A stretch of 64,000 nucleotides of DNA. Source: Acidimicrobiia bacterium. GTDB lineage: Bacteria > Actinomycetota > Acidimicrobiia > IMCC26256 > DASPTH01. Where the stretch lies: contig JBBDHW010000022.1 of the NCBI GenBank assembly GCA_040880805.1, positions 54,280 through 118,279 of the forward strand. The letters are read 5' to 3'. A program made the position numbers and the translations under genes. Positions 1-64,000 of the stretch are shown piece after piece (within the stretch, counting starts at the first letter, position 1; every line of letters begins with the position of its first letter). The notes under the pieces were generated by a model, which saw nothing but the letters and a program-made list of their open reading frames with translations, ran no database searches and was not told where the DNA came from.

Positions 1-483
1 ATTGGCACCACCATCGGCCTTGGTGGGGTCGCCCGAGGCGACCGTGACGAGGTTGCCGCTCGTAAGCGCCTCGCTCACGTCGTGCTGCTCGTACCCGGGC
101 TCGATTCCCTTCGTGTCCGGACGCACCCACATCTGCACGAGGTGCACGTCGGCGGTCGCGCTGGCGTTCATCTCGGAGTGGGAGATACCCGATCCTGCGC
201 TCATTCTTTGCGCGAGCCCCGCGTAGATCACGCCCACGGTGCCGGTGCTGTCGCGGTGCTCGAGCTTGCCGTCGAGGACCCAGGTGACGATCTCCATATC
301 CGCGTGCGAGTGCGTGCTGAAGCCACCGCCACCGCGGATCACGTCGTCGTTGTTCACGAGCAGCAGCCCGTGATGGGTGTTGGCCGGGTCGTAGTGGCTG
401 CCGAAGCTGAAGCTGTGCCGGGAATCGAGCCAGTCGATCTGTGTGTGGAACCGGTCGGCAGCGCGGCGTACGTCCACAGCCAT
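1..483 (-). CDS. Pirin family protein (C-terminus beyond window edge)
   Basis: A continuous frame begins at ATG 483 and runs off the left edge after 161 codons. It reads as a pirin/quercetinase-like bicupin. The four metal ligands of the first cupin are in place: His58 and His60 (THSHADME), His102 and Glu104 (ISHSEM). The N-terminal stretch WLDSRHSFSFGSHYDP is typical of the family. Pirins bind one iron; some cleave flavonols, others act as redox-dependent regulators, and the sequence does not say which. A TACGCT box ends 6 nt before the ATG, so the mRNA is probably leaderless. It is divergent from the phosphatase gene at 520. Confidence 0.9.
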   Translation of the reverse strand, partial: MAVDVRRAADRFHTQIDWLDSRHSFSFGSHYDPANTHHGLLLVNNDDVIRGGGGFSTHSHADMEIVTWVLDGKLEHRDSTGTVGVIYAGLAQRMSAGSGISHSEMNASATADVHLVQMWVRPDTKGIEPGYEQHDVSEALTSGNLVTVASGDPTKADGGAN

Positions 484-489
484 GGGCGC

Positions 490-495
490 AGCGTA
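490..495 (-). promoter_or_regulatory. -10 box of pirin gene (leaderless type)
   Basis: TACGCT on the minus strand, 6 nt before the ATG at 483. The expected transcription start falls on or beside the start codon. Confidence 0.5.
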
Positions 496-504
496 GAGGG
501 CAGT

Positions 505-510
505 TAGGCT
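505..510 (+). promoter_or_regulatory. -10 box of LMW phosphatase gene
   Basis: TAGGCT, 9 nt before the ATG at 520. With the opposing box at 490-495 it makes a compact divergent promoter inside a 36-bp gap. Confidence 0.4.
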
Positions 511-519
511 GCGGCAGCG

Positions 520-1029
520 ATGCCCCTCGTCGTCGCTCTCTGCACCGGTAACGCCGCGCGGTCGGTCATGGCCGGCGCGCTGCTCGCCGACCACTCCGAG
601 ATCGTGGTCGCCACCCGCGGCACGCACGTGGTCGAGGGGCTGCCCATGAGCCTCCGCACGCGGGGCGCACTCGTCGCGCTCGGCGTGAACGACCACTCGC
701 ACCGGAGCCGCCAGCTCTCCTCCGACGACCTGCGTGAGGCTGACCTCGTGGTGGCGATGGCGCGCGAGCACGTCCAGTTCGTCCGGCGGGTGCACCCGAA
801 GGCCGCGGCGCGTACGGCGACCCTCAAGCGGCTCGCGCGCGATCTTCCCGCGACCTCGGGCCAGCTTGCCGAACGCGTCGCGTCGTTGAACCTCGACACC
901 GTTGCCCTCGAGCATTGGGAAGACGTCGACGATCCCGCCGGAGGCGACGAAGCCGTGTTTCACGAGTGTGCCAATCAGATCCGCGAGTTGCTCGACCAAC
1001 TCGCACCCGCGCTCCGGGAGTCGGCATGA
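520..1029 (+). CDS. Low-molecular-weight protein tyrosine phosphatase / ArsC-like
   Basis: 169 residues. The catalytic P-loop C-x5-R-S is at residues 8-15 (CTGNAARS), with nucleophile Cys8 and Arg14. A late DDPAGG stretch matches the general-acid Asp-Pro motif of LMW phosphatases. The family dephosphorylates phosphotyrosine or, in relatives, reduces arsenate. The Asp-Pro motif and single P-loop Cys favour phosphatase activity. The stop overlaps the ATG of the next gene (ATGA), so the two are probably translated together; no functional link to the binding protein is evident. Confidence 0.88.
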   Translation: MPLVVALCTGNAARSVMAGALLADHSEIVVATRGTHVVEGLPMSLRTRGALVALGVNDHSHRSRQLSSDDLREADLVVAMAREHVQFVRRVHPKAAARTATLKRLARDLPATSGQLAERVASLNLDTVALEHWEDVDDPAGGDEAVFHECANQIRELLDQLAPALRESA

Positions 1030-2252
1030 GGCGACGTGTGGTGATCTGCACCGCGCTGCTCGCGCTGCTCGGAACGGTCAGCGCGCATGGCGCCGTCGCC
1101 GTCGCCGTCGGCTCGCAGCTTGCCGTTGTTCGCGGGGTCACCCCCACGACGATCAAGGTCGGCGGGCTGGGCTACTCGCTGCTCTACTCCGGCGCCGCCG
1201 TCGGCGCAAAGGCTCGGTTCCAGCGCGAGAACGCGGCGGGTGGCGTGAACGGCCGCACGATCGACTACGTCGGTCTCCGCGACGACACGGGTGTCGGCGT
1301 GACGAACCAGCAGGCGGGCGCACAACTCGTGCAGCAGGACCAGGTGTTCGCGGTGGTTCCGGTGGTCACGCCCGACCTGGGCGCGGTGAAGGACCTCACC
1401 GACCAGAAGGTCCCGTATTTCGGGTGGGCACTGAGCTCGAACTTCTGTGGCAACGCGTACGGCTTCGGGTTCACCGGCTGCCTGTTCCCGCCGGGCGGGC
1501 GCACCGCGAGCAACGCCTGGGGTGTGCTCGTGAAGACCGCACTCGGTCCGCAGGTCGCGAACCCCAGCGCGGTGTTGCTCACCGAGAACACACCCTCCGG
1601 CCAGTTCGTTCTCAGCTCGCTGACGACCGCGGTGAAGAGCGCGGGCATCACCGTCGCGGCGGCCACGAGCAGCCTGCCGGTGCCTGCGGTCGGAGACTAC
1701 GGAGGGATCGCGGGCGGAGTTCTCGCTGCAAATGCGGGAAGGCCACCGGACGCTGTGTTCGTCGTCGGTTCGTACTCGAACATCGCAGCAATGCAGAAAG
1801 CGCTTCGCGACGACGGGTACTCCGGGCTGTTCACCGACGCCATCGAGTACGACCCGGATCTCGTCGCGACGGCAGCCGGATCTGCGGTGATGTTGCAGAC
1901 CGCCGCAGTCGAAACCGCCGCCACGAACCCCGCGATGCAGCAGCTCGTGACCGACGTGCACGCGATCGCTCCCGACCTGCCTATTGATCAGGCCGTCGCC
2001 GCTGGATACTGGTCGGCCGATCTGTTCATCGCGGCGTTGAAGCGAGCGGGAAAGAACCTCACCGTCACCCGGCTGTTGAAGAAGGCGAACAAGGGCTTCA
2101 CCTACCAGGTCGCGAACACGGTTGGGCCCACGAAGTTCCCCGCCGCGCACAATGCATCCACTCCGTGCGGCTCGCTCGTGCGTAGCGACGGAGCTGCCTT
2201 CTCGGTGCTGGTGCCCTACATGTGCGGGAAGGTCGTGCCGGTCAAGCAGTGA
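1026..2252 (+). CDS. ABC transporter substrate-binding protein, branched-chain amino acid type
   Basis: 408 residues starting at ATG 1026, which overlaps the upstream stop. A signal peptide (RRRVVICTALLALLG) is followed by a mature start GVTPTTIKVGGLG, typical of Peripla_BP_6 (LivJ/amide-binding) proteins. The body has the type I two-lobe periplasmic fold pattern, including VFVVGSYSNIAAMQKAL. It should bind a small organic ligand outside the membrane for an ABC importer. No permease or ATPase lies nearby. A shortened relative of this gene follows at 2322. Confidence 0.85.
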   Translation: MRRRVVICTALLALLGTVSAHGAVAVAVGSQLAVVRGVTPTTIKVGGLGYSLLYSGAAVGAKARFQRENAAGGVNGRTIDYVGLRDDTGVGVTNQQAGAQLVQQDQVFAVVPVVTPDLGAVKDLTDQKVPYFGWALSSNFCGNAYGFGFTGCLFPPGGRTASNAWGVLVKTALGPQVANPSAVLLTENTPSGQFVLSSLTTAVKSAGITVAAATSSLPVPAVGDYGGIAGGVLAANAGRPPDAVFVVGSYSNIAAMQKALRDDGYSGLFTDAIEYDPDLVATAAGSAVMLQTAAVETAATNPAMQQLVTDVHAIAPDLPIDQAVAAGYWSADLFIAALKRAGKNLTVTRLLKKANKGFTYQVANTVGPTKFPAAHNASTPCGSLVRSDGAAFSVLVPYMCGKVVPVKQ

Positions 2253-2260
2253 GCGCTGTA

Positions 2261-2281
2261 GCCGAGCTCGTCGAGCTCGGC
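2261..2281 (+). terminator. Stem-loop after binding-protein gene
   Basis: Arms GCCGAGCTCG and CGAGCTCGGC are perfectly complementary with one base between (in practice a 3-nt loop), 8 nt after the stop at 2252. No T-run follows, so an intrinsic terminator is only plausible. Confidence 0.35.
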
Positions 2282-2309
2282 CGCGACCGATCTGCACGGG
2301 GCGACATCG

Positions 2310-2315
2310 TAGGGT
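2310..2315 (+). promoter_or_regulatory. -10 box before binding-protein remnant
   Basis: TAGGGT, 6 nt before the ATG at 2322. The remnant has kept the leaderless promoter arrangement. Confidence 0.4.
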
Positions 2316-2321
2316 CCTCCG

Positions 2322-2780
2322 ATGCTGCACGCGATGGTGGTCGCGGGAGTCGGAACGATTGTGGCTGCGCTCGCGGCCGTTCCCACGGCGACGTCTGCTC
2401 CCGCCGAGCGCGGCGTCACGCGCACGACGGTCACGGTGGGCGGGCTCGTTCGCGCAGCAACTCGCGGCTCTCGGCTACACGGGGACGGTGGTGGTCGGCG
2501 ACGCCTTCTACGCCCCGGCCGTGCCGGCGATCGGCGCCGGGCTCACAATGCTGGTCCCGATCGCGCCGGTCGAAGCCGACACGCCCGCGATCCGCCGCAT
2601 GGTCGCCGACGTGCGCGTGGTCGACTCGGCGGCCCTGATCACGCCGGCCGTTGCCGAGGGCTACTTCTCCGCCGACTTCTTGCTGGACGTGCTGGGGAAG
2701 GTCGGTCGGAAGCTCACCGCGAATCGCTTCCTCGCCGAGCCCTACCGCTGCGACCCGCCAGTGAAGCTGCCAACGAATCA
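2322..2780 (+). pseudogene. Internally deleted ABC substrate-binding protein
   Basis: The frame from ATG 2322 gives a signal peptide and the mature start GVTRTTVTVGGLV, matching GVTPTTIKVGGLG of the intact gene at 1026. Homology then resumes in a different frame from about 2443 (GSFAQQLAALGYTGTVVVGD), matching the C-terminal third of the neighbour (MQKALRDDGYSGLF), and continues through VAEGYFSADFLLDVLGKVGRKLT. About 200 residues of the core are missing, and the join shifts the frame. The usual C-terminal end is lost into sequence that converges on dodecin. It reads as a duplicated binding-protein gene ruined by an internal deletion. Confidence 0.75.
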
Positions 2781-3002
2781 AGAGGTGCGCTCATCACCGT
2801 CTTCGAGACGGAAACCCACCTTCATCGTCACCTGGTACCAACCCACTTCGCCGTCGCTGAGCGCGCCTCGGATGTCGGTGACCTCGAACCAGTCGAGGTT
2901 GCGGAGCGTCTTCGCGGCGCGGCCGATGCCGTTTCGGATCGCTTCGTCGATACTGCCGGGCGAAGATCCGACGATCTCCGTGATCTTGTAGGTGTGCTCC
3001 AC
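2778..3002 (-). CDS. Dodecin family flavin-binding protein
   Basis: 74 residues from GTG 3002. Minus-strand GGAG 8 nt upstream supports this start over longer forms. The sequence EHTYKITEIVGSSPGSIDEA, followed by RAAKTLRNLDWFEV, is the dodecin pattern, with the flavin-stacking Trp in DWFEV. Dodecins form hollow dodecamers that store riboflavin/FMN in the cytoplasm. The gene converges on the binding-protein remnant and is divergent from the epoxide hydrolase. Confidence 0.92.
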   Translation of the reverse strand: MEHTYKITEIVGSSPGSIDEAIRNGIGRAAKTLRNLDWFEVTDIRGALSDGEVGWYQVTMKVGFRLEDGDERTS

Positions 3003-3078
3003 GAGGGTGCTCCGTTCTGCGCGGCAAACTGGGGATCGCAGGATACGCCCGGCGCCGCGCGCCCGCTCCGGTTGGGGA

Positions 3079-3084
3079 TAGGTT
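3079..3084 (+). promoter_or_regulatory. -10 box of epoxide hydrolase gene
   Basis: TAGGTT, 7 nt before the ATG at 3092; leaderless spacing. Confidence 0.45.
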
Positions 3085-3091
3085 GCGCGCG

Positions 3092-4243
3092 ATGGCTGAC
3101 CTTGCAATTGAGCCGTTCCGCATCGAGATTCCCGAGCTCGCGCTCGACGATCTCCACGAGCGGTTGCTGCGCACTCGTCTGCCCGAACGGATTCGTGATG
3201 CAGGCTGGGACTACGGCACGGAGCTCGGCTATCTGTCGGAGCTGCTCGCGTACTGGCGCGACGAGTACGACTGGCGACGCGCCGAAGCTCAGCTGAACGC
3301 GTTCGAACACTTTCTCACCGAGATCGACGGCGCCCGCGTGCACTTCCTGCACGCGCGCTCACCCGAGGCCGACGCGCTCCCACTCATCATCACGCACGGC
3401 TGGCCGGGATCGATTGTCGAGTTCCTCGAGATCATCGGGCCACTCTCCAACCCGCGCGCGCACGGTGGCGATCCGCAGGACGCGTTCCACGTGGTCTGCC
3501 CGTCGATACCCGGCTACGCGTTCTCGGGCCCCACGCGCGAACGCGGGTGGAACTCGGGACGGGTCGCGCAGGTGTTCGCGGAGCTCATGGCCGCACTCGG
3601 CTATTCGCGCTACGGCGCACAGGGCGGCGACTGGGGGTCGATGATCTCCACGCAGATCGGGCTCGCCGACCCGGAGCACGTCGCAGGAATTCATCTCAAC
3701 ATGGTCATCGCGTTCCCGCCGCCGGATCTCGACCTGAGTGCACTCGGCGACGACGCGCGCGATTCGCTGGCGTCGCTCGAGCACTACAACCGCGACGAGA
3801 ACGGCTACGCGCGGATCCAGGGCACGCGTCCACAGACCATCGGCTACGCGCTCGACGATTCGCCTGCGGGTCTCGCGGCGTGGATCGTCGAGAAGTTCCG
3901 TGCATGGACCGACTGCGACGGCGACGTCGAGCGATGCCTCACGAAGGACAAGATGCTCGACAACATCATGCTGTACTGGCTCACCGGCACCGCCCACTCC
4001 GCCGGGCGTCTCTACTACGAGGTCGAGCACGGCGGTGCGTTCGCGCCGGACGCGCGCGTCGAGCCCCCGGTCGGCGTGGCTGCGTTCCCGAGAGAGGTGC
4101 TCCGGTTCCCGCGTTCGTGGGCCGAACAGCGGTACAACATCGTCCACTGGACCGACATGCCCCGCGGCGGTCACTTCGCCGCGCTGGAACAGCCCGAACT
4201 GCTCGTCGACGACGTGCGCAGCTTTTTCCGGATGGTGCGCTGA
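3092..4243 (+). CDS. Epoxide hydrolase, EHN plus alpha/beta hydrolase domains
   Basis: 383 residues. The N-terminal EHN domain (FRIEIPELALDDLHERLLRT, then WDYGTELGYL) is followed by an alpha/beta hydrolase fold. HGWPGS at residues 102-107 is the oxyanion-hole motif, Asp180 in QGGDWGS is the nucleophile, and His361 in PRGGHFAALEQPELL is the catalytic base. The tyrosines expected to activate the epoxide lie in the cap region. The family opens epoxides to diols in the cytoplasm and resembles microsomal epoxide hydrolases. ATG 3092 is chosen over TTG 3083 because of the TAGGTT box. Confidence 0.9.
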   Translation: MADLAIEPFRIEIPELALDDLHERLLRTRLPERIRDAGWDYGTELGYLSELLAYWRDEYDWRRAEAQLNAFEHFLTEIDGARVHFLHARSPEADALPLIITHGWPGSIVEFLEIIGPLSNPRAHGGDPQDAFHVVCPSIPGYAFSGPTRERGWNSGRVAQVFAELMAALGYSRYGAQGGDWGSMISTQIGLADPEHVAGIHLNMVIAFPPPDLDLSALGDDARDSLASLEHYNRDENGYARIQGTRPQTIGYALDDSPAGLAAWIVEKFRAWTDCDGDVERCLTKDKMLDNIMLYWLTGTAHSAGRLYYEVEHGGAFAPDARVEPPVGVAAFPREVLRFPRSWAEQRYNIVHWTDMPRGGHFAALEQPELLVDDVRSFFRMVR

Positions 4244-4291
4244 ACGGGCTCGCGTGGGGCTTGCTGGCCGCCGGCGGCGCCCTCGCCCTCG

Positions 4292-4341
4292 CCGGCTCGT
4301 AGTGAGCGACCCCCGGCTCGTAGTGAGCGACCCCTGGTCAG
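4292..4341 (+). repeat. Partial copy of the dispersed palindromic repeat
   Basis: Two tandem 21-bp units (CCGGCTCGTAGTGAGCGACCC, read as 4292-4312 and 4313-4333) followed by CTGGTCAGG. The second unit and its tail match the right half of the repeat at 41819 (CCGGCTCGCCGTGAGTGACC, then CATGGTCAGG). The left palindrome arm is missing. The rest of the 4244-4500 gap shows nothing further apart from the ribosome binding site at 4488. Confidence 0.6.
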
Positions 4342-4487
4342 GTGACCGGCGGCACAGCCCCCGGCCCGGTCGCCTCAAGGGCTTGCGGTCCGCGCACCGA
4401 TAGACTCGACATGCCTTGGCCGGTATGTGAGTATGGTCCAACTGCGGAAGGTGGCCTATTGGCCGCACCGTTGACCAGGGCCCTCTC

Positions 4488-4493
4488 AGGAGG
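4488..4493 (+). promoter_or_regulatory. Strong ribosome binding site
   Basis: AGGAGG, 7 nt before GTG 4501. It decides the start of the surface-protein gene; the upstream in-frame ATG at 4342 has no such site. Confidence 0.8.
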
Positions 4494-4500
4494 CAGGAAC

Positions 4501-5034
4501 GTGCACACCTCGGTGCGTAGGCTCACCCGGATCGCTGTGGTGAGCGCGATCGCGGCGCTCGCCTCCGTGGCGGTGCTCGCGACATCGGCCGCAGCCGATG
4601 AGGCACCGCCTTCGCCGGGTCCGTGCACGTTCACGGTTACTCCAAACCCGGTCACCACGTTCCCCGCCGATGTCGTCGTGGCCGGATCCGTGCCGATAGC
4701 GGGTGTCACCGTCAAGGCGTACGTCAACGGTGTGGAGCAGCCGGGCGCCGTCGTCGTCGACGCGAGCCTGCAGTTCTCGATCCCGGTGCATCTCACCGCG
4801 GCCGCCGACATCACGGTGAATTACTTCTACGGCGACGAGAACGCGTACGCCACCGGCTGTGCCGACCCTGGGGGCTCGTTGGTCGTACGCGTCAAGGCCG
4901 CCGAAGCTTCGCGGGCGCTGGCGTTCACCGGTTCGAACAACACGCACTCGTTCGTGCTGATCGGCATCGCCGCGCTCGTCGTGGGCCTCGTGCTCACCAT
5001 GGGCGCGCGCCGGCGCAACAAGATCACGGCCTAG
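4501..5034 (+). CDS. Secreted surface protein with LAFTG sortase-type C-terminus
   Basis: 177 residues from GTG 4501. There is an N-terminal signal peptide (hydrophobic VVSAIAALASVAVLATSAAA), then a beta-rich domain of about 100 residues resembling an Ig-like or invasin-type fold (FTVTPNPVTTFPADVVVAGS). At the C-terminus LAFTG precedes a hydrophobic helix and the basic tail ARRRNKITA. This is a cell-wall sorting signal of the LAxTG kind used by class E sortases of actinomycetes. No sortase gene is in the window. Covalent attachment to the envelope is inferred. Confidence 0.75.
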   Translation: MHTSVRRLTRIAVVSAIAALASVAVLATSAAADEAPPSPGPCTFTVTPNPVTTFPADVVVAGSVPIAGVTVKAYVNGVEQPGAVVVDASLQFSIPVHLTAAADITVNYFYGDENAYATGCADPGGSLVVRVKAAEASRALAFTGSNNTHSFVLIGIAALVVGLVLTMGARRRNKITA

Positions 5035-5110
5035 CTGCAATCTGCGCTCTGCTGCTCTCGCCCGATACCGCTTCGGGTTAGCATCGGCCTCTCAGCCACA
5101 GGGAGGCACA

Positions 5111-5311
5111 ATGGCCTGGAAGGTCGTGGTCGACTTCGACCTCTGCGAGAGCAACGCCATCTGTATGGGCATCGTCCCGGAAGTCTTTGAAGTCCGCGAC
5201 GACAACTTCCTCTACGTCCTGCAGGAGAATCCGCCCGACGATCTCCGCGAGAAGTGTGAGCAGGCCGTACGGCAGTGCCCGAAGCAGGCCATCAAGATCA
5301 ACGATCTCTAG
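5111..5311 (+). CDS. [3Fe-4S]-type ferredoxin
   Basis: 66 residues. Cys12, Cys18 and Cys56 form the C-x5-C ... CP arrangement, with no Cys at the position that would complete a CxxCxxC motif, so a [3Fe-4S] cluster is expected. MGIVPEVFEV and CPKQAIKI are typical of the small ferredoxins that feed electrons to cytochromes P450. GGGAGG lies 5 nt before the ATG. The only P450 in the window is at 52747, so a partnership is possible but not shown by linkage. Confidence 0.9.
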   Translation: MAWKVVVDFDLCESNAICMGIVPEVFEVRDDNFLYVLQENPPDDLREKCEQAVRQCPKQAIKINDL

Positions 5312-5381
5312 CTCGGTGAGCGCGCCCGTGCCGGGGACGATTCGCACGTCGGCGCGCCACGGATCATCCGTTCGCCCTCGC

Positions 5382-5387
5382 TACCGT
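5382..5387 (+). promoter_or_regulatory. -10 box of hydrolase gene at 5395
   Basis: TACCGT, 7 nt before GTG 5395; leaderless spacing. Confidence 0.4.
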
Positions 5388-5394
5388 TCTGGCG

Positions 5395-6513
5395 GTGTCG
5401 AGCCCCCCGACGAACCGATCTGAGCTCCGGCACGCGCGCCACCGGAGGCGTCAGCGCCTGATCGGCGCTGCGGTGGCCGGGATCGTCGTGCTGGCGGCCG
5501 GTGTGGGCGTGGCGGTGCTCAGATCGGTGCTCTCGGGCGGTGACGGGGATGGCGACGCAGCACGCCCCGCGGCACCGCCGCCGTCGATCACGAGCGCGGT
5601 GCCCGACGCCACTTCGACTTCGGGTGAGCCGTCCACGACCACAACCGCGGCCGGAACCGCGCCGATCGACGTCGACCGCCGGTACGCGGTGACCACCTAC
5701 GACGCGACGTACGTCGACTCGACGCGCTCCACGTCTCCGAACGGGATCTTCGGCGGTGCCTCGAACCGCACGCTCGCCACTACGTTCTGGTATCCCGCGG
5801 TCAGTGACGGGGGAGCTCCTGATCGCGCGCACGGCCCGTACCCGCTCGTGCTCTTCGTGCACGGCTACGACCAGACCGCAAACTTCTACGCGCCGATGCT
5901 CGAGCGGTGGGCGAGCGCGGGTTACGTCGTCGCCGGGCCGACGTTCCCGATCCTGAGCGGCATACCCGGCGGCGCGAGCCACGTCGACTACAGCAAGCTG
6001 TTCGGCGACGCCTCGTTCGTGATCTCCCAGACGCTCGCGAGCAGCGCGGAGACACCGATCGGCGGGCTGGTCGACGGCACGCGCATCGCCGCCGCCGGTC
6101 ACTCCGACGGCGAGATGGTGAGTTTCACCCTCGGCTTTGCCATCTGCTGCCGCGAGGGGCGGATCCGCGCCGTGATCGCGATGGCGGGCGACCTCTCCAA
6201 CGCGGCCGTCGACCCCATGCGCGACACGGGAATGCCGATCCTTCACGTGATCGAGACGAACGACGAGTACGACCCATACCAGCACTCGATCGACTGGGAT
6301 CGGGAGAACCTCACCGCGCCGCGATGGATGCTCACGCTGCTCAACGCCAGCCACGTGCCGCCCTACAACCGCCCCGGCAACGCGCACTTCGAGCTCGTGA
6401 GCACGGCCACCGTCGACTTCCTCGACGGCACGTTGAAGGGTCGCGCCGACCGCCTCGACCGCCTCGCCACCGACGTCGCCGCTCACCCCGACCTCGCAAC
6501 CCTGGAGCGCTGA
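5395..6513 (+). CDS. Membrane-anchored or secreted alpha/beta hydrolase (PAF-acetylhydrolase/chlorophyllase-like)
   Basis: 372 residues from GTG 5395. A basic N-terminus and one hydrophobic helix (AAVAGIVVLAAGVGVAVL) are followed by a Ser/Thr/Pro-rich linker and a hydrolase domain outside the membrane. The motif LVLFVHG supplies the oxyanion hole, GHSDG contains nucleophile Ser237, and ASHVPPY probably holds the catalytic His. The family hydrolyses lipid or polyester bonds; the substrate cannot be read. The protein at 12102 resembles it but lacks the nucleophile. Confidence 0.8.
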   Translation: MSSPPTNRSELRHARHRRRQRLIGAAVAGIVVLAAGVGVAVLRSVLSGGDGDGDAARPAAPPPSITSAVPDATSTSGEPSTTTTAAGTAPIDVDRRYAVTTYDATYVDSTRSTSPNGIFGGASNRTLATTFWYPAVSDGGAPDRAHGPYPLVLFVHGYDQTANFYAPMLERWASAGYVVAGPTFPILSGIPGGASHVDYSKLFGDASFVISQTLASSAETPIGGLVDGTRIAAAGHSDGEMVSFTLGFAICCREGRIRAVIAMAGDLSNAAVDPMRDTGMPILHVIETNDEYDPYQHSIDWDRENLTAPRWMLTLLNASHVPPYNRPGNAHFELVSTATVDFLDGTLKGRADRLDRLATDVAAHPDLATLER

Positions 6514-6533
6514 CCTCCCCCTTGACGGCTGAA

Positions 6534-7976
6534 CTAGTGGCCGGCGAGCTCGGTGCGGAGCTGGCGGCGGAGGATCTTGCCGGTGGCAGTCTGGGGGAGC
6601 TCGTCGCGGATCTCGACCTGCTCGGGGGTCTTGAGCGAACCGACACGCTCACGGACCCACTCGCGCAGGTGCTCGGTGTCGATCTCGTCGACGCCCGGAC
6701 GCAGCGTGACTGCGGCAACGATCCGCTCGCCCCATTCCTCGTCGGGCAGACCGACGACCGCTGCCGCCGACACCGCGTCGTGCGTGAGCAACGCGTCCTC
6801 GATCTCGGCGGGACCGATGTTCTCGCCCCCGCGAATGATCGTGTCGTCGGCGCGCCCCTCGCAGAACAAGTAGCCGTCGACGTCGAGCCAGCCGCGGTCG
6901 CCGGTGTGCAACCAGCCGTCGGCATCGGTCCGGGATTCGGTGTCGGCATACGCGCCGCTCACCTGCGCGCCGCGGATCTGGATCTCGCCCGGCGAGTCGA
7001 TGCCCACGTAGGTGCCGCTCTCGTCGACGATCCGCACCTCGATCCCGGGCACCGGCAGTCCGACCGACGACAGCCGTGCCGTCCACACCGGGTCGTCGCT
7101 GTACATTGCGAGCCGGTGCTCGTCGGGTCCGAGCAGACAAACGGTACTGCTCGTCTCGGTGAGCCCGTACGCGTTGACGAAATCGGTCTCCGGGAAGAGC
7201 TCGAGCGCGCGTTCGAGGATCGGCGTGGGCGTCCGCGCCCCTCCGTACACGAGGTTCCGCAGGCTCGGGATGCGCGCGTCGGGGTCGCCCTCCATCACGT
7301 GCACGATCCGAGCGAGCATCGTGGGCACCACGAACGCGTGCGTGATCGACTCGCGACGCGCGGTCTCGACCCACTCCTCGGGTGAGAAGCGCACGCCGGG
7401 CAGTGGCACCACCCGACGCCCGCTGTACGTGGAGCTCAGCATCGCGGTGACCCCTGCGATGTGGAACGGCGGAGAGGACATGAGCGAGGCCTCGTCAACG
7501 CCTGCCGACCCGAACTCCACGGTGTTGAACACGTAGGCGAGGAGCTGGTCGTGCTCGAGCACCGCCGCCTTCGGTGCCGCCGCCGTGCCGCTCGTGAAGA
7601 GCAGGACCGCCGGGAGATCAGGCGCGTCGGGGAACGCGCGGTGGGACCCACTCTCGGGATCGACCCAATGCGTGCCCGCGGTGATCGACGGCTGGATGCG
7701 CGCGATGAGCTCGTCGAGCGACGCGTCGGGGAGGCGGTAGTTCAGCGGCGCGTAGCTCACGCCGGCCCACGCAGCGCCGAAGAGCGCAGCGGGGACGATG
7801 GGGCCGTTCGGCTCGATGAGGGCGAGGTGCGTTGCCCCCGAGTCTTCGACGCGATCGGCGATGGCGCGGGCGGCCCGTCGCAGTTGCTCGTAGGAGAGGC
7901 CGTCGTCGAGGCTCCCGATCGCGATCCGGTCGCCGAGGGCGTCGGCGGCCATCTCGAGGATCATCGCGAGGTTCAT
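6534..7976 (-). CDS. AMP-dependent acyl-CoA synthetase
   Basis: 480 residues. ANL-superfamily motifs run in order: phosphate loop LFTSGTAAAPKAA, AYGLTETSS, the hinge GWLHTGDRGWLDVDGY and catalytic Lys in PQTATGKILRR. It converts a carboxylic acid to its CoA thioester through an acyl-adenylate. Chain length cannot be read. The ATG at 7976 follows CAGGA on the minus strand. The gene lies downstream of two tiny desulforedoxin-like genes in the same direction and may be co-transcribed with them. Confidence 0.9.
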   Translation of the reverse strand: MNLAMILEMAADALGDRIAIGSLDDGLSYEQLRRAARAIADRVEDSGATHLALIEPNGPIVPAALFGAAWAGVSYAPLNYRLPDASLDELIARIQPSITAGTHWVDPESGSHRAFPDAPDLPAVLLFTSGTAAAPKAAVLEHDQLLAYVFNTVEFGSAGVDEASLMSSPPFHIAGVTAMLSSTYSGRRVVPLPGVRFSPEEWVETARRESITHAFVVPTMLARIVHVMEGDPDARIPSLRNLVYGGARTPTPILERALELFPETDFVNAYGLTETSSTVCLLGPDEHRLAMYSDDPVWTARLSSVGLPVPGIEVRIVDESGTYVGIDSPGEIQIRGAQVSGAYADTESRTDADGWLHTGDRGWLDVDGYLFCEGRADDTIIRGGENIGPAEIEDALLTHDAVSAAAVVGLPDEEWGERIVAAVTLRPGVDEIDTEHLREWVRERVGSLKTPEQVEIRDELPQTATGKILRRQLRTELAGH

Positions 7977-8004
7977 GGCGAGTCCTGCGGCTCGGCGGCG
8001 TGGG

Positions 8005-8148
8005 TCAGTCGGAGGAGGGGAGGGGCTTGGCCTGGGCGATCTCCATGGGCTGCGAATGGCAGCTCAGCTCGCCCTCGCCGGCCTTGGTGACGAGCACGGT
8101 CGCCTCACAGGCCGTGCACGTGTATCGCTTGCCCATCAGATTCGGCAT
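8005..8148 (-). CDS. Desulforedoxin-like mini-protein with Cys-His second pair
   Basis: 47 residues: ATG 8148, stop 8005-8007. The pattern CTAC ... GEGELSCHSQPM follows desulforedoxin (CxxC ... CCGxPM) except that the fourth metal ligand is His instead of Cys. A purine-rich GGGGGAAG on the minus strand precedes the ATG. It lies 13 bp after the similar gene at 8162. The family coordinates one iron (or zinc) and serves in electron transfer; whether the Cys3His version binds iron is unknown. Confidence 0.7.
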   Translation of the reverse strand: MPNLMGKRYTCTACEATVLVTKAGEGELSCHSQPMEIAQAKPLPSSD

Positions 8149-8161
8149 CCCGCTTCCCCCG

Positions 8162-8284
8162 TTACCCTTCGCGCGGGGCCATCGGTGCCCCGCAGCACGA
8201 CACCTCGCCGTCGGTGCCCTTGACGACGATGATCTCCGTTTCGCACTCCGCGCAGCGCAAGCGAGTCCCCGGTGCAGTCGGCAT
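8162..8284 (-). CDS. Desulforedoxin-like mini-protein
   Basis: 40 residues from ATG 8284. CAEC ... TDGEVSCCGAPM matches the desulforedoxin/desulfoferrodoxin N-terminal iron site (CxxC and adjacent CC). It is first of two tandem relatives; the second at 8005 has one ligand changed. A TATCCT box 7 nt before the ATG suggests a leaderless transcript beginning here that continues into 8005 and possibly the ligase at 6534. Confidence 0.75.
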   Translation of the reverse strand: MPTAPGTRLRCAECETEIIVVKGTDGEVSCCGAPMAPREG

Positions 8285-8291
8285 ACGAAGC

Positions 8292-8297
8292 AGGATA
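8292..8297 (-). promoter_or_regulatory. -10 box of desulforedoxin-like gene pair
   Basis: TATCCT on the minus strand (plus-strand aggata), 7 nt before ATG 8284. Confidence 0.4.
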
Positions 8298-8346
8298 CCG
8301 AAATCGATCGGACTTCTTGCCAGTCGGCGGTCGGCCGTCGTCTTCC

Positions 8347-9297
8347 TCAGGCCGGCGCGACCTCCGACGACGGCTCGACGACCGGCTCCTCGCTCGCGCC
8401 GGCTCCTCCACTCCCGGCTCCTCGAGCACGGAACACCGCGACGGTCAGACAGCCCAGCCCGTAGATCGTTGCCGCCGCGAGGCTGAGGCCGCCCAGGACC
8501 GGCACGATGGCCGCAACGCGCAGGATCCCCCACCCGATGAGGAACGCGAGCAGGCGGTTCCGCGGTTCCTTTCCGATCAAGCGCCCCAGGAAGTAGCAGC
8601 CGACGACGTACCCGACGCCGTAGAGGAGCGCGAGCGCGAACAGCGTGGCCAGGCCGAGCGGCAGGCCGATGATCGTCACCGACAGGAGCACGCCCACGAC
8701 GGGGACGCCGATCGCAACGGCGAAGCCGAGCCCGATCGCCGGTCCGATCGCGGTGCGCCCGGCGCGTGCAGTCGCCTCGGCGGCACGCGGCGCGACGAGC
8801 AACAGCGCCCCCCCGAGCAGGAAGCTGGAGACCGTCGCCGCGATCCAGAGCACGATCCGCCCGATGGCGCCGAGCCGGCCGAGCGCGAAGCGGCGGCGGG
8901 CGCGGTCGACGTCACCCTGCACCGATGACCGCTTCGCGATCGCCGGCCGGTCGCTCGAGACGACGTCGCCGGCGACCGAGCCGGACGCGGTGACCACGAC
9001 TCGACCGTTCAGCGCGGTGACGTCGCCGCCGACGTGACCGTCGATGGTGACGTTGCCGTTGAACGCGAAGACCCAGTCGCGCACGCGGCCGTCGACGCGG
9101 ACATCGCCGTCGAAGATCAGCACTCGGTTGACCACATCACCACTGCGAACGTCGACGCTGCCGGTGATGACGATCTGGTTGTTCGGATCGTCGTGGTGCG
9201 TCGCGGCGAATGCCGGCGCGGCGACGAGCATCACCGCGCCGAACATCACGGCACCGAATGCCAGCAGGAATCCCGTCACTCGCGCGTACTGCTTCAT
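8347..9297 (-). CDS. Membrane protein with polymer-forming (bactofilin-like) extracytoplasmic repeats
   Basis: 316 residues. There is a signal peptide (TGFLLAFGAVMFGAVMLVAAPAFA), then short beta-helical repeats of the form GDVRVDGRV / GNVTIDGHVGGDV / GRVVVTASGSVAGDV over residues 40-125. Four to six membrane helices and an Ala/Glu/Pro-rich tail follow. The repeats resemble bactofilin/polymer-forming domains, here likely outside the membrane. Function is not known. GGGGAGG just upstream of ATG 9297 is a good ribosome binding site. Confidence 0.65.
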   Translation of the reverse strand: MKQYARVTGFLLAFGAVMFGAVMLVAAPAFAATHHDDPNNQIVITGSVDVRSGDVVNRVLIFDGDVRVDGRVRDWVFAFNGNVTIDGHVGGDVTALNGRVVVTASGSVAGDVVSSDRPAIAKRSSVQGDVDRARRRFALGRLGAIGRIVLWIAATVSSFLLGGALLLVAPRAAEATARAGRTAIGPAIGLGFAVAIGVPVVGVLLSVTIIGLPLGLATLFALALLYGVGYVVGCYFLGRLIGKEPRNRLLAFLIGWGILRVAAIVPVLGGLSLAAATIYGLGCLTVAVFRARGAGSGGAGASEEPVVEPSSEVAPA

Positions 9298-9336
9298 CGC
9301 GACCTCCCCATGGGTCCGATCAGTATGGCCTTCAGG

Positions 9337-9342
9337 TAGCGT
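9337..9342 (+). promoter_or_regulatory. -10 box of hydrolase gene at 9351
   Basis: TAGCGT, 8 nt before GTG 9351. The 14-mer GGTAGCGTGCGCCG that contains it recurs exactly before the gene at 34247. Confidence 0.5.
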
Positions 9343-9350
9343 GCGCCGCC

Positions 9351-10220
9351 GTGGCCGATCCTCGCACGATCACGATCGAGCACGATGGCCTCCGCATCGC
9401 TGCCCTCGACTGGGGTGGCGACGGACCGCCGCTGTTGCTGCAGCACCCGAATGGTTTCTGCGCGGGGTTCTTCGACCCGCTCGCACGGGAGCTGCGTGGC
9501 GAGTACCACCCGATCGGCGTCGACGTTCGTGGCCACGGCGCGAGCGAACGTCCGGCCGACCTGAGGGCGTGTACGTTCCCGAACGTTGCCGGTGACGTGT
9601 TCGCGGTGCTCGACGCGCTCGGCTTCGAGGAGATCGTGGTGCTCGGTCACTCCATGGGAGGCGCGGTCGCGATCCTTCTCGACGAGATCCGTCCGGGGAT
9701 CGTGCGCAAGGCGCTGCTGTGCGAGGCCATCGCGTTCCCGTCGGGCGGTCTGCCGCTGAGCGCTCTGCCGCCGAGCGAAGGCGGAGGTCTGAACCCGATG
9801 GCCGAGAAGGCACGCGGACGGCGTGCGGTGTGGCCCGACCGCGAGACCGCGCGGGCGTCGTACGCGAGTCGTCCCCCGATGGACGTGCTCGAGCCGGCCG
9901 CACTCGCGGCGTACCTGCGCTACGGCTTCCACGACCGCGACGACGGCGAAGTGGAGCTTGCGTGCGCGCCCGAGGTCGAGGCGCGTTGCTTCGAGGCCGC
10001 TGCCGAGCCCCACGGCGCACCGCACGCGTTCGCTCACCTCCCGAAGTTCCGGGGCTCGGTCGTCGTCGCGTCGGGTGACCACTCGAATCTGCCCACCGAG
10101 GTGTTCGCGGCCCAGGCCGAGGCCGTGGGCGCGCCCTACCTCCAACTCGACGGCGGGCACTTCTTCCCGCAGGAGAACACGGCTCGCACCGCTGCCCTCG
10201 TCCGCGAGCACCTGGCCTGA
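9351..10220 (+). CDS. Alpha/beta hydrolase
   Basis: 289 residues from GTG 9351. LLLQHPNG replaces the usual HG oxyanion loop, VLGHSMGGAV carries the nucleophile Ser, and QLDGGHFFPQE carries the His. VDVRGHGASERP is typical of soluble hydrolases such as haloperoxidase- or lactonase-like members. It has no signal peptide, so it should be cytoplasmic. The substrate is unknown. Upstream in-frame starts run into the divergent gene and lack support. Confidence 0.85.
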   Translation: MADPRTITIEHDGLRIAALDWGGDGPPLLLQHPNGFCAGFFDPLARELRGEYHPIGVDVRGHGASERPADLRACTFPNVAGDVFAVLDALGFEEIVVLGHSMGGAVAILLDEIRPGIVRKALLCEAIAFPSGGLPLSALPPSEGGGLNPMAEKARGRRAVWPDRETARASYASRPPMDVLEPAALAAYLRYGFHDRDDGEVELACAPEVEARCFEAAAEPHGAPHAFAHLPKFRGSVVVASGDHSNLPTEVFAAQAEAVGAPYLQLDGGHFFPQENTARTAALVREHLA

Positions 10221-10230
10221 CTCGCTCGTT

Positions 10231-10283
10231 CGCTGCGTCGCAGCGTACCTGCGCCGCGGGCGCTCGCTCGCTGGCGAGCGAGC
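10231..10283 (+). terminator. Two hairpins after hydrolase gene
   Basis: CGCTGCG and CGCAGCG (10231-10245, 1-nt gap) and GCTCGCTCGC with GCGAGCGAGC (10262-10283, 2-nt gap) are perfect inverted repeats. They lie between two convergent genes and directly before the tandem palindromic repeats. No T-run is present. Confidence 0.35.
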
Positions 10284-10286
10284 TGC

Positions 10287-10398
10287 GCTCCTCCACTATG
10301 GGTCGCTCACGGCGAGCCGGGATACCCGGCTCGCGGTCGTTCGCTCCTCCACTATGGGTCGCTCACGGCGAGCCGGGATACCCGGCTCGCGGTCGTTC
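10287..10398 (+). repeat. Tandem pair of the dispersed palindromic repeat (56-bp units)
   Basis: Two identical 56-bp units, 10287-10342 and 10343-10398. Each contains CTATGGGTCGCTCACGG, then the perfect palindrome CGAGCCGGG-ATA-CCCGGCTCG, then CGGTCGTTC. Relatives occur at 41819 (reverse orientation), 52098 and, partially, 4292. Confidence 0.85.
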
Positions 10399-10443
10399 GC
10401 TCTGTCGTCGCTTCGCTCGCCGCGTGTGCCGGACTCATCCTGA

Positions 10444-12084
10444 CTACGGATCGCCCGCTGCGAGCCCGAGCACGGTGCGCGCCCAGGTGTAGTCGGCCTT
10501 GCCCACCGCGGTTCGTTGCACCTGATCGACCACCACCACGCGTCGCGGGCGCTTGTACGACGCCAGGCACCCACCCACCCATGCCGACAGCTCGTCGGGC
10601 GTGGGCGCGGCGCCGTTGTCGCCACTCCTGACCGACACCACCGCGGCGACTGACTCGCCCCACTCCTCGTCGGGCAGACCCACGACGATCGCGTCGACGA
10701 CGGCGGGGTGCTCTTTCAGCACCTCTTCGACCTCTTCGGGCCACACCTTCTCGCCGCCGGTGTTGATGCAGCCGGAGCCGCGTCCGAGCAGCGTGATCGT
10801 GCGGTCCTCGTGGACGATGGCCCAGTCGCCGGGCACCGCGTAGTGAGCGCCGTCGATCTCGCGGAACGTCGCGGCCGAGCGTTCCGGGTCGTTGTAGTAG
10901 CCGATCGCGGTCGAATGCGCGACGGCGAGCACGCCGGCTTCTCCCGAACCCGGCACGACGTCGCGGCCGTCCTCGGTGAGCACCCGCGCTCGCGGCCCGA
11001 GCGCGAACCGTGCCGTCGTGTTCTCACCCGGCACAGAGGTGAGCGCGAGCCCGAAGCCCACGCCCTCGCTCGATCCGAGCGAGTCGTAGAAGCCCATCGT
11101 GCCGCGCTGCAGCAGCGCGTCCTTGAGCGCCGAGTTCACCATCGCACCCGAGTTGTGCACGCGCTGGAGCGACGACAGGTCGTAGGGCCTACCCCGTGCT
11201 TCGGCGTCCTCGAGCGCGTGCAGGATGCGCCGCAGGATCACGTCGCCGACGAGCGAGAGCAGCGTGACCCGCTCGCGCTCGATGGTGGCGCAGACTTCGT
11301 GGCCGTCGACAGGGCCGCGCGGCAGCAGCGCGACGGTGCCACCGACCGACATCCACGTGTTCGACTGATGCACTGCGGTCGCGTGCACCAGTGGCGTGGT
11401 GAGGAGCGCGACGGGCCCGGCGTCGCGAGCGCGAAGATCGCTCGCGCACGCGGCAGCGTCGGCGACCGATTGGGGAACCGGCCGGTCGATCACTCCCGCC
11501 GCGTACGCAGCGCCGTAGTCGAGCAGGGTTCCCTGGTGCCAGAGGACACCTTTCGGGAAGCCGGTGGTGCCGCCCGTGTACCAGAGGAGCAGGTCGTCTC
11601 CCGAGCGCTCGATCGGCGCGAGTGGAGAGCTGGCCGCGAGCAGCTCCGCGTAACCGATCGCACCGGGCACCGGTGGCGCTGTGCCACCGTCGTCGATCTC
11701 GATCAGCAACCGCAGTCTCGGCAGGCGATCGCGCACCGCCGCGACCCGCTCGCCGAGTGACCGGTGGTAGACGAGTACCTCGGCGTCCGCGTTCTCGAGG
11801 AGCGCAGCCAGCTCGGCCGCCTCGTACCGGAAGTTGGCGTTCGCGGGGAGCGCGCGCAACTTCGAGCACGCGAACAGGCACTCCATGTACTCGGGGCAGT
11901 TGAACAAGTAGAGCGCGATGTGTGCACCCTGCGCGACACCGTCGGCCGCGAGACCCGCCGCGAGCCGGGCGGCGTGTTCCTCCAGCTCTCGCCAGTGCAC
12001 GCGCCGCTCGCCCTGCACGACGGCGGTTGCATCGGGGATGGCCTCGGCGACGGCCTCCCACACAGTGGCGAAGCTCTCGTACAT
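10444..12084 (-). CDS. AMP-dependent acyl-CoA ligase (FadD-like)
   Basis: 546 residues. Motifs: WYTGGTTGFPKGVLW (phosphate loop), YDSLGSSEGVGFG, the hinge with GDWAIVHEDRTITLLGRG, INTGGEKVWPEEVEE, and the C-terminal lysine in RTAVGKADYTW. This matches actinobacterial FadD-type ligases found in steroid and fatty-acid catabolism. The reaction is ATP-dependent CoA activation of a carboxylate. A GGAG precedes ATG 12084. It follows the pseudo-hydrolase gene at 12102 by 17 bp, so the two may share a transcript. Confidence 0.9.
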   Translation of the reverse strand: MYESFATVWEAVAEAIPDATAVVQGERRVHWRELEEHAARLAAGLAADGVAQGAHIALYLFNCPEYMECLFACSKLRALPANANFRYEAAELAALLENADAEVLVYHRSLGERVAAVRDRLPRLRLLIEIDDGGTAPPVPGAIGYAELLAASSPLAPIERSGDDLLLWYTGGTTGFPKGVLWHQGTLLDYGAAYAAGVIDRPVPQSVADAAACASDLRARDAGPVALLTTPLVHATAVHQSNTWMSVGGTVALLPRGPVDGHEVCATIERERVTLLSLVGDVILRRILHALEDAEARGRPYDLSSLQRVHNSGAMVNSALKDALLQRGTMGFYDSLGSSEGVGFGLALTSVPGENTTARFALGPRARVLTEDGRDVVPGSGEAGVLAVAHSTAIGYYNDPERSAATFREIDGAHYAVPGDWAIVHEDRTITLLGRGSGCINTGGEKVWPEEVEEVLKEHPAVVDAIVVGLPDEEWGESVAAVVSVRSGDNGAAPTPDELSAWVGGCLASYKRPRRVVVVDQVQRTAVGKADYTWARTVLGLAAGDP

Positions 12085-12101
12085 GACCTGCTTTCTCCGT
12101 G

Positions 12102-13022
12102 TTAGCGTGTCGCGCTCTTGATCTTCGCGACCTCGGCGACCTTGCCGTCGCGAACGAGTTGCTGCAGCCCGCTGGGCCGGCCATCCAAGTACGCGGAGAA
12201 GAAGTCGAGCGTGGTCTCGTCGACCACCCGGAACGCCGCGCTTCCCGACTTCTCGAAGGCCGTGTCGTGGTCGCCACCGAGCAGCGTGACGAAGAACTTG
12301 GGTGGGCGCGCGAGCGCGTAGATCGCCGTGGTTCCGTCGATCAGGTCGGTCTCGTCGGCGTCGCCGTGGATCGCCAGCAGCGGCGTATCGACGCCGGTGA
12401 AGTAGTTGCTCGCATCACCGGCGATCCCACCGGAGAGCGCGACCGCGGCGTTGATGCGCTCATCGCGCCCGTCGACGCTGAACGCGAGCACGTAGGTCAC
12501 GGCGGCACCGAGCGCGTGACCGGCCACCGCAACATGGTCGCCGTCGACGATGGTGGTGAAGCCGCCCTGCACGCGGTCGGCCATCCGGTCGATGATGAAG
12601 CTCGCATCGGTCACCCGTTCGCCCAGATCGATCACAACCTGGCCGTTCTCGTCGGTTGCGTCTGCTGTGGGTGCCGCGTACGTGGGTGCCGCAACGACGT
12701 AACCGTGCTCGGCCCACGAGTGGAGCAATGGTTGGTACGACTGCGCGGTCGCACCGAAGTCGTCGCTGAACAGGATCAGCGGGTACGGGCCCCACTTTGT
12801 GGCGCGAGGGGCGTTCTCGATGTCGAGCGTGGTGGCCCGGCCCTTGGCGGGGTAGTAGACGGTGGCGTCGAGCGTGCGCCCCTCGTTGTCGAAGTGCAAC
12901 GTGGTGGTGCCGACCGCGAACAGCAGAGGTCGCTTCGCGGTCTGCTTCGCCGCAGACGGACTCATGCCAACGGTGAGCACGGCGAGGCATACGAGGCCGA
13001 GCACGGCGAAGCGCTTCATCAC
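12102..13022 (-). CDS. Secreted alpha/beta hydrolase-fold protein lacking the nucleophile
   Basis: 306 residues from GTG 13022, with a signal peptide (FAVLGLVCLAVLTVG). It resembles the hydrolase at 5395 along its length (GPYPLILF, GYVVAAPTY, VTDASFIIDRM). The nucleophile elbow reads GHALGA, with Ala170 where Ser is expected, and the oxyanion HG is replaced by SDD. The late His is kept (LLGGDHDTAFE). It is therefore probably not a serine hydrolase and may be a binding protein. ATG 13019 is an alternative start; the TAACGT box fits GTG 13022. Confidence 0.75.
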   Translation of the reverse strand: MMKRFAVLGLVCLAVLTVGMSPSAAKQTAKRPLLFAVGTTTLHFDNEGRTLDATVYYPAKGRATTLDIENAPRATKWGPYPLILFSDDFGATAQSYQPLLHSWAEHGYVVAAPTYAAPTADATDENGQVVIDLGERVTDASFIIDRMADRVQGGFTTIVDGDHVAVAGHALGAAVTYVLAFSVDGRDERINAAVALSGGIAGDASNYFTGVDTPLLAIHGDADETDLIDGTTAIYALARPPKFFVTLLGGDHDTAFEKSGSAAFRVVDETTLDFFSAYLDGRPSGLQQLVRDGKVAEVAKIKSATR

Positions 13023-13028
13023 TCGCGC

Positions 13029-13034
13029 ACGTTA
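13029..13034 (-). promoter_or_regulatory. -10 box of pseudo-hydrolase gene
   Basis: TAACGT on the minus strand, 6 nt before GTG 13022; leaderless spacing. Confidence 0.45.
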
Positions 13035-13055
13035 CCGCTGTTCACTCGCGCTGCT

Positions 13056-13886
13056 TCAGCCACCCATGCCGAGGAGTCGTTCTCGCGAGACGGCGCGCGA
13101 GGCGCGCCACAACGCGAGCAACGCCACGATCCACGCCAGGGCGCCAATCCCGAACGCGAGTGCTTGTCCCTTGAAGATCGTGTTGCTCGAGACGCCATAG
13201 GCGATGACGATCAGGGGCAGCGTGGCCAGCGCCGACGACTGCTGCGCGGCCGCGGCACTCGACACCCGCGCCGAGATCACGAGGATCACGGCCAGCGCGA
13301 TCGCGATGAACGGTGGCAACACCCAGAGCATGAGGATCCACCAGTTCCCGGTTGGGAAGAACCAGCCACCCACCTTCGGGCCCACGATCAGGTTCACGAC
13401 GAGCGAGTACATCGCGAAGCCCACAGCCGCGGTGAAGTAGCCGGGGATGAGACTCGCCATCAGCTTCCCGAGGTAGATCTGGCGTTCGGTGGCGGGGGAG
13501 TGCGCGAGGAACTCGCCGCTCCCGCGCTCGCGCTCGCCGATGATCGTGTGCGCACCCACTGCCGACGACACGGTGAGCGGCACGATGATCGCGAGCGGGG
13601 CGAAGAGGTAGACCGCGAGGGCATACGACGCCTGCACCGGCCCCTTCTGGCCCTTCACGCTGTGCTTCAGGTCGGCCGGGAGGCTCCCCACCACGTCGCT
13701 GAGCTGGTTGACCAGCTTTACGTCCTTGATCGTCGAGATGATCAGCAGCAGGAATGCCGGGATGATCACGAAGAACAGGAGCGCGACGATCGCGAGCGGC
13801 AGCCAGAAGTCGCGCGCCTGCACGAACTGGCGGAGGTCGGTGCGCGCGATGACCCACGCGCGTGACGGCTGGCGCGTGCGTCTCAT
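13056..13886 (-). CDS. ABC-2 type transporter permease
   Basis: 276 residues from ATG 13886, which overlaps the stop of the ATPase gene (ATGA). About six hydrophobic helices are visible (LPLAIVALLFFVIIPAFLLL; LFAPLAIIVPLTVSSAVGA; IPGYFTAAVGFAMYSLVV and others). The IIGERERGSGEFLAHSPAT segment between helices is the usual ABC-2 coupling region. It should form an exporter with the ATPase at 13883. A longer upstream reading frame is only a shadow of that ATPase gene. Confidence 0.85.
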   Translation of the reverse strand: MRRTRQPSRAWVIARTDLRQFVQARDFWLPLAIVALLFFVIIPAFLLLIISTIKDVKLVNQLSDVVGSLPADLKHSVKGQKGPVQASYALAVYLFAPLAIIVPLTVSSAVGAHTIIGERERGSGEFLAHSPATERQIYLGKLMASLIPGYFTAAVGFAMYSLVVNLIVGPKVGGWFFPTGNWWILMLWVLPPFIAIALAVILVISARVSSAAAAQQSSALATLPLIVIAYGVSSNTIFKGQALAFGIGALAWIVALLALWRASRAVSRERLLGMGG

Positions 13887-14848
13887 CGCTCCTGCTTGCG
13901 GATCCTGAAATACAGCTCTTCGAGGCTCGGCGCGCACGGTTCCACGCGCTTCAGTCGCGCGCCGGCGCGCACGAGCGCGTCGACGAGGTCGGGTACGTCG
14001 GTGTCGTGCTCGAGGTCGACCATCACGACCCCGTTGCGTTCGAACGCCTGCACGAATGGCAGGTCGCGCGCGAGGTCGAGCACCGAGGGGTCGTCGGCGT
14101 CGAGCAGGACGCGCGCGGCGGGCCAGTACCTTCGGCTGAGCTCGGCGGGCGATCCGGCGACGATCGCTCGTCCGTGGTCCATCACGACCACCTGGTCGGC
14201 GAGCCCCTCGGCTTCGAGGAGCAGGTGGGTGCACATCAGCACGGTCTTGCCGCCTTCGGCCATCTCGTCGATGAGCCCGAGCACCGCGCGTGCGGACTCG
14301 GGGTCGAGCCCGGCGGTCGGCTCGTCGAGCAGGAGCAGGTCCGGATCGTGGAGGACGGCACGCGCGAGCGCGAGCCGCGCGCGCATGCCGGTGGAATAGC
14401 CACCCACGCGTTGTCCGAGCGCGTCGGCGATCCCGAAGCGCTCGGCCGCCTCCTGAATGCGGCGTTCGGCGTCGCGCGGGTCCACCTCGAACAGCGCCGC
14501 AGCGTACGCGAGGTTGTCGCGGCCGCTCAGCCGGTCGTACAGCGCCGGACGGGCGGGCACTACGCCGCACCGGCGACGAACCTCGGTGCCCTCGTCGTCG
14601 CGGTCGGGATCGAGTCCGAGTGTGCGGACCGTGCCGGCATTCGGGCGCAACGCTCCCGTGACGAGGCGCACGACGGTAGTCTTGCCCGCGCCGTTCGGGC
14701 CGAGCAGCACGGTCACGGTTCCGCTCGGAACCTCGAAGTTGAGGCCGTCGACCGCGACCACGTCACCGAAGCAGCGGCGCACCCCGACGAGCGAGACGGC
14801 CGGCTCCGTGCCGGAACGATCAACGGGTGCCGAGGAATTGGGCGGCAT
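13883..14848 (-). CDS. ABC transporter ATP-binding protein
   Basis: 321 residues. Walker A is GPNGAGKT near residue 50, the signature is YSTGMRARL near 150, and Walker B is LLLLDEPTAGLD near 172, followed by the H-loop His in CTHLLLEAEGL. The C-terminal 90 residues form the extra domain usual in ABC-2 exporters of drugs or lipids. It is coupled by a 4-bp overlap to the permease at 13056. Its start region shows neither a good Shine-Dalgarno sequence nor a TAnnnT box, so the exact start is uncertain. Confidence 0.88.
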   Translation of the reverse strand: MPPNSSAPVDRSGTEPAVSLVGVRRCFGDVVAVDGLNFEVPSGTVTVLLGPNGAGKTTVVRLVTGALRPNAGTVRTLGLDPDRDDEGTEVRRRCGVVPARPALYDRLSGRDNLAYAAALFEVDPRDAERRIQEAAERFGIADALGQRVGGYSTGMRARLALARAVLHDPDLLLLDEPTAGLDPESARAVLGLIDEMAEGGKTVLMCTHLLLEAEGLADQVVVMDHGRAIVAGSPAELSRRYWPAARVLLDADDPSVLDLARDLPFVQAFERNGVVMVDLEHDTDVPDLVDALVRAGARLKRVEPCAPSLEELYFRIRKQER

Positions 14849-14925
14849 TCCGAAGGTTTCGGCGCAGGAGGCCGCAGGGTGAAGGGCTAACCTCGACCCT
14901 CGCCGTGTGTCACGTTCACGGTCAC

Positions 14926-14997
14926 GGCGGCGTAGCCGAGTGGTTCAGGCAAGGGTTTGCAAAACCCTGGACACGGGTTCGATTCCCGTCGCCGCCT
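14926..14997 (+). tRNA. tRNA-Cys (GCA)
   Basis: The acceptor arm GGCGGCG pairs with CGCCGCC (14990-14996), with discriminator T. The anticodon stem AGGGT/ACCCT encloses the loop TTGCAAA with anticodon GCA at 14959-14961. The T arm ACGGG-TTCGATT-CCCGT is canonical. The 3' CCA is not encoded. No second copy of its 3' end, as an integration site would leave, was seen in the window. Confidence 0.95.
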
Positions 14998-15026
14998 CCC
15001 AGAGAGTCCAGGTCAGACACTCGCCT

Positions 15027-16088
15027 CTATTGGGCGGCTCGAGTCGGGTCGGCGGCTTCCCGCGTCGGGGTTGACGCGGCATCGTTGGCGAGCGCCCTGA
15101 GGTGTTCGGGCGTGCCGAGCGCCACGAGGACGTCGCCCGCGCGTATGGCTCCCTCGATCGTGTGCCAGGGGCGGAGGCGGTCGTCGCGTCTGAGTCCGAC
15201 CACGTAGACGTATTGGTGCTGTTGTGAGATCTCGCTCGGGGTGGAACCGGTGAGCGGCGAACCGGTGGGTACCAGGATCTCTTCGGTTCCGAGTCCGAGC
15301 GCCGGGAGATCGTGGGTTTCGAGCACCGCCGGTGATGCTGCTGCGGCCGCGAGCGACATCCCGTAGGACCGATAGGGAGACTGCACGACATCGGCACCCG
15401 CGTGTGTGATGCGCTCGATCCAGGTCGCCTCGTTGACTCTCGAGATGATCCGCAGGTCGTCTCTCATAGATCGTGCGGTGAGGACGACGACGAGGTTCTC
15501 CGAGTCGGCGTCACACGCCGCGATGAGCGCGTCTGCGCGGCTGATCCCGGCCTTGCCGAGGTCTTCTTGATTGGTCCCGTCGCCGATGACCTCGACACAG
15601 CCGACGGCGCGAATCGCCGGTTCACATGCCGGATCGCGGTCGATTACCACGCATTGCTTCCCGAGTTCTTGGATGCCGCGCACGACCGCTTGGCCGACGC
15701 GGCCGTAGCCGACGACGATGACGTGGTCGTGGAGCTGGTCGCGCATGCGCTTCGACCTCCGATGGCGGATCTGGGCGAGGGCGTCGCCCGAGAGGAACAG
15801 GCTGGTCAGGATCGATACGACATACACGAAGGTGGCGAACCCGACGACGATGAGCGCGATCGTGACCAGGCGGCCCGCAGTACCGAGGGGATGAACTTCC
15901 CCGTAGCCGACCGTGCCGAGCGTGATGGCGGTCATGTACAGGGCATCGAGCCAGCCGTAACCCTCGGTGACCACGTAGCCGACCGTCGCCAGCGCCGCGA
16001 TCGCCACGGTCGCAAGGAGTGCCCAACGGAGCCGGTAGAGCACCAACGCGACGACGGGTGCGTCGTCGTGGGGCGGTTTCGTCAGCAA
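15027..16088 (-). CDS. Potassium channel with cytoplasmic TrkA-N (RCK) domain
   Basis: 353 residues. Two transmembrane helices flank the pore with selectivity filter TVGYGE at residues 59-64. A Rossmann TrkA-N domain starts at HVIVVGYGRVGQAVV near residue 121, and a TrkA-C-like domain sits at the end. This is the MthK/Kch layout of a ligand-gated K+ channel in the cell membrane. The outermost start is TTG 16088; GTG 16043, just before helix 1, is an alternative. It is convergent with the tRNA-Cys gene. Confidence 0.88.
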   Translation of the reverse strand: MLTKPPHDDAPVVALVLYRLRWALLATVAIAALATVGYVVTEGYGWLDALYMTAITLGTVGYGEVHPLGTAGRLVTIALIVVGFATFVYVVSILTSLFLSGDALAQIRHRRSKRMRDQLHDHVIVVGYGRVGQAVVRGIQELGKQCVVIDRDPACEPAIRAVGCVEVIGDGTNQEDLGKAGISRADALIAACDADSENLVVVLTARSMRDDLRIISRVNEATWIERITHAGADVVQSPYRSYGMSLAAAAASPAVLETHDLPALGLGTEEILVPTGSPLTGSTPSEISQQHQYVYVVGLRRDDRLRPWHTIEGAIRAGDVLVALGTPEHLRALANDAASTPTREAADPTRAAQ

Positions 16089-16254
16089 ACCGAACAGACC
16101 CCGCGGGCTGTCGTGTGCGGCGTCCAGGGTCGACCCCCAAGTTCTGTACGACGAAGCCGCGTCACCCTACGCCGAAGTGGCGCTCGCAGTCCCAGTTGTA
16201 CGCGGGCGACCCGCGGGCCAGTATCTGGAGCAGACAGCACCGAGGGGGAGCCTC

Positions 16255-17580
16255 ATGAGCGAGACCACGGTCGAGATGGAGCAGCCGGCGATCGTCGTGT
16301 CGTGCGACTCGCACGCCGGGCCGAAGCTCGTGGAGCAGCTCCGGGCATACTGCCCGCAGCAGTATCTCGAGGCGTTCGACGAGGACGTCGTTGCGCAGCA
16401 GAAGCAGGCCGACGCGATGTCGGCGATGAGCGCGCGCATCCAGCACCCCAACATCGACCTCGACGGCCACTGGGATCCGCAGGCACGTCTCCGCGACATG
16501 GACAGCGACGGAGTGGCCGCGGAGCTGATCTGGCACTTCAGCCAGAACGGCGAGAACCTGCCGTGGATCGGGCAGGGGCTCGGCACCGTGTTCAAGCACC
16601 AGTTCGAGCTCGGCGCGGTCGCGTACGACATCTACAACCGCTGGCTCGCCGACTTCTGCTCGGAGGATCCCGAACGGCTCCTCGGCCTCGTCTACATCCC
16701 GAGCTGGGACATCGACGCGTCGATCAAGACGCTCGAATGGGCGCGCGAGAACGGCTTGCGCTGCCTCAACTTCCCCGCACCGAGCCGTCCGGGCGTGAAG
16801 GAGTACAACGACCCCGAGTGGGACCCGTTCTGGTCCGCGTGCACCGATCTCGGCTTCGCGCTCTCCACGCACTCGAGCGGCGGCCCGTTCTTCGACTTCA
16901 CGCGCGGGCCCGGCGGGATGCAGATCATCGCGTACGAAGGTGGAAGCTGGCTCGCACGCCGCGGTGTGTGGATCCTCACGTACGGCGAAGTCTTCCAGCG
17001 TCATCCCGAGCTCAAGCTCGTGATCACGGAGCAGGTCGAGGGCTGGTACGTGCCCACGATGCACGAGCTCGACTCCTTCTACCTCACCTTCGGTTTGAGC
17101 GGAGGCCTCACGAAGCTGCCGAGCGAGTACATCCGTCAGAACGTGTTCCTCGGCGCGAGTTTCATCTCACCGTGGCAAGCGGAGGACGCGGTCGAGCACA
17201 ACTACGTCGACAACGTGCTCTGGGGTCGCGACTACCCGCACATCGAAGGCGTGTTCCAGGCAACGAGGGAGCCCGACGAGGAACCGATGACGAAGCTCGC
17301 GCTGCGTCACGTGTTCTCGCGGATCCCCACCGGCGACGCGCTCGAGATCCTCGGTCGGAACGCGATCAAGGTGTTCGATCTCGACGAGGAGCACCTGCGG
17401 AAGGTCGCGGCCCGCATCGGCGCGTCCACACCGGCGCAGCTCCTGGTCGCGCCCGACCCCGAGTCGCTTCCGCCCAACGACGGGAACGGCTTCATCGGCC
17501 AGTCTGGTCCGCGCCCGGTCGAGCCCGCGCGTGTCGAGCGTGCGGAGCGGCGCCGGGCGCAGGTCTCAGCGAACGGGTGA
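16255..17580 (+). CDS. Amidohydrolase-2 family protein (ACMSD-like TIM barrel)
   Basis: 441 residues from ATG 16255, preceded by GGGGGAG. The first metal-binding strand reads VSCDSHAGP, with D-x-H in place of HxH. STHSSGG, LVITEQVEGWYVPTMHELD and LWGRDYPHIEGVF are the usual amidohydrolase-2 positions for later ligands, including the final Asp. Relatives in actinomycetes hydrolyse or decarboxylate aromatic and ring-cleavage acids. The reaction here is unknown. The C-terminal 60 residues are charged and variable. It converges on the related gene at 17566. Confidence 0.82.
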   Translation: MSETTVEMEQPAIVVSCDSHAGPKLVEQLRAYCPQQYLEAFDEDVVAQQKQADAMSAMSARIQHPNIDLDGHWDPQARLRDMDSDGVAAELIWHFSQNGENLPWIGQGLGTVFKHQFELGAVAYDIYNRWLADFCSEDPERLLGLVYIPSWDIDASIKTLEWARENGLRCLNFPAPSRPGVKEYNDPEWDPFWSACTDLGFALSTHSSGGPFFDFTRGPGGMQIIAYEGGSWLARRGVWILTYGEVFQRHPELKLVITEQVEGWYVPTMHELDSFYLTFGLSGGLTKLPSEYIRQNVFLGASFISPWQAEDAVEHNYVDNVLWGRDYPHIEGVFQATREPDEEPMTKLALRHVFSRIPTGDALEILGRNAIKVFDLDEEHLRKVAARIGASTPAQLLVAPDPESLPPNDGNGFIGQSGPRPVEPARVERAERRRAQVSANG

Positions 17581-18834
17581 CGAAAGAGGCAGCGGGTCGC
17601 CCATCCGGTCGAACACGTCGGCCATCGAGCCGTGGAAGAAGCGCTCCTGTACCGCGGCGTCGATGTCGCCGAAGTGCTCGCGGTACCAGGTGACGGCGTC
17701 GTTGTCGAGCCCCTCGGGATGCGGGTAGTCGCTCGAGAACACGAGCATCCCGTCGAGCTCCTCGAGGTAGTCGCGGACGGGCATGGTCACCACAGGCAAC
17801 GGCGACACGCGCACATTGCGGCGCGCGTACTCGCTCGGCTTCAGCGGGTAGTCGAACGCGCCCTGCAGGCTCGAGATCTTCGGGTCGTCGACGAACGCGT
17901 CGAGCCACCCGAGGAAGTTCGGGATCCAGATGTGGCCGCCGAGCTCGGCGTTGACGACGGTGAGAGTGGGGAAGCGCTCGAAGACGCCACCGGTGACCAG
18001 CGCACCGCAGAGCATCGTGGGCACCTGCTGGTACTGCGCGGCGCCCATCATCGTGACCGCGCGGAACGTACCGCCGTTGTTCGACCACGCCGGATCGACG
18101 TGCGCGCGGCCGCTTCCCGCGTGGAGGTATGCGACCATCCCGAGGTCGGTGACCGCGGCCCAGAAGGGGTCGAAGTGCGGATGCGCGAGCGACCTGCCGT
18201 CGACCGGAGTCGCGCGGATGTGCACGGCGCGGCTCCCGAGGCCCCGCATGCGCGTCATCTCGCCGATCGACCACTCGAGGTCTTCCATCATCACGAACGT
18301 GATGGGGACGAGACGGTCGATGTGCGCGCCGATGCGGTCGATCATCAGCTGGTTCGCGGCCGCGATGCACTGGCGGGCGAGGTCGGGGTCGATGCCCGGG
18401 TAGATCGGCGCGCCGTTTCCCGACACGAGCTGCACGTCGATGCCGGCCTCGTGGAGGAAGCCGACGCGGTCGTCCATGTTCCAGCCGCCCTTCGCTCGGA
18501 AGAGACGGTCGAGCCGGGGTGCGAGGGGCCCGGCACCGAGGGGCGTGTCGGTGCCGTAGATCATCTCGTCGATCTCGGCGAGGCTCGACTTCGACGCGAA
18601 CTGCTCGGCGAGTGGCTTCCAGAGGTCGGGGACGAGCTCCATCATGTCGTCGGGCCGAAGTTCGGGCGGCAAGGTGGAGAGCGCTTCGCCGCTGAGCGCG
18701 CCGACGAGCGCCCCGATCATCATCTCGGCCGGGATCGTCGGGAGCTGCGCCGCCAGCTCCGGGAAGTCCTGCTCGAACCACGTGAACGGGCCCTGGAAAT
18801 GGCTGTCGACGTCGATGACGGGCACGAGGTTCAC
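17566..18834 (-). CDS. Amidohydrolase-2 family protein
   Basis: 422 residues from GTG 18834, which shares four bases (GTGA) with the stop of the upstream gene at 18831. The N-terminal VIDVDSHF carries the D-x-H pair. YLHAGSGRAHVD, VVNAELGGHIWIPNFLGW and LVFSSDYPHPEGL follow the family pattern, with Asp in SSDYPHPEG as the final catalytic residue. Hydrolase or decarboxylase activity on an acidic substrate is expected. Translation appears coupled to the glucosidase-like protein, which is an unusual partner. The 3' ends of 17566 and 16255 overlap by 15 bp. Confidence 0.82.
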   Translation of the reverse strand: MNLVPVIDVDSHFQGPFTWFEQDFPELAAQLPTIPAEMMIGALVGALSGEALSTLPPELRPDDMMELVPDLWKPLAEQFASKSSLAEIDEMIYGTDTPLGAGPLAPRLDRLFRAKGGWNMDDRVGFLHEAGIDVQLVSGNGAPIYPGIDPDLARQCIAAANQLMIDRIGAHIDRLVPITFVMMEDLEWSIGEMTRMRGLGSRAVHIRATPVDGRSLAHPHFDPFWAAVTDLGMVAYLHAGSGRAHVDPAWSNNGGTFRAVTMMGAAQYQQVPTMLCGALVTGGVFERFPTLTVVNAELGGHIWIPNFLGWLDAFVDDPKISSLQGAFDYPLKPSEYARRNVRVSPLPVVTMPVRDYLEELDGMLVFSSDYPHPEGLDNDAVTWYREHFGDIDAAVQERFFHGSMADVFDRMGDPLPLSSPVR

Positions 18835-20174
18835 GGTAACAGGCCATCCTCTCCGCCCGTTGCGAGCAGATCGAGGACCAGTGCGGCGGTCCACGAGAAC
18901 TCGGACGCGCCACAGCCACGCCCGGTGAGCGGCGAGAAGTACTCGTGGCAACCGGCGCGATCGACGAGGTCGAGCGTGCGTTGCCGGAGCTCCTCGGCCA
19001 GGGCGTGCTCGTTGAAGCGGTCGAGCGCGTCGACGATCATCCAGTTGATGTTGATCCAGGTGGGGCCCTTCCAGTACGCCTCCTCTCGGAACTCGGGCGC
19101 GTCGGTCGGCACCGAAGGCACCGGGTAGCGCGGCCAGAACCCGCTCGGTTCGCGCAGCTGCGCGATCAACCGCGCCGCGCGCGCGGGCGACGGCACGCCC
19201 GCGAACAGCGGGAGGAACGTGGAGACCGTCGAGAGCCGGATCGGTTCACCGGTCACTGCGTTACGCGAGAAGTACTCAGCCGATGGCTCGTCCCACAGCT
19301 GTTCGATGGCGGTGTCGGTGCGCGCGAAGTGCTCCTGCAACTCCGGTGGCACCGGTTGGCCGACTTCGTCCGCGATCAGCGTGAGCGAACGGTTCGCGGC
19401 GGCCAGGATCGAGTTGAACGCGAGATCCTCGATCAGTACCGACCGGTCGGGAGGCATCCGGCGCACGTCGAACCCACATCGCTTCGCGCGCTGCGCGAGC
19501 ACGAGCATGGCGAGCCCCTCGGCGTCGGTGGGTCGTTGGACCGACGGCGCGTACTTCGTGTCACGGCGGAGGAACCGCGAGAAGTGTGCAACGTGCAGTC
19601 GCGTGGCGGCACGGGCCCACCACGGCAGCGGCATGCGCGCGAGCGTCTGCATCCAGGGCGGCGTCGTGTCGAGTCCGCATTCCCACGGATGGATCAGCGT
19701 GACGAGCCCGCGGTGGTTCGGGTCGCGCTCGCGGTACAACCACTCGTGGTAGGCGACGAGCTTCCCGAACAGCTCGGTGAGGAATGCGACGCGCTCGTCG
19801 GGCGATAGCGCCAGCGCGACCCGCCACACCGCGATTGCTGTCACCGGCGGTTGTGTGATGCACGACGTGTCGACGTCGCGTGGCGCCAGTGGGTTCTGCC
19901 GGGACTGCCAGATCCTCGTGCTGCCGACGTCGTCCACGTCTTCGGAGAAGATCATGTGGGGCAGCATGCCGTTGGCCCATTGTCCGCGGAAGAGTGCGAG
20001 GAGCTCACTCGCCGCCCGCGGTGGATCGGAGCGCGCGAGGCCGATCGCGACGAAGCACGAGTCCCAGAGCCACTGGTGCGGGTACAGCGACGCAGACGGG
20101 CACGTCCAGCTCCCGCGGGAGTTGCGGTCGAGAACGTCCTGCGCGCGGCGGGCCAGAGGCTCCATGGCGCGCAC
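18831..20174 (-). CDS. (Alpha/alpha)6 glycoside hydrolase-like protein (MGH1/trehalase-like)
   Basis: 447 residues. LYPHQWLWDSCFVAIGLAR, then GMLPHMIF, TDAEGLAML, EEAYWKGPTWININWMI and the late GRGCGASEFSWTAALV are hallmarks of mannosylglycerate/glucosylglycerate hydrolase and GH63/GH37-like barrels. The catalytic acids should be Asp in WLWDSC and Glu in EFSWT or EEAYW. It may release glucose from a glucoside or trehalose-like compound. GTG 20174 is preferred to ATG 20165 because TAGCTT lies 7 nt upstream. The amidohydrolase gene at 17566 follows with a 4-bp overlap. Confidence 0.78.
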   Translation of the reverse strand: MRAMEPLARRAQDVLDRNSRGSWTCPSASLYPHQWLWDSCFVAIGLARSDPPRAASELLALFRGQWANGMLPHMIFSEDVDDVGSTRIWQSRQNPLAPRDVDTSCITQPPVTAIAVWRVALALSPDERVAFLTELFGKLVAYHEWLYRERDPNHRGLVTLIHPWECGLDTTPPWMQTLARMPLPWWARAATRLHVAHFSRFLRRDTKYAPSVQRPTDAEGLAMLVLAQRAKRCGFDVRRMPPDRSVLIEDLAFNSILAAANRSLTLIADEVGQPVPPELQEHFARTDTAIEQLWDEPSAEYFSRNAVTGEPIRLSTVSTFLPLFAGVPSPARAARLIAQLREPSGFWPRYPVPSVPTDAPEFREEAYWKGPTWININWMIVDALDRFNEHALAEELRQRTLDLVDRAGCHEYFSPLTGRGCGASEFSWTAALVLDLLATGGEDGLLP

Positions 20175-20181
20175 CGCGCGG

Positions 20182-20187
20182 AAGCTA
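20182..20187 (-). promoter_or_regulatory. -10 box of glycoside hydrolase-like gene
   Basis: TAGCTT on the minus strand, 7 nt before GTG 20174. Confidence 0.4.
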
Positions 20188-20244
20188 TCACCGCGCGCGG
20201 AGTTCTCCTACGATGCACCCGAGCGCGACGAACGGGGGTATGCG

Positions 20245-21315
20245 ATGAACGACGAGCGACTGATCTCGGCGGACTCACACGTAGCGATCAGCCAGGCCCA
20301 GGTGAAGCAGCACCTTGCGCCGAAGTTCCACGACGAGTACGACGGCGCGATCCTCGAGTTCGGGCGGCGCATGTCCGAGTCGGGCGCGGCGCGGATGAGC
20401 GCGGCCGCGCTCGAGCTGCGTCCCCACCCGTCGGCCGGGCGCCCGGGCTACGGCAACCCGCACGAACGCCTGCTCGACATGGACGCCGACGGCGTCGAGG
20501 CCGAGGTGCTGTACTGCGAGGTCAGCGCCTTCCGCTACCTCTACCTGTGCAAGAACGGTTGGCGTGAGGCGACGCGCGCGTTCAACGACGCCATGCTCGA
20601 GTTCGGGGCCGTCGACTCGAAGCGTCTCATTGTCAACGCGCAGATCCCGATCCACGACATCGGCGCCGCGTGCGAAGAGGTCGAGCGGGTCGTGGGGCTC
20701 GGCGTGAAGTCGCTCCAGCTCCCGGTGTTCCCGAACGAGCTCGGGCTGCCCGACTACTTCCACGATCGGTACGACCCGCTCTGGGAGCTCATCTCCGAGA
20801 CGGGGCTGCCGATGTGCTGTCACATCGGTCTCAACACCAACCTCGACGACCTCGTCGCGCGCGATCCCACGCCGATGATGGGCGTGATGGTCCCTATGGC
20901 CGCGCTCTCCGCCGGCGAGGCGCTGGGCATGTGGTTGCTCACCGGAGTGCTCGAGCGCTTCCGCGACCTCAAGATCGTGTTCGTGGAGCCGGGTCTCGGC
21001 TGGGTCGCCTGGTACCTCTACATCGTCGACGACATGAACACCCGCCAGGGGTACGACTTCCCGGGGCTCACCGAGGTGCCGAGCGCGTACTTCCACCGGA
21101 ACCTGTTTCTCACCTACATCGAAGAACCCGACGCGATCCAGTTCCTCCGGCACCGCATCGGTGTGGAGAACATCCTGTGGTCCACCGACTATCCGCACCC
21201 CGTCTCCAGCTGGCCGAACTCGCGCGCGCTCGTCGAGGCGCAATTCGAGGGGGTACCCGACGCCGAGCGCGAGCTGATCGTGGCGGGCAACGCGGCGCGT
21301 GTCTGGAACCTCTGA
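20245..21315 (+). CDS. Amidohydrolase-2 family protein
   Basis: 356 residues from ATG 20245. LISADSHVAI, MCCHIGLNTN, IVFVEPGLGWVAWYLYIVDD and ILWSTDYPHPVSSW are the amidohydrolase-2 positions, with Asp in STDYPHP as the catalytic residue. It is the first gene of a probable operon running to 25313 (DUF35 protein, thiolase-like protein, CoA-transferase). That setting suggests hydrolysis or decarboxylation of a CoA-linked or ring-derived acid. GGGGGT 6 nt before the start acts as ribosome binding site. It is divergent from 18831. Confidence 0.83.
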   Translation: MNDERLISADSHVAISQAQVKQHLAPKFHDEYDGAILEFGRRMSESGAARMSAAALELRPHPSAGRPGYGNPHERLLDMDADGVEAEVLYCEVSAFRYLYLCKNGWREATRAFNDAMLEFGAVDSKRLIVNAQIPIHDIGAACEEVERVVGLGVKSLQLPVFPNELGLPDYFHDRYDPLWELISETGLPMCCHIGLNTNLDDLVARDPTPMMGVMVPMAALSAGEALGMWLLTGVLERFRDLKIVFVEPGLGWVAWYLYIVDDMNTRQGYDFPGLTEVPSAYFHRNLFLTYIEEPDAIQFLRHRIGVENILWSTDYPHPVSSWPNSRALVEAQFEGVPDAERELIVAGNAARVWNL

Positions 21316-21319
21316 ACCG

Positions 21320-21718
21320 GTGGTCGACCCGATCATTCAGCACGACGACCGCTACTTCTGGGACGGCATAGCCGTTCACCGGCTGTTGATTCAGCGCTGC
21401 GTCGCGTGCCACACGCTTCGCCACCCGCCCGCCCCGATGTGCGGCGTGTGCGGTTCGCTCGAGTGGGACGCGCAGGAGTCGAGCGGGCGTGGCCGGGTGC
21501 TCACGTGGATCCTGTCGCGGCATCCGAACGCGCCTGACGAGAATGCGCGCGTCGTGGTGCTGGTCGAGCTCGACGAGGGTGTGCGCGTGGTGTCGAACCT
21601 CGTCGACGTGCCCAACGACGATCCCTACGCCGAGTACGACGACATGGCCGTCGCGGTCGACTACCGCGAGCGCGACGGCGTGCTGCTACCGGTGTTCCAC
21701 CCGGTGGGGAAGTTGTGA
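21320..21718 (+). CDS. DUF35 OB-fold / zinc-ribbon protein (partner of thiolase-like protein)
   Basis: 132 residues from GTG 21320. An N-terminal helix (HDDRYFWDGIAVHRLLIQRC) precedes a rubredoxin-like zinc ribbon CVAC ... CGVC and an OB fold (GRGRVLTWILS, VVVLVELDEGVRVVSNLVD). DUF35 proteins work as subunits of thiolase-like enzymes, for example with Ltp2 in steroid side-chain retro-aldol cleavage. It is coupled by GTGA overlap to the thiolase-like gene at 21715, which supports a complex. GTG 21299, inside the previous gene, is an alternative start. Confidence 0.87.
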   Translation: MVDPIIQHDDRYFWDGIAVHRLLIQRCVACHTLRHPPAPMCGVCGSLEWDAQESSGRGRVLTWILSRHPNAPDENARVVVLVELDEGVRVVSNLVDVPNDDPYAEYDDMAVAVDYRERDGVLLPVFHPVGKL

Positions 21719-22851
21719 ACGGCGACACGATCGTCGCCGGCATCGGCCAGACCGAGTTCTCCAAGGACTCGGGTCGAAGCGAGCTGCAGCTCGCGGCCGA
21801 GGCGGGGCGTGCCGCGATCGTCGATGCCGGCCTCTCTCCCGCCGACATCGACGGGCTGGTGACCTTCACGCTCGACTCGAGCGGCGAGCTCGATCTCATG
21901 CGCGCGCTCGGCATGCAGGAGGTGCGCTACTGGTCCCGCACGCCGTATGGCGGCGCGGGTGCGTGCACCACCGTGCAGCACGCGGCGATCGCGGTCGCCT
22001 CGGGTGCCGCGAACGCGGTGCTCGTGTACCGCGCGTTCAACGAGCGGTCGGGCCGTCGCTTCGGCCAACCACCGCCTCGTCCACCGGCCCGCACCCTCGA
22101 CTGGTACTCCACCTTCGGGATCAGAACCCCGGCCCAGATGTACTCCCTGTGGTTCCGTCGCTACATGGACGACTACGGCGTGACCAACGAAGACTTCGGC
22201 CGCTACACGGTCGTCGCCCGTCGCCATGCGGCCACGAACCCGAACGCGTGGTTCTACGAGCGTCCGATCACGCTCGACGACCATCAGCAGTCGCGCTGGA
22301 TCGTGGAGCCGGTGCTGCGGCTGCTCGACTGCTGTCAGGAGAGCGACGGCGGAGTTGCGCTCGTCGTCACGCGTGCCGATCGCGCGCGCGACCTGCCGCA
22401 ACCGGCGGTGAGCATCGAGGCCGCGGCCGACGCACATCTCGGCCACGGGGGAGTGATGTACAACTACTACCACCCCGACCTCGCGACGTTCCCGGAAGCG
22501 GAGTTCCTCGGCCGTCAGCTCTGGGAGCGATCGGGGCTCGGGCCCGACGACATCGACGTGGCGATGCTCTACGAGAACTTCAGCCCGATCGTCTTCTACC
22601 AACTCGAGGCGTTCGGCTTCTGCAAACGTGGCGAGGCGAAGGACTTCATCGCCGACGGCAACATCGATCTCGACGGCGCGCTGCCCGTCAACACCAATGG
22701 TGGCCTCCTCGGTGAGGCGTACATCCACGGCTTGAACAACATCCTCGAAGGTGTGCGCCAGGTGCGCGGCACCGCGGCGAACCAGATCGCCCGCGTCGAC
22801 CACGTGCTGGTCGCGGCGGGTCAGAGCGGTCTCGTGCTCGGCCATGCGTGA
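21715..22851 (+). CDS. Thiolase-like lipid-transfer protein (Ltp/SCP-x type)
   Basis: 378 residues from GTG 21715. It has a thiolase fold without the classical thiolase motifs: GGAGACTTVQHAAIAVASG replaces NxxCxSG, and the C-terminal signature is VNTNGGLLGEAYIHGLNNILEGVRQVRG. YENFSPIVFYQLEAFGFCKRGEA matches the Ltp subfamily, whose DUF35-bound members act as retro-aldolases or non-decarboxylative thiolases on acyl-CoA. With DUF35 translated just before it, C-C bond cleavage of a 3-hydroxyacyl-CoA or 3-oxoacyl-CoA is the likely role. Confidence 0.85.
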   Translation: MNGDTIVAGIGQTEFSKDSGRSELQLAAEAGRAAIVDAGLSPADIDGLVTFTLDSSGELDLMRALGMQEVRYWSRTPYGGAGACTTVQHAAIAVASGAANAVLVYRAFNERSGRRFGQPPPRPPARTLDWYSTFGIRTPAQMYSLWFRRYMDDYGVTNEDFGRYTVVARRHAATNPNAWFYERPITLDDHQQSRWIVEPVLRLLDCCQESDGGVALVVTRADRARDLPQPAVSIEAAADAHLGHGGVMYNYYHPDLATFPEAEFLGRQLWERSGLGPDDIDVAMLYENFSPIVFYQLEAFGFCKRGEAKDFIADGNIDLDGALPVNTNGGLLGEAYIHGLNNILEGVRQVRGTAANQIARVDHVLVAAGQSGLVLGHA

Positions 22852-22865
22852 CGCAGGGAGATGAG

Positions 22866-25313
22866 ATGACCGGCGTGCTCGCCGACCTGAAGGTGCTCGA
22901 TATGTCGTGGGGCATCGCGGGGCCGCTGGCCGGCATGCTCCTCTCCGACCACGGCGCGCAGGTCACCAAGATCGAGCCGCCCGGCGGTGACCCGTTCCGC
23001 ACTCTTACGGGCGCGCGCGTCTGGAACCGTGGGAAGCGCAGCGCGGTGCTCGACCTCCCGGCCGAGCGTGACGTGTTGCTCGCGCTCGCCGAGGATGCCG
23101 ACGTGCTGCTCGAGAGCTTTGCGCCCGGCACCACCGATCGTCTCGGCATCAGCTACGCCACGCTCCACGCCCATAATCCAGCGCTCGTGTACTGCTCGAT
23201 CACCGCGTACGGCCGCGACACGCGCCATGCGCAACGCCCGGGCTACGACGCGCTCGTCGCCGCGCGCACGGGTATGCAGTGGGAGCAGCGCGGGTGGCGT
23301 GGCGGCGCGATCGCGCGGATGACGGGCGGCGAGCCGAACCTTCCCGATCTGGAGCCGCCCGAGGGCTGCTGGGACGGCACCGACCGGCCCGGACCCCTCT
23401 TTCCGTACTCCACGTGGCCGAGCCTGGCCGCCGCGTTCCTCGCGACCGCCGGGATCAGCGCCGCGCTGCACGCGCGCGAAGTCACCGGTCGCGGGCAGTG
23501 GGTCGAGACGTCACTTCTGCAGGGCGTGCTGGTCGCGACGTGGGGTGGGTGGCAGCGGGCCGAGCACCCCGACGCGCCGGGCTACGACACCTGGATCTTC
23601 GACTCTCGCACGACGCGCGGTCTCTTCGAGTGCGGTGACGGCCAATGGGTGTGCCAGTGGGTGCCGAACCCCGCGTTCGCGCTCAGCGCGTCGCAGGGCA
23701 ACGAGCTTCGCATGACCGACGACGCGCGAGCTCCGCGCGACGATCCGACTCGCATCAGCCCGAGTCCCGAGGAGATCGTCGTCCTGCACCATTACTACCC
23801 GCTCATGGCCGAGGCGTACCGGAAGTTCCCGGCCGACGATTGGGTGCGTCTCGGCGAACAGGTCGGCATCGCCATGCAGCCGATCCGCTCTCCCGAAGCG
23901 GCGCTCGCCGACCCTGCATTGCTCGCAGACGGGTGCGTCACCGTGGTGGACGACCCCGAGCTCGGCCCGACGCGCCAGGTTGGAATCACCTACCGGTTGT
24001 CGGCGGCACCGACGGCCGTACGCGGCCCCGCTCCGAGTGTCGGCGAGCACGACGATGAGATACGCGCCGAAGCTGCAGCCGGCGCGTCGCACCCGCGCAT
24101 CGCGCCCACGGCACCCGCGAGGCGCTCTCTCGCCGCGCCGCTCGACGGCATCCGTGTGCTCGACCTCGGTCTCGCCGTCGCCGGTCCGTTCGGCACGCAG
24201 CTTCTGTCCGACCTCGGCGCCGACGTGATCAAGATCAACGCGCTGCACGACGGGTACTGGCATTCCACCCACATCGCGATGGCATGCAACCGTGGCAAAC
24301 GCAGTCTCGCCGTCAATCTCAAAGACGCCCGCGGTATGGATGCGCTGGGCCGACTGGTGGCGAGCGCCGACGTCGTGCAGCACAACATGCGGTACGACGC
24401 GGCCACGCGTCTCGGCGTCGACTACGCGTCACTCCAGAAGATCAATCCGTCGTTGATCTACTGCCACACGCGCGGCTTCGAGCACGGCCACCGCGAGAGC
24501 CTGCCCGGCAACGACCAAACTGGCGCCGCGCTCGCGGGGGTGATGTGGGAGGACGGCGGAATGGGTGCCGGTGGCCGGCCGATGTGGAGCCTCACCTCGT
24601 TGGGTGACCTCGGCAACGGCTTCCTCTCCGCAATCGGCATGCTCCAGGCCCTCTATCACCGCGATCGCACCGGCGAGGGGCAGTTCGTCGACACGTCGAT
24701 CCTCAACGCATGCCTGCTCAACTCGTCGTACGCGTGGCTGACCGCAGACGGGCGCGCCGCTGAACGCCCACACCTCGACGCGCAACAGCTCGGCATCACC
24801 GCGCTCTACCGCCTCTACCAAACGCAGGAGGGGTGGCTCTGCCTCGCGGCGGTCACCGACGCGCACTGGGAGCACCTCGGCAAGGCGCTCGGTCGCGACG
24901 ATCTCCGTGGTGACGAGCGACTCGCGACCGCGGCGGGCCGTCTCGCGCACGATGCCGAGCTCTGGTCGACGCTCGAAGACACGTTCGCGACACGCACCGC
25001 CGCTGACTGGTTCGAGCTCCTCGACGCCGCGGGTGTGCCGTGCGAGATCTCGTCCGACACGTTCGCGCTCGGGGTGTTCGACGATCCCGAGCTGATCGAG
25101 CGAGGGTGGGTCACCAGCTATGAGCAGGGCTTGGTCGGCCGCCTCGATCAAGCCGGCTTGCTGTTCGACTTTTCCGAGACCCCGGGCCGCATCGCCGGTC
25201 CGCCGCTCGTCGTGGGCGACTCGTCGCGCGAGATCCTGCGCGAGATCGGTTACGACGAGCTCGACATCGACGCGCTCGTCACTGAAGGCGTGGTACTCGA
25301 CACCCGCGCGTAG
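22866..25313 (+). CDS. Two-domain class III (CaiB/BaiF) CoA-transferase
   Basis: 815 residues, about twice the usual size, from ATG 22866 with AGGGAG upstream; GTG 22848, overlapping the previous stop, is an alternative. The N-terminal half (VLDMSWGIAGPLAGMLLSDHGA) and C-terminal half (from about residue 420, VLDLGLAVAGPFGTQLLSDLGA) are each a CaiB domain. Each keeps the catalytic Asp: PGYDALVAARTG and PGNDQTGAALAG. The two halves probably form the interlocked unit that is normally a homodimer. It should move CoA between carboxylic acids at the end of the operon that starts at 20245. Confidence 0.87.
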   Translation: MTGVLADLKVLDMSWGIAGPLAGMLLSDHGAQVTKIEPPGGDPFRTLTGARVWNRGKRSAVLDLPAERDVLLALAEDADVLLESFAPGTTDRLGISYATLHAHNPALVYCSITAYGRDTRHAQRPGYDALVAARTGMQWEQRGWRGGAIARMTGGEPNLPDLEPPEGCWDGTDRPGPLFPYSTWPSLAAAFLATAGISAALHAREVTGRGQWVETSLLQGVLVATWGGWQRAEHPDAPGYDTWIFDSRTTRGLFECGDGQWVCQWVPNPAFALSASQGNELRMTDDARAPRDDPTRISPSPEEIVVLHHYYPLMAEAYRKFPADDWVRLGEQVGIAMQPIRSPEAALADPALLADGCVTVVDDPELGPTRQVGITYRLSAAPTAVRGPAPSVGEHDDEIRAEAAAGASHPRIAPTAPARRSLAAPLDGIRVLDLGLAVAGPFGTQLLSDLGADVIKINALHDGYWHSTHIAMACNRGKRSLAVNLKDARGMDALGRLVASADVVQHNMRYDAATRLGVDYASLQKINPSLIYCHTRGFEHGHRESLPGNDQTGAALAGVMWEDGGMGAGGRPMWSLTSLGDLGNGFLSAIGMLQALYHRDRTGEGQFVDTSILNACLLNSSYAWLTADGRAAERPHLDAQQLGITALYRLYQTQEGWLCLAAVTDAHWEHLGKALGRDDLRGDERLATAAGRLAHDAELWSTLEDTFATRTAADWFELLDAAGVPCEISSDTFALGVFDDPELIERGWVTSYEQGLVGRLDQAGLLFDFSETPGRIAGPPLVVGDSSREILREIGYDELDIDALVTEGVVLDTRA

Positions 25314-25346
25314 ACACGTCGGCTTTGCACCCAAACGCGCGCGTAC

Positions 25347-25381
25347 GGGAGCGGTTTCCGCACCCCGACGACCACTTTTTT
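25347..25381 (+). terminator. Possible terminator after CoA-transferase
   Basis: GGGAGCGG-TTT-CCGCACCC forms a stem with one A-A mismatch, and a run of T begins at 25375, ten bases later. It is imperfect. The rest of the 25314-25482 gap shows nothing recognisable. Confidence 0.3.
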
Positions 25382-25482
25382 GCGGACGAGCAGGTCGGCA
25401 CGGTTCGTCGCGAGAGAACATCAGCCGCCCCGAGCGGCAGTCATATGCGTGACGTCAGTCGACGCGTCCGCCATGACCTGCC

Positions 25483-26133
25483 CTATGTCAAGCGACGAGC
25501 CACCGCTCTGGGACCCGATTGCTCGGGACTACGAGCGTCACGCAGCGATGTCAGCGCCATGTTCGTGAGCAGCTCGGCGAGCTCGTCGTCGTCGATGCGG
25601 CTGGTGAAGTCGGCGACCGAGTTCAAGAGCCCGAACACCGCGTGCACCGCGGCGGCAGCTTCCTCGTTCGAGTAGTCGGTGCGTAGCGCCGTCACCACGT
25701 CGGTCCAGATCTCCGCGTAGTGGTGCTGCTTTCGCCGTAGCCGTCGCCGGTCCTCGTCCGGGAGGTGGTCGCTCTCCTGGGAATAGACCTTGATGATCGC
25801 TCGATCGCGGAGCGCGAAGGCAACGTGCGCGCGCACGAGCGCGTCGAGCGCAGCGGCGGGATCGGCAGCGCCGTTCACCGCGGCGCGTGCTCCCGCGAGA
25901 AGTTCGTCGACGACACGGTCGATCAGCGCGACGAGCAGCTCTTGCTTGTTGCGGAAGTGCCGGTAGATCGCGGAGCCGCTCACGCCCGCGGCCGCGCCGA
26001 TGTCGACGATGCCGACTGCATGGAATCCTCGCGCGGCGACGAGCTCCGCGGTGACGTCGAGTAGCTGGTCGTGGCGCCGGCGCCCGCGCGCGGTCGGAGC
26101 CGTGCTCGGCGCCCGCTTCAACGAATTTGGCAT
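25483..26133 (-). CDS. TetR/AcrR family regulator (AtuR-like position)
   Basis: 216 residues. The helix-turn-helix is at residues 25-65 (LLDVTAELVAARGFHAVGI, GVSGSAIYRHFRNKQELL). The ligand-binding domain ends in DDDELAELLTNMALTSL. Its ATG at 26133 shares one base with the stop of the acyl-CoA dehydrogenase gene (TGATG), so the two are co-translated. Dehydrogenase and regulator lie opposite the carboxylase operon. The palindrome at 27344 in the shared intergenic space is the natural operator, making this a likely acyl-CoA-responsive repressor of both arms. Confidence 0.9.
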   Translation of the reverse strand: MPNSLKRAPSTAPTARGRRRHDQLLDVTAELVAARGFHAVGIVDIGAAAGVSGSAIYRHFRNKQELLVALIDRVVDELLAGARAAVNGAADPAAALDALVRAHVAFALRDRAIIKVYSQESDHLPDEDRRRLRRKQHHYAEIWTDVVTALRTDYSNEEAAAAVHAVFGLLNSVADFTSRIDDDELAELLTNMALTSLRDARSPEQSGPRAVARRLT

Positions 26134-27293
26134 CAATACGACTTCGGCAGGCCGAGCGACTGCTGCGCCACGAAGTTGAGGACCATCTCCCGACTCACGG
26201 GCGCGATGCGAAGCAGCCGGAGCAACCCCCAGAGATCGGCGAGGCCGTACTCCGAGGCCATCCCGTTGCCGCCGTGGGTCTGGATGGCGGCGTCGAGGCA
26301 GTGCAGCCCGGCCTCTGCGGCCGCGTACTTCGCCATGTTCGCGGCCTCGCCCGCCGACGCGGGCTCGGCTTCTTGGTCGTGGAGCCACGCGGCTTTCGTG
26401 ATCATGAGTCGCGCGAGCTCGAGCTCGATCTTGGCGGTCGCGAGGGGGTGCGCGACACCCTGGTGCTGCCCGATCGGCACGCCCCACACTGCGCGTTCGC
26501 AGGCGTACTCCGACGCGCGCTCGAGCGCGTACCTCCCCAGCCCGGTGCAGATTGCGGCGCCGGTGATGCGTTCCGGGTTCAGCCCGGAGAACACCTGGCG
26601 CAGACCTTCGTGCTCCTCACCGAGCAGTCGGTCGCATGGCACCTGCACGTCGTCGAAGAAGAGCTGGAACTGCTTCTCGGGAGCCTTGATCTCGACCGGG
26701 ATGAACGTACGTTCGAGGCCCGGGGCATCGCGGTCGACGATGAACATCGAGAGTCGCGCGTCGCCCGTGGTCTCGTCGGTGCCGGTGCGCGCGACCACCA
26801 GCACCGCGGCCGCCTCGTCGACACCGGAGATGTACGTTTTCGTGCCGCGCAGCCGATAGGTGTCGCCGTCGCGCACCGCCGTGGTGGAGAGCCGGTGCGT
26901 GTTGGATCCCGCGTCGGGCTCGGTGATCGCGAACGCCATCTTCTCGCCCGAGCCGAGCGCGGGGAGCCACTGGCGCTTCTGCGCATCGGAGCCGAAGCGT
27001 GAGATCAGCTCGGCACAGATCGCGGCCGTGACGAGGAGCAGGAGCAGCGGGCACCCTTGCGCGGCGAGTTCCTCGCACACGATCGTGAGCTCGCTGATCC
27101 CGCCTCCGCCGCCTCCGTACTCGGGCGGGAGGTGCACGGAGAGGAAGCCGTGGTCGGCGACGGCCTGCCACAGCTCGTCGGTCTTGCCGCCGGTGCGAAC
27201 CTGCTCGGCGAAGTACGGGTGGCCGAACGGCGCCGCGAGGTCGCGCACCGCCGCCCGGATCATCTCGTGCTCGGTGCTCTCGGCGAAGTCCAC
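26133..27293 (-). CDS. Acyl-CoA dehydrogenase (citronellyl/isovaleryl-CoA type)
   Basis: 386 residues from GTG 27293. Family motifs are FAITEPDAGSNT, RLRGTKTYISGV, QTHGGNGMASEYGLADLW and LRIAPVSREM. The usual late catalytic Glu (IYEGTSE) is absent. Instead a Glu sits in helix G (LNPERITGAAI), the place used by isovaleryl-CoA dehydrogenase, which fits a branched or isoprenoid acyl-CoA. It introduces the alpha-beta double bond using FAD. In Atu clusters AtuD does this to citronellyl-CoA. A longer upstream frame is antisense to the carboxylase gene. Confidence 0.88.
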   Translation of the reverse strand: MDFAESTEHEMIRAAVRDLAAPFGHPYFAEQVRTGGKTDELWQAVADHGFLSVHLPPEYGGGGGGISELTIVCEELAAQGCPLLLLLVTAAICAELISRFGSDAQKRQWLPALGSGEKMAFAITEPDAGSNTHRLSTTAVRDGDTYRLRGTKTYISGVDEAAAVLVVARTGTDETTGDARLSMFIVDRDAPGLERTFIPVEIKAPEKQFQLFFDDVQVPCDRLLGEEHEGLRQVFSGLNPERITGAAICTGLGRYALERASEYACERAVWGVPIGQHQGVAHPLATAKIELELARLMITKAAWLHDQEAEPASAGEAANMAKYAAAEAGLHCLDAAIQTHGGNGMASEYGLADLWGLLRLLRIAPVSREMVLNFVAQQSLGLPKSY

Positions 27294-27343
27294 GTGTCGC
27301 TGCTTCTGGCTCAGCTCGCTTCTGGCCGCTTCTTGCGCCGCAA

Positions 27344-27363
27344 ATGTGATTCGTGAATAACAT
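27344..27363. promoter_or_regulatory. Candidate TetR operator between divergent arms
   Basis: ATGTGATTC-GT-GAATAACAT: two 9-bp arms matching at 8 of 9 positions, in an AT-rich patch of otherwise GC-rich DNA. It covers the plus-strand -10 box and lies 51 bp upstream of the dehydrogenase start, as expected for a site controlling both directions. Confidence 0.6.
27358..27363 (+). promoter_or_regulatory. -10 box of carboxylase operon
   Basis: TAACAT, 5 nt before GTG 27369, inside the right arm of the palindrome. Confidence 0.4.
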
Positions 27364-27368
27364 ACTGC

Positions 27369-28967
27369 GTGCCCGTCATCGCTTCCAAGATCGACGCGAG
27401 TGGCGACACGTACCTCGCCAACCGTGCCGGCCTCGTCCAGCTGCTCGCCGCGCACGAGGAACAGCTCGAACTGGCACGCGGCGGTGGGGGAGCGCGCTAT
27501 GTCGAACGCCACCGCGCCCGCGGGAAACTGACCGCGCGAGAACGGATCGAGCTGTTGCTCGACCAGGGCTCGCCGTTCCTCGAGCTCTCGCCGCTCGCGG
27601 CGTGGGGCTCGCCGTTCCACGTCGGCGCGAGCATCGTCACCGGAGTGGGCGTGGTGTCGGGCTTGGAGTGCGTGATCATCGCCCACGACCCAACCGTCCG
27701 CGGCGGATCCATGAACCCCTACACGCTGAAGAAGAACCTGCGCGCGCTCGAGATCGCACGCGTGAACCGGCTCCCGCTGGTCAACCTCGTGGAGTCGGGT
27801 GGCGCCGACCTGCCCACGCAGGCCGACCTCTTCGTGCCGGCGGGGCAGATCTTCCGCGACCTCACGCTGCTCTCCGGTCTCGGCATCCCGACGATCGCGC
27901 TCGTGTTCGGCAATTCGACGGCGGGTGGCGCGTACGTACCCGGCATGTGCGACTACTCGGTGCTCGTCGACCAGCGGGCAAAGGTGTTTCTCGGCGGACC
28001 ACCGCTCGTGAAGATGGCCACCGGCGAGGAGTCCGACGACGAGGAGCTCGGCGGGGCGGCGATGCATGCGCGCATCTCCGGGCTCGCCGACTACTTCGCG
28101 CGTGACGAGCTCGACTGCATCCGCATCGGGCGGGAGATCGTCGCCGACCTCAACTGGCGCAAGCTCGGTCCCGCACCCACCCGCGCCGCGGACGAGCCGA
28201 TCCATGATCCCGACGAGCTCCTCGGCATCGCGTCAGTCGACCTCCGGGTGCCCTTCGACCCGCGGGAGGTGCTCGCGCGGGTCGTCGACGGCTCACGCTT
28301 CGATGAGTACAAAGCCGGCTACGGCACCAGCCTGGTCGCGGGGTGGGCGTCGATCCACGGCTACCCGGTCGGCGTGCTCGCCAACGCGCAGGGCGTGCTG
28401 TTCATGGCGGAGAGCAAGAAGGCAACCGAGTTCATCATGCTCGCCAACCAGATCGACACGCCGCTCGTGTTCCTCCAGAACACCACCGGCTACATGGTGG
28501 GGCGCGAGTACGAGCAGGCCGGGATGATCAAGGACGGCGCCAAGATGATCAACGCGGTCACGAACAGCACCGTGCCGCACCTCACGGTGATGATGGGCGC
28601 ATCGTACGGTGCCGGGAACTACGGAATGTGTGGTCGCGCGTACGGACCGCGGTTCCTGTTCGCGTGGCCGAGCGCGAAGATGGCGGTGATGGGCCCGCAA
28701 CAGCTCGCGGGGGTGCTGTCGATCGTGGCGCGCGAGTCGGCGGAGGCGGGCGCGCGCGACTTCGACGAGGACGCCGACCGCGCGCAACGGCAGTCGATCG
28801 AGGAGCAGATCGAGCGCGAGTCGCACGCGTTCTTCACCAGCGGGAAGATTTACGACGACGGCGTGATCGATCCGCGTGACACGCGCACCGCGCTCGGCAT
28901 CGCACTGTCGGCCGTGCACTCCAACGTCGTCGAGGGCCGCCGCGGCTGGGGCGTCTTCCGGATGTGA
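27369..28967 (+). CDS. Acyl-CoA carboxylase, carboxyltransferase subunit (methylcrotonyl/geranyl-CoA type)
   Basis: 532 residues from GTG 27369. NSTAGGAYVPGMCDYSVLV, FLGGPPLVKMATGEE, TTGYMVGREYEQAGMIKDGAKM and GNYGMCGRAYGPRFLFAWP follow methylcrotonyl- and geranyl-CoA carboxylase beta subunits rather than propionyl-CoA carboxylase. It moves CO2 from biotin to the gamma carbon of a 3-methyl-2-enoyl-CoA. First gene of a tight operon with the biotin subunit (28981) and enoyl-CoA hydratase (30918). Whether the substrate is C5 or C10 cannot be read with confidence. Confidence 0.9.
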   Translation: MPVIASKIDASGDTYLANRAGLVQLLAAHEEQLELARGGGGARYVERHRARGKLTARERIELLLDQGSPFLELSPLAAWGSPFHVGASIVTGVGVVSGLECVIIAHDPTVRGGSMNPYTLKKNLRALEIARVNRLPLVNLVESGGADLPTQADLFVPAGQIFRDLTLLSGLGIPTIALVFGNSTAGGAYVPGMCDYSVLVDQRAKVFLGGPPLVKMATGEESDDEELGGAAMHARISGLADYFARDELDCIRIGREIVADLNWRKLGPAPTRAADEPIHDPDELLGIASVDLRVPFDPREVLARVVDGSRFDEYKAGYGTSLVAGWASIHGYPVGVLANAQGVLFMAESKKATEFIMLANQIDTPLVFLQNTTGYMVGREYEQAGMIKDGAKMINAVTNSTVPHLTVMMGASYGAGNYGMCGRAYGPRFLFAWPSAKMAVMGPQQLAGVLSIVARESAEAGARDFDEDADRAQRQSIEEQIERESHAFFTSGKIYDDGVIDPRDTRTALGIALSAVHSNVVEGRRGWGVFRM

Positions 28968-28980
28968 CGGTGACTTGAGC

Positions 28981-30921
28981 GTGCGCATCACGAAGCTGCT
29001 CGTGGCCAACCGCGGCGAGATCGCCTGCCGCGTGATGCGGACCGCGCGCGATCTCGGCATCCGAACCGTCGCGGTGTTCTCCGACCCCGACGAGCGCGCG
29101 CGGTTCGTTGCCATGGCCGACGAGGCGGTGCGCCTGCCCGGGAACGCTGCGACCGACACCTACCTTCGCGGCGACCTCATCGTCGACGCAGCGCGGCGAA
29201 CCGGAGCCGAGGCGGTGCATCCCGGATATGGGTTCCTGTCCGAGGATGCTGCGTTCTCCCGCGCGTGCGAAGACGCCGGCATCGTGTTCGTGGGGCCGCC
29301 CGCTTCGGTCGTCGAGGCGATGGGCTCGAAGCTCGAGGCGAAGCGCCTGATGGCCGCCGCGGGTGTGCCCGTCCTTCCAGGGGCGACCGTCGACGCGGCC
29401 GACGAGGTGGGGTACCCGCTGCTCGTGAAAGCCGCGTTCGGCGGCGGTGGGCGCGGCATGCGCGTGGTCACGTCACCCCACGAGCTCGCGGATGCGGTCG
29501 ACTCCGCGCAGCGTGAAGCTGCATCCGCGTTCGGTGACGGCACCGTGTTCCTCGAACGATTCGTGGAGCGACCGCGCCATGTCGAGGTGCAGGTGTTCGC
29601 CGACCAGCAGGGCTCGGTCGTGCATCTGTTCGAGCGGGAGTGTTCGATCCAGCGTCGTCATCAGAAGATCGTCGAGGAGGCTCCGTGCGTCGCGCTCGAC
29701 GACGCGCAGCGCGGGGAGCTGTGCGAAGCCGCGGTCAGCGCCGCGAAAGCGATCGGCTACGTGAATGCCGGAACCGTCGAGTTCCTCCTCGATGAGGAGG
29801 ACCGGTTCTGGTTCCTCGAGGTGAACACACGGCTTCAGGTCGAGCACCCCGTCACCGAGCTCGTCACCGGGCTCGACCTCGTCGCGCTGCAGCTCGCGGT
29901 CGCGCAGGGGGAGCCGCTGCCACCCGAGGTGTACGCAGTGCCGATGTCGGGTCACGCGATCGAGGCGCGCGTCTACGCCGAGGACGTCGCCGCCGGCTAC
30001 CTCCCGGTGAGCGGCACCCTGCACCGGTTCCGCATCCCCGAACACGTTGGTGTGCGCGTCGACGCGGGCTACGCCGCCGGCTCGGTCGTGAGCCCGTTCT
30101 ACGACGCGCTGCTCGCCAAGGTGATCGCGTGGGCGCCCACGCGCGAGGCGGCGGTGCAGCGACTGTCGAGCGCGCTCGCGTCGGCGGAGCTCCACGGCCC
30201 CGTCACCAACCGCGACCTGCTTGTCCGCGTGTTGGAGGACGACGACTTCCTCGCCGGACGCATCGACACCGGCTTCCTCGAGCGCCTCGCTCCTGTCGAC
30301 GATGGACCGCGCGCCCGAGTCGTCGCGCACCACGCGATTGCGGCCGCGCTCGCAGCGCGCGCCGAACGTCGCGCGTATTCGCCATTGGCACGCGGCATCC
30401 CTGCCGGTTGGCGCAACGTCGGCCCCGCGATGCAACCCGAAGTGTTCGAAGAGGGCGACGTACGCGTGGAAGTTCGCCTCGAGCTTGCGTCAGTTCGGGT
30501 GGACGGGGTCGAGCGTGAGGTGAGGGTCTTCGACGCGCGTCCGGATGCCGTCGACGTCGAGATCGACGACGGACGGCGTCGCTATTCGGTGCAGCGGGTC
30601 GGCGACACGGTGTACGTCGACAGCTCGCTCGGCGCGTCGGCGCTGCACGTGGTCGACCGGTTCCCGGTGGTGGAGGAAGATGCCGCGCCGGGCTCGCTGC
30701 TCGCGCCGCTTCCGGGGAGTGCGGTCCAGGTCGCAGTCGTCGTCGGTCAGCGGGTCACCGCGGGCGACGTGCTCGTCGTGCTCGAGGCGATGAAGATGGA
30801 GCACACGGTGCGGGCGCCATTCGACGGCACCGTCACCGAGGTGCGCGTCGAACTGGGCGAGCAGGTCGACAGCGGCGACGTGCTCGTCGTCGTCGAGCCT
30901 GGCGAAGGCGGGGATGCATGA
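28981..30921 (+). CDS. Acyl-CoA carboxylase, biotin carboxylase / biotin carrier subunit
   Basis: 646 residues from GTG 28981 (TTG 28975 possible). The biotin carboxylase domain runs from LLVANRGEIACRV through the ATP-grasp loop AFGGGGRGMRV and the catalytic FLEVNTRLQVEHPVTE. A middle BT-like domain follows. The C-terminal carrier domain has EAMKMEH with the biotinylated Lys. This is the alpha subunit for the carboxyltransferase at 27369. The stop overlaps the next start (ATGA). Confidence 0.93.
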   Translation: MRITKLLVANRGEIACRVMRTARDLGIRTVAVFSDPDERARFVAMADEAVRLPGNAATDTYLRGDLIVDAARRTGAEAVHPGYGFLSEDAAFSRACEDAGIVFVGPPASVVEAMGSKLEAKRLMAAAGVPVLPGATVDAADEVGYPLLVKAAFGGGGRGMRVVTSPHELADAVDSAQREAASAFGDGTVFLERFVERPRHVEVQVFADQQGSVVHLFERECSIQRRHQKIVEEAPCVALDDAQRGELCEAAVSAAKAIGYVNAGTVEFLLDEEDRFWFLEVNTRLQVEHPVTELVTGLDLVALQLAVAQGEPLPPEVYAVPMSGHAIEARVYAEDVAAGYLPVSGTLHRFRIPEHVGVRVDAGYAAGSVVSPFYDALLAKVIAWAPTREAAVQRLSSALASAELHGPVTNRDLLVRVLEDDDFLAGRIDTGFLERLAPVDDGPRARVVAHHAIAAALAARAERRAYSPLARGIPAGWRNVGPAMQPEVFEEGDVRVEVRLELASVRVDGVEREVRVFDARPDAVDVEIDDGRRRYSVQRVGDTVYVDSSLGASALHVVDRFPVVEEDAAPGSLLAPLPGSAVQVAVVVGQRVTAGDVLVVLEAMKMEHTVRAPFDGTVTEVRVELGEQVDSGDVLVVVEPGEGGDA

Positions 30922-31679
30922 GCGTCATCTACGAGGTGGTGCGCGGCGTCGCCTGGGCAACGATCGACCGCGCGGAAGCGTCGAACGCGCTCAACGAGAG
31001 CGTGCGCTCCGGGCTGTTCGATGCTGCCGAGCGCTTCAACGCCGACGACACCGCGCTCGTGCTCGTGCTCACCGGCGCCGGCGATCGCGCGTTCTGCGCC
31101 GGTGGTGACCTGAAGGAGATGGCCGAGACCACCCTGCAGGTTCCGCCGCCCGACTTCGTCCCTCAGTTCGGACGCAACATCGAGGTCACGAAGCCAACGA
31201 TCTCCGCGGTCAACGGTGTTGCCTACGCGGGCGGTTTCTTGCTCGCGATGATGTGCGACCTCTGCGTCGCCGCGGAACACGCTCGGTTCGCGATCACCGA
31301 GGCCAAGGTTGGGCGCGGAGTGCCGTGGGGAGTGCGATTGCCGTGGCTGCTCCCGCCGCGCGTCGCCATGCAACTCTTGCTGACCGGCGACCCCATCGAC
31401 GCGCGCCGCGCCTATGAGCTCGGTCTCGTGAACGAGGTGGTACCGACGGCCGAGCTGCGCGGCACTGCGCAGCGCCTCGGCGAGACGATTGCCGCGAACG
31501 CGCCGCTCTCGGTCGCGGCCGCGAAGCAGATGATCCGTCGCGACGTGTGGGACGCCCGTGGCACTGACGCGTTCGATTGGGCCGAGCACCTCTGGGAGTC
31601 GGTATATCGGAGCAAGGACGCGCAGGAGGGGCCCCGTGCCTTCCGCGAACGGCGTCCGCCGCGCTGGCAGGGGAAGTAA
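30918..31679 (+). CDS. Enoyl-CoA hydratase/isomerase (AtuE/LiuC-like position)
   Basis: 253 residues from ATG 30918, overlapping the upstream stop. Crotonase motifs: RAFCAGGDLKEM (oxyanion hole), NGVAYAGGFLLAMMCDLCVA and ITEAKVGRGVPWG. In the Atu and Liu pathways the hydratase adds water to the carboxylated product, giving a 3-hydroxy-3-methylglutaryl-type CoA. Position after both carboxylase subunits supports that role; isomerase activity cannot be excluded. Confidence 0.87.
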   Translation: MSVIYEVVRGVAWATIDRAEASNALNESVRSGLFDAAERFNADDTALVLVLTGAGDRAFCAGGDLKEMAETTLQVPPPDFVPQFGRNIEVTKPTISAVNGVAYAGGFLLAMMCDLCVAAEHARFAITEAKVGRGVPWGVRLPWLLPPRVAMQLLLTGDPIDARRAYELGLVNEVVPTAELRGTAQRLGETIAANAPLSVAAAKQMIRRDVWDARGTDAFDWAEHLWESVYRSKDAQEGPRAFRERRPPRWQGK

Positions 31680-31684
31680 TCGGA

Positions 31685-32488
31685 ATGGGGGTCGACATGC
31701 ACGCGCTCGCCGACGACCTCGTGTCCGAGACGCGCGCGCTCGAGGGGTTGCTCGATCCGCTCACGGAAGCCGAGTGGGAAAGCGCGACCCCGGCCGAGGG
31801 CTGGTCGATCCGCGACCAGGTGAGCCACCTTGCATACTTCGATGAAGCGGCCACGTTGTCAGCAGTTGACCCCGACGCGTTCCGGCACGCAGCCGAAGCG
31901 GAGCTCGCCGACATCGACGCGTTCACCGCGCGCGTCGCGGCCGAGCATCGCGATCGAACGGGCGAAGAGCAGTTGGCATGCTTCCGTGATGTGCGGGCGC
32001 GCATGATCGACGTCATGGCGACGCTCGATCCCTCGCTTCGGGTCCCGTGGTACGGATCGGAGATGAGCGCGGCGTCGTCGCTCACCGCGCGGATCATGGA
32101 GACGTGGGCCCACGGTCAGGACGTTGCCGACGCGCTCGCGACCACGCGCGCCCCCACGCCCACGTTGCAGCACGTCGCGTTCCTCGGGGTGCGCGCGTTC
32201 GCCAACAGCTATCGGACGCGTGGCCTGCCGGTGCCCGACACCGAGGTGCGCGTCGTGCTCCACGGTCCTGCGGGCGAGACCTGGTCGTGGGGACCCGACA
32301 CTGCGAGCAACCGCGTGGAGGGGCCCGCGTTCGACTTCTGCCTGGTCGTCACGCAGCGTCGCCACGTCGACGACACTGCGCTCCGATGTACGGGTGACAT
32401 CGCGATCGAGTGGATGACGATCGCGCAGGCGTTCGCGGGGCCACCCGGCATCGGGCGTCGCCCCGGACAGTTCGCGGGCAACTCATGA
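31685..32488 (+). CDS. DinB/maleylpyruvate-isomerase-like metal-binding protein (TIGR03084-like)
   Basis: 267 residues from ATG 31685 (ATG 31697 possible). The N-terminal four-helix DinB-type domain has WSIRDQVSHLAYFDE and METWAHGQDVADAL, supplying the metal-binding His residues. The C-terminal 90 residues form a small alpha/beta domain with VTQRRHVDD. Relatives use a divalent metal and often mycothiol. It is frequent beside AtuA-type genes in actinomycetes, role unknown. It lies 5 bp after the hydratase gene and its stop overlaps the next ATG. Confidence 0.8.
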   Translation: MGVDMHALADDLVSETRALEGLLDPLTEAEWESATPAEGWSIRDQVSHLAYFDEAATLSAVDPDAFRHAAEAELADIDAFTARVAAEHRDRTGEEQLACFRDVRARMIDVMATLDPSLRVPWYGSEMSAASSLTARIMETWAHGQDVADALATTRAPTPTLQHVAFLGVRAFANSYRTRGLPVPDTEVRVVLHGPAGETWSWGPDTASNRVEGPAFDFCLVVTQRRHVDDTALRCTGDIAIEWMTIAQAFAGPPGIGRRPGQFAGNS

Positions 32489-34206
32489 GGCCCGTCAACA
32501 TCGCCAACAGCTCAGGCTTCTACGGCGACCGGCTCACCGCACCCCGCGAGATGCTGAGCGGCGAGCTCCCGGTCGACGTGCTCACCGGCGACTACCTCGC
32601 CGAGCTCACCATGCTCATCCTCTGGAAGGCGCAACAGCGGGATCCGGACGCAGGCTACGCACGCACCTTCCTCACGCAGATGGAACAGGTGCTCGGCACC
32701 TGCCTCGACCGCGGCATCAAGGTCGTCACCAACGCCGGTGGTCTCAACCCGCGCGCGCTCGCCGACCGGTTGCGGGAACTGGGCGAGCGACTCGGCGTGC
32801 GGCTGGAGCTGGCGGTGGTCGAGGGTGACGACATCCTCGACCGGATCCCGGAATTGCAGCAGGCGGGTGTGCCGTTCTCGCACCTCGACTCCGGCGTGGC
32901 GCTGGCGGACGCGGGGGTGAAGCCCGCGACCGCCAACGCGTACCTCGGAGGATGGGGGATCGCGACCGCGCTTGCCGCCGGTGCCGACGTCGTGGTCTGC
33001 GGTCGTGTCACCGATGCCGCGCTCACGGTCGGGCCCGCGGCGTGGTGGCACGAGTGGGCGCGCGACGACTGGGACGCGCTCGCGGGTGCGGTGGTGGCGG
33101 GGCACGTGATCGAGTGCGGCCCGCAGACCACGGGCGGGAACTACCCGTTCCTCGACGAGCTCGCGCCCGGCTACCCCGGTTTCCCGATCGCGGAGGTCGA
33201 TGCCGACGGGTCGTGCGTGATCACCAAGCAACCCGGCACCGGCGGGGCCGTCACCGTCGGCACCGTCTCGGCACAGCTGCTCTACGAGATCGACGCACCG
33301 CGCTACGCGAGTCCCGACGTTGTCGCGCGCTTCGACACGATCCGGCTCGAGCAGGTCGATCGCGATCGCGTGCGCATCAGCGATGTGCGGGGAGAACCAC
33401 CGTCGCGCACGCTGAAGGTCGCGATCAACTACCCGGGCGGCTATCGCAACACCATGACGATGGTGCTCACCGGGCTCGACATCGAACGGAAGGCCGCGCA
33501 CGCGGAGACGTTGCTGTTCGAGATCCTCGGTGGACGCGAGCAGTTCGACGCGGTCGACGTCCAACTGATCGGCATGGATCGGCTGCGAGTCACGGTGAAG
33601 GACCGGGATCCGGGCAAGGTCGGGCGCCGGTTCTCGAACGCGGTCACCGAGCTGGCGCTCGCGAGCTACGCCGGGTTCTTCACCACCACGCCGCCCGGGC
33701 CCGAGTCCGAGTTCGGCGTGTACTGGCCCACATTGGTGCCGGTGCACGCGGTCGAGCACACGGTCGTGCTCCCCGACGGCACGCGCGTCGTGATCGACCC
33801 ACCCCCTCCTCCCGTTTTGGCGTCAGCAGGTCGCGCGCTCTGCGACTCAGTGACGCCAAAACGGTTCGTGGGAACGACCGACCGCGTTCCGCTGGGGGCG
33901 GTGTGCGGCGCGCGGTCGGGTGACAAGGGCGGTAACGCGAACGTGGGGCTCTGGGCGCGCACTGACGGCGCGTACGAGTGGCTGCACGCGTACCTCACCG
34001 TCGACCGGTTCCGTTCGCTCGTCCCGGAAGCCGCCGCGCTCGCCATCGAGCGCTACGAGCTTCCCAACCTGCGCGCCCTCAACTTCGTGGTGAAGGGTTT
34101 GCTCGGTGAGGGCGTCGCCTCCTCGGTTCGCTACGACCCGCAGGCGAAAGGGCTCGGGGAGTACGTGCGCTCACGCCTCGTCGACGTGCCCATCGGCTTG
34201 GAGTAA
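32485..34206 (+). CDS. AtuA family protein (acyclic terpene utilization), two-domain form
   Basis: 573 residues from ATG 32485 (ATGA overlap). The main AtuA domain spans about residues 1-440: NIANSSGFYGDR, VTNAGGLNPRALADRL, VVCGRVTDAALTVGP, IECGPQTTGGNYPF. The C-terminal AtuA-like domain, from about residue 465, has GAVCGARSGDKGGNANVGLWART and LPNLRALNFVVKGLLGEG. AtuA is required for citronellol/geraniol growth in Pseudomonas, but its reaction is unknown. A DNA palindrome of 14-bp arms (33812-33864) encodes the linker between the domains. Confidence 0.85.
   Translation: MRPVNIANSSGFYGDRLTAPREMLSGELPVDVLTGDYLAELTMLILWKAQQRDPDAGYARTFLTQMEQVLGTCLDRGIKVVTNAGGLNPRALADRLRELGERLGVRLELAVVEGDDILDRIPELQQAGVPFSHLDSGVALADAGVKPATANAYLGGWGIATALAAGADVVVCGRVTDAALTVGPAAWWHEWARDDWDALAGAVVAGHVIECGPQTTGGNYPFLDELAPGYPGFPIAEVDADGSCVITKQPGTGGAVTVGTVSAQLLYEIDAPRYASPDVVARFDTIRLEQVDRDRVRISDVRGEPPSRTLKVAINYPGGYRNTMTMVLTGLDIERKAAHAETLLFEILGGREQFDAVDVQLIGMDRLRVTVKDRDPGKVGRRFSNAVTELALASYAGFFTTTPPGPESEFGVYWPTLVPVHAVEHTVVLPDGTRVVIDPPPPPVLASAGRALCDSVTPKRFVGTTDRVPLGAVCGARSGDKGGNANVGLWARTDGAYEWLHAYLTVDRFRSLVPEAAALAIERYELPNLRALNFVVKGLLGEGVASSVRYDPQAKGLGEYVRSRLVDVPIGLE
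33812..33864. repeat. Palindromic element within AtuA reading frame
   Basis: CCGTTTTGGCGTCA at 33812-33825 and its exact reverse complement at 33851-33864, separated by 25 nt. AT-rich arms of this kind look like an intergenic stem-loop, yet the element is translated in frame as the linker ending VLASAGRALCDSVTPKR. Confidence 0.75.
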
Positions 34207-34234
34207 TCGAACTCCGCACCGCCGAGGCAATCGG

Positions 34235-34240
34235 TAGCGT
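34235..34240 (+). promoter_or_regulatory. -10 box of phosphotransferase gene
   Basis: TAGCGT, 6 nt before GTG 34247, inside GGTAGCGTGCGCCG, which is identical to the sequence before 9351. Confidence 0.5.
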
Positions 34241-34246
34241 GCGCCG

Positions 34247-35143
34247 GTGTCCTCACGAGACGCAGGTTGGGCCGCGATGGTCGACGAGATTGCTCCGGGT
34301 GCAACGCTCCGGCGCGTCCGTCGACTCGGTGGAGGCCTCGCCACCGACACCTTCGCGGTCGATCTCGACGGCTCGGGCATTCGGCGGCTCGTCGTGAAGC
34401 GCTTCAAGCTTGGCGACGACAGGGCGCCGATCGAGTGGGATCGGCTCTCCTTCGCGCAACGGGTCGACGCGCCGGTTCCGGAACCGGTCGCGGTGGATGC
34501 GGACGGTCGCTGGTTCGGCGCCGCGGCCATCGTGATGACACGACTGCCGGGGCGTGCCGACCTCGCTCCTGTCGACGTCGATACGTGGTTGCTGGAGCTG
34601 GCGGGCACGATGGCGCGGGTGCACGAGACTTCGACTCGCGGCGCCGGAAGTGCGATTCGATGGCTTCCACACGTTGAAGCTTGGGAGCCCGACACACAGC
34701 TTCGATCGACTCCTTTGAGCGACCGTGCCGTGGATGCCATCGAGCGGTACCTGCCGCGCGCGACGTGGCAGTCGGTCCTCACACACGGCGACTTCCACCC
34801 GGGCAACATTCTGTGGAGTTGGCGCGCGCTGAGCGGCGTCGTCGATTGGAACGCAGCGCGGCTCGGACCCCGCTGGTACGAGGTTGCGTATCTACGAGCC
34901 GACGCGGCACTGCTTCTCGGCGGCGATGTGGCCGATCGCTTTGCCCGCAGCTACTCCGACATCGTCGCTCAACCGCCGGTCGATCTACCGCTGTTCGACC
35001 TGATCTGTGGCCTGCGTGCCCGCCAGTGGTGTGGTGCCTGGCTCGGCGCGTACCGCGAGCAGGGACTGGTCGCGACGCGTCGTCAGTTCGCGGCCCGCGT
35101 CACACCCTTCCTGCAACGCGCGCTGGCCGAGCTCGGCGTGTAA
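34247..35143 (+). CDS. Aminoglycoside phosphotransferase (APH) family kinase
   Basis: 298 residues from GTG 34247. It has a nucleotide-binding lobe (VRRLGGGLATDTFAV, with the ATP Lys in LVVKRF), the catalytic loop THGDFHPGNIL near residue 178, and metal-binding Asp in VVDWNAARLG near 200. Such kinases phosphorylate choline, homoserine, acyl carriers or antibiotics; the acceptor is unknown. Although downstream of the AtuA gene it has its own promoter box. It is convergent with the LLM gene at 35161. Confidence 0.82.
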   Translation: MSSRDAGWAAMVDEIAPGATLRRVRRLGGGLATDTFAVDLDGSGIRRLVVKRFKLGDDRAPIEWDRLSFAQRVDAPVPEPVAVDADGRWFGAAAIVMTRLPGRADLAPVDVDTWLLELAGTMARVHETSTRGAGSAIRWLPHVEAWEPDTQLRSTPLSDRAVDAIERYLPRATWQSVLTHGDFHPGNILWSWRALSGVVDWNAARLGPRWYEVAYLRADAALLLGGDVADRFARSYSDIVAQPPVDLPLFDLICGLRARQWCGAWLGAYREQGLVATRRQFAARVTPFLQRALAELGV

Positions 35144-35160
35144 CGCCCCCTGCGCGACCG

Positions 35161-36288
35161 TTACCTCGCCGCCGCCTCCCGGAACCGCGTCGTCCGGTGC
35201 ACCGGATCCTTGTCGAGCTTCGGGATCACGTGCTCGCCGATCAGCCGGATCGTCTCGAGCGTCCCGGCGAGCGTGTCGGGGCCGATGCCGAACACGAGTT
35301 GGTCGGCGCCCGCGCTCTCCCAGCGCGCGCAGGCCTCGAGCGCGTGGTCGGGCGTTCCCATCACCAAGCCGCCGCCGCCGAGCGCGCCGCGCGCCATGTC
35401 CTCGGTCATGTCGGGGAGGAGTTCCGGCCACTGCGGCACCCAGTCGGGGTGCGGGAACGTGTCGTGGTAGCGGTAGACGTTGCTCTGCAGGTACGTGGGT
35501 CTCGACGCGACCATGTCCCGCACCGCCGCGTCGGCGTCTTCGCGGACGTACGCGGCCGTGGTGATCATCACGTTGTCGTTCACGAACGCGCCGACCGGCT
35601 CTGCAGTGACGATGGCCAACTTGTAAGCCTCGACGACCGGGGCCATCTCCTCGAGGGACTGCACCGAGAACCCGAGCACGCCGAGGCCCATCTGCGCGCA
35701 CATCTGGTAGCTCGACGTGTTCCCTGCGGCGTACCACATCGGTGGGTGCGGTAACTTGTACGGCTTCGGCAGGATCTTGCGCGGCGGAAGCTGCCAGTAC
35801 TTGCCCTGGTAACCCTCGTAGGTGTCCTGCATCCACATCTTCGGGAACTCGCGGATCACGTCTTCCCAGATCTCGCGCGTCTTCGACAGATCCTCCATGT
35901 CGGGGAGGAAACCCAGGATCTCGTGACTCCCCGCGCCGCGGCCGGTGCCGAACTCGAAGCGGCCCTCCGTGAGGTGGTCGAGCATCGCGACGCGCTCGGC
36001 CACCTTCGCGGGATGGTTCACCTGGGGGAGCGGGTTGAAGATGCCCGACCCGATGTGGATGCGCTCGGTTGCCTTGGCGAGATAGCCGGACACCACGTCG
36101 TTGGCCGAGAGGTGGGAGTACTCGTCGAGGAAGTGGTGCTCGGTGAGCCACACGTACTTGAATCCGGCGCGATCGGCGGCCTCGACCGCGGCGATCTCGT
36201 CCATGAACGCGCGGTGCTCGGCCTCGACGGGATCGTCGCCCCTCCGGAAGGCCGGGTTGTACCCCTGGATGAACAGACCGAATTCCAT
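35161..36288 (-). CDS. LLM class (luciferase-like) flavin/F420-dependent oxidoreductase
   Basis: 375 residues from ATG 36288. It has a TIM barrel of the bacterial luciferase superfamily: MEFGLFIQGYN, FKYVWLTEHHFLDEYSH, RIHIGSGIFNPLPQVNHPAKVAERVAMLDHLTEGRFEFGTGRG. The TEHHF and LTEGRFEFGTGRG segments are close to flavin-dependent monooxygenases such as LuxA/alkanal types. FMN or F420 as cofactor cannot be settled. It is divergent from the B12-binding protein gene. Confidence 0.87.
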   Translation of the reverse strand: MEFGLFIQGYNPAFRRGDDPVEAEHRAFMDEIAAVEAADRAGFKYVWLTEHHFLDEYSHLSANDVVSGYLAKATERIHIGSGIFNPLPQVNHPAKVAERVAMLDHLTEGRFEFGTGRGAGSHEILGFLPDMEDLSKTREIWEDVIREFPKMWMQDTYEGYQGKYWQLPPRKILPKPYKLPHPPMWYAAGNTSSYQMCAQMGLGVLGFSVQSLEEMAPVVEAYKLAIVTAEPVGAFVNDNVMITTAAYVREDADAAVRDMVASRPTYLQSNVYRYHDTFPHPDWVPQWPELLPDMTEDMARGALGGGGLVMGTPDHALEACARWESAGADQLVFGIGPDTLAGTLETIRLIGEHVIPKLDKDPVHRTTRFREAAAR

Positions 36289-36327
36289 GGCCCGAGGTCT
36301 ACCACGCGGTCGTGGTTCTATGGAGGG

Positions 36328-36738
36328 GTGACGGGTACCAGTGAACCACCGATCCGGATCGTGCTGGCGAAGCTCGGCCTCGACGGCCACGATCGCGGCC
36401 TGAAGGTGGTGGCGCGCATCCTCCGCGATGCGGGCATGGAGGTCATCTACCTCGGACTCCGCCAGACTGCCGACACGATCGCCCGCGCCGCGGTCGACGA
36501 GGACGCCGACGCCATCGGCGTGTCGATCCACAACGGTGGCCACCTCACGCTCGCGCCGCGCCTCGTCGCGGCCGCGCGCGACGCCGGGCTCGACACTCCG
36601 ATCGTGCTCGGCGGGATCGTGCCCGACGCCGACGTGCCGGTCCTCGAAGAGGCCGGCATCGCTGCGGTGCTCGGCCCGGGTGCCTCGGCCGACGAGGTCG
36701 TCGCAGTCGTGCGTGGTGCGGTCGCGAGAACGGCCTGA
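36328..36738 (+). CDS. Stand-alone cobalamin-binding protein (methylmalonyl-CoA mutase C-terminal type)
   Basis: 136 residues from GTG 36328. LAKLGLDGHDRGLKVVARIL contains the DxHxxG base-off cobalamin motif; SIHNGGH and VLGGIVPDADVPVLEEAGIAAVLGPG complete the B12 fold. It equals the C-terminal domain of methylmalonyl-CoA mutase or the small subunit of isobutyryl/2-hydroxyisobutyryl-CoA mutases. No large subunit is in the window. GGAGGGG directly abuts the GTG, a poor spacing, so the start may be slightly different. Confidence 0.82.
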   Translation: MTGTSEPPIRIVLAKLGLDGHDRGLKVVARILRDAGMEVIYLGLRQTADTIARAAVDEDADAIGVSIHNGGHLTLAPRLVAAARDAGLDTPIVLGGIVPDADVPVLEEAGIAAVLGPGASADEVVAVVRGAVARTA

Positions 36739-36742
36739 ACGC

Positions 36743-36774
36743 GGAACGGAGGCCGCTCGCGCGGCCTCCGTTCC
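36743..36774. terminator. Bidirectional terminator
   Basis: GGAACGGAGGCCGC and GCGGCCTCCGTTCC form a perfect 14-bp stem with loop TCGC between two convergent genes. No T-run is visible, as is usual in GC-rich actinomycetes. Confidence 0.7.
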
Positions 36775-36802
36775 TGCACGCGGCGTTGATCGTGCCGACC
36801 CG

Positions 36803-38491
36803 TTAGCTCTTGGTGCTTGGGCACCCCTTGCACGGGTAGTCGGGTACCGTGTCGGATGCGGGGAGCCCGTTGAACTCGGAGATCGAGTTGCTCGGGTCGA
36901 ACAGCTTGGGCTCGCCCTTCTTCCACTCGCCGGCCTTGTAGCGCTTGGCGTTGTCGATGTACATGAACCGGCCGGTGCCCTCGTCGAACAGGATCTTGCC
37001 CTTGCCGGTCAGCGTGGGGTTCCACCACATGATGGCGTAGTCGAGCCCGACCTGGGAGTACTCGTCGTACGGGAGGTCGGCCGCCGGACCCTGCGCGAAC
37101 ATGAAGCTCTGCACCTGGTTGCTCGCGGCGCCGCCGAAGAGCGGCATGCTGAACAGGCCCTGCTGGAAGTTCTTCGGCGTGAGCTTCGGTCCTGCGAGAC
37201 TCACCCCTGCGTTCAGGAGGTAGAGGGTCCCCACGGTGCCGGCCGAGTAGACGCCCTGGTTCTTGCCCCAGTACCAGTTGAACCAGTTCACCTGCGGGTC
37301 GTCGATGCCGGAGACGTAGAGCGGCAGGTCGCCGAGACCGAACACGTGCTTCATCTGCTCGGGGGCCTGCAGCTGGAGGATCCGCGCCGTGATCTCGATG
37401 TCTTGGGCGCCCAAACCCGTGAACAGCCACTCGGGGTGGTAGTCGAGGCTGTCGGCCGCCTTGAGCAGCTGCTGGTTCATGCCGAACGACGTGAACATCA
37501 ACACCGTGGTGACGCCTGCGTCCTTGAGCTTGGCGACGAGGACCGGCGCCTCCTCCTGGTTCTTCGCCGCGATCTGGCTCGTGTCGAGCGGCACGCTGTA
37601 GACGACCTCGCCGCCATTCGCCATCGTGAGGCCTTCCTTCTTCGCCGTGCTCGTGAAGTACTGCCAGTCGATGCCGCTCTCGGGGCGGATCAAGCCGAAC
37701 ACGCGCTTCTTGGTGGTGAAATCGCCCGACCACTTCGCGGTCTCGCCCTTGAGCTGGCGGGCGGCGAACTGCGCGGCGTTGATCGCTGTCGCGTTGTTGT
37801 CGAAGCCGCCGAGGTACCGGTACGGCGCCTGCTTGTCCGCTTCCGCGTTGGTGATGCCACCCCCGAACACGATGATCTTCTTGGCGACGAGGTCGGCCGC
37901 GAACACCTGCCCGCCGCCGGCGGTACCCGCGCTGCTCACCACGATGAAGGGCTTCTTCTCGGCCACGTTGAGTGCGTCGGCGCGCTGCGCAGCCTCGTCG
38001 GGTCCCGTCGGATTGACGGTCACGAACTCGAACTGCCGTCCCCACAAGTTGAAGTTGTGGCTCAGGACCGTCTGCCAGTCCGGGTACGACTCCTCGATGA
38101 ACGCGGGCTGTCCGGTCGCGTGGTTCACCGGCGCCGAGCCGCCGGGCTGGTTCCGCGCCGTGTTCTGCTGGTCGTGATTCCCCAGTAGGAGCACGACCTT
38201 GATCGTCTTGCCGGTGACGCCCATGGTGGTTGCCCCGCCGTTGCTCTCGCCCTTCTTCAACGGGCGCGTGCACGGAGCACGCTGCTGGTAGGGATAGGCG
38301 AGCCTGCCGTCGGGACCGCACTGCGGCGAGTTCTTCGCTGCTGCCGTCCCCACTCCGGCCGCCGGCACCGTCGGGGCCGGTGCGGCGCCCGCGACGGAGG
38401 CCATCGCAGCCACAAGCGCCAAGACGATCAACAGAACGACGGCGACGAAACCCTTGCGGTGGGTACGTCGAGGTGTGGCCAGATCACTCAT
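36803..38491 (-). CDS. ABC transporter substrate-binding protein (large, branched-chain type)
   Basis: 562 residues from ATG 38491; minus-strand GGGGGG 5-10 nt upstream supports it. A basic start and hydrophobic segment (FVAVVLLIVLALVAAMASVAGA) form a signal peptide. The mature protein has type I binding-protein features (IKVVLLLGNHD, FIVVSSAGTAGGGQVF, FGLIRPESGIDWQYF, VTTVLMFTSFGMNQQLL). Paired cysteines at both ends (PQCGPDG ... APCTRP and PDYPCKGCPSTKS) may form disulfides. Expected role is capture of an organic ligand outside the cell; no transporter genes adjoin. Confidence 0.8.
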   Translation of the reverse strand: MSDLATPRRTHRKGFVAVVLLIVLALVAAMASVAGAAPAPTVPAAGVGTAAAKNSPQCGPDGRLAYPYQQRAPCTRPLKKGESNGGATTMGVTGKTIKVVLLLGNHDQQNTARNQPGGSAPVNHATGQPAFIEESYPDWQTVLSHNFNLWGRQFEFVTVNPTGPDEAAQRADALNVAEKKPFIVVSSAGTAGGGQVFAADLVAKKIIVFGGGITNAEADKQAPYRYLGGFDNNATAINAAQFAARQLKGETAKWSGDFTTKKRVFGLIRPESGIDWQYFTSTAKKEGLTMANGGEVVYSVPLDTSQIAAKNQEEAPVLVAKLKDAGVTTVLMFTSFGMNQQLLKAADSLDYHPEWLFTGLGAQDIEITARILQLQAPEQMKHVFGLGDLPLYVSGIDDPQVNWFNWYWGKNQGVYSAGTVGTLYLLNAGVSLAGPKLTPKNFQQGLFSMPLFGGAASNQVQSFMFAQGPAADLPYDEYSQVGLDYAIMWWNPTLTGKGKILFDEGTGRFMYIDNAKRYKAGEWKKGEPKLFDPSNSISEFNGLPASDTVPDYPCKGCPSTKS

Positions 38492-38542
38492 GGAGCCCCC
38501 CATATCCGAGCCCGACCGTCGTCGGCCGGGCGTCGTCCGGTT

Positions 38543-38572
38543 AATACTGCACATCACATCCCGGTTTGCCAA
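38543..38572 (-). promoter_or_regulatory. Candidate promoter of ABC binding-protein gene
   Basis: On the minus strand TTGGCA (38567-38572) and AGTATT (38543-38548) are 18 nt apart in the only AT-rich patch between the divergent genes 36803 and 38675. Confidence 0.35.
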
Positions 38573-38674
38573 GTCACCCCCTGTGACCTGCACCATCCTT
38601 GCCCCCGAGTCCCGCTGCTGGGAGGATCAAGGGGTTGCGGCCCGGCTCGTGGGCCGGCGAAGGGGATACCACCA

Positions 38675-39271
38675 ATGGCCGACAAGCCCAGCTATCTCGG
38701 AATGCTCAACGCGATCTACATGGGAGAGCAGCGCGGCTACGAGTACCTGTCGGCGTGGGCCGACGTCACACCCGACCCTGACGTGCGAGCGGTGCTGCGC
38801 AAGGTTGCGCTCCGCGAGGGTGAGCACGCGTTGGCGTTCGCGAAGCGCATCAACGAGCTCGGATTCGAGGCGCGCGACGACGGCCCCAGTGCAGAGTTCC
38901 AGCGCAAGCTCGCGATCGTCACGTCGGACGATTCCGACCTCGAGAAGATGGACACGCTCGGCTACAACTTCAGCGATCCGGCCAAGCCCTCGGACGAAGG
39001 CGACGTCTTCGTCAACATGTTCCGCGACACGACGATCGACATCCAGACCGGCGAGCTCCTCGGCCGCTACATCGCCGAGGAACGCGACACCGGGCGTCTG
39101 CTCCGTTCGTGCTACGGGATCCTGTGTGAGCGCGCGCAGAGCGGGATCCCGGGCTCCGACCCGAGCACCGATCGGCTCGCCGGCCTCGAAGCCAAGGTTG
39201 ACGCGGTGTGCCGAGGGGTAGAGGAGCTGCGTCAGATCGTCTGCGCGCAGACCATGCCCGCGCCGTCATGA
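38675..39271 (+). CDS. Ferritin-like (rubrerythrin-type) four-helix protein
   Basis: 198 residues from ATG 38675. The first helix pair carries MGEQRGYEYLSAW and LREGEHALAF, an E ... ExxH half-site. The second helix pair (IDIQTGELLGRYIAEERDTGRLL) has Glu residues but no matching ExxH, so the di-iron site may be incomplete or mononuclear. A C-terminal coiled-coil-like segment (DRLAGLEAKVDAVCRGVEELRQ) suggests oligomerisation. Role in iron or peroxide handling is inferred. The stop overlaps the start of the aldo/keto reductase. Confidence 0.7.
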   Translation: MADKPSYLGMLNAIYMGEQRGYEYLSAWADVTPDPDVRAVLRKVALREGEHALAFAKRINELGFEARDDGPSAEFQRKLAIVTSDDSDLEKMDTLGYNFSDPAKPSDEGDVFVNMFRDTTIDIQTGELLGRYIAEERDTGRLLRSCYGILCERAQSGIPGSDPSTDRLAGLEAKVDAVCRGVEELRQIVCAQTMPAPS

Positions 39272-40188
39272 GTGAGCTCCCCACCGCGACACTGGGCCGC
39301 ACGGGCCTCGAGGTCACCAAGCTCGGGTACGGCGCCATGGAGTTGCGGGGCGGCGACCGTGCGGACAGCGCCGGTCAGATCCTCAACGCGGTGCTCGACG
39401 CCGGCATCAACTTCATCGACACGTCGCCCGACTACGGCGTGTCCGAGGAGTTGATCGGCGAGCACATCTCGAACCGGCGCGACGGGTTCTTCCTCGCGAG
39501 CAAGTGCGGGTGCCCCGTGAACCAGCCGCCGCCCGCCGAGGGCCAGCGACCACCGCACGTCTTCACGCCCGAGAACATCCGTGCCGCCGTCGAGCAGAGC
39601 CTCCGGCGCATGCGCACCGACCATCTCGACCTCGTCCAGTTCCACATCAGCCCGTCGCGCGACATGCTGGAAGAGAACGGCGCGGTGGAGGCGCTCACGG
39701 AGCTGCGCGACGAGGGCAAGACCCGCTTCATCGGGATGTCGGGCACGCTGCCGAACCTCACCGACCACATCGCGATGGGCGTGTTCGACGCGTTCCAGAT
39801 CCCCTACTCGGCGCTCGAGCGCGAACACGAGGGCGCGATCCGCGACGCGGCCGTTGCCGGGTCCGGCACGATCATCCGCGGCGGTGTCGCGCGCGGCGCC
39901 CCTTCCGTCGACGATTCGACGCTCGCGAGCTATCCCGACTTCTGGCGGCCGATGGTCGAGGCGCGACGCGATCGGTGGGAGCAGGCCGACCTCGACGACC
40001 TGCTCGACGGGATGACGCGAATGGAATTCATGCTGCGCTTCACGCTCAGCCATCCGGAGATGCACACCACGATCGTCGGTACCGCGAACCTGCAGCACCT
40101 CGCCGACAACGTCGCTGTCGCACGGAAGGGTCCGCTCTCGCCCGACGCGTACGAGACCGCGAAGCAGCGCCTCGCCGCCGCGCCCTGA
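39268..40188 (+). CDS. Aldo/keto reductase
   Basis: 306 residues from ATG 39268 (ATGA overlap). (beta/alpha)8 barrel with GLEVTKLGYGAM, Asp and Tyr of the tetrad in FIDTSPDYGVSEELIG, Lys in FFLASKCG and His in LDLVQFHIS. The C-terminal IVGTANLQHLADNV binds NADPH. It reduces aldehydes or ketones in the cytoplasm; the substrate is unknown. It shares a transcript with the ferritin-like protein and ends at a strong hairpin. Confidence 0.9.
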   Translation: MSELPTATLGRTGLEVTKLGYGAMELRGGDRADSAGQILNAVLDAGINFIDTSPDYGVSEELIGEHISNRRDGFFLASKCGCPVNQPPPAEGQRPPHVFTPENIRAAVEQSLRRMRTDHLDLVQFHISPSRDMLEENGAVEALTELRDEGKTRFIGMSGTLPNLTDHIAMGVFDAFQIPYSALEREHEGAIRDAAVAGSGTIIRGGVARGAPSVDDSTLASYPDFWRPMVEARRDRWEQADLDDLLDGMTRMEFMLRFTLSHPEMHTTIVGTANLQHLADNVAVARKGPLSPDAYETAKQRLAAAP

Positions 40189-40194
40189 ACTTAC

Positions 40195-40225
40195 GCGTTA
40201 TGGCACGGATTCCGTGCCATAACGC
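40195..40225. terminator. Strong terminator hairpin
   Basis: GCGTTATGGCACGG and CCGTGCCATAACGC form a perfect 14-bp stem with loop ATT, between the reductase and the convergent SDR remnant. Confidence 0.75.
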
Positions 40226-40231
40226 AGGTGA

Positions 40232-40452
40232 TTAGCCCGAGGGCATCGGGTTCAGCAGGAAGTTGTAGCCCTGGACTCGTTGTCGAGGTCGCACTCGACG
40301 TACTGGGCAACCGGCGCCGACACCGGTTTGATGTGGAGCCCGATCACGTTGGCGCCCAGGTCACACAGGATCTGCGCGGCGGCGCCGCCCATTCCCTGCG
40401 CGGCGCCGGTGACGACGACGTTCTTTCCCTCGTACTGCAGGGGATCTTCCAT
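40232..40452 (-). pseudogene. Internally deleted short-chain dehydrogenase
   Basis: From ATG 40452 the frame gives the SDR start (NVVVTGAAQGMGGAAAQIL, TGxxxGxG motif) and stops after 66 residues. In a second frame the last codons before the stop at 40232 read GYNFLLNPMPSG, which looks like an SDR C-terminus. The join near 40265 removes the whole middle, including the YxxxK catalytic motif. It follows the intact SDR at 40475 by 22 bp and was probably part of the same operon. Confidence 0.7.
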
Positions 40453-40474
40453 CAGTCCCGATCACTCCTTTCGG

Positions 40475-41242
40475 CTATCGCGGTGGGAAGCGCACGGCTC
40501 CGTCGAGCCGGATCACTTCACCGTTGAGCATCGGGTTGTCGACGATCTGCTCGACGAGCATCGCGAACTCGTGGGGGTGTCCGAGGCGCTTCGGGAACGG
40601 TTGCATCGCGACGAAGCCGTCGATCATCTCTTGGCGCGCGTTCGCCATCGCCGGGGTGAGAAACGTCCCCGGCGCGATCGTCACCACCCGTACGCCGATC
40701 ACCGCGAGGTCGCGCGCAGCCGGCAGCGTCATACCGATGACGCCGCTCTTGGCGGCCGAGTACGCGGCTTGCCCGATCTGGCCCTCGAACGCCGCGATCG
40801 ACGCGGTGTTCACGATCACGCCCCGCTGCCCGTCCTCGTCGGGTTCGGTCCCTGCCATGGCCGCCGCCGCGAGGCGCATCACATTGAAAGTGCCGAACAG
40901 GCACAGGTTTACGGTCCACACGAAGCTCTCGAGATCGTGGGGCGTGCCGTCGCGACCGACGATGCGCTTGCTCACCCCGGCGCCCGCGCAGTTGACGACG
41001 ACCCGCAACGGCCCGCGTGCGTCGGCGACACCTACAAGCTCCTGCACGTCGGGTTCCAGGGTCACGTCGGCGTGCACGAACTCCACTTGACGACCGAGCT
41101 CGTCGACGATGCCCTTGGCGCGCTCGTCGTTGATGTCGGCGATCGTGATGTTCGCGCCGCGCGTAACGAGACGGCGCACGCTCGCTTCACCCAGTCCCGA
41201 CGCGCCGCCGGTGACGATGGCACTCGCACCTTCGAGATCCAT
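40475..41242 (-). CDS. Short-chain dehydrogenase (3-hydroxyacyl-CoA dehydrogenase type II-like)
   Basis: 255 residues from ATG 41242. AIVTGGASGLGEA binds the nucleotide, DINDERA indicates NAD, NCAG and the Ser of VNTASIAAFEG plus YSAAKSG (YxxxK) form the active site. The sequence through VIRLDGAVRFPPR matches HSD17B10-like enzymes that oxidise 3-hydroxyacyl-CoA or hydroxysteroids. It lies upstream of a deleted SDR copy and is divergent from the gene at 41270. Confidence 0.9.
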   Translation of the reverse strand: MDLEGASAIVTGGASGLGEASVRRLVTRGANITIADINDERAKGIVDELGRQVEFVHADVTLEPDVQELVGVADARGPLRVVVNCAGAGVSKRIVGRDGTPHDLESFVWTVNLCLFGTFNVMRLAAAAMAGTEPDEDGQRGVIVNTASIAAFEGQIGQAAYSAAKSGVIGMTLPAARDLAVIGVRVVTIAPGTFLTPAMANARQEMIDGFVAMQPFPKRLGHPHEFAMLVEQIVDNPMLNGEVIRLDGAVRFPPR

Positions 41243-41257
41243 ACCGGGATCGTGGCA

Positions 41258-41263
41258 TACAGT
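41258..41263 (+). promoter_or_regulatory. -10 box of DinB-like gene
   Basis: TACAGT, 6 nt before ATG 41270; leaderless spacing. Confidence 0.45.
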
Positions 41264-41269
41264 CGCGGC

Positions 41270-41818
41270 ATGAGCGAGGTCGCGGATCGGTTCCGTCGTC
41301 GCGCGGGCGCACTCACCGAACGAGTTGAAGCCGTGCCGCCGAACCGGTGGGACAACCCGACGCCGTGCGACGAGTGGGTTGCCCGCGACGTCGTCCGACA
41401 CATGGTGGACAACGCGCAGCGGTTCCTCGGGTTCGTCGATCGCGAGCTCCCGCCCGGCCCGTCAGCCGACGCCGATCCGGTCGGCGCGTGGGCGAACGCG
41501 CGCGACGCGATCCAGGCCGGGCTCGACGACCCCGCGGTCGCCACGCTCGAGTTCGAGGGGCAGATGGGGAAGCAGACCCTCGAGCAGGCCGTCGACCGTT
41601 TCGGCAGCCCCGACGTCGTGATCCACACCTGGGACCTCGCGCGTGCGACCGGGCTCGACGAGCACCTCGATCCCGACGACGTCCACGAGATCCTGGTGGC
41701 GATGGAGCCGATGGACCGAATGATGCGCGGTTCCGGGGCCTTCGGTCCGAAGGTGGAGCCGCTTCCCGGAGCCGACGAGCAGACCCGTCTACTCGCGTTC
41801 ATGGGGCGCACGGTCTAG
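41270..41818 (+). CDS. DinB/maleylpyruvate-isomerase-like metal-binding protein (TIGR03086-like)
   Basis: 182 residues from ATG 41270. WDNPTPCDEWVARDVVRHMVDN carries the first metal His, and VVIHTWDLARATG carries the later His/Asp cluster. TIGR03086-type proteins have a four-helix bundle with one divalent metal and may use mycothiol. The role is unknown. The stop is followed directly by a palindromic repeat. Confidence 0.8.
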   Translation: MSEVADRFRRRAGALTERVEAVPPNRWDNPTPCDEWVARDVVRHMVDNAQRFLGFVDRELPPGPSADADPVGAWANARDAIQAGLDDPAVATLEFEGQMGKQTLEQAVDRFGSPDVVIHTWDLARATGLDEHLDPDDVHEILVAMEPMDRMMRGSGAFGPKVEPLPGADEQTRLLAFMGRTV

Positions 41819-41874
41819 GAGCGAACGGAAGCGAGCCGGGTACCCCGGCTCGCCGTGAGTGACCCATGGTCAGG
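41819..41874 (-). repeat. Dispersed palindromic repeat, reverse orientation
   Basis: Palindrome GCGAGCCGGG-TAC-CCCGGCTCGC at 41831-41853. Flanks (GAGCGAACGGAA before; CGTGAGTGACCCATGGTCAGG after) are the reverse complement of the flanks of the copies at 10287 and 52098. Confidence 0.8.
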
Positions 41875-41918
41875 CCTGGGGGGTATCGTCGGAGCATCCG
41901 ACGATCGGGGGAATCACC

Positions 41919-43175
41919 ATGACTGCGACCGAGCTGCGTTACATCGATTCCGACGGGCACATCCTGGAGCACCCCACCGGCATGCCCGACTACGCGCCGG
42001 CGGAGTATCGCGATCGCATCTGGCACATCGAGACCGACGAGGCCGGCGAGGAGTGGCTCCACTACAACGGCGCCGTCACACCCGCCAATTTCATGGCGGC
42101 GGCTGGAACCGCGGGCCTGAGCGACGAGGATCGCGCCAAGTCGTTCCGCGGTGAGCTCCGCTACACCGAAGTGCGCCCGGCCGCGTACAACGCCAAGGCG
42201 CGACTCCTCGACATGGATCAGGACGGCATCGACCTCGCGGTGCTCTATCCCACGATGCTGCTCGGTCTCCAGAGCTTCCGCGACGTCGACTTCGCGGAGG
42301 CACAGGCGCGGGCCTACAACGACTGGTGCTCTGATCACACCCAGGAAGGTGAAGGCCGGCTCTTCGGCGCGGGCGCGGTACCAGCGATGCACGAGCCCGA
42401 CGACGTCGCGCGCGTCGCCGCCGAGATCCGTCGGGTCGCAGAGCTGCCGGGAATGGTGTCGGTGTTCATGCGGCCGAACCCGTCCGTCGACTGGCGGCCG
42501 TTCAACGACCCGGTCTACGACCCGATCTGGCAGGCCGCGCAAGAAACCGGGCTCCCGATCGCGCTCCATCCCTTCCTCGCCCCCGACCTGCCGGGCGCAT
42601 GTGTCGGCCTGCGGCTGGGTCGACCGCGCAACGCCGACGGGAGCTACGCCGACAACTTCGACCCGAACCGCTTCGTCCAACTCGGTGACGAGAATGGCAA
42701 CGCTGATCCCATGCAGCGCACGAGCGTGCTGTTCACGCAGGCGATCGCGAACCCGGTCGACGTGATGAGTTGTATCGCCTACCTGCTCGCCGGCGGCGTG
42801 TGCGAGCGATTCCCCGAGGCGAAGTTCATCTTCCTGGAGGCGAACGGCGGCTGGATCGTGCCGTGGCTCGAGCGTCTCGACCATCATTGCAAGAAGTTCC
42901 AGTGGGAGGTCACCGACCTGTCGATGCTTCCCTCGGACTACATGAAGCGCCAGTGCTGGATCAGCTTCGACCCCGACGAGGCCATGCTCGCGATGACCGC
43001 CCGGTCACCGCTCGTGGGGGCCGAGCGGATCATCTGGGCGTCCGACTATCCGCATCCCGACGCCAAGTTCCCCGGCGTCACCGAGGAGCTGGCCGAGGCA
43101 CTCGAAGGCCTGACGTTCGCGCAGAAGCAGGCGATCACCAGCGAGAGTGCGATCGCCCTCTACGGCATCAGCTGA
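41919..43175 (+). CDS. Amidohydrolase-2 family protein
   Basis: 418 residues from ATG 41919 with GGGGGA 6 nt upstream. RYIDSDGHILEHP carries the D-x-H pair (here DGH), IALHPFL the central His, KFIFLEANGGWIVPWLERLDHH and IIWASDYPHPDAKFPGV the final Asp. It is the fourth member of this family in the window and may hydrolyse or decarboxylate a ring-cleavage acid. Actual substrate unknown. It is followed by an EthD protein in the same direction. Confidence 0.85.
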   Translation: MTATELRYIDSDGHILEHPTGMPDYAPAEYRDRIWHIETDEAGEEWLHYNGAVTPANFMAAAGTAGLSDEDRAKSFRGELRYTEVRPAAYNAKARLLDMDQDGIDLAVLYPTMLLGLQSFRDVDFAEAQARAYNDWCSDHTQEGEGRLFGAGAVPAMHEPDDVARVAAEIRRVAELPGMVSVFMRPNPSVDWRPFNDPVYDPIWQAAQETGLPIALHPFLAPDLPGACVGLRLGRPRNADGSYADNFDPNRFVQLGDENGNADPMQRTSVLFTQAIANPVDVMSCIAYLLAGGVCERFPEAKFIFLEANGGWIVPWLERLDHHCKKFQWEVTDLSMLPSDYMKRQCWISFDPDEAMLAMTARSPLVGAERIIWASDYPHPDAKFPGVTEELAEALEGLTFAQKQAITSESAIALYGIS

Positions 43176-43234
43176 TCACGCGCCCCAAGCGGTGAATCGT
43201 GCAGCTCAAAGTCGACGGCGCGGTGGCCTGAACG

Positions 43235-43852
43235 ATGGAAAAGTTGATCTTCCTGTTCCCACGCAAAGACGGCCTGACCCGTGAGGAGTTCTTCGCGCAC
43301 TATCTCGACGTGCACGCCCCGCTCGGTCTCGAGCTCACGCGCACGATGACGCACTACACGGTGAACCTGCGCGACCGCGGCGATGGTGCTGCGGAAGGTG
43401 TCGACGCGATCACCGAGACGTGGACCGAATCCGTCGCCGATTTCATGAACCCGAACACGTCGTTCGCGACCCCGGAGGACGCGCAGCGCTTGTTCGCCGA
43501 CCACGACTCCTTCATCGGTGCGCCGTACGACGCGTACGCGGTCGACGAGCAGGTGCGCAAGGGCCCTGAACGACTGTCGCCCGGCAACGGGGTCTCTCCC
43601 GGTGGCAAGGCGGTGGTCGCGGCCACCGGCGGCGCCGCGCTCGAGTTGCTCGGCGGGTTGCTCGACCACGACGAGGTCACGCGCTACGTCGAGAACCGCG
43701 TCGCCGCGGCGCTCATGACCGGAGCCTTCGAGCCCGTGCATGCATTCGTCGAAGTGCATCTCGCGACCGACGGCGCGCTTGCCCCCGAGATCGAAGAGCT
43801 CGTGGGCCGCGGTGGCGCGGTGTACCGCGTGAGCGAGTACGTCAAGAAGTAA
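43235..43852 (+). CDS. EthD domain protein
   Basis: 205 residues. The N-terminal 100 residues form a ferredoxin-like EthD fold (KLIFLFPRKDGLTREEFFAHYLDVHAPLG), and the remaining part ends in VHAFVEVHLATD, resembling a second, shorter copy. EthD proteins accompany P450 ether degradation or act as small dimeric helpers; this one follows an amidohydrolase. The last 11 bases overlap the 3' end of the MarR gene on the other strand. Confidence 0.75.
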   Translation: MEKLIFLFPRKDGLTREEFFAHYLDVHAPLGLELTRTMTHYTVNLRDRGDGAAEGVDAITETWTESVADFMNPNTSFATPEDAQRLFADHDSFIGAPYDAYAVDEQVRKGPERLSPGNGVSPGGKAVVAATGGAALELLGGLLDHDEVTRYVENRVAAALMTGAFEPVHAFVEVHLATDGALAPEIEELVGRGGAVYRVSEYVKK

Positions 43853-44336
43853 CGCGAGCGAACCGTGACGCGCTCCCGCGCGCCTCTGCGTTGCTTCGGG
43901 GTGCTGAGCGATCGACGCTTGCGATCTTGCGCAGGAGGTCGCGCAGGCTCCGCTGCTCGGACGCGCTGAGCGTGTCGAGGAACGCGGGCGGCTCCGAGAG
44001 CTTCTCCATGGCGCGCGCCAGGAGCGCGAGGCCGCTCTCGGTGAGCGCAACCGTCTTGACTCGGCGGTCGCGCGCGAGGGGGCGCCGTTCGGCAAGGCCG
44101 CGCTCCTCGAGCCCGTCGGTGAGTGTGGTCACGTAGGACGCGTCGCAGCCCCACTGTTCGGCGAGGTCGCCCATGCGGATGCCGCCTTCGTCGCCGAGGA
44201 AGGTGAGCGCCTTCAGCATTCCCGGTGGGAGGCCGAGCTCGAAGGCGACGTCGAGGATGCGGTCGTGGGCGTGCCCGTCGAGGAACCAGAGGCCCACCAT
44301 CGTCAGCCAGGCTTCCCGCCCCGCTCTCGTCGCCAT
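43842..44336 (-). CDS. MarR family regulator
   Basis: 164 residues from ATG 44336. Winged helix: PPGMLKALTFLG, IRMGDLAEQWGCDASYVTTLTDGLEERGLAERR, then the wing ARDRRVKTVALTESG. It is divergent from an SDR-exporter operon at 44434. Two related inverted repeats in the gap are its probable sites. TACCCT lies 6 nt before the ATG, so the mRNA is probably leaderless. It likely represses itself and the exporter until an inducer binds. Confidence 0.9.
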   Translation of the reverse strand: MATRAGREAWLTMVGLWFLDGHAHDRILDVAFELGLPPGMLKALTFLGDEGGIRMGDLAEQWGCDASYVTTLTDGLEERGLAERRPLARDRRVKTVALTESGLALLARAMEKLSEPPAFLDTLSASEQRSLRDLLRKIASVDRSAPRSNAEARGSASRFARVTS

Positions 44337-44342
44337 GTCCCG

Positions 44343-44348
44343 AGGGTA
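44343..44348 (-). promoter_or_regulatory. -10 box of marR-like gene
   Basis: TACCCT on the minus strand, 6 nt before ATG 44336. Confidence 0.45.
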
Positions 44349-44356
44349 GCCTGATC

Positions 44357-44372
44357 GTTGACCGTGGTCGAC
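44357..44372. promoter_or_regulatory. Candidate MarR operator 1
   Basis: GTTGAC-CGTG-GTCGAC, arms matching at 5 of 6 positions, at the place of the -35 region of the marR-like gene. Confidence 0.4.
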
Positions 44373-44395
44373 TGTTGTTCGACCTCAAGCAAAAG

Positions 44396-44411
44396 TTTGA
44401 CTATCGTCAAG
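44396..44411. promoter_or_regulatory. Candidate MarR operator 2
   Basis: TTTGAC-TATC-GTCAAG, same half-site and spacing as 44357, 39 bp away, in front of the SDR gene. Confidence 0.45.
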
Positions 44412-44433
44412 TATCTATGGCAGGGTTGGAGCC

Positions 44434-45234
44434 GTGACCGAATTCCTCGACCGTTACGGACGGTGGGCGATCATCGCCGGGGCCTCCGAGGGGACCGGCG
44501 CTTCGTTCTCGCGCCAGATCGCCGCGCACGGCGTGAACGTCGTGCTCGTGGCGCGCCGTCCCGAGCCGCTTGCCGCGCTCGCCGACCAGATCCGTGAGGC
44601 ATCGGGCGTCCAGACGCGCACGGTCTCCATCGACCTCAGCCGGCCGGACGCGGATCGTGCACTGGTGGCCGCAACCGAAGGTCTCGAGGTCGGTCTCCTG
44701 ATCTACAACGCCGGTGCCGACGAGTACGGCATGAAGTTCCTCGACGTCGAGGTCGACGACTGGGTCGCGATGGTGCAGCGCAACTGCGTCTTCCCGTTGC
44801 GCTTGTCGCATCATTTCGCGCGCGCGATGGTCGACCGCGGACGAGGTGGGATCCTGCTCGTCACCTCCGCCGCCGCGTGGGCGGGTGGAGACCGGCTCGC
44901 GACCTACTGCGCGACCAAGGCCTTCGACCTCGTGTTCGGCGAAGCGCTGTGGGCCGAACTGTCACCGAAGGGTGTCGACGTCCTCTCGTTCGTGCTCGGT
45001 GCCACGGACACACCGGCGTTCCGCGCGCTCGCGGCCAAGCACGGCACGACGGTCGGGGACATCGCCGATGCCGACGAGGTCGCGCGCGACGGGCTCGAAC
45101 ATCTCGCCGACGGCCCCACGTGGACCGCAGCCGCGCTCGGCGGCGGCGACGCCTCACTCGTGGGCGCGATGCCGCGACGCGACGCGGTGCAGCTCATGAG
45201 CGCGGGAATGTCCGAGATCGTGGGGGAGCCGTGA
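44434..45234 (+). CDS. Short-chain dehydrogenase/reductase
   Basis: 266 residues from GTG 44434. AIIAGASEGTGASFSRQIA (nucleotide motif), IYNAGAD, and Ser in LVTSAAAW with YCATKAF (YxxxK) make the active site. VARRPEP suggests NADP. It resembles broad short-chain reductases of lipid or ketone metabolism. First gene of an operon with an exporter; the stop overlaps the ATPase start (GTGA). Confidence 0.88.
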   Translation: MTEFLDRYGRWAIIAGASEGTGASFSRQIAAHGVNVVLVARRPEPLAALADQIREASGVQTRTVSIDLSRPDADRALVAATEGLEVGLLIYNAGADEYGMKFLDVEVDDWVAMVQRNCVFPLRLSHHFARAMVDRGRGGILLVTSAAAWAGGDRLATYCATKAFDLVFGEALWAELSPKGVDVLSFVLGATDTPAFRALAAKHGTTVGDIADADEVARDGLEHLADGPTWTAAALGGGDASLVGAMPRRDAVQLMSAGMSEIVGEP

Positions 45235-46238
45235 GCACCGCCCCAGCCGCGATCGTCGCCGACGGTCTGGTCAAGCGCTTCGGCGACGTCACCGCGCTGG
45301 GCGGCGTGTCGTTCGAGGTGCCCGTCGGCAAGGTGCTCGGCCTCCTCGGCCCGAACGGCGCGGGCAAGACCACGGCGGTGCGGATCCTCACGACTCTGCT
45401 CCGCCCCGACGCCGGCGCTGCGCAGGTGCTGGGGATCGACGTCACCAAGAACCCGCATCGCGTGCGCGGCTCGATCGGCTTGGCCGGTCAGTCCGCCACC
45501 GTCGACGAGAACCTCACCGGCCGCGAGAACCTCCGGATGGTGGGGAGGCTCACGCACATGGCGCCCGCTGATATCGGGCCGCGCGGCAGCGAGCTCCTCG
45601 AACACTTCGCGCTCGCCGACTCGGCCGACCGCGTCGTGCGCACCTTCTCCGGCGGTATGCGCCGGCGGCTCGACCTCGCCGCCGCGCTCATGCACCGTCC
45701 GCCGGTGCTCTTCCTCGACGAGCCCACCACGGGTCTCGATCCGCAGGGGCGAATCGAGCTGTGGGGCGTCATCGACGACCTGACCGCCACGGGCGTGACG
45801 GTCTTGCTCACCACGCAATATCTGGAGGAAGCCGACTACCTCGCCGACTACATCGTCGTCGTCGACCATGGTCTCGTGCTCGCCGAGGGCACGGTGGCCC
45901 AGCTGAAAACCCGGCTCGGTGCCACGGTGATCGAGGTCGGGCTGCGCGATGTCGAGGACGCGCTGGTCGCGGCCAAGAAGCTCGAGTCGATCGGCCCGGT
46001 CGCGGTGGACGGCAAGGTCGTGCACGTCACGTTGCTCGACGGCGACGGAGCCACTGCGATGCTCGAGACGGTGCGCGCGCTCGACAACGCAGAGCTTCAG
46101 CCCGCGACGCTGGCCTTGCGCGAACCGACGCTCGACGACGTGTTCCTCGAGCTCACCGGTCACGTCGCCGAACAGCCGTCGGAGAACGGTGACGAACCGA
46201 TGGCAACTGGTCGCCGGCGGCGAAGGAAGGCCTCATGA
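45231..46238 (+). CDS. ABC exporter ATP-binding protein (DrrA-like)
   Basis: 335 residues from GTG 45231. Walker A LLGPNGAGKTTAV, signature FSGGMRRRLDLAAAL, Walker B PVLFLDEPTTGLD, and the C-terminal DrrA-type domain ending in LREPTLDDVFLELTG. This is the drug-resistance subfamily (daunorubicin DrrA). It is coupled to the permease at 46235 by ATGA overlap. Export of an antibiotic, lipid or aromatic compound under MarR control is inferred. Confidence 0.9.
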   Translation: MSTAPAAIVADGLVKRFGDVTALGGVSFEVPVGKVLGLLGPNGAGKTTAVRILTTLLRPDAGAAQVLGIDVTKNPHRVRGSIGLAGQSATVDENLTGRENLRMVGRLTHMAPADIGPRGSELLEHFALADSADRVVRTFSGGMRRRLDLAAALMHRPPVLFLDEPTTGLDPQGRIELWGVIDDLTATGVTVLLTTQYLEEADYLADYIVVVDHGLVLAEGTVAQLKTRLGATVIEVGLRDVEDALVAAKKLESIGPVAVDGKVVHVTLLDGDGATAMLETVRALDNAELQPATLALREPTLDDVFLELTGHVAEQPSENGDEPMATGRRRRRKAS

Positions 46239-47059
46239 CCACGATCGCGACGCATCCTGACGCGATCGCGTCGCTCGCGCCGCAAGTGAGCCGTCCCCGA
46301 GTCGTGGGCGACGCGCTCACGATCGCGTGGCGCAACCTCGTCAATATCCGGCGCAACCCGCAGCTCCTCGTGTTCGCGACGATCCAGCCGGTCATCTTCA
46401 TCTTGAACTTCCGCTACGTCTTCGGCGGTGCGATCAACGCCCAGAGCCTCGGCGGTATCGCGTACGTCAACTACTTGATGCCGGGCATTTTCGTGCAGAC
46501 GGTCGTGTTCGGTGCGCTCACCACCGCGGTCGGTCTCGCCGGCGACTTGCACCTCGGCATCATCGAGCGGTTCAAGTCGCTACCGATCGCTCGCTCAGCA
46601 GTACTGAACGGGCGCACCGCGGCCGACCTCGCGCGCAACTTCTTCGTGATGATCATGATGTGCATCGTCGGCTTCGCGGTGGGCTGGCGGATCATCTCGG
46701 ACGTGTGGGGGCTACTCGCCGCGGTCGGGCTGATCCTCGCCTTCTCCTACTCGCTGTCGTGGATCTTCGCCTTTGTCGGGCTCAGCGTGAAAGACGCGGA
46801 AACCGCGCAAGCGGCATCGTTCCCGATCCTCGCGCCGCTGGTCTTCGCGTCGTCGGCGTTCATCCCCGTTCAGACGATGCCCGGCTGGCTCCAGCCGTGG
46901 GCGGAGCACCAGCCGGTGTCGGTGGTGTGCAGCGCCGCGCGCGCCCTGACGCTCGGATTTCCCGCCGGCACCGAAACGCTCAAGGCGCTCGCCTGGATCA
47001 TCGGCATCGTCGCGGTGTTCGCCCCCCTCGCCGTGCGGAAATACCGCAAGATCGCCTGA
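46235..47059 (+). CDS. ABC-2 permease (DrrB-like)
   Basis: 274 residues. About six hydrophobic helices (LLVFATIQPVIFILNF, YVNYLMPGIFVQTVVFGALT, FVMIMMCIVGFAVGW, LLAAVGLILAFSYSLSW, and two more at the end) with EAVA-like loop DLHLGIIERFKSLPIARSAV, typical of DrrB. It partners the ATPase at 45231. Confidence 0.9.
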   Translation: MTTIATHPDAIASLAPQVSRPRVVGDALTIAWRNLVNIRRNPQLLVFATIQPVIFILNFRYVFGGAINAQSLGGIAYVNYLMPGIFVQTVVFGALTTAVGLAGDLHLGIIERFKSLPIARSAVLNGRTAADLARNFFVMIMMCIVGFAVGWRIISDVWGLLAAVGLILAFSYSLSWIFAFVGLSVKDAETAQAASFPILAPLVFASSAFIPVQTMPGWLQPWAEHQPVSVVCSAARALTLGFPAGTETLKALAWIIGIVAVFAPLAVRKYRKIA

Positions 47060-47075
47060 CCCAGAACGAACGCCA

Positions 47076-47453
47076 TCAGATGTCGCCGAGGCGGTCGAGG
47101 GGGAACGGCGGTTGGGCGATCGCCCGGACCGCGAGGCGGACGAGCAGCAGCGGGTTGTCGTCGCCCGCGGTGCGGTTGAGGTCGAGCTCGTCGCAGCCGG
47201 TGCAGCGATGCACGAGCAACCATTCGCCGTCGCCGCGGACCGCGATGCACAGCGGCTCCATCATCGAACCGCAGTCGGCAGCGCGGTCGCCCGGCGTGCT
47301 GTCGACGTGACGGCTCCACAGACACGACGGGCAATGGTTGCGATGTCGGGTGCCCTGCGCTTCGAGCAGAACGGTGGCGCGGCAATGGCCGCAGGTGAAC
47401 GAGCCCGCAGTTCGGGTGCGGGCGCGCGAGCGATTGCGCTGGTCGCGCGACAC
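47076..47453 (-). CDS. RNHCP-domain zinc-ribbon protein
   Basis: 125 residues from GTG 47453; GGAGGT 6 nt upstream on the minus strand supports it. FTCGHC, then RHRNHCPSCLWSRHVD, is the RNHCP domain with CxxC pairs for zinc, and a second pair is HRCTGCDELDLNR. The basic N-terminus (RNRSRARTRT) suggests nucleic-acid or ribosome contact. The function of the family is unknown. It converges on the DrrB-like gene. Confidence 0.82.
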   Translation of the reverse strand: MSRDQRNRSRARTRTAGSFTCGHCRATVLLEAQGTRHRNHCPSCLWSRHVDSTPGDRAADCGSMMEPLCIAVRGDGEWLLVHRCTGCDELDLNRTAGDDNPLLLVRLAVRAIAQPPFPLDRLGDI

Positions 47454-47470
47454 GGGGGTACCTCCGATGA

Positions 47471-47490
47471 GCGCCGTACAGGTACGGCGC
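47471..47490. other. Hairpin upstream of RNHCP gene
   Basis: GCGCCGTAC-AG-GTACGGCGC, a perfect 9-bp inverted repeat 17 nt upstream of the RNHCP start. It may be an operator or a leader hairpin. The rest of 47454-47688 shows only the SnoaL -10 box. Confidence 0.45.
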
Positions 47491-47675
47491 CGCGCGTGCC
47501 GGCGACGTGCGCTACTCCACTCGGGTGAAGATCAGCGCACGATGCACCGGGGTTGGAACGCGGCGCAGTTCCTTGCGGCAGGCACCGTCGTGATCACGCA
47601 CCCCTCCATCGCTCGTGAAGCCCGGCAGTCTGGCACTCCGCGATGTCACTCGCAACCGAATATCGCCGCGGGAGG

Positions 47676-47681
47676 TAACCT
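47676..47681 (+). promoter_or_regulatory. -10 box of SnoaL-like gene
   Basis: TAACCT, 7 nt before ATG 47689. It lies inside the small palindrome GGAGGT-A-ACCTCC. Confidence 0.4.
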
Positions 47682-47688
47682 CCGCGCC

Positions 47689-48093
47689 ATGAACACCGAC
47701 GACGTCATCGAGATCAATCAGGTCATGGGCCTCTACGTGCACGTGATCGACGCGAAGCAGTGGGACCGTCTCCACGAGCTCTACACCGACGACGGTGTCT
47801 TCGACCTCAGCGGGCTCATGGGCTCCGAGGTGCGGTTCGAGGGCATCGACGCGATCAAGGGCTTCCTCACGAGCATGCCGATGCCGCTTGCTCACATCAG
47901 CACGAACCACTACGTCTTCGAGGCCGACGGCACGGTGCAGAGCCGGGGAAAGTGGTTCATGCCCGACGAGGAGGGCAAGGTGAGCGGCGGCATGTACCGC
48001 GACACGTGGGCGCGCACCGATCGCGGCTGGCGCATGAAGGAGCGCCGCGTCTTCAACTGGGTCGGCGCCGAAGATGAGGAGATGAACGCGTGA
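47689..48093 (+). CDS. SnoaL-like (NTF2-fold) protein
   Basis: 134 residues from ATG 47689. NTF2-like cone: MGLYVHVIDAKQWDRLHELYTDDGVFDLSG, later TNHYVFEADGTVQSRGKWFM and DRGWRMKERRVFNWVG. The family includes isomerases, cyclases, dehydratases and ligand-binding proteins; the active residues cannot be assigned. A leaderless start is likely. Confidence 0.78.
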   Translation: MNTDDVIEINQVMGLYVHVIDAKQWDRLHELYTDDGVFDLSGLMGSEVRFEGIDAIKGFLTSMPMPLAHISTNHYVFEADGTVQSRGKWFMPDEEGKVSGGMYRDTWARTDRGWRMKERRVFNWVGAEDEEMNA

Positions 48094-48215
48094 TCGCGGC
48101 GTGACTTGCTTACCGGATGATGGCCCGCTGGGAGTCGTCGCCCCGCACAGCCGATTCACAGCCTCGGACGCCGAAACTGGCTCCTGACGCCACCCCACAG
48201 TGCGGAAGGTCACGA

Positions 48216-49484
48216 ATGTCGGAGTCAGGCGAACTGAACACTCCTCTCTTGCAGGCTGCGGCCGCACCGCCGCCCCCGGTCCTGCCGGCCGCGCCTGCAC
48301 CCTCGCCCGCTCCCACCCCGGTGCCCAGTCACTCGAACTGGCGGCGCGTGCTCGCCGGCGTCGCGATCGTCGCCATGGTGCTCGTGGGCGGCGCGTTGCT
48401 GGGCAGCGCCTCACGCGGCGGTTCGTTGTTCTCGAACAGCGCCGGCGTCGCGCCGAGCAACAACCCTCCCACGCAGAACGGCCCCTCGGCCGCGGGATCC
48501 GTCAACCCGCCGAGCGGCGGCGCCAACACATCAGGCGTGGCCGGCCAGGTGTCGTCGGCTCTCGTCAACATCACGACCACACTCTCGGGCGGAGCCGGAT
48601 TGGGAGCGGGCACCGGCATGGTGATCTCGAGCAACGGTGAGGTGCTCACGAACAACCACGTGATCGAGAACGCCGAGACGATCAACATCGAGATCGGCGG
48701 CAACGGCTCGAGCCACACCGCGAAGGTGATCGGCTACGACGTCGCCGACGACGTCGCGCTCATCAAGATCGACGATGTCTCTGGCCTCGAAACCGTTCCG
48801 ATCGGTAACCCGGACGACGTCGTGGTGAACGACCCCGTCGTGGTGCTCGGCAACGCGCTGGGCCGCGGCGGCGAGCCCACCGCAACGTCCGGTACCGTCA
48901 CCGCCCTCAACCGCGAGATCACCGCGACCGACGCCAACGGTTCGAACGCCGAGACGCTCAGCAACATGATCCAGGTGGAGGCCGACGTGCAGCCGGGCGA
49001 CTCCGGTGGCGCGCTCGTCGATTCCGCCGGCTTTGTAATCGGCATGACCACCGCAGCGTCCACCAGTGGTTTCCGCTTCCAGCAGCAGACATCCGGCGTT
49101 GGGTTCGCGATCCGCATCGACAAGGCCCTGTCGATTGGGAAGCAGATCCGCAACGGTGAAGAGGTCGACGGCGTCCACGTCGGCGGACGTGCGCTCCTCG
49201 GCGTCACACTCCAGGGCACGAGTGGCGGGCGGGGTGGAAGCTCGTCTTCCTCCAACGGCGCGCTCGTGAGCGGCGTCGCATCGGACACGCCCGCCGCCGG
49301 CGCCGGCATCGAAGCGGGCGACGTCATCGTCTCGATCGGCGACCAGGCCATCGTTTCGGTCGGCGATCTTCAGGACGTGATGAGCACGTACCATCCCGGC
49401 GACAAGGTCGAAGTGGCCTGGACCGACTCGTCCGGGAGCGAACAGCACGCGACCGTGAAGTTCATCGAGGGTGCGCCGGCCTGA
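48216..49484 (+). CDS. HtrA/DegP-like membrane serine protease with PDZ domain
   Basis: 422 residues from ATG 48216 with GGAAGG 6 nt upstream. A Pro/Ala-rich cytoplasmic start is followed by one transmembrane helix (VLAGVAIVAMVLVGGALLG), then the trypsin-like domain with His148 (LTNNHVIEN), Asp179 (DDVALIKI) and Ser263 (QPGDSGGALV), and a C-terminal PDZ domain (ASDTPAAGAGIEAGDVIVSIG). It acts outside the membrane in protein quality control, like PepD or HtrA of mycobacteria. Confidence 0.92.
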   Translation: MSESGELNTPLLQAAAAPPPPVLPAAPAPSPAPTPVPSHSNWRRVLAGVAIVAMVLVGGALLGSASRGGSLFSNSAGVAPSNNPPTQNGPSAAGSVNPPSGGANTSGVAGQVSSALVNITTTLSGGAGLGAGTGMVISSNGEVLTNNHVIENAETINIEIGGNGSSHTAKVIGYDVADDVALIKIDDVSGLETVPIGNPDDVVVNDPVVVLGNALGRGGEPTATSGTVTALNREITATDANGSNAETLSNMIQVEADVQPGDSGGALVDSAGFVIGMTTAASTSGFRFQQQTSGVGFAIRIDKALSIGKQIRNGEEVDGVHVGGRALLGVTLQGTSGGRGGSSSSSNGALVSGVASDTPAAGAGIEAGDVIVSIGDQAIVSVGDLQDVMSTYHPGDKVEVAWTDSSGSEQHATVKFIEGAPA

Positions 49485-49604
49485 TGCCGGGTCACTCCGC
49501 TCCGTCGTCCCGCTTTCCGAGCACGACGCCGCTTCGTTCCTAGACGCCGGGTCACTCCGCTCCGTCGTCCCGCTCTCCGAGCACGACTCCGCTTCGTTCC
49601 TAGA
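49485..49604. repeat. Tandem duplication, two 60-bp units
   Basis: Units 49485-49544 and 49545-49604 differ at only two positions (49515/49575 and 49528/49588). They fill the gap between the protease and the convergent CoA-transferase, and the second unit ends over the CoA-transferase stop codon (49600-49602). Each unit contains GTCACTCCGCTCCGTCG and GCTTCGTTCCTAGACGCCGG. Confidence 0.85.
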
Positions 49605-50826
49605 CGCCGGTGCCGAAGACCTCGGCTTGGTGCTCTGCGACGTGCGGTGGGCGACGGGAGATCCGCCACGGCGACTTCGGCGCCTGGAACGGCGCGCCGG
49701 GGTACGTGATCGTGCGGCCGATGTCTTCGTGCTCCACTTCGACCGGAAAGCCGCGTGCGACGAAGTGCTCGTTTGCGAACGCTTCCTCGGGCGACCACAC
49801 CGCGCCCACTGCGATGCCGCGCTGCTGCGCGCCCACGAAGAACTCCTCGGGTGTGAGGTGCTCGGCGAGGAACACGAGCGTGCTGCGCCCGGCGCCGTAG
49901 ATCTCCGTGACGAGCGGGTCCTCGCGCAGGGCAGCGAGGGACACGCCGCCGCGCTCCACGGCGAGATCGAGGAGCACGATCTCGTCGCATTGGTCGCGCA
50001 GTCCGAGCCCGTCGACCCAGTTGCGCAGGTTTTCGAAGTCTTTGGCGTGCCGGGGTGGGAATCCGGTGTTCACGTACCGGCCGTCGACGCATCTGACCTG
50101 CGACTCCTGGGACACGAACGACAGCGCGTGCCGCCCGGTCTGACGGATGACGGTGCTCTTCGCGACCAGCCAGTCGAAGCTGCCGCTCTCCGTCGTGACG
50201 TTCGCCGCCGCGTGCATGCTCACGTCGATGAACTGCCCGCGCCCCGACACGTCGCGCTGGAGGATCGCGGTGAGCACGCTCATCGCCGCGAACGCGCTCG
50301 CGATGTGGAACGCCTGGTTGCCACCGCCGCGCACCGGCGGGATCGTGTGGTCGTCGTAGCCGCAGTTCCACACGGGCCCTCCACCCGCGAGCAGCGTGAG
50401 GTCGGTGGCAGGATCGTCCGTGCGTGATGTGTTGCGCCCGAACGGCGTTACCGACACCCAGATGAGTTCCGGATGGTCGGCACGCTGCTGCTCGTGGTCG
50501 AGGCCGAGCGCCGCGAGCCTGCCGGTGGGTTCGCCTTCGAGCACGATGTCGGCATCGCCGGCGAGACCGCGGAATCGAGTCGCGTCCTCGGTATCGTCGA
50601 GGTCGAGCACGACGCTTCGCTTCGACGTGTTGTAGTTCCACCAATAGAGGCTGCGCTCGGGCCCGGGTTCGTCGTCGAGGAACGGTCCGTAGGCGCGGCT
50701 CGGATGGCCGCCGGGCGGTTCGACCACGATGACGTCGGCGCCGAGGTCGGCGAGGAGCTTGCCCGCCCACGCCGCCTGCTCGCTCGCGAGCTCGACGACG
50801 CGCATGCCATCGAGGGGGCCGGTCAT
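49600..50826 (-). CDS. Class III CoA-transferase, catalytic subunit of a pair
   Basis: 408 residues from ATG 50826 (ATGA overlap with 50823). VVELASEQAAWAGKLLADLGADVIVVEP is the CaiB start. ATDLTLLAGGG keeps the catalytic Asp, and GRGQFIDVSMHAA and EEFFVGAQQRGIAVGAV complete the pattern. It should exchange CoA between carboxylates. The partner gene lacks the Asp, so the pair probably forms a heteromer with this as the active chain. Confidence 0.85.
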   Translation of the reverse strand: MTGPLDGMRVVELASEQAAWAGKLLADLGADVIVVEPPGGHPSRAYGPFLDDEPGPERSLYWWNYNTSKRSVVLDLDDTEDATRFRGLAGDADIVLEGEPTGRLAALGLDHEQQRADHPELIWVSVTPFGRNTSRTDDPATDLTLLAGGGPVWNCGYDDHTIPPVRGGGNQAFHIASAFAAMSVLTAILQRDVSGRGQFIDVSMHAAANVTTESGSFDWLVAKSTVIRQTGRHALSFVSQESQVRCVDGRYVNTGFPPRHAKDFENLRNWVDGLGLRDQCDEIVLLDLAVERGGVSLAALREDPLVTEIYGAGRSTLVFLAEHLTPEEFFVGAQQRGIAVGAVWSPEEAFANEHFVARGFPVEVEHEDIGRTITYPGAPFQAPKSPWRISRRPPHVAEHQAEVFGTGV

Positions 50827-52082
50827 ACGACCTTGTCCTCGTGAAGTGACGCAATCTCGTCGTCGCCGAGGCCGAGTACGTCGCGCAGCACGCCGTCGGT
50901 GTGTTCGCCGAGGCACGGGCTGCCGTGCTCGATCGACCAGTCGGTCTCCGACATGTGCACCGGGATGCCGTCGACGCGGACGTCGCCGATCTCGGTGTGG
51001 TGCGCGATTGGCCACAGCCCGAACTCACTCGTGCCCGGGTCGCGGTCGATGCGGTCCTCGGGCGATGCGACCACTGACGCGGGGACACCTGCAGCGCGGA
51101 TTCGCTCCGCGGTGCTGTGGCGGTCGCGCGTCTTCGTCCACGCTTCCATCTGCGCGTCGAGCGCGTCCTGGCTACCGAGACGGCCGTCGATCGTCGCGTA
51201 CCGCGCGTCCTTCGCCCACGGCTCGTCGATCACCGCCGCGAGGCGCGCCCAGTCGTCGTCGTCACGACACGCGATCGCGATCCATTCGTCGTCGCCCGCC
51301 GCGGCGTAGATGTTGTGCGGCGCCATCGCGGGCGCGTGGCTCCGGTTGGAGTTCGGCTGCCCCGCACGCCGGAGCGGGCGCCCGTTCACCGTGTAGTCGA
51401 GGAGGTCGGGACCGCACAGCGACAAGCCGGCCTCCGTGCATCCCATGTCGATCCACTGGCCCTCGCCGGTGCGGTTGCGGTGGATCAATCCGGCGAGGAT
51501 CGCGACGGCCATGTAGTTGGCGCCCATGTGGTCCATGTAGGAGAAGCCCCAGCCCGCGGGTGGGAGGTCGGGGAGCCCGCTGCTGAAGGTGAGCCCGCAG
51601 ATCGCCTGCACGATCGGCCCCCAGGTGCGGAAGCTCGAGTACGGGCCGCTCGCGCCGAAACCGGAGTTCGACACGTACACGATGTCTTCCTTGAGGCGTT
51701 GCAGCTCGTCGTACGGGAATCCCATACGCGCGAACACGCCCGCCGCGAAGTTCTCGGTGACCGCGTCGGACACCGCGACGAGCTTGCGAAGGAGTTCCTT
51801 GCCGCGCTCCTGGCGGAGATCGATGGTGATCCCGAGCTTCTCGACGTTGTGGTTGTTGAACGCGCCGCCGAGGTTCACGCCGCGCCGCTCGTCGACGTAC
51901 GGAGGAACCCCGCGCAAGATGTCCCAGCTGCCCTGACGGACCGGATCCTCGACGCGGATCACCTGAGCGCCGAACGCGGCGAGAAACTTCGTCGCGCCCG
52001 CGCCCGCGAGCTGGCCGGTGAGATCGCAGATTCGGAGATGTGAGAGGGCGGACGACCCCGAGGTCGGCAGCGTTGGTGCCAC
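50823..52082 (-). CDS. Class III CoA-transferase, subunit without catalytic Asp
   Basis: 419 residues from GTG 52082. CaiB fold: LRICDLTGQLAGAGATKFLAAFGAQVIRVED, YVSNSGFGASGPYSSFRTWGPIVQAICGLTF, GEGQWIDMGCTEAG. At the position of the nucleophilic Asp the sequence reads RTWGPIVQA, with no acid. In heteromeric class III enzymes only one subunit carries the Asp; the neighbour at 49600 does. A TAGGAT box 8 nt before the GTG suggests a leaderless start. Confidence 0.82.
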   Translation of the reverse strand: MAPTLPTSGSSALSHLRICDLTGQLAGAGATKFLAAFGAQVIRVEDPVRQGSWDILRGVPPYVDERRGVNLGGAFNNHNVEKLGITIDLRQERGKELLRKLVAVSDAVTENFAAGVFARMGFPYDELQRLKEDIVYVSNSGFGASGPYSSFRTWGPIVQAICGLTFSSGLPDLPPAGWGFSYMDHMGANYMAVAILAGLIHRNRTGEGQWIDMGCTEAGLSLCGPDLLDYTVNGRPLRRAGQPNSNRSHAPAMAPHNIYAAAGDDEWIAIACRDDDDWARLAAVIDEPWAKDARYATIDGRLGSQDALDAQMEAWTKTRDRHSTAERIRAAGVPASVVASPEDRIDRDPGTSEFGLWPIAHHTEIGDVRVDGIPVHMSETDWSIEHGSPCLGEHTDGVLRDVLGLGDDEIASLHEDKVV

Positions 52083-52090
52083 GGCGGGGA

Positions 52091-52096
52091 ATCCTA
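52091..52096 (-). promoter_or_regulatory. -10 box of CoA-transferase pair
   Basis: TAGGAT on the minus strand, 8 nt before GTG 52082. Confidence 0.4.
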
Positions 52097-52097
52097 A

Positions 52098-52153
52098 CGA
52101 TGGGTCGCTCAACTGCGAGCCGGGGTACCCGGCTCGCGGACGTTTCGCTCCTG
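52098..52153 (+). repeat. Dispersed palindromic repeat
   Basis: CGATGGGTCGCTCAACT, palindrome GCGAGCCGGG-GTA-CCCGGCTCGC (52115-52137), then GGACGTTTCGCTCCTG. Same orientation as the copies at 10287. It lies between the divergent starts at 52082 and 52177. Confidence 0.8.
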
Positions 52154-52164
52154 TGCGGTCGCAA

Positions 52165-52170
52165 TACACT
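52165..52170 (+). promoter_or_regulatory. -10 box of small gene at 52177
   Basis: TACACT, 6 nt before GTG 52177. Confidence 0.4.
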
Positions 52171-52176
52171 CGCCGG

Positions 52177-52335
52177 GTGGCCGCGGAGTACGTGTGGACC
52201 GGCGAATCGCTGGTGGTGCTGTCGTCCGAAGAGGTCGTGGATCTGTACCGACAGCTCGAAGAGGCCGCTGCGTATCCCGAGCGACGCCGCCCGAGCGACG
52301 CAGAGGTCGTGCACGTCCGCTCCGAATATCTCTGA
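52177..52335 (+). CDS. Small hypothetical protein
   Basis: 52 residues from GTG 52177: AAEYVWTGESLVVLSSEEVVDLYRQ and so on, largely acidic and helical, ending VVHVRSEYL. No family was recognised. Support comes from a leaderless-type box at 6 nt, a sensible reading frame and the fact that it fills the gap before the convergent gene at 52338. Confidence 0.5.
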   Translation: MAAEYVWTGESLVVLSSEEVVDLYRQLEEAAAYPERRRPSDAEVVHVRSEYL

Positions 52336-52337
52336 AG

Positions 52338-52739
52338 CTAACGCGGAGCGGGTTCGAGCCGGAACACCGGGTGGTCGGCGGGGTCGGGCAACTTCTTCCA
52401 GTAGGTCTCGACGGTCCTGCCGGCTTTGGCGCGGTACGCGTCGATGATCGGCGGTCGCTCGTTTTCGGGCACGTCGGTCGCCCGATAGCGCTGTGGCCCC
52501 TGCTTGTTGCGAATCTCGACTGCTCCGGCGGTGCGTACGTTCCGCACCCACTCCGATTCCCCGCGCGTCGACACGATGTAGCGCGTGCCGTCGACGTCGA
52601 TCGGGATCACGGGGATCGTCTGCTCGTCTCCGGTCGAGCGACCCGGAACCGCAAGTGTCTCGGTGCCCGACATCCCGGTCTTCATCGCGAGCTTGTTGAA
52701 CACCTTGCTCGTGAATGCGGGAGGCTTCAGGTACGCCAT
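52338..52739 (-). CDS. Deazaflavin (F420)-dependent nitroreductase family protein (Ddn-like)
   Basis: 133 residues from ATG 52739. Split-barrel fold: TLAVPGRSTGDEQTIPVIPIDVDGTRYIVSTRGESEWVRNVRTAG matches Ddn-type F420 quinone/nitro reductases, which bind F420 through the SxxxWVRN region. It lies 7 bp after the P450 gene and is probably co-transcribed. Reduction of quinones or nitro groups with F420H2 is expected. Confidence 0.85.
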   Translation of the reverse strand: MAYLKPPAFTSKVFNKLAMKTGMSGTETLAVPGRSTGDEQTIPVIPIDVDGTRYIVSTRGESEWVRNVRTAGAVEIRNKQGPQRYRATDVPENERPPIIDAYRAKAGRTVETYWKKLPDPADHPVFRLEPAPR

Positions 52740-52746
52740 CGGAATC

Positions 52747-53976
52747 TCAGCGGAGGTGGATGGGGACCTTCGCGTAGCCGCGCACGGTGCTGGTGTGCAC
52801 CCACTCGAGCTCGGCGTCGTCGATGTCCCAGGTGGGGAAACGCTGGAGTGTCTCTTCGATTGCGATGCGCGATTCGAGCCGCGCGAGCGCCGCACCCACG
52901 CAGAAGTGCGTTCCGTACCCGAATGCGGTGTGCCGGTCGATCTTGCGGCGCACGTCGAACACGTCGGCGTTCTCGAAGTGCCGTTCGTCGCGGTCGGCGC
53001 TGCCGTTCAGCAGTATCAGCTTCGAGTCTTTCGGAAGCGTCTTGCCGTGGTATTCGAGGTCGCGGTTCACCCAGCGCGCGTTCACCGGCGACGGCGCCTC
53101 GTACCGCAGCATCTCCTCGATGCCGTTCGGGATGACGCTCGGGTCGTCGACGAGGATCGTGCGCTCGTGGGGGTTGCGCGCGAGCAGCACCGCGGCCCAG
53201 GAGAGCAACCTGGCGACGGTCTCGGTGCCCGCGATCGACAGGAGCGTGACGAACGCGCCGATCTCCGCGTCGGTCAGCTTGCGCGAGCTGCCGTCGAGCT
53301 CCTCGAGATCGGAGTGCACGAGCACGGAGATGAGGTCGTCCTCGGGCTCCTTGCGACGGTCTTCGAGCATGGCGGGGAGCATCCCGAAGAGGCTCTGCGT
53401 GGTCAGGTTCTGGATCTCCTCCGGCGTCCGCCGGCCGACGAGGCCGTCCTCGCCCTGCTCCATGTGGAACGCGCTGTCGACCCCCCGGCGCCATTCGTCG
53501 GCGGCTGCTTCGGGGAACCCGAGGAGGGCGAGGATCACGGCCGGCGGGACGAGCGCGGCAAAGTCGTCGACGAAGTCGAAGCTTTCCTCGCCCATAAACT
53601 GGTCGAGGTAGCCCGAGCAGAGCCGCCGAACGCGACCCTCGAGTCCGTTGATCGCGCGCGGCGTGAATGCGCGGCTCACCAACTTGCGCAGGTGCGTGTG
53701 CTCCGGCGGGTCCATGAAGATCATCATCCCGCCGCCGGAGGTCTTCTCGGGCGTCATCATCTCGACGACGGTCATGTGCGCCGAACTGAACGTGTTGGTG
53801 TCGAGCATCGCGGGCAGCACGTCGTCGAAGCGGCTCAGCGCGAAGAACCCGTACGTGTCGTTCCAATAGAGCGGCGCCTCGTCGCGCAGCCGCTTCCACA
53901 CCGCGTGGGCGTTCGCGTCGACCTCGTAGTCGTACGGGTCGTAGTAGGGCTCGGCTCGTTCCAGGATGCTGGTCAC
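52747..53976 (-). CDS. Cytochrome P450
   Basis: 409 residues from GTG 53976. I-helix AGTETVARL near residue 250, ExxR in EEMLRYEAP, and heme motif FGYGTHFCVGAALARLE with Cys359 as axial ligand. MDPPEHTHLRKLVSRAF is the usual C-helix. It hydroxylates a hydrophobic substrate and needs a ferredoxin; the [3Fe-4S] ferredoxin at 5111 is a candidate. TAACGT, formed partly by the stop codon of the upstream gene, lies 7 nt before the start. Confidence 0.93.
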   Translation of the reverse strand: MTSILERAEPYYDPYDYEVDANAHAVWKRLRDEAPLYWNDTYGFFALSRFDDVLPAMLDTNTFSSAHMTVVEMMTPEKTSGGGMMIFMDPPEHTHLRKLVSRAFTPRAINGLEGRVRRLCSGYLDQFMGEESFDFVDDFAALVPPAVILALLGFPEAAADEWRRGVDSAFHMEQGEDGLVGRRTPEEIQNLTTQSLFGMLPAMLEDRRKEPEDDLISVLVHSDLEELDGSSRKLTDAEIGAFVTLLSIAGTETVARLLSWAAVLLARNPHERTILVDDPSVIPNGIEEMLRYEAPSPVNARWVNRDLEYHGKTLPKDSKLILLNGSADRDERHFENADVFDVRRKIDRHTAFGYGTHFCVGAALARLESRIAIEETLQRFPTWDIDDAELEWVHTSTVRGYAKVPIHLR

Positions 53977-53983
53977 GGACTAG

Positions 53984-53989
53984 ACGTTA
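53984..53989 (-). promoter_or_regulatory. -10 box of P450 gene
   Basis: TAACGT on the minus strand, 7 nt before GTG 53976. Its first three bases are the stop codon of the upstream molybdoenzyme gene. Confidence 0.4.
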
Positions 53990-56341
53990 CCGGCGGGCCG
54001 CCCGGAGCGCCGCCAGGACACGGGACGGATCGAGGGGCTGGTCGGTGACCGTCGCGCCCGCCTGCGCGAGCGCGTCGGCCACCGCGTTGAACACCGCCGG
54101 TGGCGCGCCGATCGCGCCGCCCTCGCCAACGCCCTTGAAGCCGCCCGGCGTGGTGGCCGCGGTCTCGATGTGGTGGCACTCGACGTCGGGAATCTCGGCT
54201 GCGGTGGGGATGAGGTAGTCGAGGAAGGTCGATGCCAGCGGATTCCCGTCGTCGTCGTAGACGTTGTGCTCGTAGAGCACGCCGCCGATCCCCTGCGCGA
54301 CACCGCCCGCGATCTGGCCCTCGACGATGTTCGGATTGATCATCACGCCGCAGTCCTCGCTCACCACGTAGCGCAGGAGCGCGACGGTCCCGGTCTCGGG
54401 ATCCACCTCGCAGGTGCACGCGTGGCAGGCGTTCGACCACACGCCGTCGGGTGCCTTGTAGCGGTACATCACCTCGAGCACCGGGTCGATGTCGTCGGGG
54501 AGGTCTCCCGGGTTCATGTGCGCAGATCGTGCGACCTGCGTGAGCGTGACCGACTTCGCCGGTGTGCCCACCACCGTGATCACGCTCTCCTCCATCTGGA
54601 GGTCCTCCGGGGCGGCCTCGAGGAGGTGCCCGGCGATCGCGAAGGCCTTCTCCGAAAGCAAGATCGCGGCGCCGTGGACCGCGGCGCCGATCATCGGGCC
54701 GCTGCGGCTCCCGCCCGTACCTGGCCCATACGGCGTGGCTTCGGTGTCGCCTTGATGGACGGTGACGTCGTCGAGATGCACGCCGAGGAACTCCGCGGTG
54801 AGCTGTGCGGTGGTGGTTTCGAGACCCTGGCCGTGCGCGCCCGACGCGATGTACACGTCGACGTGGCCGTCGGGCGCGATGCGCAGATGCGCGGGCTCGT
54901 TGCCGTACGGGCCGAACCGAGTCTGCGGCTCGACGTAGAGCGCGAACCCGATGCCCAGCAGGCGTCCGTCGGCCTTCGCCCTCGCTTGCTCCGCGCGGAA
55001 GTCGTCGTAGCCGATCTCCGTGACGCACTGCTCGAGCGTCTCTTCGGGGGACACGTTGTCGATGAACTGGCCACCGGCCGAGGTGTACGGAAGCTCGGAT
55101 CGGTGGAGCACGTTACGACGGCGCAGCTCGACGGGGTCCATCCCGACTGCACGCGCCACGACGTCGACCATCTCTTCGCGCGCGACGGTTTCCATCATCC
55201 ACGGCCCGCGGTACGCGGCCTTGCCGCACGTGTTGGTCCACACCTGCGTGGTCTTGAAGCCGAGCTGCGGAACGCGGTACGGACCCGTGAGCAGTGGGCA
55301 CGACAGCATGCCCGCGCTCCCACCGCCGATCGGGTACGCGCCGGAGTCGTCGAGGTGATCGACGTACGCACCGAGGAAGTGCCCGTCGTCGTCGACCGCC
55401 ATCGTGACCGTCATCTTCTCGATCCGCGCGTGCGCGGACGCGATGAGGTGCTCGTGGCGATCCTCGATCCATTTGACGGTCTTCTTGAGCAGGTACGCGG
55501 CGAGGACCACCGTCTGCTCCTCGCGACCCACGAACGACTTGAGCCCGAAGCCCCCACCGACGTCGCCGATCTGCACGCGCACGTTGTTCTCGGGGAGCCC
55601 GGTGACGCGGCTGAACGCGAGCCGGGCTTCGTGCGGGTTCTGGCTCGAGAACCAGACGTCGAGTTGGTGGTCGAACGGGTCGAAGCGAGCTACGACGCCG
55701 CGACACTCCATCGGCACCATGCTGTAGCGGTGCTGGCGCAACGTCTCGGTGACGGTGTGCGCGGCGCCGTCGAACACCTCCTGGAGCTCGGGCGCGATCG
55801 GGCCGCCCGTCATCATGGCGATGTTGGCCGGCCGGTTCGGGTGGACCGTCTCGGTGTTGGCCGCGGCTGACTCGTAGTCGATGACGGCGGGAAGCTGCTC
55901 GTAGTCGACCTCCACGAGCTCGGCCGCGTCCTCGGCGAGGTACCGGTTCTCGGCGATGACCAGCGCGATCGGGTCGCCGACGAAGCGGACGTCGTCCTGC
56001 GCGAGAGGGAAGATCGGAGCCATGAAGTCTTCGGCCCCCTGGAAGAGGCTCGGGAGCATCGATCCCGCGACCTTGTCGTTGATGTCGGCGGCGGTGAACA
56101 CCGCGACGACGCCGGCCGCGCTCCGCGCCGCGTCGACATCGAGGCGCGTGATGCCGGCGCGGGCCACGTCGCTGCGCACGAACGTCGCGTGCAGCATCCC
56201 CTTGAGCGACACGTCGTCGACGTACCGGCCGCGGCCGGTGAGCAGCCGGGGGTCTTCCTTCCGGAGCACCTTCTGGCCCACGAAACGGCCGGCTGTCCGT
56301 TCGGGCACGGAGCCGGCCGTCATGGGAGTCGTGTTCACCAT
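53987..56341 (-). CDS. Molybdenum hydroxylase large subunit (xanthine dehydrogenase / CoxL-like)
   Basis: 784 residues. VGQKVLRKEDPRLLTGRGRYVDD opens the family; IGDVGGGFGLKS binds the molybdopterin, and VGEGGAIGAPPA holds the catalytic Glu near the end. The active-site loop reads AAYRGPW near residue 377, not the VAYRCSFR of true form I CO dehydrogenase, so an aldehyde- or N-heterocycle-type hydroxylase is more likely. The usual FAD and iron-sulfur subunits are not adjacent. Both this gene and the divergent gene at 56366 have leaderless-type boxes. Confidence 0.88.
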   Translation of the reverse strand: MVNTTPMTAGSVPERTAGRFVGQKVLRKEDPRLLTGRGRYVDDVSLKGMLHATFVRSDVARAGITRLDVDAARSAAGVVAVFTAADINDKVAGSMLPSLFQGAEDFMAPIFPLAQDDVRFVGDPIALVIAENRYLAEDAAELVEVDYEQLPAVIDYESAAANTETVHPNRPANIAMMTGGPIAPELQEVFDGAAHTVTETLRQHRYSMVPMECRGVVARFDPFDHQLDVWFSSQNPHEARLAFSRVTGLPENNVRVQIGDVGGGFGLKSFVGREEQTVVLAAYLLKKTVKWIEDRHEHLIASAHARIEKMTVTMAVDDDGHFLGAYVDHLDDSGAYPIGGGSAGMLSCPLLTGPYRVPQLGFKTTQVWTNTCGKAAYRGPWMMETVAREEMVDVVARAVGMDPVELRRRNVLHRSELPYTSAGGQFIDNVSPEETLEQCVTEIGYDDFRAEQARAKADGRLLGIGFALYVEPQTRFGPYGNEPAHLRIAPDGHVDVYIASGAHGQGLETTTAQLTAEFLGVHLDDVTVHQGDTEATPYGPGTGGSRSGPMIGAAVHGAAILLSEKAFAIAGHLLEAAPEDLQMEESVITVVGTPAKSVTLTQVARSAHMNPGDLPDDIDPVLEVMYRYKAPDGVWSNACHACTCEVDPETGTVALLRYVVSEDCGVMINPNIVEGQIAGGVAQGIGGVLYEHNVYDDDGNPLASTFLDYLIPTAAEIPDVECHHIETAATTPGGFKGVGEGGAIGAPPAVFNAVADALAQAGATVTDQPLDPSRVLAALRAARR

Positions 56342-56347
56342 CGGCCA

Positions 56348-56353
56348 AACGTA
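56348..56353 (-). promoter_or_regulatory. -10 box of molybdoenzyme gene
   Basis: TACGTT on the minus strand, 6 nt before ATG 56341. It shares two base pairs with the opposing box at 56352. Confidence 0.5.
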
Positions 56354-56357
56354 ACAT
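56352..56357 (+). promoter_or_regulatory. -10 box of hydrolase gene at 56366
   Basis: TAACAT, 8 nt before GTG 56366, in the same 24-bp gap as the opposite-strand box. Confidence 0.5.
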
Positions 56358-56365
56358 CAGCCATC

Positions 56366-57730
56366 GTGGACGGGTCCGGGATCACCGCGGTCGAGGTTGC
56401 CGGGGTCGACGGCATCGGCGTGTTTGCGGACGTCCGCTACGAGCGCGTGTGGGGAACGGTGCGCGGGGTGATCGCCTCCCACGAGGACGTGGTCGGGCTC
56501 GACCGGCTTCCGAGCCCGTACGAATACGAGTCCGAGTTCGAAGTGCTGCGGCCGGTCGATCGTGGGCAGCGGTCCGCAGTGCTCGTCGACGCCGAGAACC
56601 GCGGCGGACCCTCGATGCTCGGTCTCGTGACGGGCGTGCCGTTGCGCGGGAGTCCGCCATCCGCGGTGACATACCCGGTGGGGATGGGCGACGGATGTCT
56701 GTTCGACACCGGCCTTGCGTACGCGCGGGTCCAATGGCAGACCGATCACTGCGCGAGCGTGCCCGCGGACGCGCAGGGGATCGGCCTGGTGATCGTGCGC
56801 GACTTCGGGCGGTATCTCGCCGACGATTTCGACCAGCGCGTGCTCGCGGGCGCGAGCCAATCGGCATGGTTCGTGAACACGCTGATCGCAGAGGGATTCA
56901 ATGTCGACCCGGTCGACGGCACCGGGGTCTATGGGGGCGCACTCGCGTATCTGTCAGCCGGCAACTGGCTCGCGCTCAACCGCCTCGCCGACGACGGCGC
57001 GCCGCAGTATCCCTACGTTCGTCCCGAACGAGCACCACTCACCGCCGCGGAGATCCTGTCGCGTCCCGAGTCCGACCCGTTCTTCGTCGACATCACCAGC
57101 TACACCGAGTACTACCGGCTCCGGGGGAGTGTGTTCGCGTCGGCGTCGCTCCCGGCTCCGGCCCGCCACTACGACTTCCCGGCGCCGCACGCGCCGGCGA
57201 TGCCCATTCTCGCGTCGGCCGCGTTCGAATTGATGGGGTGCAACGGCGGCGTGGAGATCCCGCTCAATCCGATCCAGTCGGGCGCGTACGCGCGGGCCCT
57301 GCTCGTCGGCCTCGTCGCCGATCCCGACGCGCTCCCGCCCTCGAGCTGGTTCGAGCTCGGGCCGGCGCCCGAGCCGTCGGAGTACTTCAACGCGTTGCCC
57401 GGAGTGATGCTGCAGGTCCCGCGCGTCGACGCCGACGCACAACCGATCGGTGGCGTGCGCTTCCCCGACGTCGAGTTACCGCTCGGGCGCGCCGAACCGG
57501 TGGCGCTGCCGCCCTGCGGCGCGTCGTCGATCACGGACGCCTGCGGCAACTTCGGCGGCTGGCAGCCGTTCAGTGCCAGCGAGCTCGCGCGTCGCTACGG
57601 ATCCGTCGACGCGTATGCGGAGCGCTACGCCAAGCTCGCCGACAGCCTGCTCGCCGACGGCTTTCTCCTGCCCCGCGACCGCGACATCATGATCGAGTCC
57701 GCCCGCCGCCACTTCACGAGTGCAACGTGA
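56366..57730 (+). CDS. Alpha/beta hydrolase domain protein (Abhydrolase_10-like)
   Basis: 454 residues from GTG 56366. An N-terminal beta-rich part (FADVRYERVWGTVRGVIA) precedes the hydrolase-like core. LAGASQSAWFVNTLI resembles the GxSQS nucleophile elbow of PF20091 proteins, and YEYESEFEVLRP and GGVEIPLNPIQSG are shared features. No signal peptide is seen. The substrate is unknown. Assignment rests on family resemblance and the elbow. Confidence 0.65.
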   Translation: MDGSGITAVEVAGVDGIGVFADVRYERVWGTVRGVIASHEDVVGLDRLPSPYEYESEFEVLRPVDRGQRSAVLVDAENRGGPSMLGLVTGVPLRGSPPSAVTYPVGMGDGCLFDTGLAYARVQWQTDHCASVPADAQGIGLVIVRDFGRYLADDFDQRVLAGASQSAWFVNTLIAEGFNVDPVDGTGVYGGALAYLSAGNWLALNRLADDGAPQYPYVRPERAPLTAAEILSRPESDPFFVDITSYTEYYRLRGSVFASASLPAPARHYDFPAPHAPAMPILASAAFELMGCNGGVEIPLNPIQSGAYARALLVGLVADPDALPPSSWFELGPAPEPSEYFNALPGVMLQVPRVDADAQPIGGVRFPDVELPLGRAEPVALPPCGASSITDACGNFGGWQPFSASELARRYGSVDAYAERYAKLADSLLADGFLLPRDRDIMIESARRHFTSAT

Positions 57731-57761
57731 ACTGATCGGCGCACGGCTCGTCCGCATCTTG

Positions 57762-58139
57762 TCATCGCGCTCCCGCCAGAGGATGCGTCAACCTGCCGAT
57801 CGGTGCTTGCCGTTGCGGCCGTCTTGGCCTACGCGATGGGCGGGGCGGATCCGTGAACCCGTTCAGGGCAAGCAGTTCGCGAGTGTCGGCCAGTGCACGC
57901 ACCGCCGGCGCATACGAGTCAGGCGACGGTTCGAACCCCGGGAGGATGTGCTGAAACAGGAGCTGGTAACGGGCGACGTCGGCCGTGCAGAACTCGACGA
58001 AGCGCCGCGCGCTCGCCAGCAGCACCTTGGGGGGATCATCGCTTTCGAAGGGCTCAGCCACGTGCGCCGCGAAGTCGGCGGCGGCCTGGCCGGTCGCCAA
58101 GCTTCTCCGGGGAGAGCGGAAACCGGCGATCGCTCGCAT
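57762..58139 (-). pseudogene. Remnant of a TetR-type regulator (ligand domain only)
   Basis: The stretch from about 58091 to 57850 reads AAADFAAHVAEPFESDDPPK and then TADVARYQLLFQHILPGFEPSPDSYAPAVRALAD, a TetR C-terminal domain. The DNA-binding N-terminus is missing, and after NGFTDPP the sequence turns to Arg/Pro-rich text typical of a shifted frame. The remnant is bracketed by 15-bp direct repeats. This is the only recognisable content of the 57731-58236 gap. Confidence 0.6.
57793..57807 (+). repeat. Direct repeat, left copy
   Basis: CTGCCGATCGGTGCT, identical to 58148-58162. The two copies bracket the TetR remnant. Confidence 0.7.
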
Positions 58140-58147
58140 GCGCGAGA

Positions 58148-58162
58148 CTGCCGATCGGTGCT
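58148..58162 (+). repeat. Direct repeat, right copy
   Basis: CTGCCGATCGGTGCT, identical to 57793-57807, 355 bp away. Confidence 0.7.
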
Positions 58163-58236
58163 CTCATGAACGGCGCGGCAGTGAATGTTCTGTCGTCGCG
58201 TTCTGGTCGGGTCGCGCGCGTGACCGGTCGGGGGAC

Positions 58237-58653
58237 CTACGCGGCGCCGATCTGCTGGAGGAACGTGAGCATGTCGAAGTAGTTCCGGCTCTCGGTGAGG
58301 GTGTCCCCATCGAAGTCGAAGACCCACACGCCCGGCGTCTTCTGGTGCTTACCCGAGGCCGGGATCTCCCCGTCGGCGGTAACCAGGGGACCGGTGTGGT
58401 TGCCCTCCCATACGACCTCGAGTGCGACCTGGTTGCCCGTAGCGATCGTGCTCTGCACCGTACCCGCGACGTCGGGCATGGCCGTCTTCCAGCCCCGCAT
58501 CGCCTCGACGATGTCGCCAGCTCCCTCGATCGATCGCTGCGTGCCGTGCTCTTTGTATGTCGTGTCGCTCGGCAGCGCGTCACTCATCGCGTCCCAGTCG
58601 GCCTTGTTGAAGAGCTCGAGGATGTGCTTTGCCTGCGCGGTCGGATCTGCCAT
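58237..58653 (-). CDS. SnoaL-like ester cyclase family protein
   Basis: 138 residues from ATG 58653; GGGGAGG 9 nt upstream on the minus strand. NTF2 fold: AKHILELFNKADWDAMSDAL, WKTAMPDVAGTVQSTIATGNQVALEVVWEG, HQKTPGVWVFDFDGDTLTESRNYFDM. Members are polyketide cyclases, epoxide isomerases or unknown; the catalytic residue is not clear. A hairpin related to the dispersed repeats lies upstream at 58675. Confidence 0.8.
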   Translation of the reverse strand: MADPTAQAKHILELFNKADWDAMSDALPSDTTYKEHGTQRSIEGAGDIVEAMRGWKTAMPDVAGTVQSTIATGNQVALEVVWEGNHTGPLVTADGEIPASGKHQKTPGVWVFDFDGDTLTESRNYFDMLTFLQQIGAA

Positions 58654-58674
58654 AACGGGTGCCTCCCCTTGCTC

Positions 58675-58700
58675 GCTGCGAGCCCGTCCCGGCTCGCAGC
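58675..58700. repeat. Palindrome related to the dispersed repeats
   Basis: GCTGCGAGCC-CGTCCC-GGCTCGCAGC, perfect 10-bp arms. The core GCGAGCC ... GGCTCGC is that of the repeats at 10287, 41819 and 52098, but the flanks differ. The remainder of 58654-58855 shows nothing else. Confidence 0.5.
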
Positions 58701-58855
58701 GCGGAAGGTACTGGCTCTCTCCGACCTGCGCAATCGTGAGGAAGTGTCCGATGCAGAGCCGTGGTTCCCTGGCACACTCCCGATCGGACATCCGCGACAC
58801 TTCCGACCACAGGGTGCGCTGTCGTTCTGGGGGTCTCGGGACAGCGGGGCTGGGT

Positions 58856-59191
58856 TCAGTCGAGGTCGAGGGCGATGATGAGTGCCCGGTCGAGCTGGGT
58901 CAGCTTCGCGGGGCCGAGGCGGCCGCGTCGGTGAACCAGAACGTTCTTCGGCAGGGTGAACAGGTTGTCGCAGTTCACCGCGGAGTCGTGGTCCAAGCCC
59001 TCGTTGCGGCCGACGTCCACTTCGGCGACATGACCGTGGAACGGGCTGGTCACGAGAGCGCACACAAGGGTGCTGAGCATGGGGATCGCGGTATCACGCG
59101 TCGCGACGACGACTGGATGTGCGCCGACACCCGGGATCGCCGCGTCCCAGATGTCGCCGCGGGCGATCAGCGCTCGCTGGCGGCGAGGCAC
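58856..59191 (-). CDS. MazF/PemK-type toxin (mRNA interferase)
   Basis: 111 residues from GTG 59191, overlapping the antitoxin end by 25 bp. ARGDIWDAAIPGVGAHPVVV is the MazF start. VVVATRDTAIPMLSTLVCALVTS, SAVNCDNLFTLPKNVLVHRRGRL and the C-terminal ALIIALDLD fit the SH3-like barrel. MazF cuts single-stranded RNA at short motifs. The conserved Arg of GxxRP is replaced (GAHP), so activity is uncertain. A longer frame reaches 59308 but lies over the antitoxin. Confidence 0.8.
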   Translation of the reverse strand: MPRRQRALIARGDIWDAAIPGVGAHPVVVATRDTAIPMLSTLVCALVTSPFHGHVAEVDVGRNEGLDHDSAVNCDNLFTLPKNVLVHRRGRLGPAKLTQLDRALIIALDLD

Positions 59192-59424
59192 GCGGCGACC
59201 GAGAACGATGCGAGGCGAGCGACCAGTTGGTCGTCGTCGCGGTCGGGTTCGGCGTACCGGCGCCGGTACGAAGCGGTGATGGCGTCCTCGCCGTGGTTGC
59301 TGAGCCACTCGCGCACCGCGGCCGAGATGATGGCGCCGCGGGTTGTCGCGATCCCGGCCTTGACGGCTCGGTCGAGCGCTTCCACGACCTCAGGATCCAA
59401 TCGAGCGGTAACAGGGATGCTCAT
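59167..59424 (-). CDS. Ribbon-helix-helix antitoxin
   Basis: 85 residues from ATG 59424. SIPVTARLDPEVVEALDRAV gives the DNA-binding ribbon and first helix; ATTRGAIISAAVREWLSNHG completes the RHH fold. The acidic tail (YAEPDRDDDQLVARLASF) should wrap the toxin. It is translated with the MazF-like toxin, and its dimer probably binds the palindrome at 59443 to repress the pair. Confidence 0.8.
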   Translation of the reverse strand: MSIPVTARLDPEVVEALDRAVKAGIATTRGAIISAAVREWLSNHGEDAITASYRRRYAEPDRDDDQLVARLASFSVAACLAASER

Positions 59425-59430
59425 TCCGTG

Positions 59431-59436
59431 AGCGTA
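59431..59436 (-). promoter_or_regulatory. -10 box of toxin-antitoxin operon
   Basis: TACGCT on the minus strand, 6 nt before ATG 59424. Confidence 0.5.
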
Positions 59437-59442
59437 ACATCC

Positions 59443-59463
59443 GTGTGTACGTTTCGTACACAC
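59443..59463. promoter_or_regulatory. Toxin-antitoxin operator
   Basis: GTGTGTACG-TTT-CGTACACAC, perfect 9-bp arms, 6 bp upstream of the -10 box and covering the -35 region of the antitoxin promoter. Confidence 0.7.
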
Positions 59464-59556
59464 CATGGGCGATCGGCACCGCCAGCTCACGGATCTCCTC
59501 GCACGATCCCGGTTCGCCGGAGACCGCGACGCGGCTGCGTGCCATATTGCGCGCAG

Positions 59557-60087
59557 TCAGCCGAGAGATTCGAGCCACGCACGCACTCCACACGGTGAGT
59601 GCAGCGTGATCCACCCGAGGTGTGACCATTCCGGGTCGCGCTGGAGGGTGCGGTACCGGTCGGGGTATTTCGGGTACTCGTTCCAGACGAACCGCAGGAT
59701 CGAGTCGTGTGCAAAGAACGAGTTCCGGATCGACTCGCGGTTTCCTGACCACAGCTCTGTGCGCAGGGTCGCCCGCCGAATCGTCCGTGTGAACACGCGC
59801 CGCACGACGGTGCGCCTCGGGAGGTCGAGGAACACGATGGTGTCGGCGCGCGGCCACACGATGTCGGCCGACCCCAACGAGAAGTAGTTCCCGTCGATGA
59901 CCCACTCGTCACCGGCGGCTGCGGCGCGGAAGCGCCCGCGGAGCGTGTCGTTGTCGACCGGCGTCCAGTCGGGTCCCCAGTGCAACGCGTCGAGCTCGAT
60001 TCGCGGCAACTCGAGCCGGCGAGCGATCTCGGTGGCCGTGGTGGTCTTGCCGGAACCGGGAGCTCCGACGACAATGATCCGGCGCAA
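59557..60087 (-). CDS. Adenylate kinase-like P-loop NTPase (topology modulation protein family)
   Basis: 176 residues from TTG 60087. VVGAPGSGKTTTATEIARRL is the P-loop; ELDALHWGPDWTPVDNDTLRGRF and DEWVIDGNYFS follow the family of small kinase-like proteins annotated as topology modulation proteins. IRRATLRTELWSGNRES provides lid arginines. The substrate is unknown. TTG 60087 is preferred to TTG 60138 because a TACGCT box lies 7 nt upstream and the protein then starts just before the P-loop strand, as in relatives. Confidence 0.8.
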   Translation of the reverse strand: MRRIIVVGAPGSGKTTTATEIARRLELPRIELDALHWGPDWTPVDNDTLRGRFRAAAAGDEWVIDGNYFSLGSADIVWPRADTIVFLDLPRRTVVRRVFTRTIRRATLRTELWSGNRESIRNSFFAHDSILRFVWNEYPKYPDRYRTLQRDPEWSHLGWITLHSPCGVRAWLESLG

Positions 60088-60094
60088 GCCGCCG

Positions 60095-60100
60095 AGCGTA
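60095..60100 (-). promoter_or_regulatory. -10 box of P-loop kinase gene
   Basis: TACGCT on the minus strand, 7 nt before TTG 60087. Confidence 0.4.
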
Positions 60101-60148
60101 GGGATTATTCGCTCACGCGTTCCGGCAATTCGCGGCAAGCTCAGGGCG

Positions 60149-61648
60149 ATGGCGTCGCTCCAGATCCGTCGCTACGAGCCGCGTGACTTCCAGCGCGTTC
60201 TCGAGCTGCACGTGCTCGGCCTGCGCCAGACCGGCACCGACCTGGGCCCCGGTTCCTGGGATGCCGATGTCGCGTCGCACGAGGCACTCGCCGCGAACTA
60301 TCTCGACGTGCGCGGGGATTTTGTGGTTGGCGAGCTCGAAGGCGTGATCGTGGCGATGGGCGCGCTCCGTCCCTTCGACGACACCCGCGTCGAGATGAAG
60401 CGCGTACGCGTGCACCCCGACCACCAGCGCCTCGGGTTTGGTGACGCGATCGTCGAACGGCTCGAGCAAGCCGCGCGGGAGCTCGGGTACGACGCCGTCC
60501 ACCTCGATACGACCACGCAGCAGGAACCGGCGATCGCGATGTACTTGAAGCGCGGCTATCACGAGGTCGGACGTGCCGCGCTCCGACGGTTCGATCTCGT
60601 GCTGATGGAGAAGCCGCTCGTGCCGGGGCCGCCGCCAGCCATCCTCGCGCAGCGCGTGGCGACGGCGTTTGCGCTCGGCGGCGTACACGGCATCGAACCG
60701 GTCGTCGGTGGCCTGCTCAACCGGATGTGGAAGCTCGACACCGACACGGGCTCGTTCGCGGTGAAGCAGCTCGTGGACCGGCCGTGGGTTGCCGACTGGT
60801 CCGCACGTCAGGCGCGCTGCTTCGACTTCGAGCTGGCGGCGCATGCCGCAGGTATCCCGATGCCACCGCCAGTCGCGAATCCGGCGACAGGCGACGCCAT
60901 GGCGTGGCTGGCTGCGATTGGCGAGCCGCCGCTCCCCGTGGTTGTTCACGAATGGCTGCGCGGGGAGCCGCTGCCGCTCGCGGCGGTGAGCGCCAACGTC
61001 GCGCACCAGGTTGGCGCCGCACTTGCGCGGATCCACGGGCTGGGCATCGAGGTCATGTCCGCCGAGCGCGCCGCGCTCACGAGCGCACCGATGCCGACAC
61101 GCGATGAATGGTCCGAGCTCGCCCGTCGCGGCGAGGCATCGGGCGAGAGCTGGGCCGCCGATCTGGCCGACGCGGTCGACGCCCTCGCGGCGATCGGGAT
61201 ACGCGTAGAAGAGCTCTCCGAGGTCCCCGGGCGTGTCGTGATCGGCCATCGAGACGCGAACCAGAAGAACCTCGTGATGGTCGACGGCACGGTGCACCTG
61301 GTCGACTGGGAGAATGCGGGAGCCACGACCGTCGAATGGGAGCTCGGTAGCACGGCGATCGACCTCACCGGCGGCAGCCCGAGCGCAGTTCGTGCGTTCT
61401 TCGACGGCTACCGCTCCGTCGACCCTGAACCCCTCCCACCGGTCGGCGACCACTGGCTGGTGCCCTGGCTGTCGAGCTACATGCATTTCGCGGCCTTCAA
61501 CGCGCGGCGATGCCTCGGTGACTACGGCGACAAGCCCACCAATCTCGACATCCCCCGCCGCGTGATGCAGGACGCGCTCGCCGACTTGCCCTATCGGCTC
61601 CACCGCGTACCCGAGCTGGTCGGCGCGCTCCGAGCCGCGGTCAGCTGA
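60149..61648 (+). CDS. GNAT acetyltransferase - APH phosphotransferase fusion
   Basis: 499 residues from ATG 60149. The N-terminal GNAT domain spans about 1-155: VRVHPDHQRLGFGDAIVERLEQAA is the acetyl-CoA loop and helix, and AIAMYLKRGYHEVGR the usual end. From about 175 an APH-type kinase follows, with an ATP Lys in SFAVKQLVD, catalytic loop IGHRDANQKNLVM near residue 365 and metal Asp in LVDWENAG near 386. The order and size match the bifunctional AAC(6')-APH(2'') enzyme, but sequence similarity to it was not tested and the acceptor is unknown. Its end overlaps the LLM gene by 8 bp. Confidence 0.85.
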   Translation: MASLQIRRYEPRDFQRVLELHVLGLRQTGTDLGPGSWDADVASHEALAANYLDVRGDFVVGELEGVIVAMGALRPFDDTRVEMKRVRVHPDHQRLGFGDAIVERLEQAARELGYDAVHLDTTTQQEPAIAMYLKRGYHEVGRAALRRFDLVLMEKPLVPGPPPAILAQRVATAFALGGVHGIEPVVGGLLNRMWKLDTDTGSFAVKQLVDRPWVADWSARQARCFDFELAAHAAGIPMPPPVANPATGDAMAWLAAIGEPPLPVVVHEWLRGEPLPLAAVSANVAHQVGAALARIHGLGIEVMSAERAALTSAPMPTRDEWSELARRGEASGESWAADLADAVDALAAIGIRVEELSEVPGRVVIGHRDANQKNLVMVDGTVHLVDWENAGATTVEWELGSTAIDLTGGSPSAVRAFFDGYRSVDPEPLPPVGDHWLVPWLSSYMHFAAFNARRCLGDYGDKPTNLDIPRRVMQDALADLPYRLHRVPELVGALRAAVS

Positions 61649-62513
61649 CGAGCGCGGGCGCGAGCGCGCGCCACTGGTCGAGCGGGAGGTTCTGGATACC
61701 GCGTGGCGTCGCGACCTGCACGCACACGTGGTCGGCGCCGGCGTCGAAGTGGTCCTGCACGCGCCGCGCGATCGCGGCCTCGTCACCCCACGCCACCACG
61801 CCGTCGACGAGCCGGTCGCTCCCACCGTCGCTCACGTCGTCGTCGGTGAAGCCGATCCGCTTCAGGTTGTTCACGTAGTTCGGCAGTGTCAGGTAGATCG
61901 TGAAGTGCGCGCGTGCGAGGTCGCGTGCGGCCGAGGGGTCGGTCTCGAGTACGACGGGCTGCTCGGGCATCAAGAGCGGCCCGTCACCGAGGACCTCGCG
62001 GGCCATCCGCGTGTGATCGGGGTTAGCCAGGTACGGGTGCGCGCCGCGCGTCCGGTCACGCGCGAGCTTCAGCATCTTCGGCCCGAGCGCCGCGAGTGCA
62101 CGTTCCGCGATCGGTACGGGCGGGTCGGCCGCGTCGAGCGCGTCGAGGTACGACTTCGTGACCGCCATCGGTTTCCGGTATCGACCGGCTTGGTCGCGGT
62201 CGACGAGCGCGGAGTGGCTCACGCCCACACCGAGGAGGAACCGTCCCGGGTGTGCCGCAGTCAACGCCGCGTGGCCCGTCGCGACGTCGGCGGGATCGTG
62301 CATCCAGAGGTTGAGGATCCCGGTCGCGACCGTGACACGTTCGGTGGCGTCGAGCAGCGCGCCGCAATCGCCGAGGACGCCACCTCCGGCGCCGCCGGGT
62401 ACCCACAGCGCGGAGTACCCGAGACCTTCGAGCTCCGCGGCCGCGTCGAGCGCCGCCGCGCGATCGCCGTAACGGAGCCCGCCACTCCACACGCCCGTGC
62501 CGTGCAGATCCAT
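61641..62513 (-). CDS. F420-dependent LLM class oxidoreductase (TIGR03620-like)
   Basis: 290 residues from ATG 62513, GGGAGG upstream on the minus strand. LLM barrel: ELEGLGYSALWVPGGAGGGVLGDCGALLDAT, VTVATGILNLWMHDPADVATGHAAL, HPGRFLLGVGVSHS. The loop positions fit the F420-binding MSMEG-type subfamily. Probably reduces or oxidises a ketone, alcohol or alkene with F420. It is divergent from the SDR at 62585. Confidence 0.87.
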   Translation of the reverse strand: MDLHGTGVWSGGLRYGDRAAALDAAAELEGLGYSALWVPGGAGGGVLGDCGALLDATERVTVATGILNLWMHDPADVATGHAALTAAHPGRFLLGVGVSHSALVDRDQAGRYRKPMAVTKSYLDALDAADPPVPIAERALAALGPKMLKLARDRTRGAHPYLANPDHTRMAREVLGDGPLLMPEQPVVLETDPSAARDLARAHFTIYLTLPNYVNNLKRIGFTDDDVSDGGSDRLVDGVVAWGDEAAIARRVQDHFDAGADHVCVQVATPRGIQNLPLDQWRALAPALVS

Positions 62514-62584
62514 GGATGCCTCCCTGTCGATGCGTTGACGACTTCGCGTACGCTCCCGGAGCCTTGCACAGTAGGGAGCACGAG

Positions 62585-63394
62585 ATGGACGACCTTCGTG
62601 GACGTGTCGCCGTGATCACGGGGGGAGGGAGTGGGATCGGTCGCGCGACGGCGCTGGCATTCGCGCGCGAGGGCACGATCCCGGTGATCGCGGACATCGA
62701 CGCCGAACGGGCGCAGACCGTCGAGCACGAAGCCCGCGAGCTCGGTGTCGAAGCGGCGGGTGTGCAATGCGACGTCACGAGCGACGGCGACTTCGCCAGG
62801 TTGCGCAACGTCACGCTCGAGCGATTCGGCCGCGTCGACATCGTGATGAACAACGTGAGCATCATCCCGATCGGGCGGCCCGAGAGCCTGCCCATGAACG
62901 CGTGGCGCCGCAGCATCGATGTGAACCTCTTGTCGGTCGTGCGCAGCCTCCAGGTGTTCTTGCCGATCCTGCTCGAACAGGGCAGCGGCCATCTCGTGAA
63001 CACCGCGTCCACCGCGGGGCTCTTCGCGTACGCGTTCGAGCGGCTGCCGTACACGGCGACGAAGTCGGCGGTGGTCGGTGTGTCGGAGGCGCTTGCCCTC
63101 TACCTCCGTCCCAAGGGGATCGGCGTCACCTGCGTGTGCCCCGGCCCGGTGGCCACGAACATCGCCGAGCAGATCACGTTCCACGACAACGTCCCGATCA
63201 ACAGCCCGCTCGATCTGGAGGTCATGGATCCGGCGTTGGTGGGGGCGATGGTCGTCGACGCCGTACGCGCGAACACGTTCCTCGTGCTCACTCACGGCGA
63301 GAAGGTGCGCGACGTCCTCATCCGGCGCGCGCAAGATCCGGAAGGCTTCCTCGCCGCGCAGATCTCGGCGCTCGGCGACACGGCTGCGTCATGA
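62585..63394 (+). CDS. Short-chain dehydrogenase/reductase
   Basis: 269 residues from ATG 62585 with TAGGGAG upstream. AVITGGGSGIGRATALAFA and DIDAERAQTV bind NAD, and NNVS, Ser in VNTASTAG and YTATKSAVVG make the active site. CPGPVATNIAEQI follows. C-terminal features fit oxidoreductases acting on hydrophobic alcohols or ketones. The stop overlaps the start of the next LLM gene. Confidence 0.9.
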   Translation: MDDLRGRVAVITGGGSGIGRATALAFAREGTIPVIADIDAERAQTVEHEARELGVEAAGVQCDVTSDGDFARLRNVTLERFGRVDIVMNNVSIIPIGRPESLPMNAWRRSIDVNLLSVVRSLQVFLPILLEQGSGHLVNTASTAGLFAYAFERLPYTATKSAVVGVSEALALYLRPKGIGVTCVCPGPVATNIAEQITFHDNVPINSPLDLEVMDPALVGAMVVDAVRANTFLVLTHGEKVRDVLIRRAQDPEGFLAAQISALGDTAAS

Positions 63395-64000
63395 AGGTCG
63401 GCATCCACCTTCCGCAGTACGGGCGCGTGTCGAGTGCCGACGCGATCCGCCGCGCCGCGGTGCACGCGGAAGAGCTCGGCTTCAGCGACGTGTGGGTCAG
63501 CGACCACGTTGCCATTCCCGCCGCTCAGGACTACCCGTCGCCGTTCCTCTACGACCCGCTCGTCACGCTCGCGTGGGCGGCCGCGGCCACGGCGCGCATC
63601 GGCCTCGGCACGAGCGTGCTCGTGGTACCGCAGCACCCGCCGCTGTGGCTCGCGAACGCGCTCGCCAGTCTCGACCGATTGAGCGACGGCCGGCTCACCA
63701 TCGGTGTCGGCGTGGGATGGTCGGAAGCCGAGTTCGTCGCGCTCGGTCAGGATTTCCGCACGCGAGGGCCGCGTACCGACGAGATCATCGACCTTCTCCG
63801 CGCGTGCTGGCGTGACGACCCCACGAGCTTCGACGGCGCGTACTACCAGCTCGACGAGATGCGCGTGCTGCCGAAGCCCGCCCACGAGATTCCGATCTGG
63901 GTGGGCGGGTCGAGCGAGCCCGCGTATCGGCGCGCCGTCTCGAAGGGTGACGGCTTCCAGGCGATCGGGCTGCAGCCCGACACCGCGCGGCCCGTCGTCG
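63391..64000 (+). CDS. F420-dependent LLM class oxidoreductase (truncated by window edge)
   Basis: At least 203 residues from ATG 63391 (ATGA overlap); the C-terminus lies beyond the window. MKVGIHLPQYGRVSS, FSDVWVSDHVAIP, RIGLGTSVLVVPQHPPLWLANALASLDRLSDGRLTIGVGVGW and EIPIWVGGSSEPAYRRA are typical of F420-dependent LLM proteins (TIGR03619/03854-like). It is co-translated with the SDR before it, which suggests sequential redox steps on one substrate. Confidence 0.87.
   Translation, partial: MKVGIHLPQYGRVSSADAIRRAAVHAEELGFSDVWVSDHVAIPAAQDYPSPFLYDPLVTLAWAAAATARIGLGTSVLVVPQHPPLWLANALASLDRLSDGRLTIGVGVGWSEAEFVALGQDFRTRGPRTDEIIDLLRACWRDDPTSFDGAYYQLDEMRVLPKPAHEIPIWVGGSSEPAYRRAVSKGDGFQAIGLQPDTARPVV

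Follow-up and report, generated by a model that had tools for sequence, protein, structure and literature searches.

The open reading frame at 60149-61648 (+) of the 64,000-nucleotide stretch of DNA analysed here (the window) joins a GNAT acetyltransferase to an APH-fold phosphotransferase and probably encodes a real chromosomal two-domain enzyme, fused independently in its lineage, that modifies small molecules with two activities. A sequence-only reading of this DNA had left a choice between an independent fusion, an ancestor-like resistance enzyme and a modifier of another metabolite. The independent fusion has held, since homologues of both halves stand alone and no fused homologue was found; the ancestor-like resistance enzyme has not, and a modifier of another metabolite is the likeliest of these readings.

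Reading frame and domain organization

The fusion gene (60149-61648, + strand, stop codon included) runs uninterrupted for 499 codons from its ATG start to its stop. A codon score trained on the neighbouring genes was calculated in 240-base sliding windows starting from 60140 to 61460; this frame scored best in every one of them, those crossing the junction between the two domains included, and a long antisense ORF over the same positions scored lower in each of these windows. GC3 is 0.84 in the GNAT half and the same in the APH half. The frame is coding over its full length, and nothing in it points to a frameshift.

Both domains were recognized by hmmscan above their Pfam cut-offs, which, together with the open frame, confirms the earlier description of one 499-residue protein with a complete acetyltransferase and a complete phosphotransferase. 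The N-terminal GNAT domain (residues 1-158; 60149-60622, +) matches Acetyltransf_1 (PF00583) over residues 47-137 (E = 1.7e-17, 64.2 bits against a cut-off of 20.7), placing it in the GNAT superfamily. The C-terminal domain (60656-61645, +) matches APH (PF01636) over residues 182-427 (E = 8.8e-17, 62.1 bits against a cut-off of 23.2), placing it in the APH fold; choline/ethanolamine kinase (PF01633) was rejected, its 26.9 bits lying below the cut-off of 29. The motifs that had been read from the letters are present: the CoA pyrophosphate loop QRLGFG at residues 93-98 (alignment A3, with five stand-alone GNATs), and in the APH half the kinase lysine Lys206, HRDANQKN at 367-374 and DWEN at 386-389. 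Lys206, His367-x-Asp369, Asn374 and Asp386 fall in invariant columns of alignments A1 and A4 (Lys46, His207, Asp209, Asn214 and Asp226 in P0003 numbering). A divergent six-row alignment varied too much to support a pattern scan, structure prediction of the fusion with one homologue gave a pLDDT of 38.9 and a pTM of 0.34, and PADLOC returned no match.

The two domains are connected by a short proline-rich linker, PGPPPAILAQR (about residues 159-169; 60623-60655, +), whose limits are set by the points at which stand-alone GNATs end and the APH alignment starts. Five stand-alone GNATs of about 160 residues (L003, L004 and proteins from Nonomuraea, Bradyrhizobium and Haladaptatus) align with 32-45% identity across the whole GNAT half and stop at the strand equivalent to LVLMEKPL (residues 150-157); the terminal strand of the GNAT half, LVLMEKPLV, matches theirs. 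The alignment of stand-alone Streptomyces phosphotransferases (about 340 residues) to the fusion begins at about residue 169. Because the stand-alone GNATs end and the phosphotransferases begin at the junction, the fusion consists of two complete proteins linked by about ten proline-rich residues. A TGATG string at the junction is a stop only when read in another frame, and the alignment can be explained without it.

Genomic context

The divergent neighbour of the fusion is a small P-loop nucleotide kinase-like gene (59557-60138, -), identified from its ORF and Pfam match and with an uncertain true start. The convergent neighbour, identified in the same way, encodes a luciferase-like monooxygenase (61641-62513, -) and overlaps the stop end of the fusion by 8 bases. 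The neighbours seen comprise Abhydrolase_10, SnoaL, luciferase-like and SDR proteins and, by eye, a xanthine dehydrogenase-like protein; they fit the catabolic region that had been proposed for this locus, and no mobile element is among them, again as proposed. The window contains a second APH-domain gene at 34316-34957 (+) (G000:C22:88595-89236, in a frame of 301 residues).

Relatives and distribution

The closest relatives of the GNAT half are stand-alone proteins of about 160 residues that, unlike the window fusion, carry no fused APH domain; they come from a genome of the same order (L003), Nonomuraea gerenzanensis, Bradyrhizobium sp. 187 and Haladaptatus salinisoli, the best being 45% identical. 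For the APH half they are stand-alone Streptomyces phosphotransferases (L094 from S. megasporus, which is the same protein as Streptomyces L049, and WP_234008815.1 from Streptomyces sp. Mg1), which are about 28-33% identical over most of its length and share its catalytic residues but have no GNAT domain. A family profile of the APH half, which leans on Streptomyces members, gave homoserine kinase (PDB code 2ppq, 48 bits), NahK (4wh1, 40 bits) and amicoumacin kinase (6sui, 39 bits) among its best PDB matches, all of them distant; a two-sequence profile made from the window protein and one relative found nothing significant in the PDB.

No fused counterpart of the whole protein turned up among 58 genomes of the order. 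Beyond its own genome, the APH half gave only two weak matches among 395 genomes of the class, neither in a frame with a GNAT domain, and a few matches of the stand-alone type among 397 genomes of the phylum (the three samples overlap). Across 150 genomes of Streptomyces, which belongs to a different class from the actinobacterial source genome, the GNAT and APH halves lie in separate genes. Phage and plasmid records contained no fused homologue, scanned viral contigs held no relatives, and scanned genome contigs gave nothing with the whole protein and only S. megasporus with the APH pair. We found no report of environmental GNAT-APH fusions in the open library of papers searched. Among the genomes searched, the fusion is thus restricted to its source genome.

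APH-domain genes as such were present in all 40 scanned genomes of the order. In the source genome the number of APH-domain loci is about 25 at E = 1e-3 and 20 at E = 1e-10, the latter being the second highest count among the 40; by eye, some of these loci encode UbiB-like or PknB-like kinases.

A further GNAT-APH fusion in the source genome

The source genome encodes a second GNAT-APH fusion of 437 residues (G000:C48:78675-79985, -; locus L078, 2176-3486), with Acetyltransf_3 (PF13302) at residues 15-155 and an APH domain in its second half. It draws on other GNAT and APH subfamilies and shows no significant similarity to the 60149-61648 fusion. Stand-alone homologues exist for its GNAT half (52% identity, G043) and its APH half (53%, G097), and the two halves are joined in no other genome among the 395 of the class. 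Two further places in the genome have neighbouring GNAT and APH genes, convergent with an 8-base overlap on C24 (L080, 1707-2417, +, and 2410-3372, -) and in tandem on C33 (L079, 1441-2199 and 2341-3303, +). Four close GNAT/APH pairs were observed against 0.53 expected by random placement (P ~ 0.0016), a statistic that was counted after the fusion had been seen and takes GNATs as PF00583 only. The C24 region also contains L031, which the profile ranks as the nearest APH paralogue, and an APH-NUDIX fusion in one frame is found at L033 (G000:C44, around 17155-17784, -).

Alternative explanations

The two halves could be separate genes in life, with the single frame resulting from an assembly or consensus error in the GC-rich junction (gccggggccgccgccagcc) that deleted a stop or caused a frameshift. 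Such an error is possible because the genome is a draft of 69 contigs, and both halves have stand-alone homologues, none of them fused. However, the GNAT alignment keeps to one frame up to and including the final strand (MEKPL), the APH alignment picks up again in that frame some ten residues further on, and the codon signal is even across the junction; moreover, the second fusion in the genome is clean, and it would be a coincidence for two such errors to affect the same combination of domain types. We therefore consider an assembly error behind the fusion unlikely. A protein in which one half is degenerate or regulatory and only the other is active might be suspected from the divergence of the APH half, whose best relatives reach only the 28-33% identity given above, but the protein retains every kinase motif residue, a conserved tyrosine and the CoA loop of its GNAT half, and we regard this reading as very improbable.

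A further possibility is that the fusion confers resistance by acetylating and phosphorylating aminoglycosides and is distantly related, or ancestor-like, to the well-known bifunctional clinical (hospital) enzyme AAC(6')-Ie-APH(2'')-Ia. The domain order is identical and the length similar (499 versus 479 residues), the GNAT half gives weak NCBIfam scores for AAC(3)-I (22.8 bits) and AAC(6')-Ia (17.4 bits), and in a PDB search with the single sequence AAC3-I ranks second. Against this, the profile comparison suggested in the sequence-only reading gave 15-17 bits for the NCBIfam AAC(6') models, with cut-offs of 140-265, and nothing for the APH(2'') models even at E = 10, so that both assignments were rejected; the clinical enzyme, run as a control with a sequence that matches annotated plasmid genes at 100% identity along 479 residues, scored 473 bits for AAC(6')-Ie and 634.5 bits for APH(2'')-Ia. 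The APH half has sub-threshold NCBIfam matches only (e.g. LxmK, thiamine kinase, GntI and homoserine kinase), and BLASTP of the fusion against the clinical enzyme was at chance level (E = 2.3). In a tblastn search of 72,556 plasmids the APH half found no resistance aph gene, matching one record, a Streptomyces phosphotransferase, and the whole protein matched 109 records, the best 20 of which were generic GNATs and the Streptomyces phosphotransferase, with no aac gene; the clinical enzyme matched 4,318 records in the same set. Profiles point the same way: no AAC(6') is listed down to 1e-6 when the GNAT family profile is compared with solved structures, APH(2'') is absent at E = 0.1 from the PDB matches of the APH family profile, where APH(3')-IIa and spectinomycin phosphotransferase lie far down, and when scored with that profile the APH(2'')-Ia half ranks lower than ordinary APHs from the source genome. 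In a poorly resolved maximum-likelihood tree of 20 APHs, whose supports are weak, the window APH lies with Streptomyces relatives in an open fork, apart from APH(2''). Neither the GNAT half nor the APH half has a specific relationship to AAC(6') or APH(2''), which counts against the ancestor-like resistance enzyme and makes this explanation quite improbable; both halves belong to other branches of their families and are of non-clinical descent.

Proposed origin and function

The proposed small-molecule modifier, fused independently in this lineage, probably arose when a GNAT gene lost its stop codon and was thereby joined to the APH gene next to it. The N-terminal half would then carry out acetyl-CoA-dependent N-acetylation of an amine and the C-terminal half ATP- or GTP-dependent phosphorylation of a hydroxyl, with both halves active on the same or linked small molecules in a common substrate pathway. 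The likelier substrate is an antibiotic-like or metabolic amine/hydroxyl compound, either met in the environment or made by the organism itself, rather than a 2-deoxystreptamine aminoglycoside. No orthologous fusion is known and conservation therefore cannot support function. It is conceivable, although we hold it only tentatively and think it rather doubtful, that GNAT and APH genes of different subfamilies have been joined more than once, and independently, in this lineage because their chemistries act on shared small molecules, in a natural convergence on the AAC-APH architecture beyond the resistance genes of the clinic.

If both halves act on one compound, the two-in-one layout of a major resistance enzyme would arise repeatedly from ordinary chromosomal genes, and the presence of two GNAT-APH fusions in one genome would make it possible to test directly for selection on the pairing. 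Otherwise, in an order where APH-domain genes are found in every genome scanned and about 25 loci are found here, domain order by itself would be no marker of a resistance gene.

Comparison with bifunctional aminoglycoside enzymes

Bifunctional aminoglycoside enzymes are already known and have been reviewed (PMC6017855). The window fusion shares with the AAC(6')-APH(2'') enzymes the succession of GNAT and APH within one polypeptide, and the likeness in order and size that had been remarked on is true as bare architecture. As in AAC(6')-Ie-APH(2'')-Ia, an N-terminal GNAT domain is followed by a C-terminal APH fold, but the best GNAT Pfam family is Acetyltransf_1 in the window fusion and Acetyltransf_8 in the clinical enzyme, and the window fusion, unlike the latter, is a chromosomal single copy.
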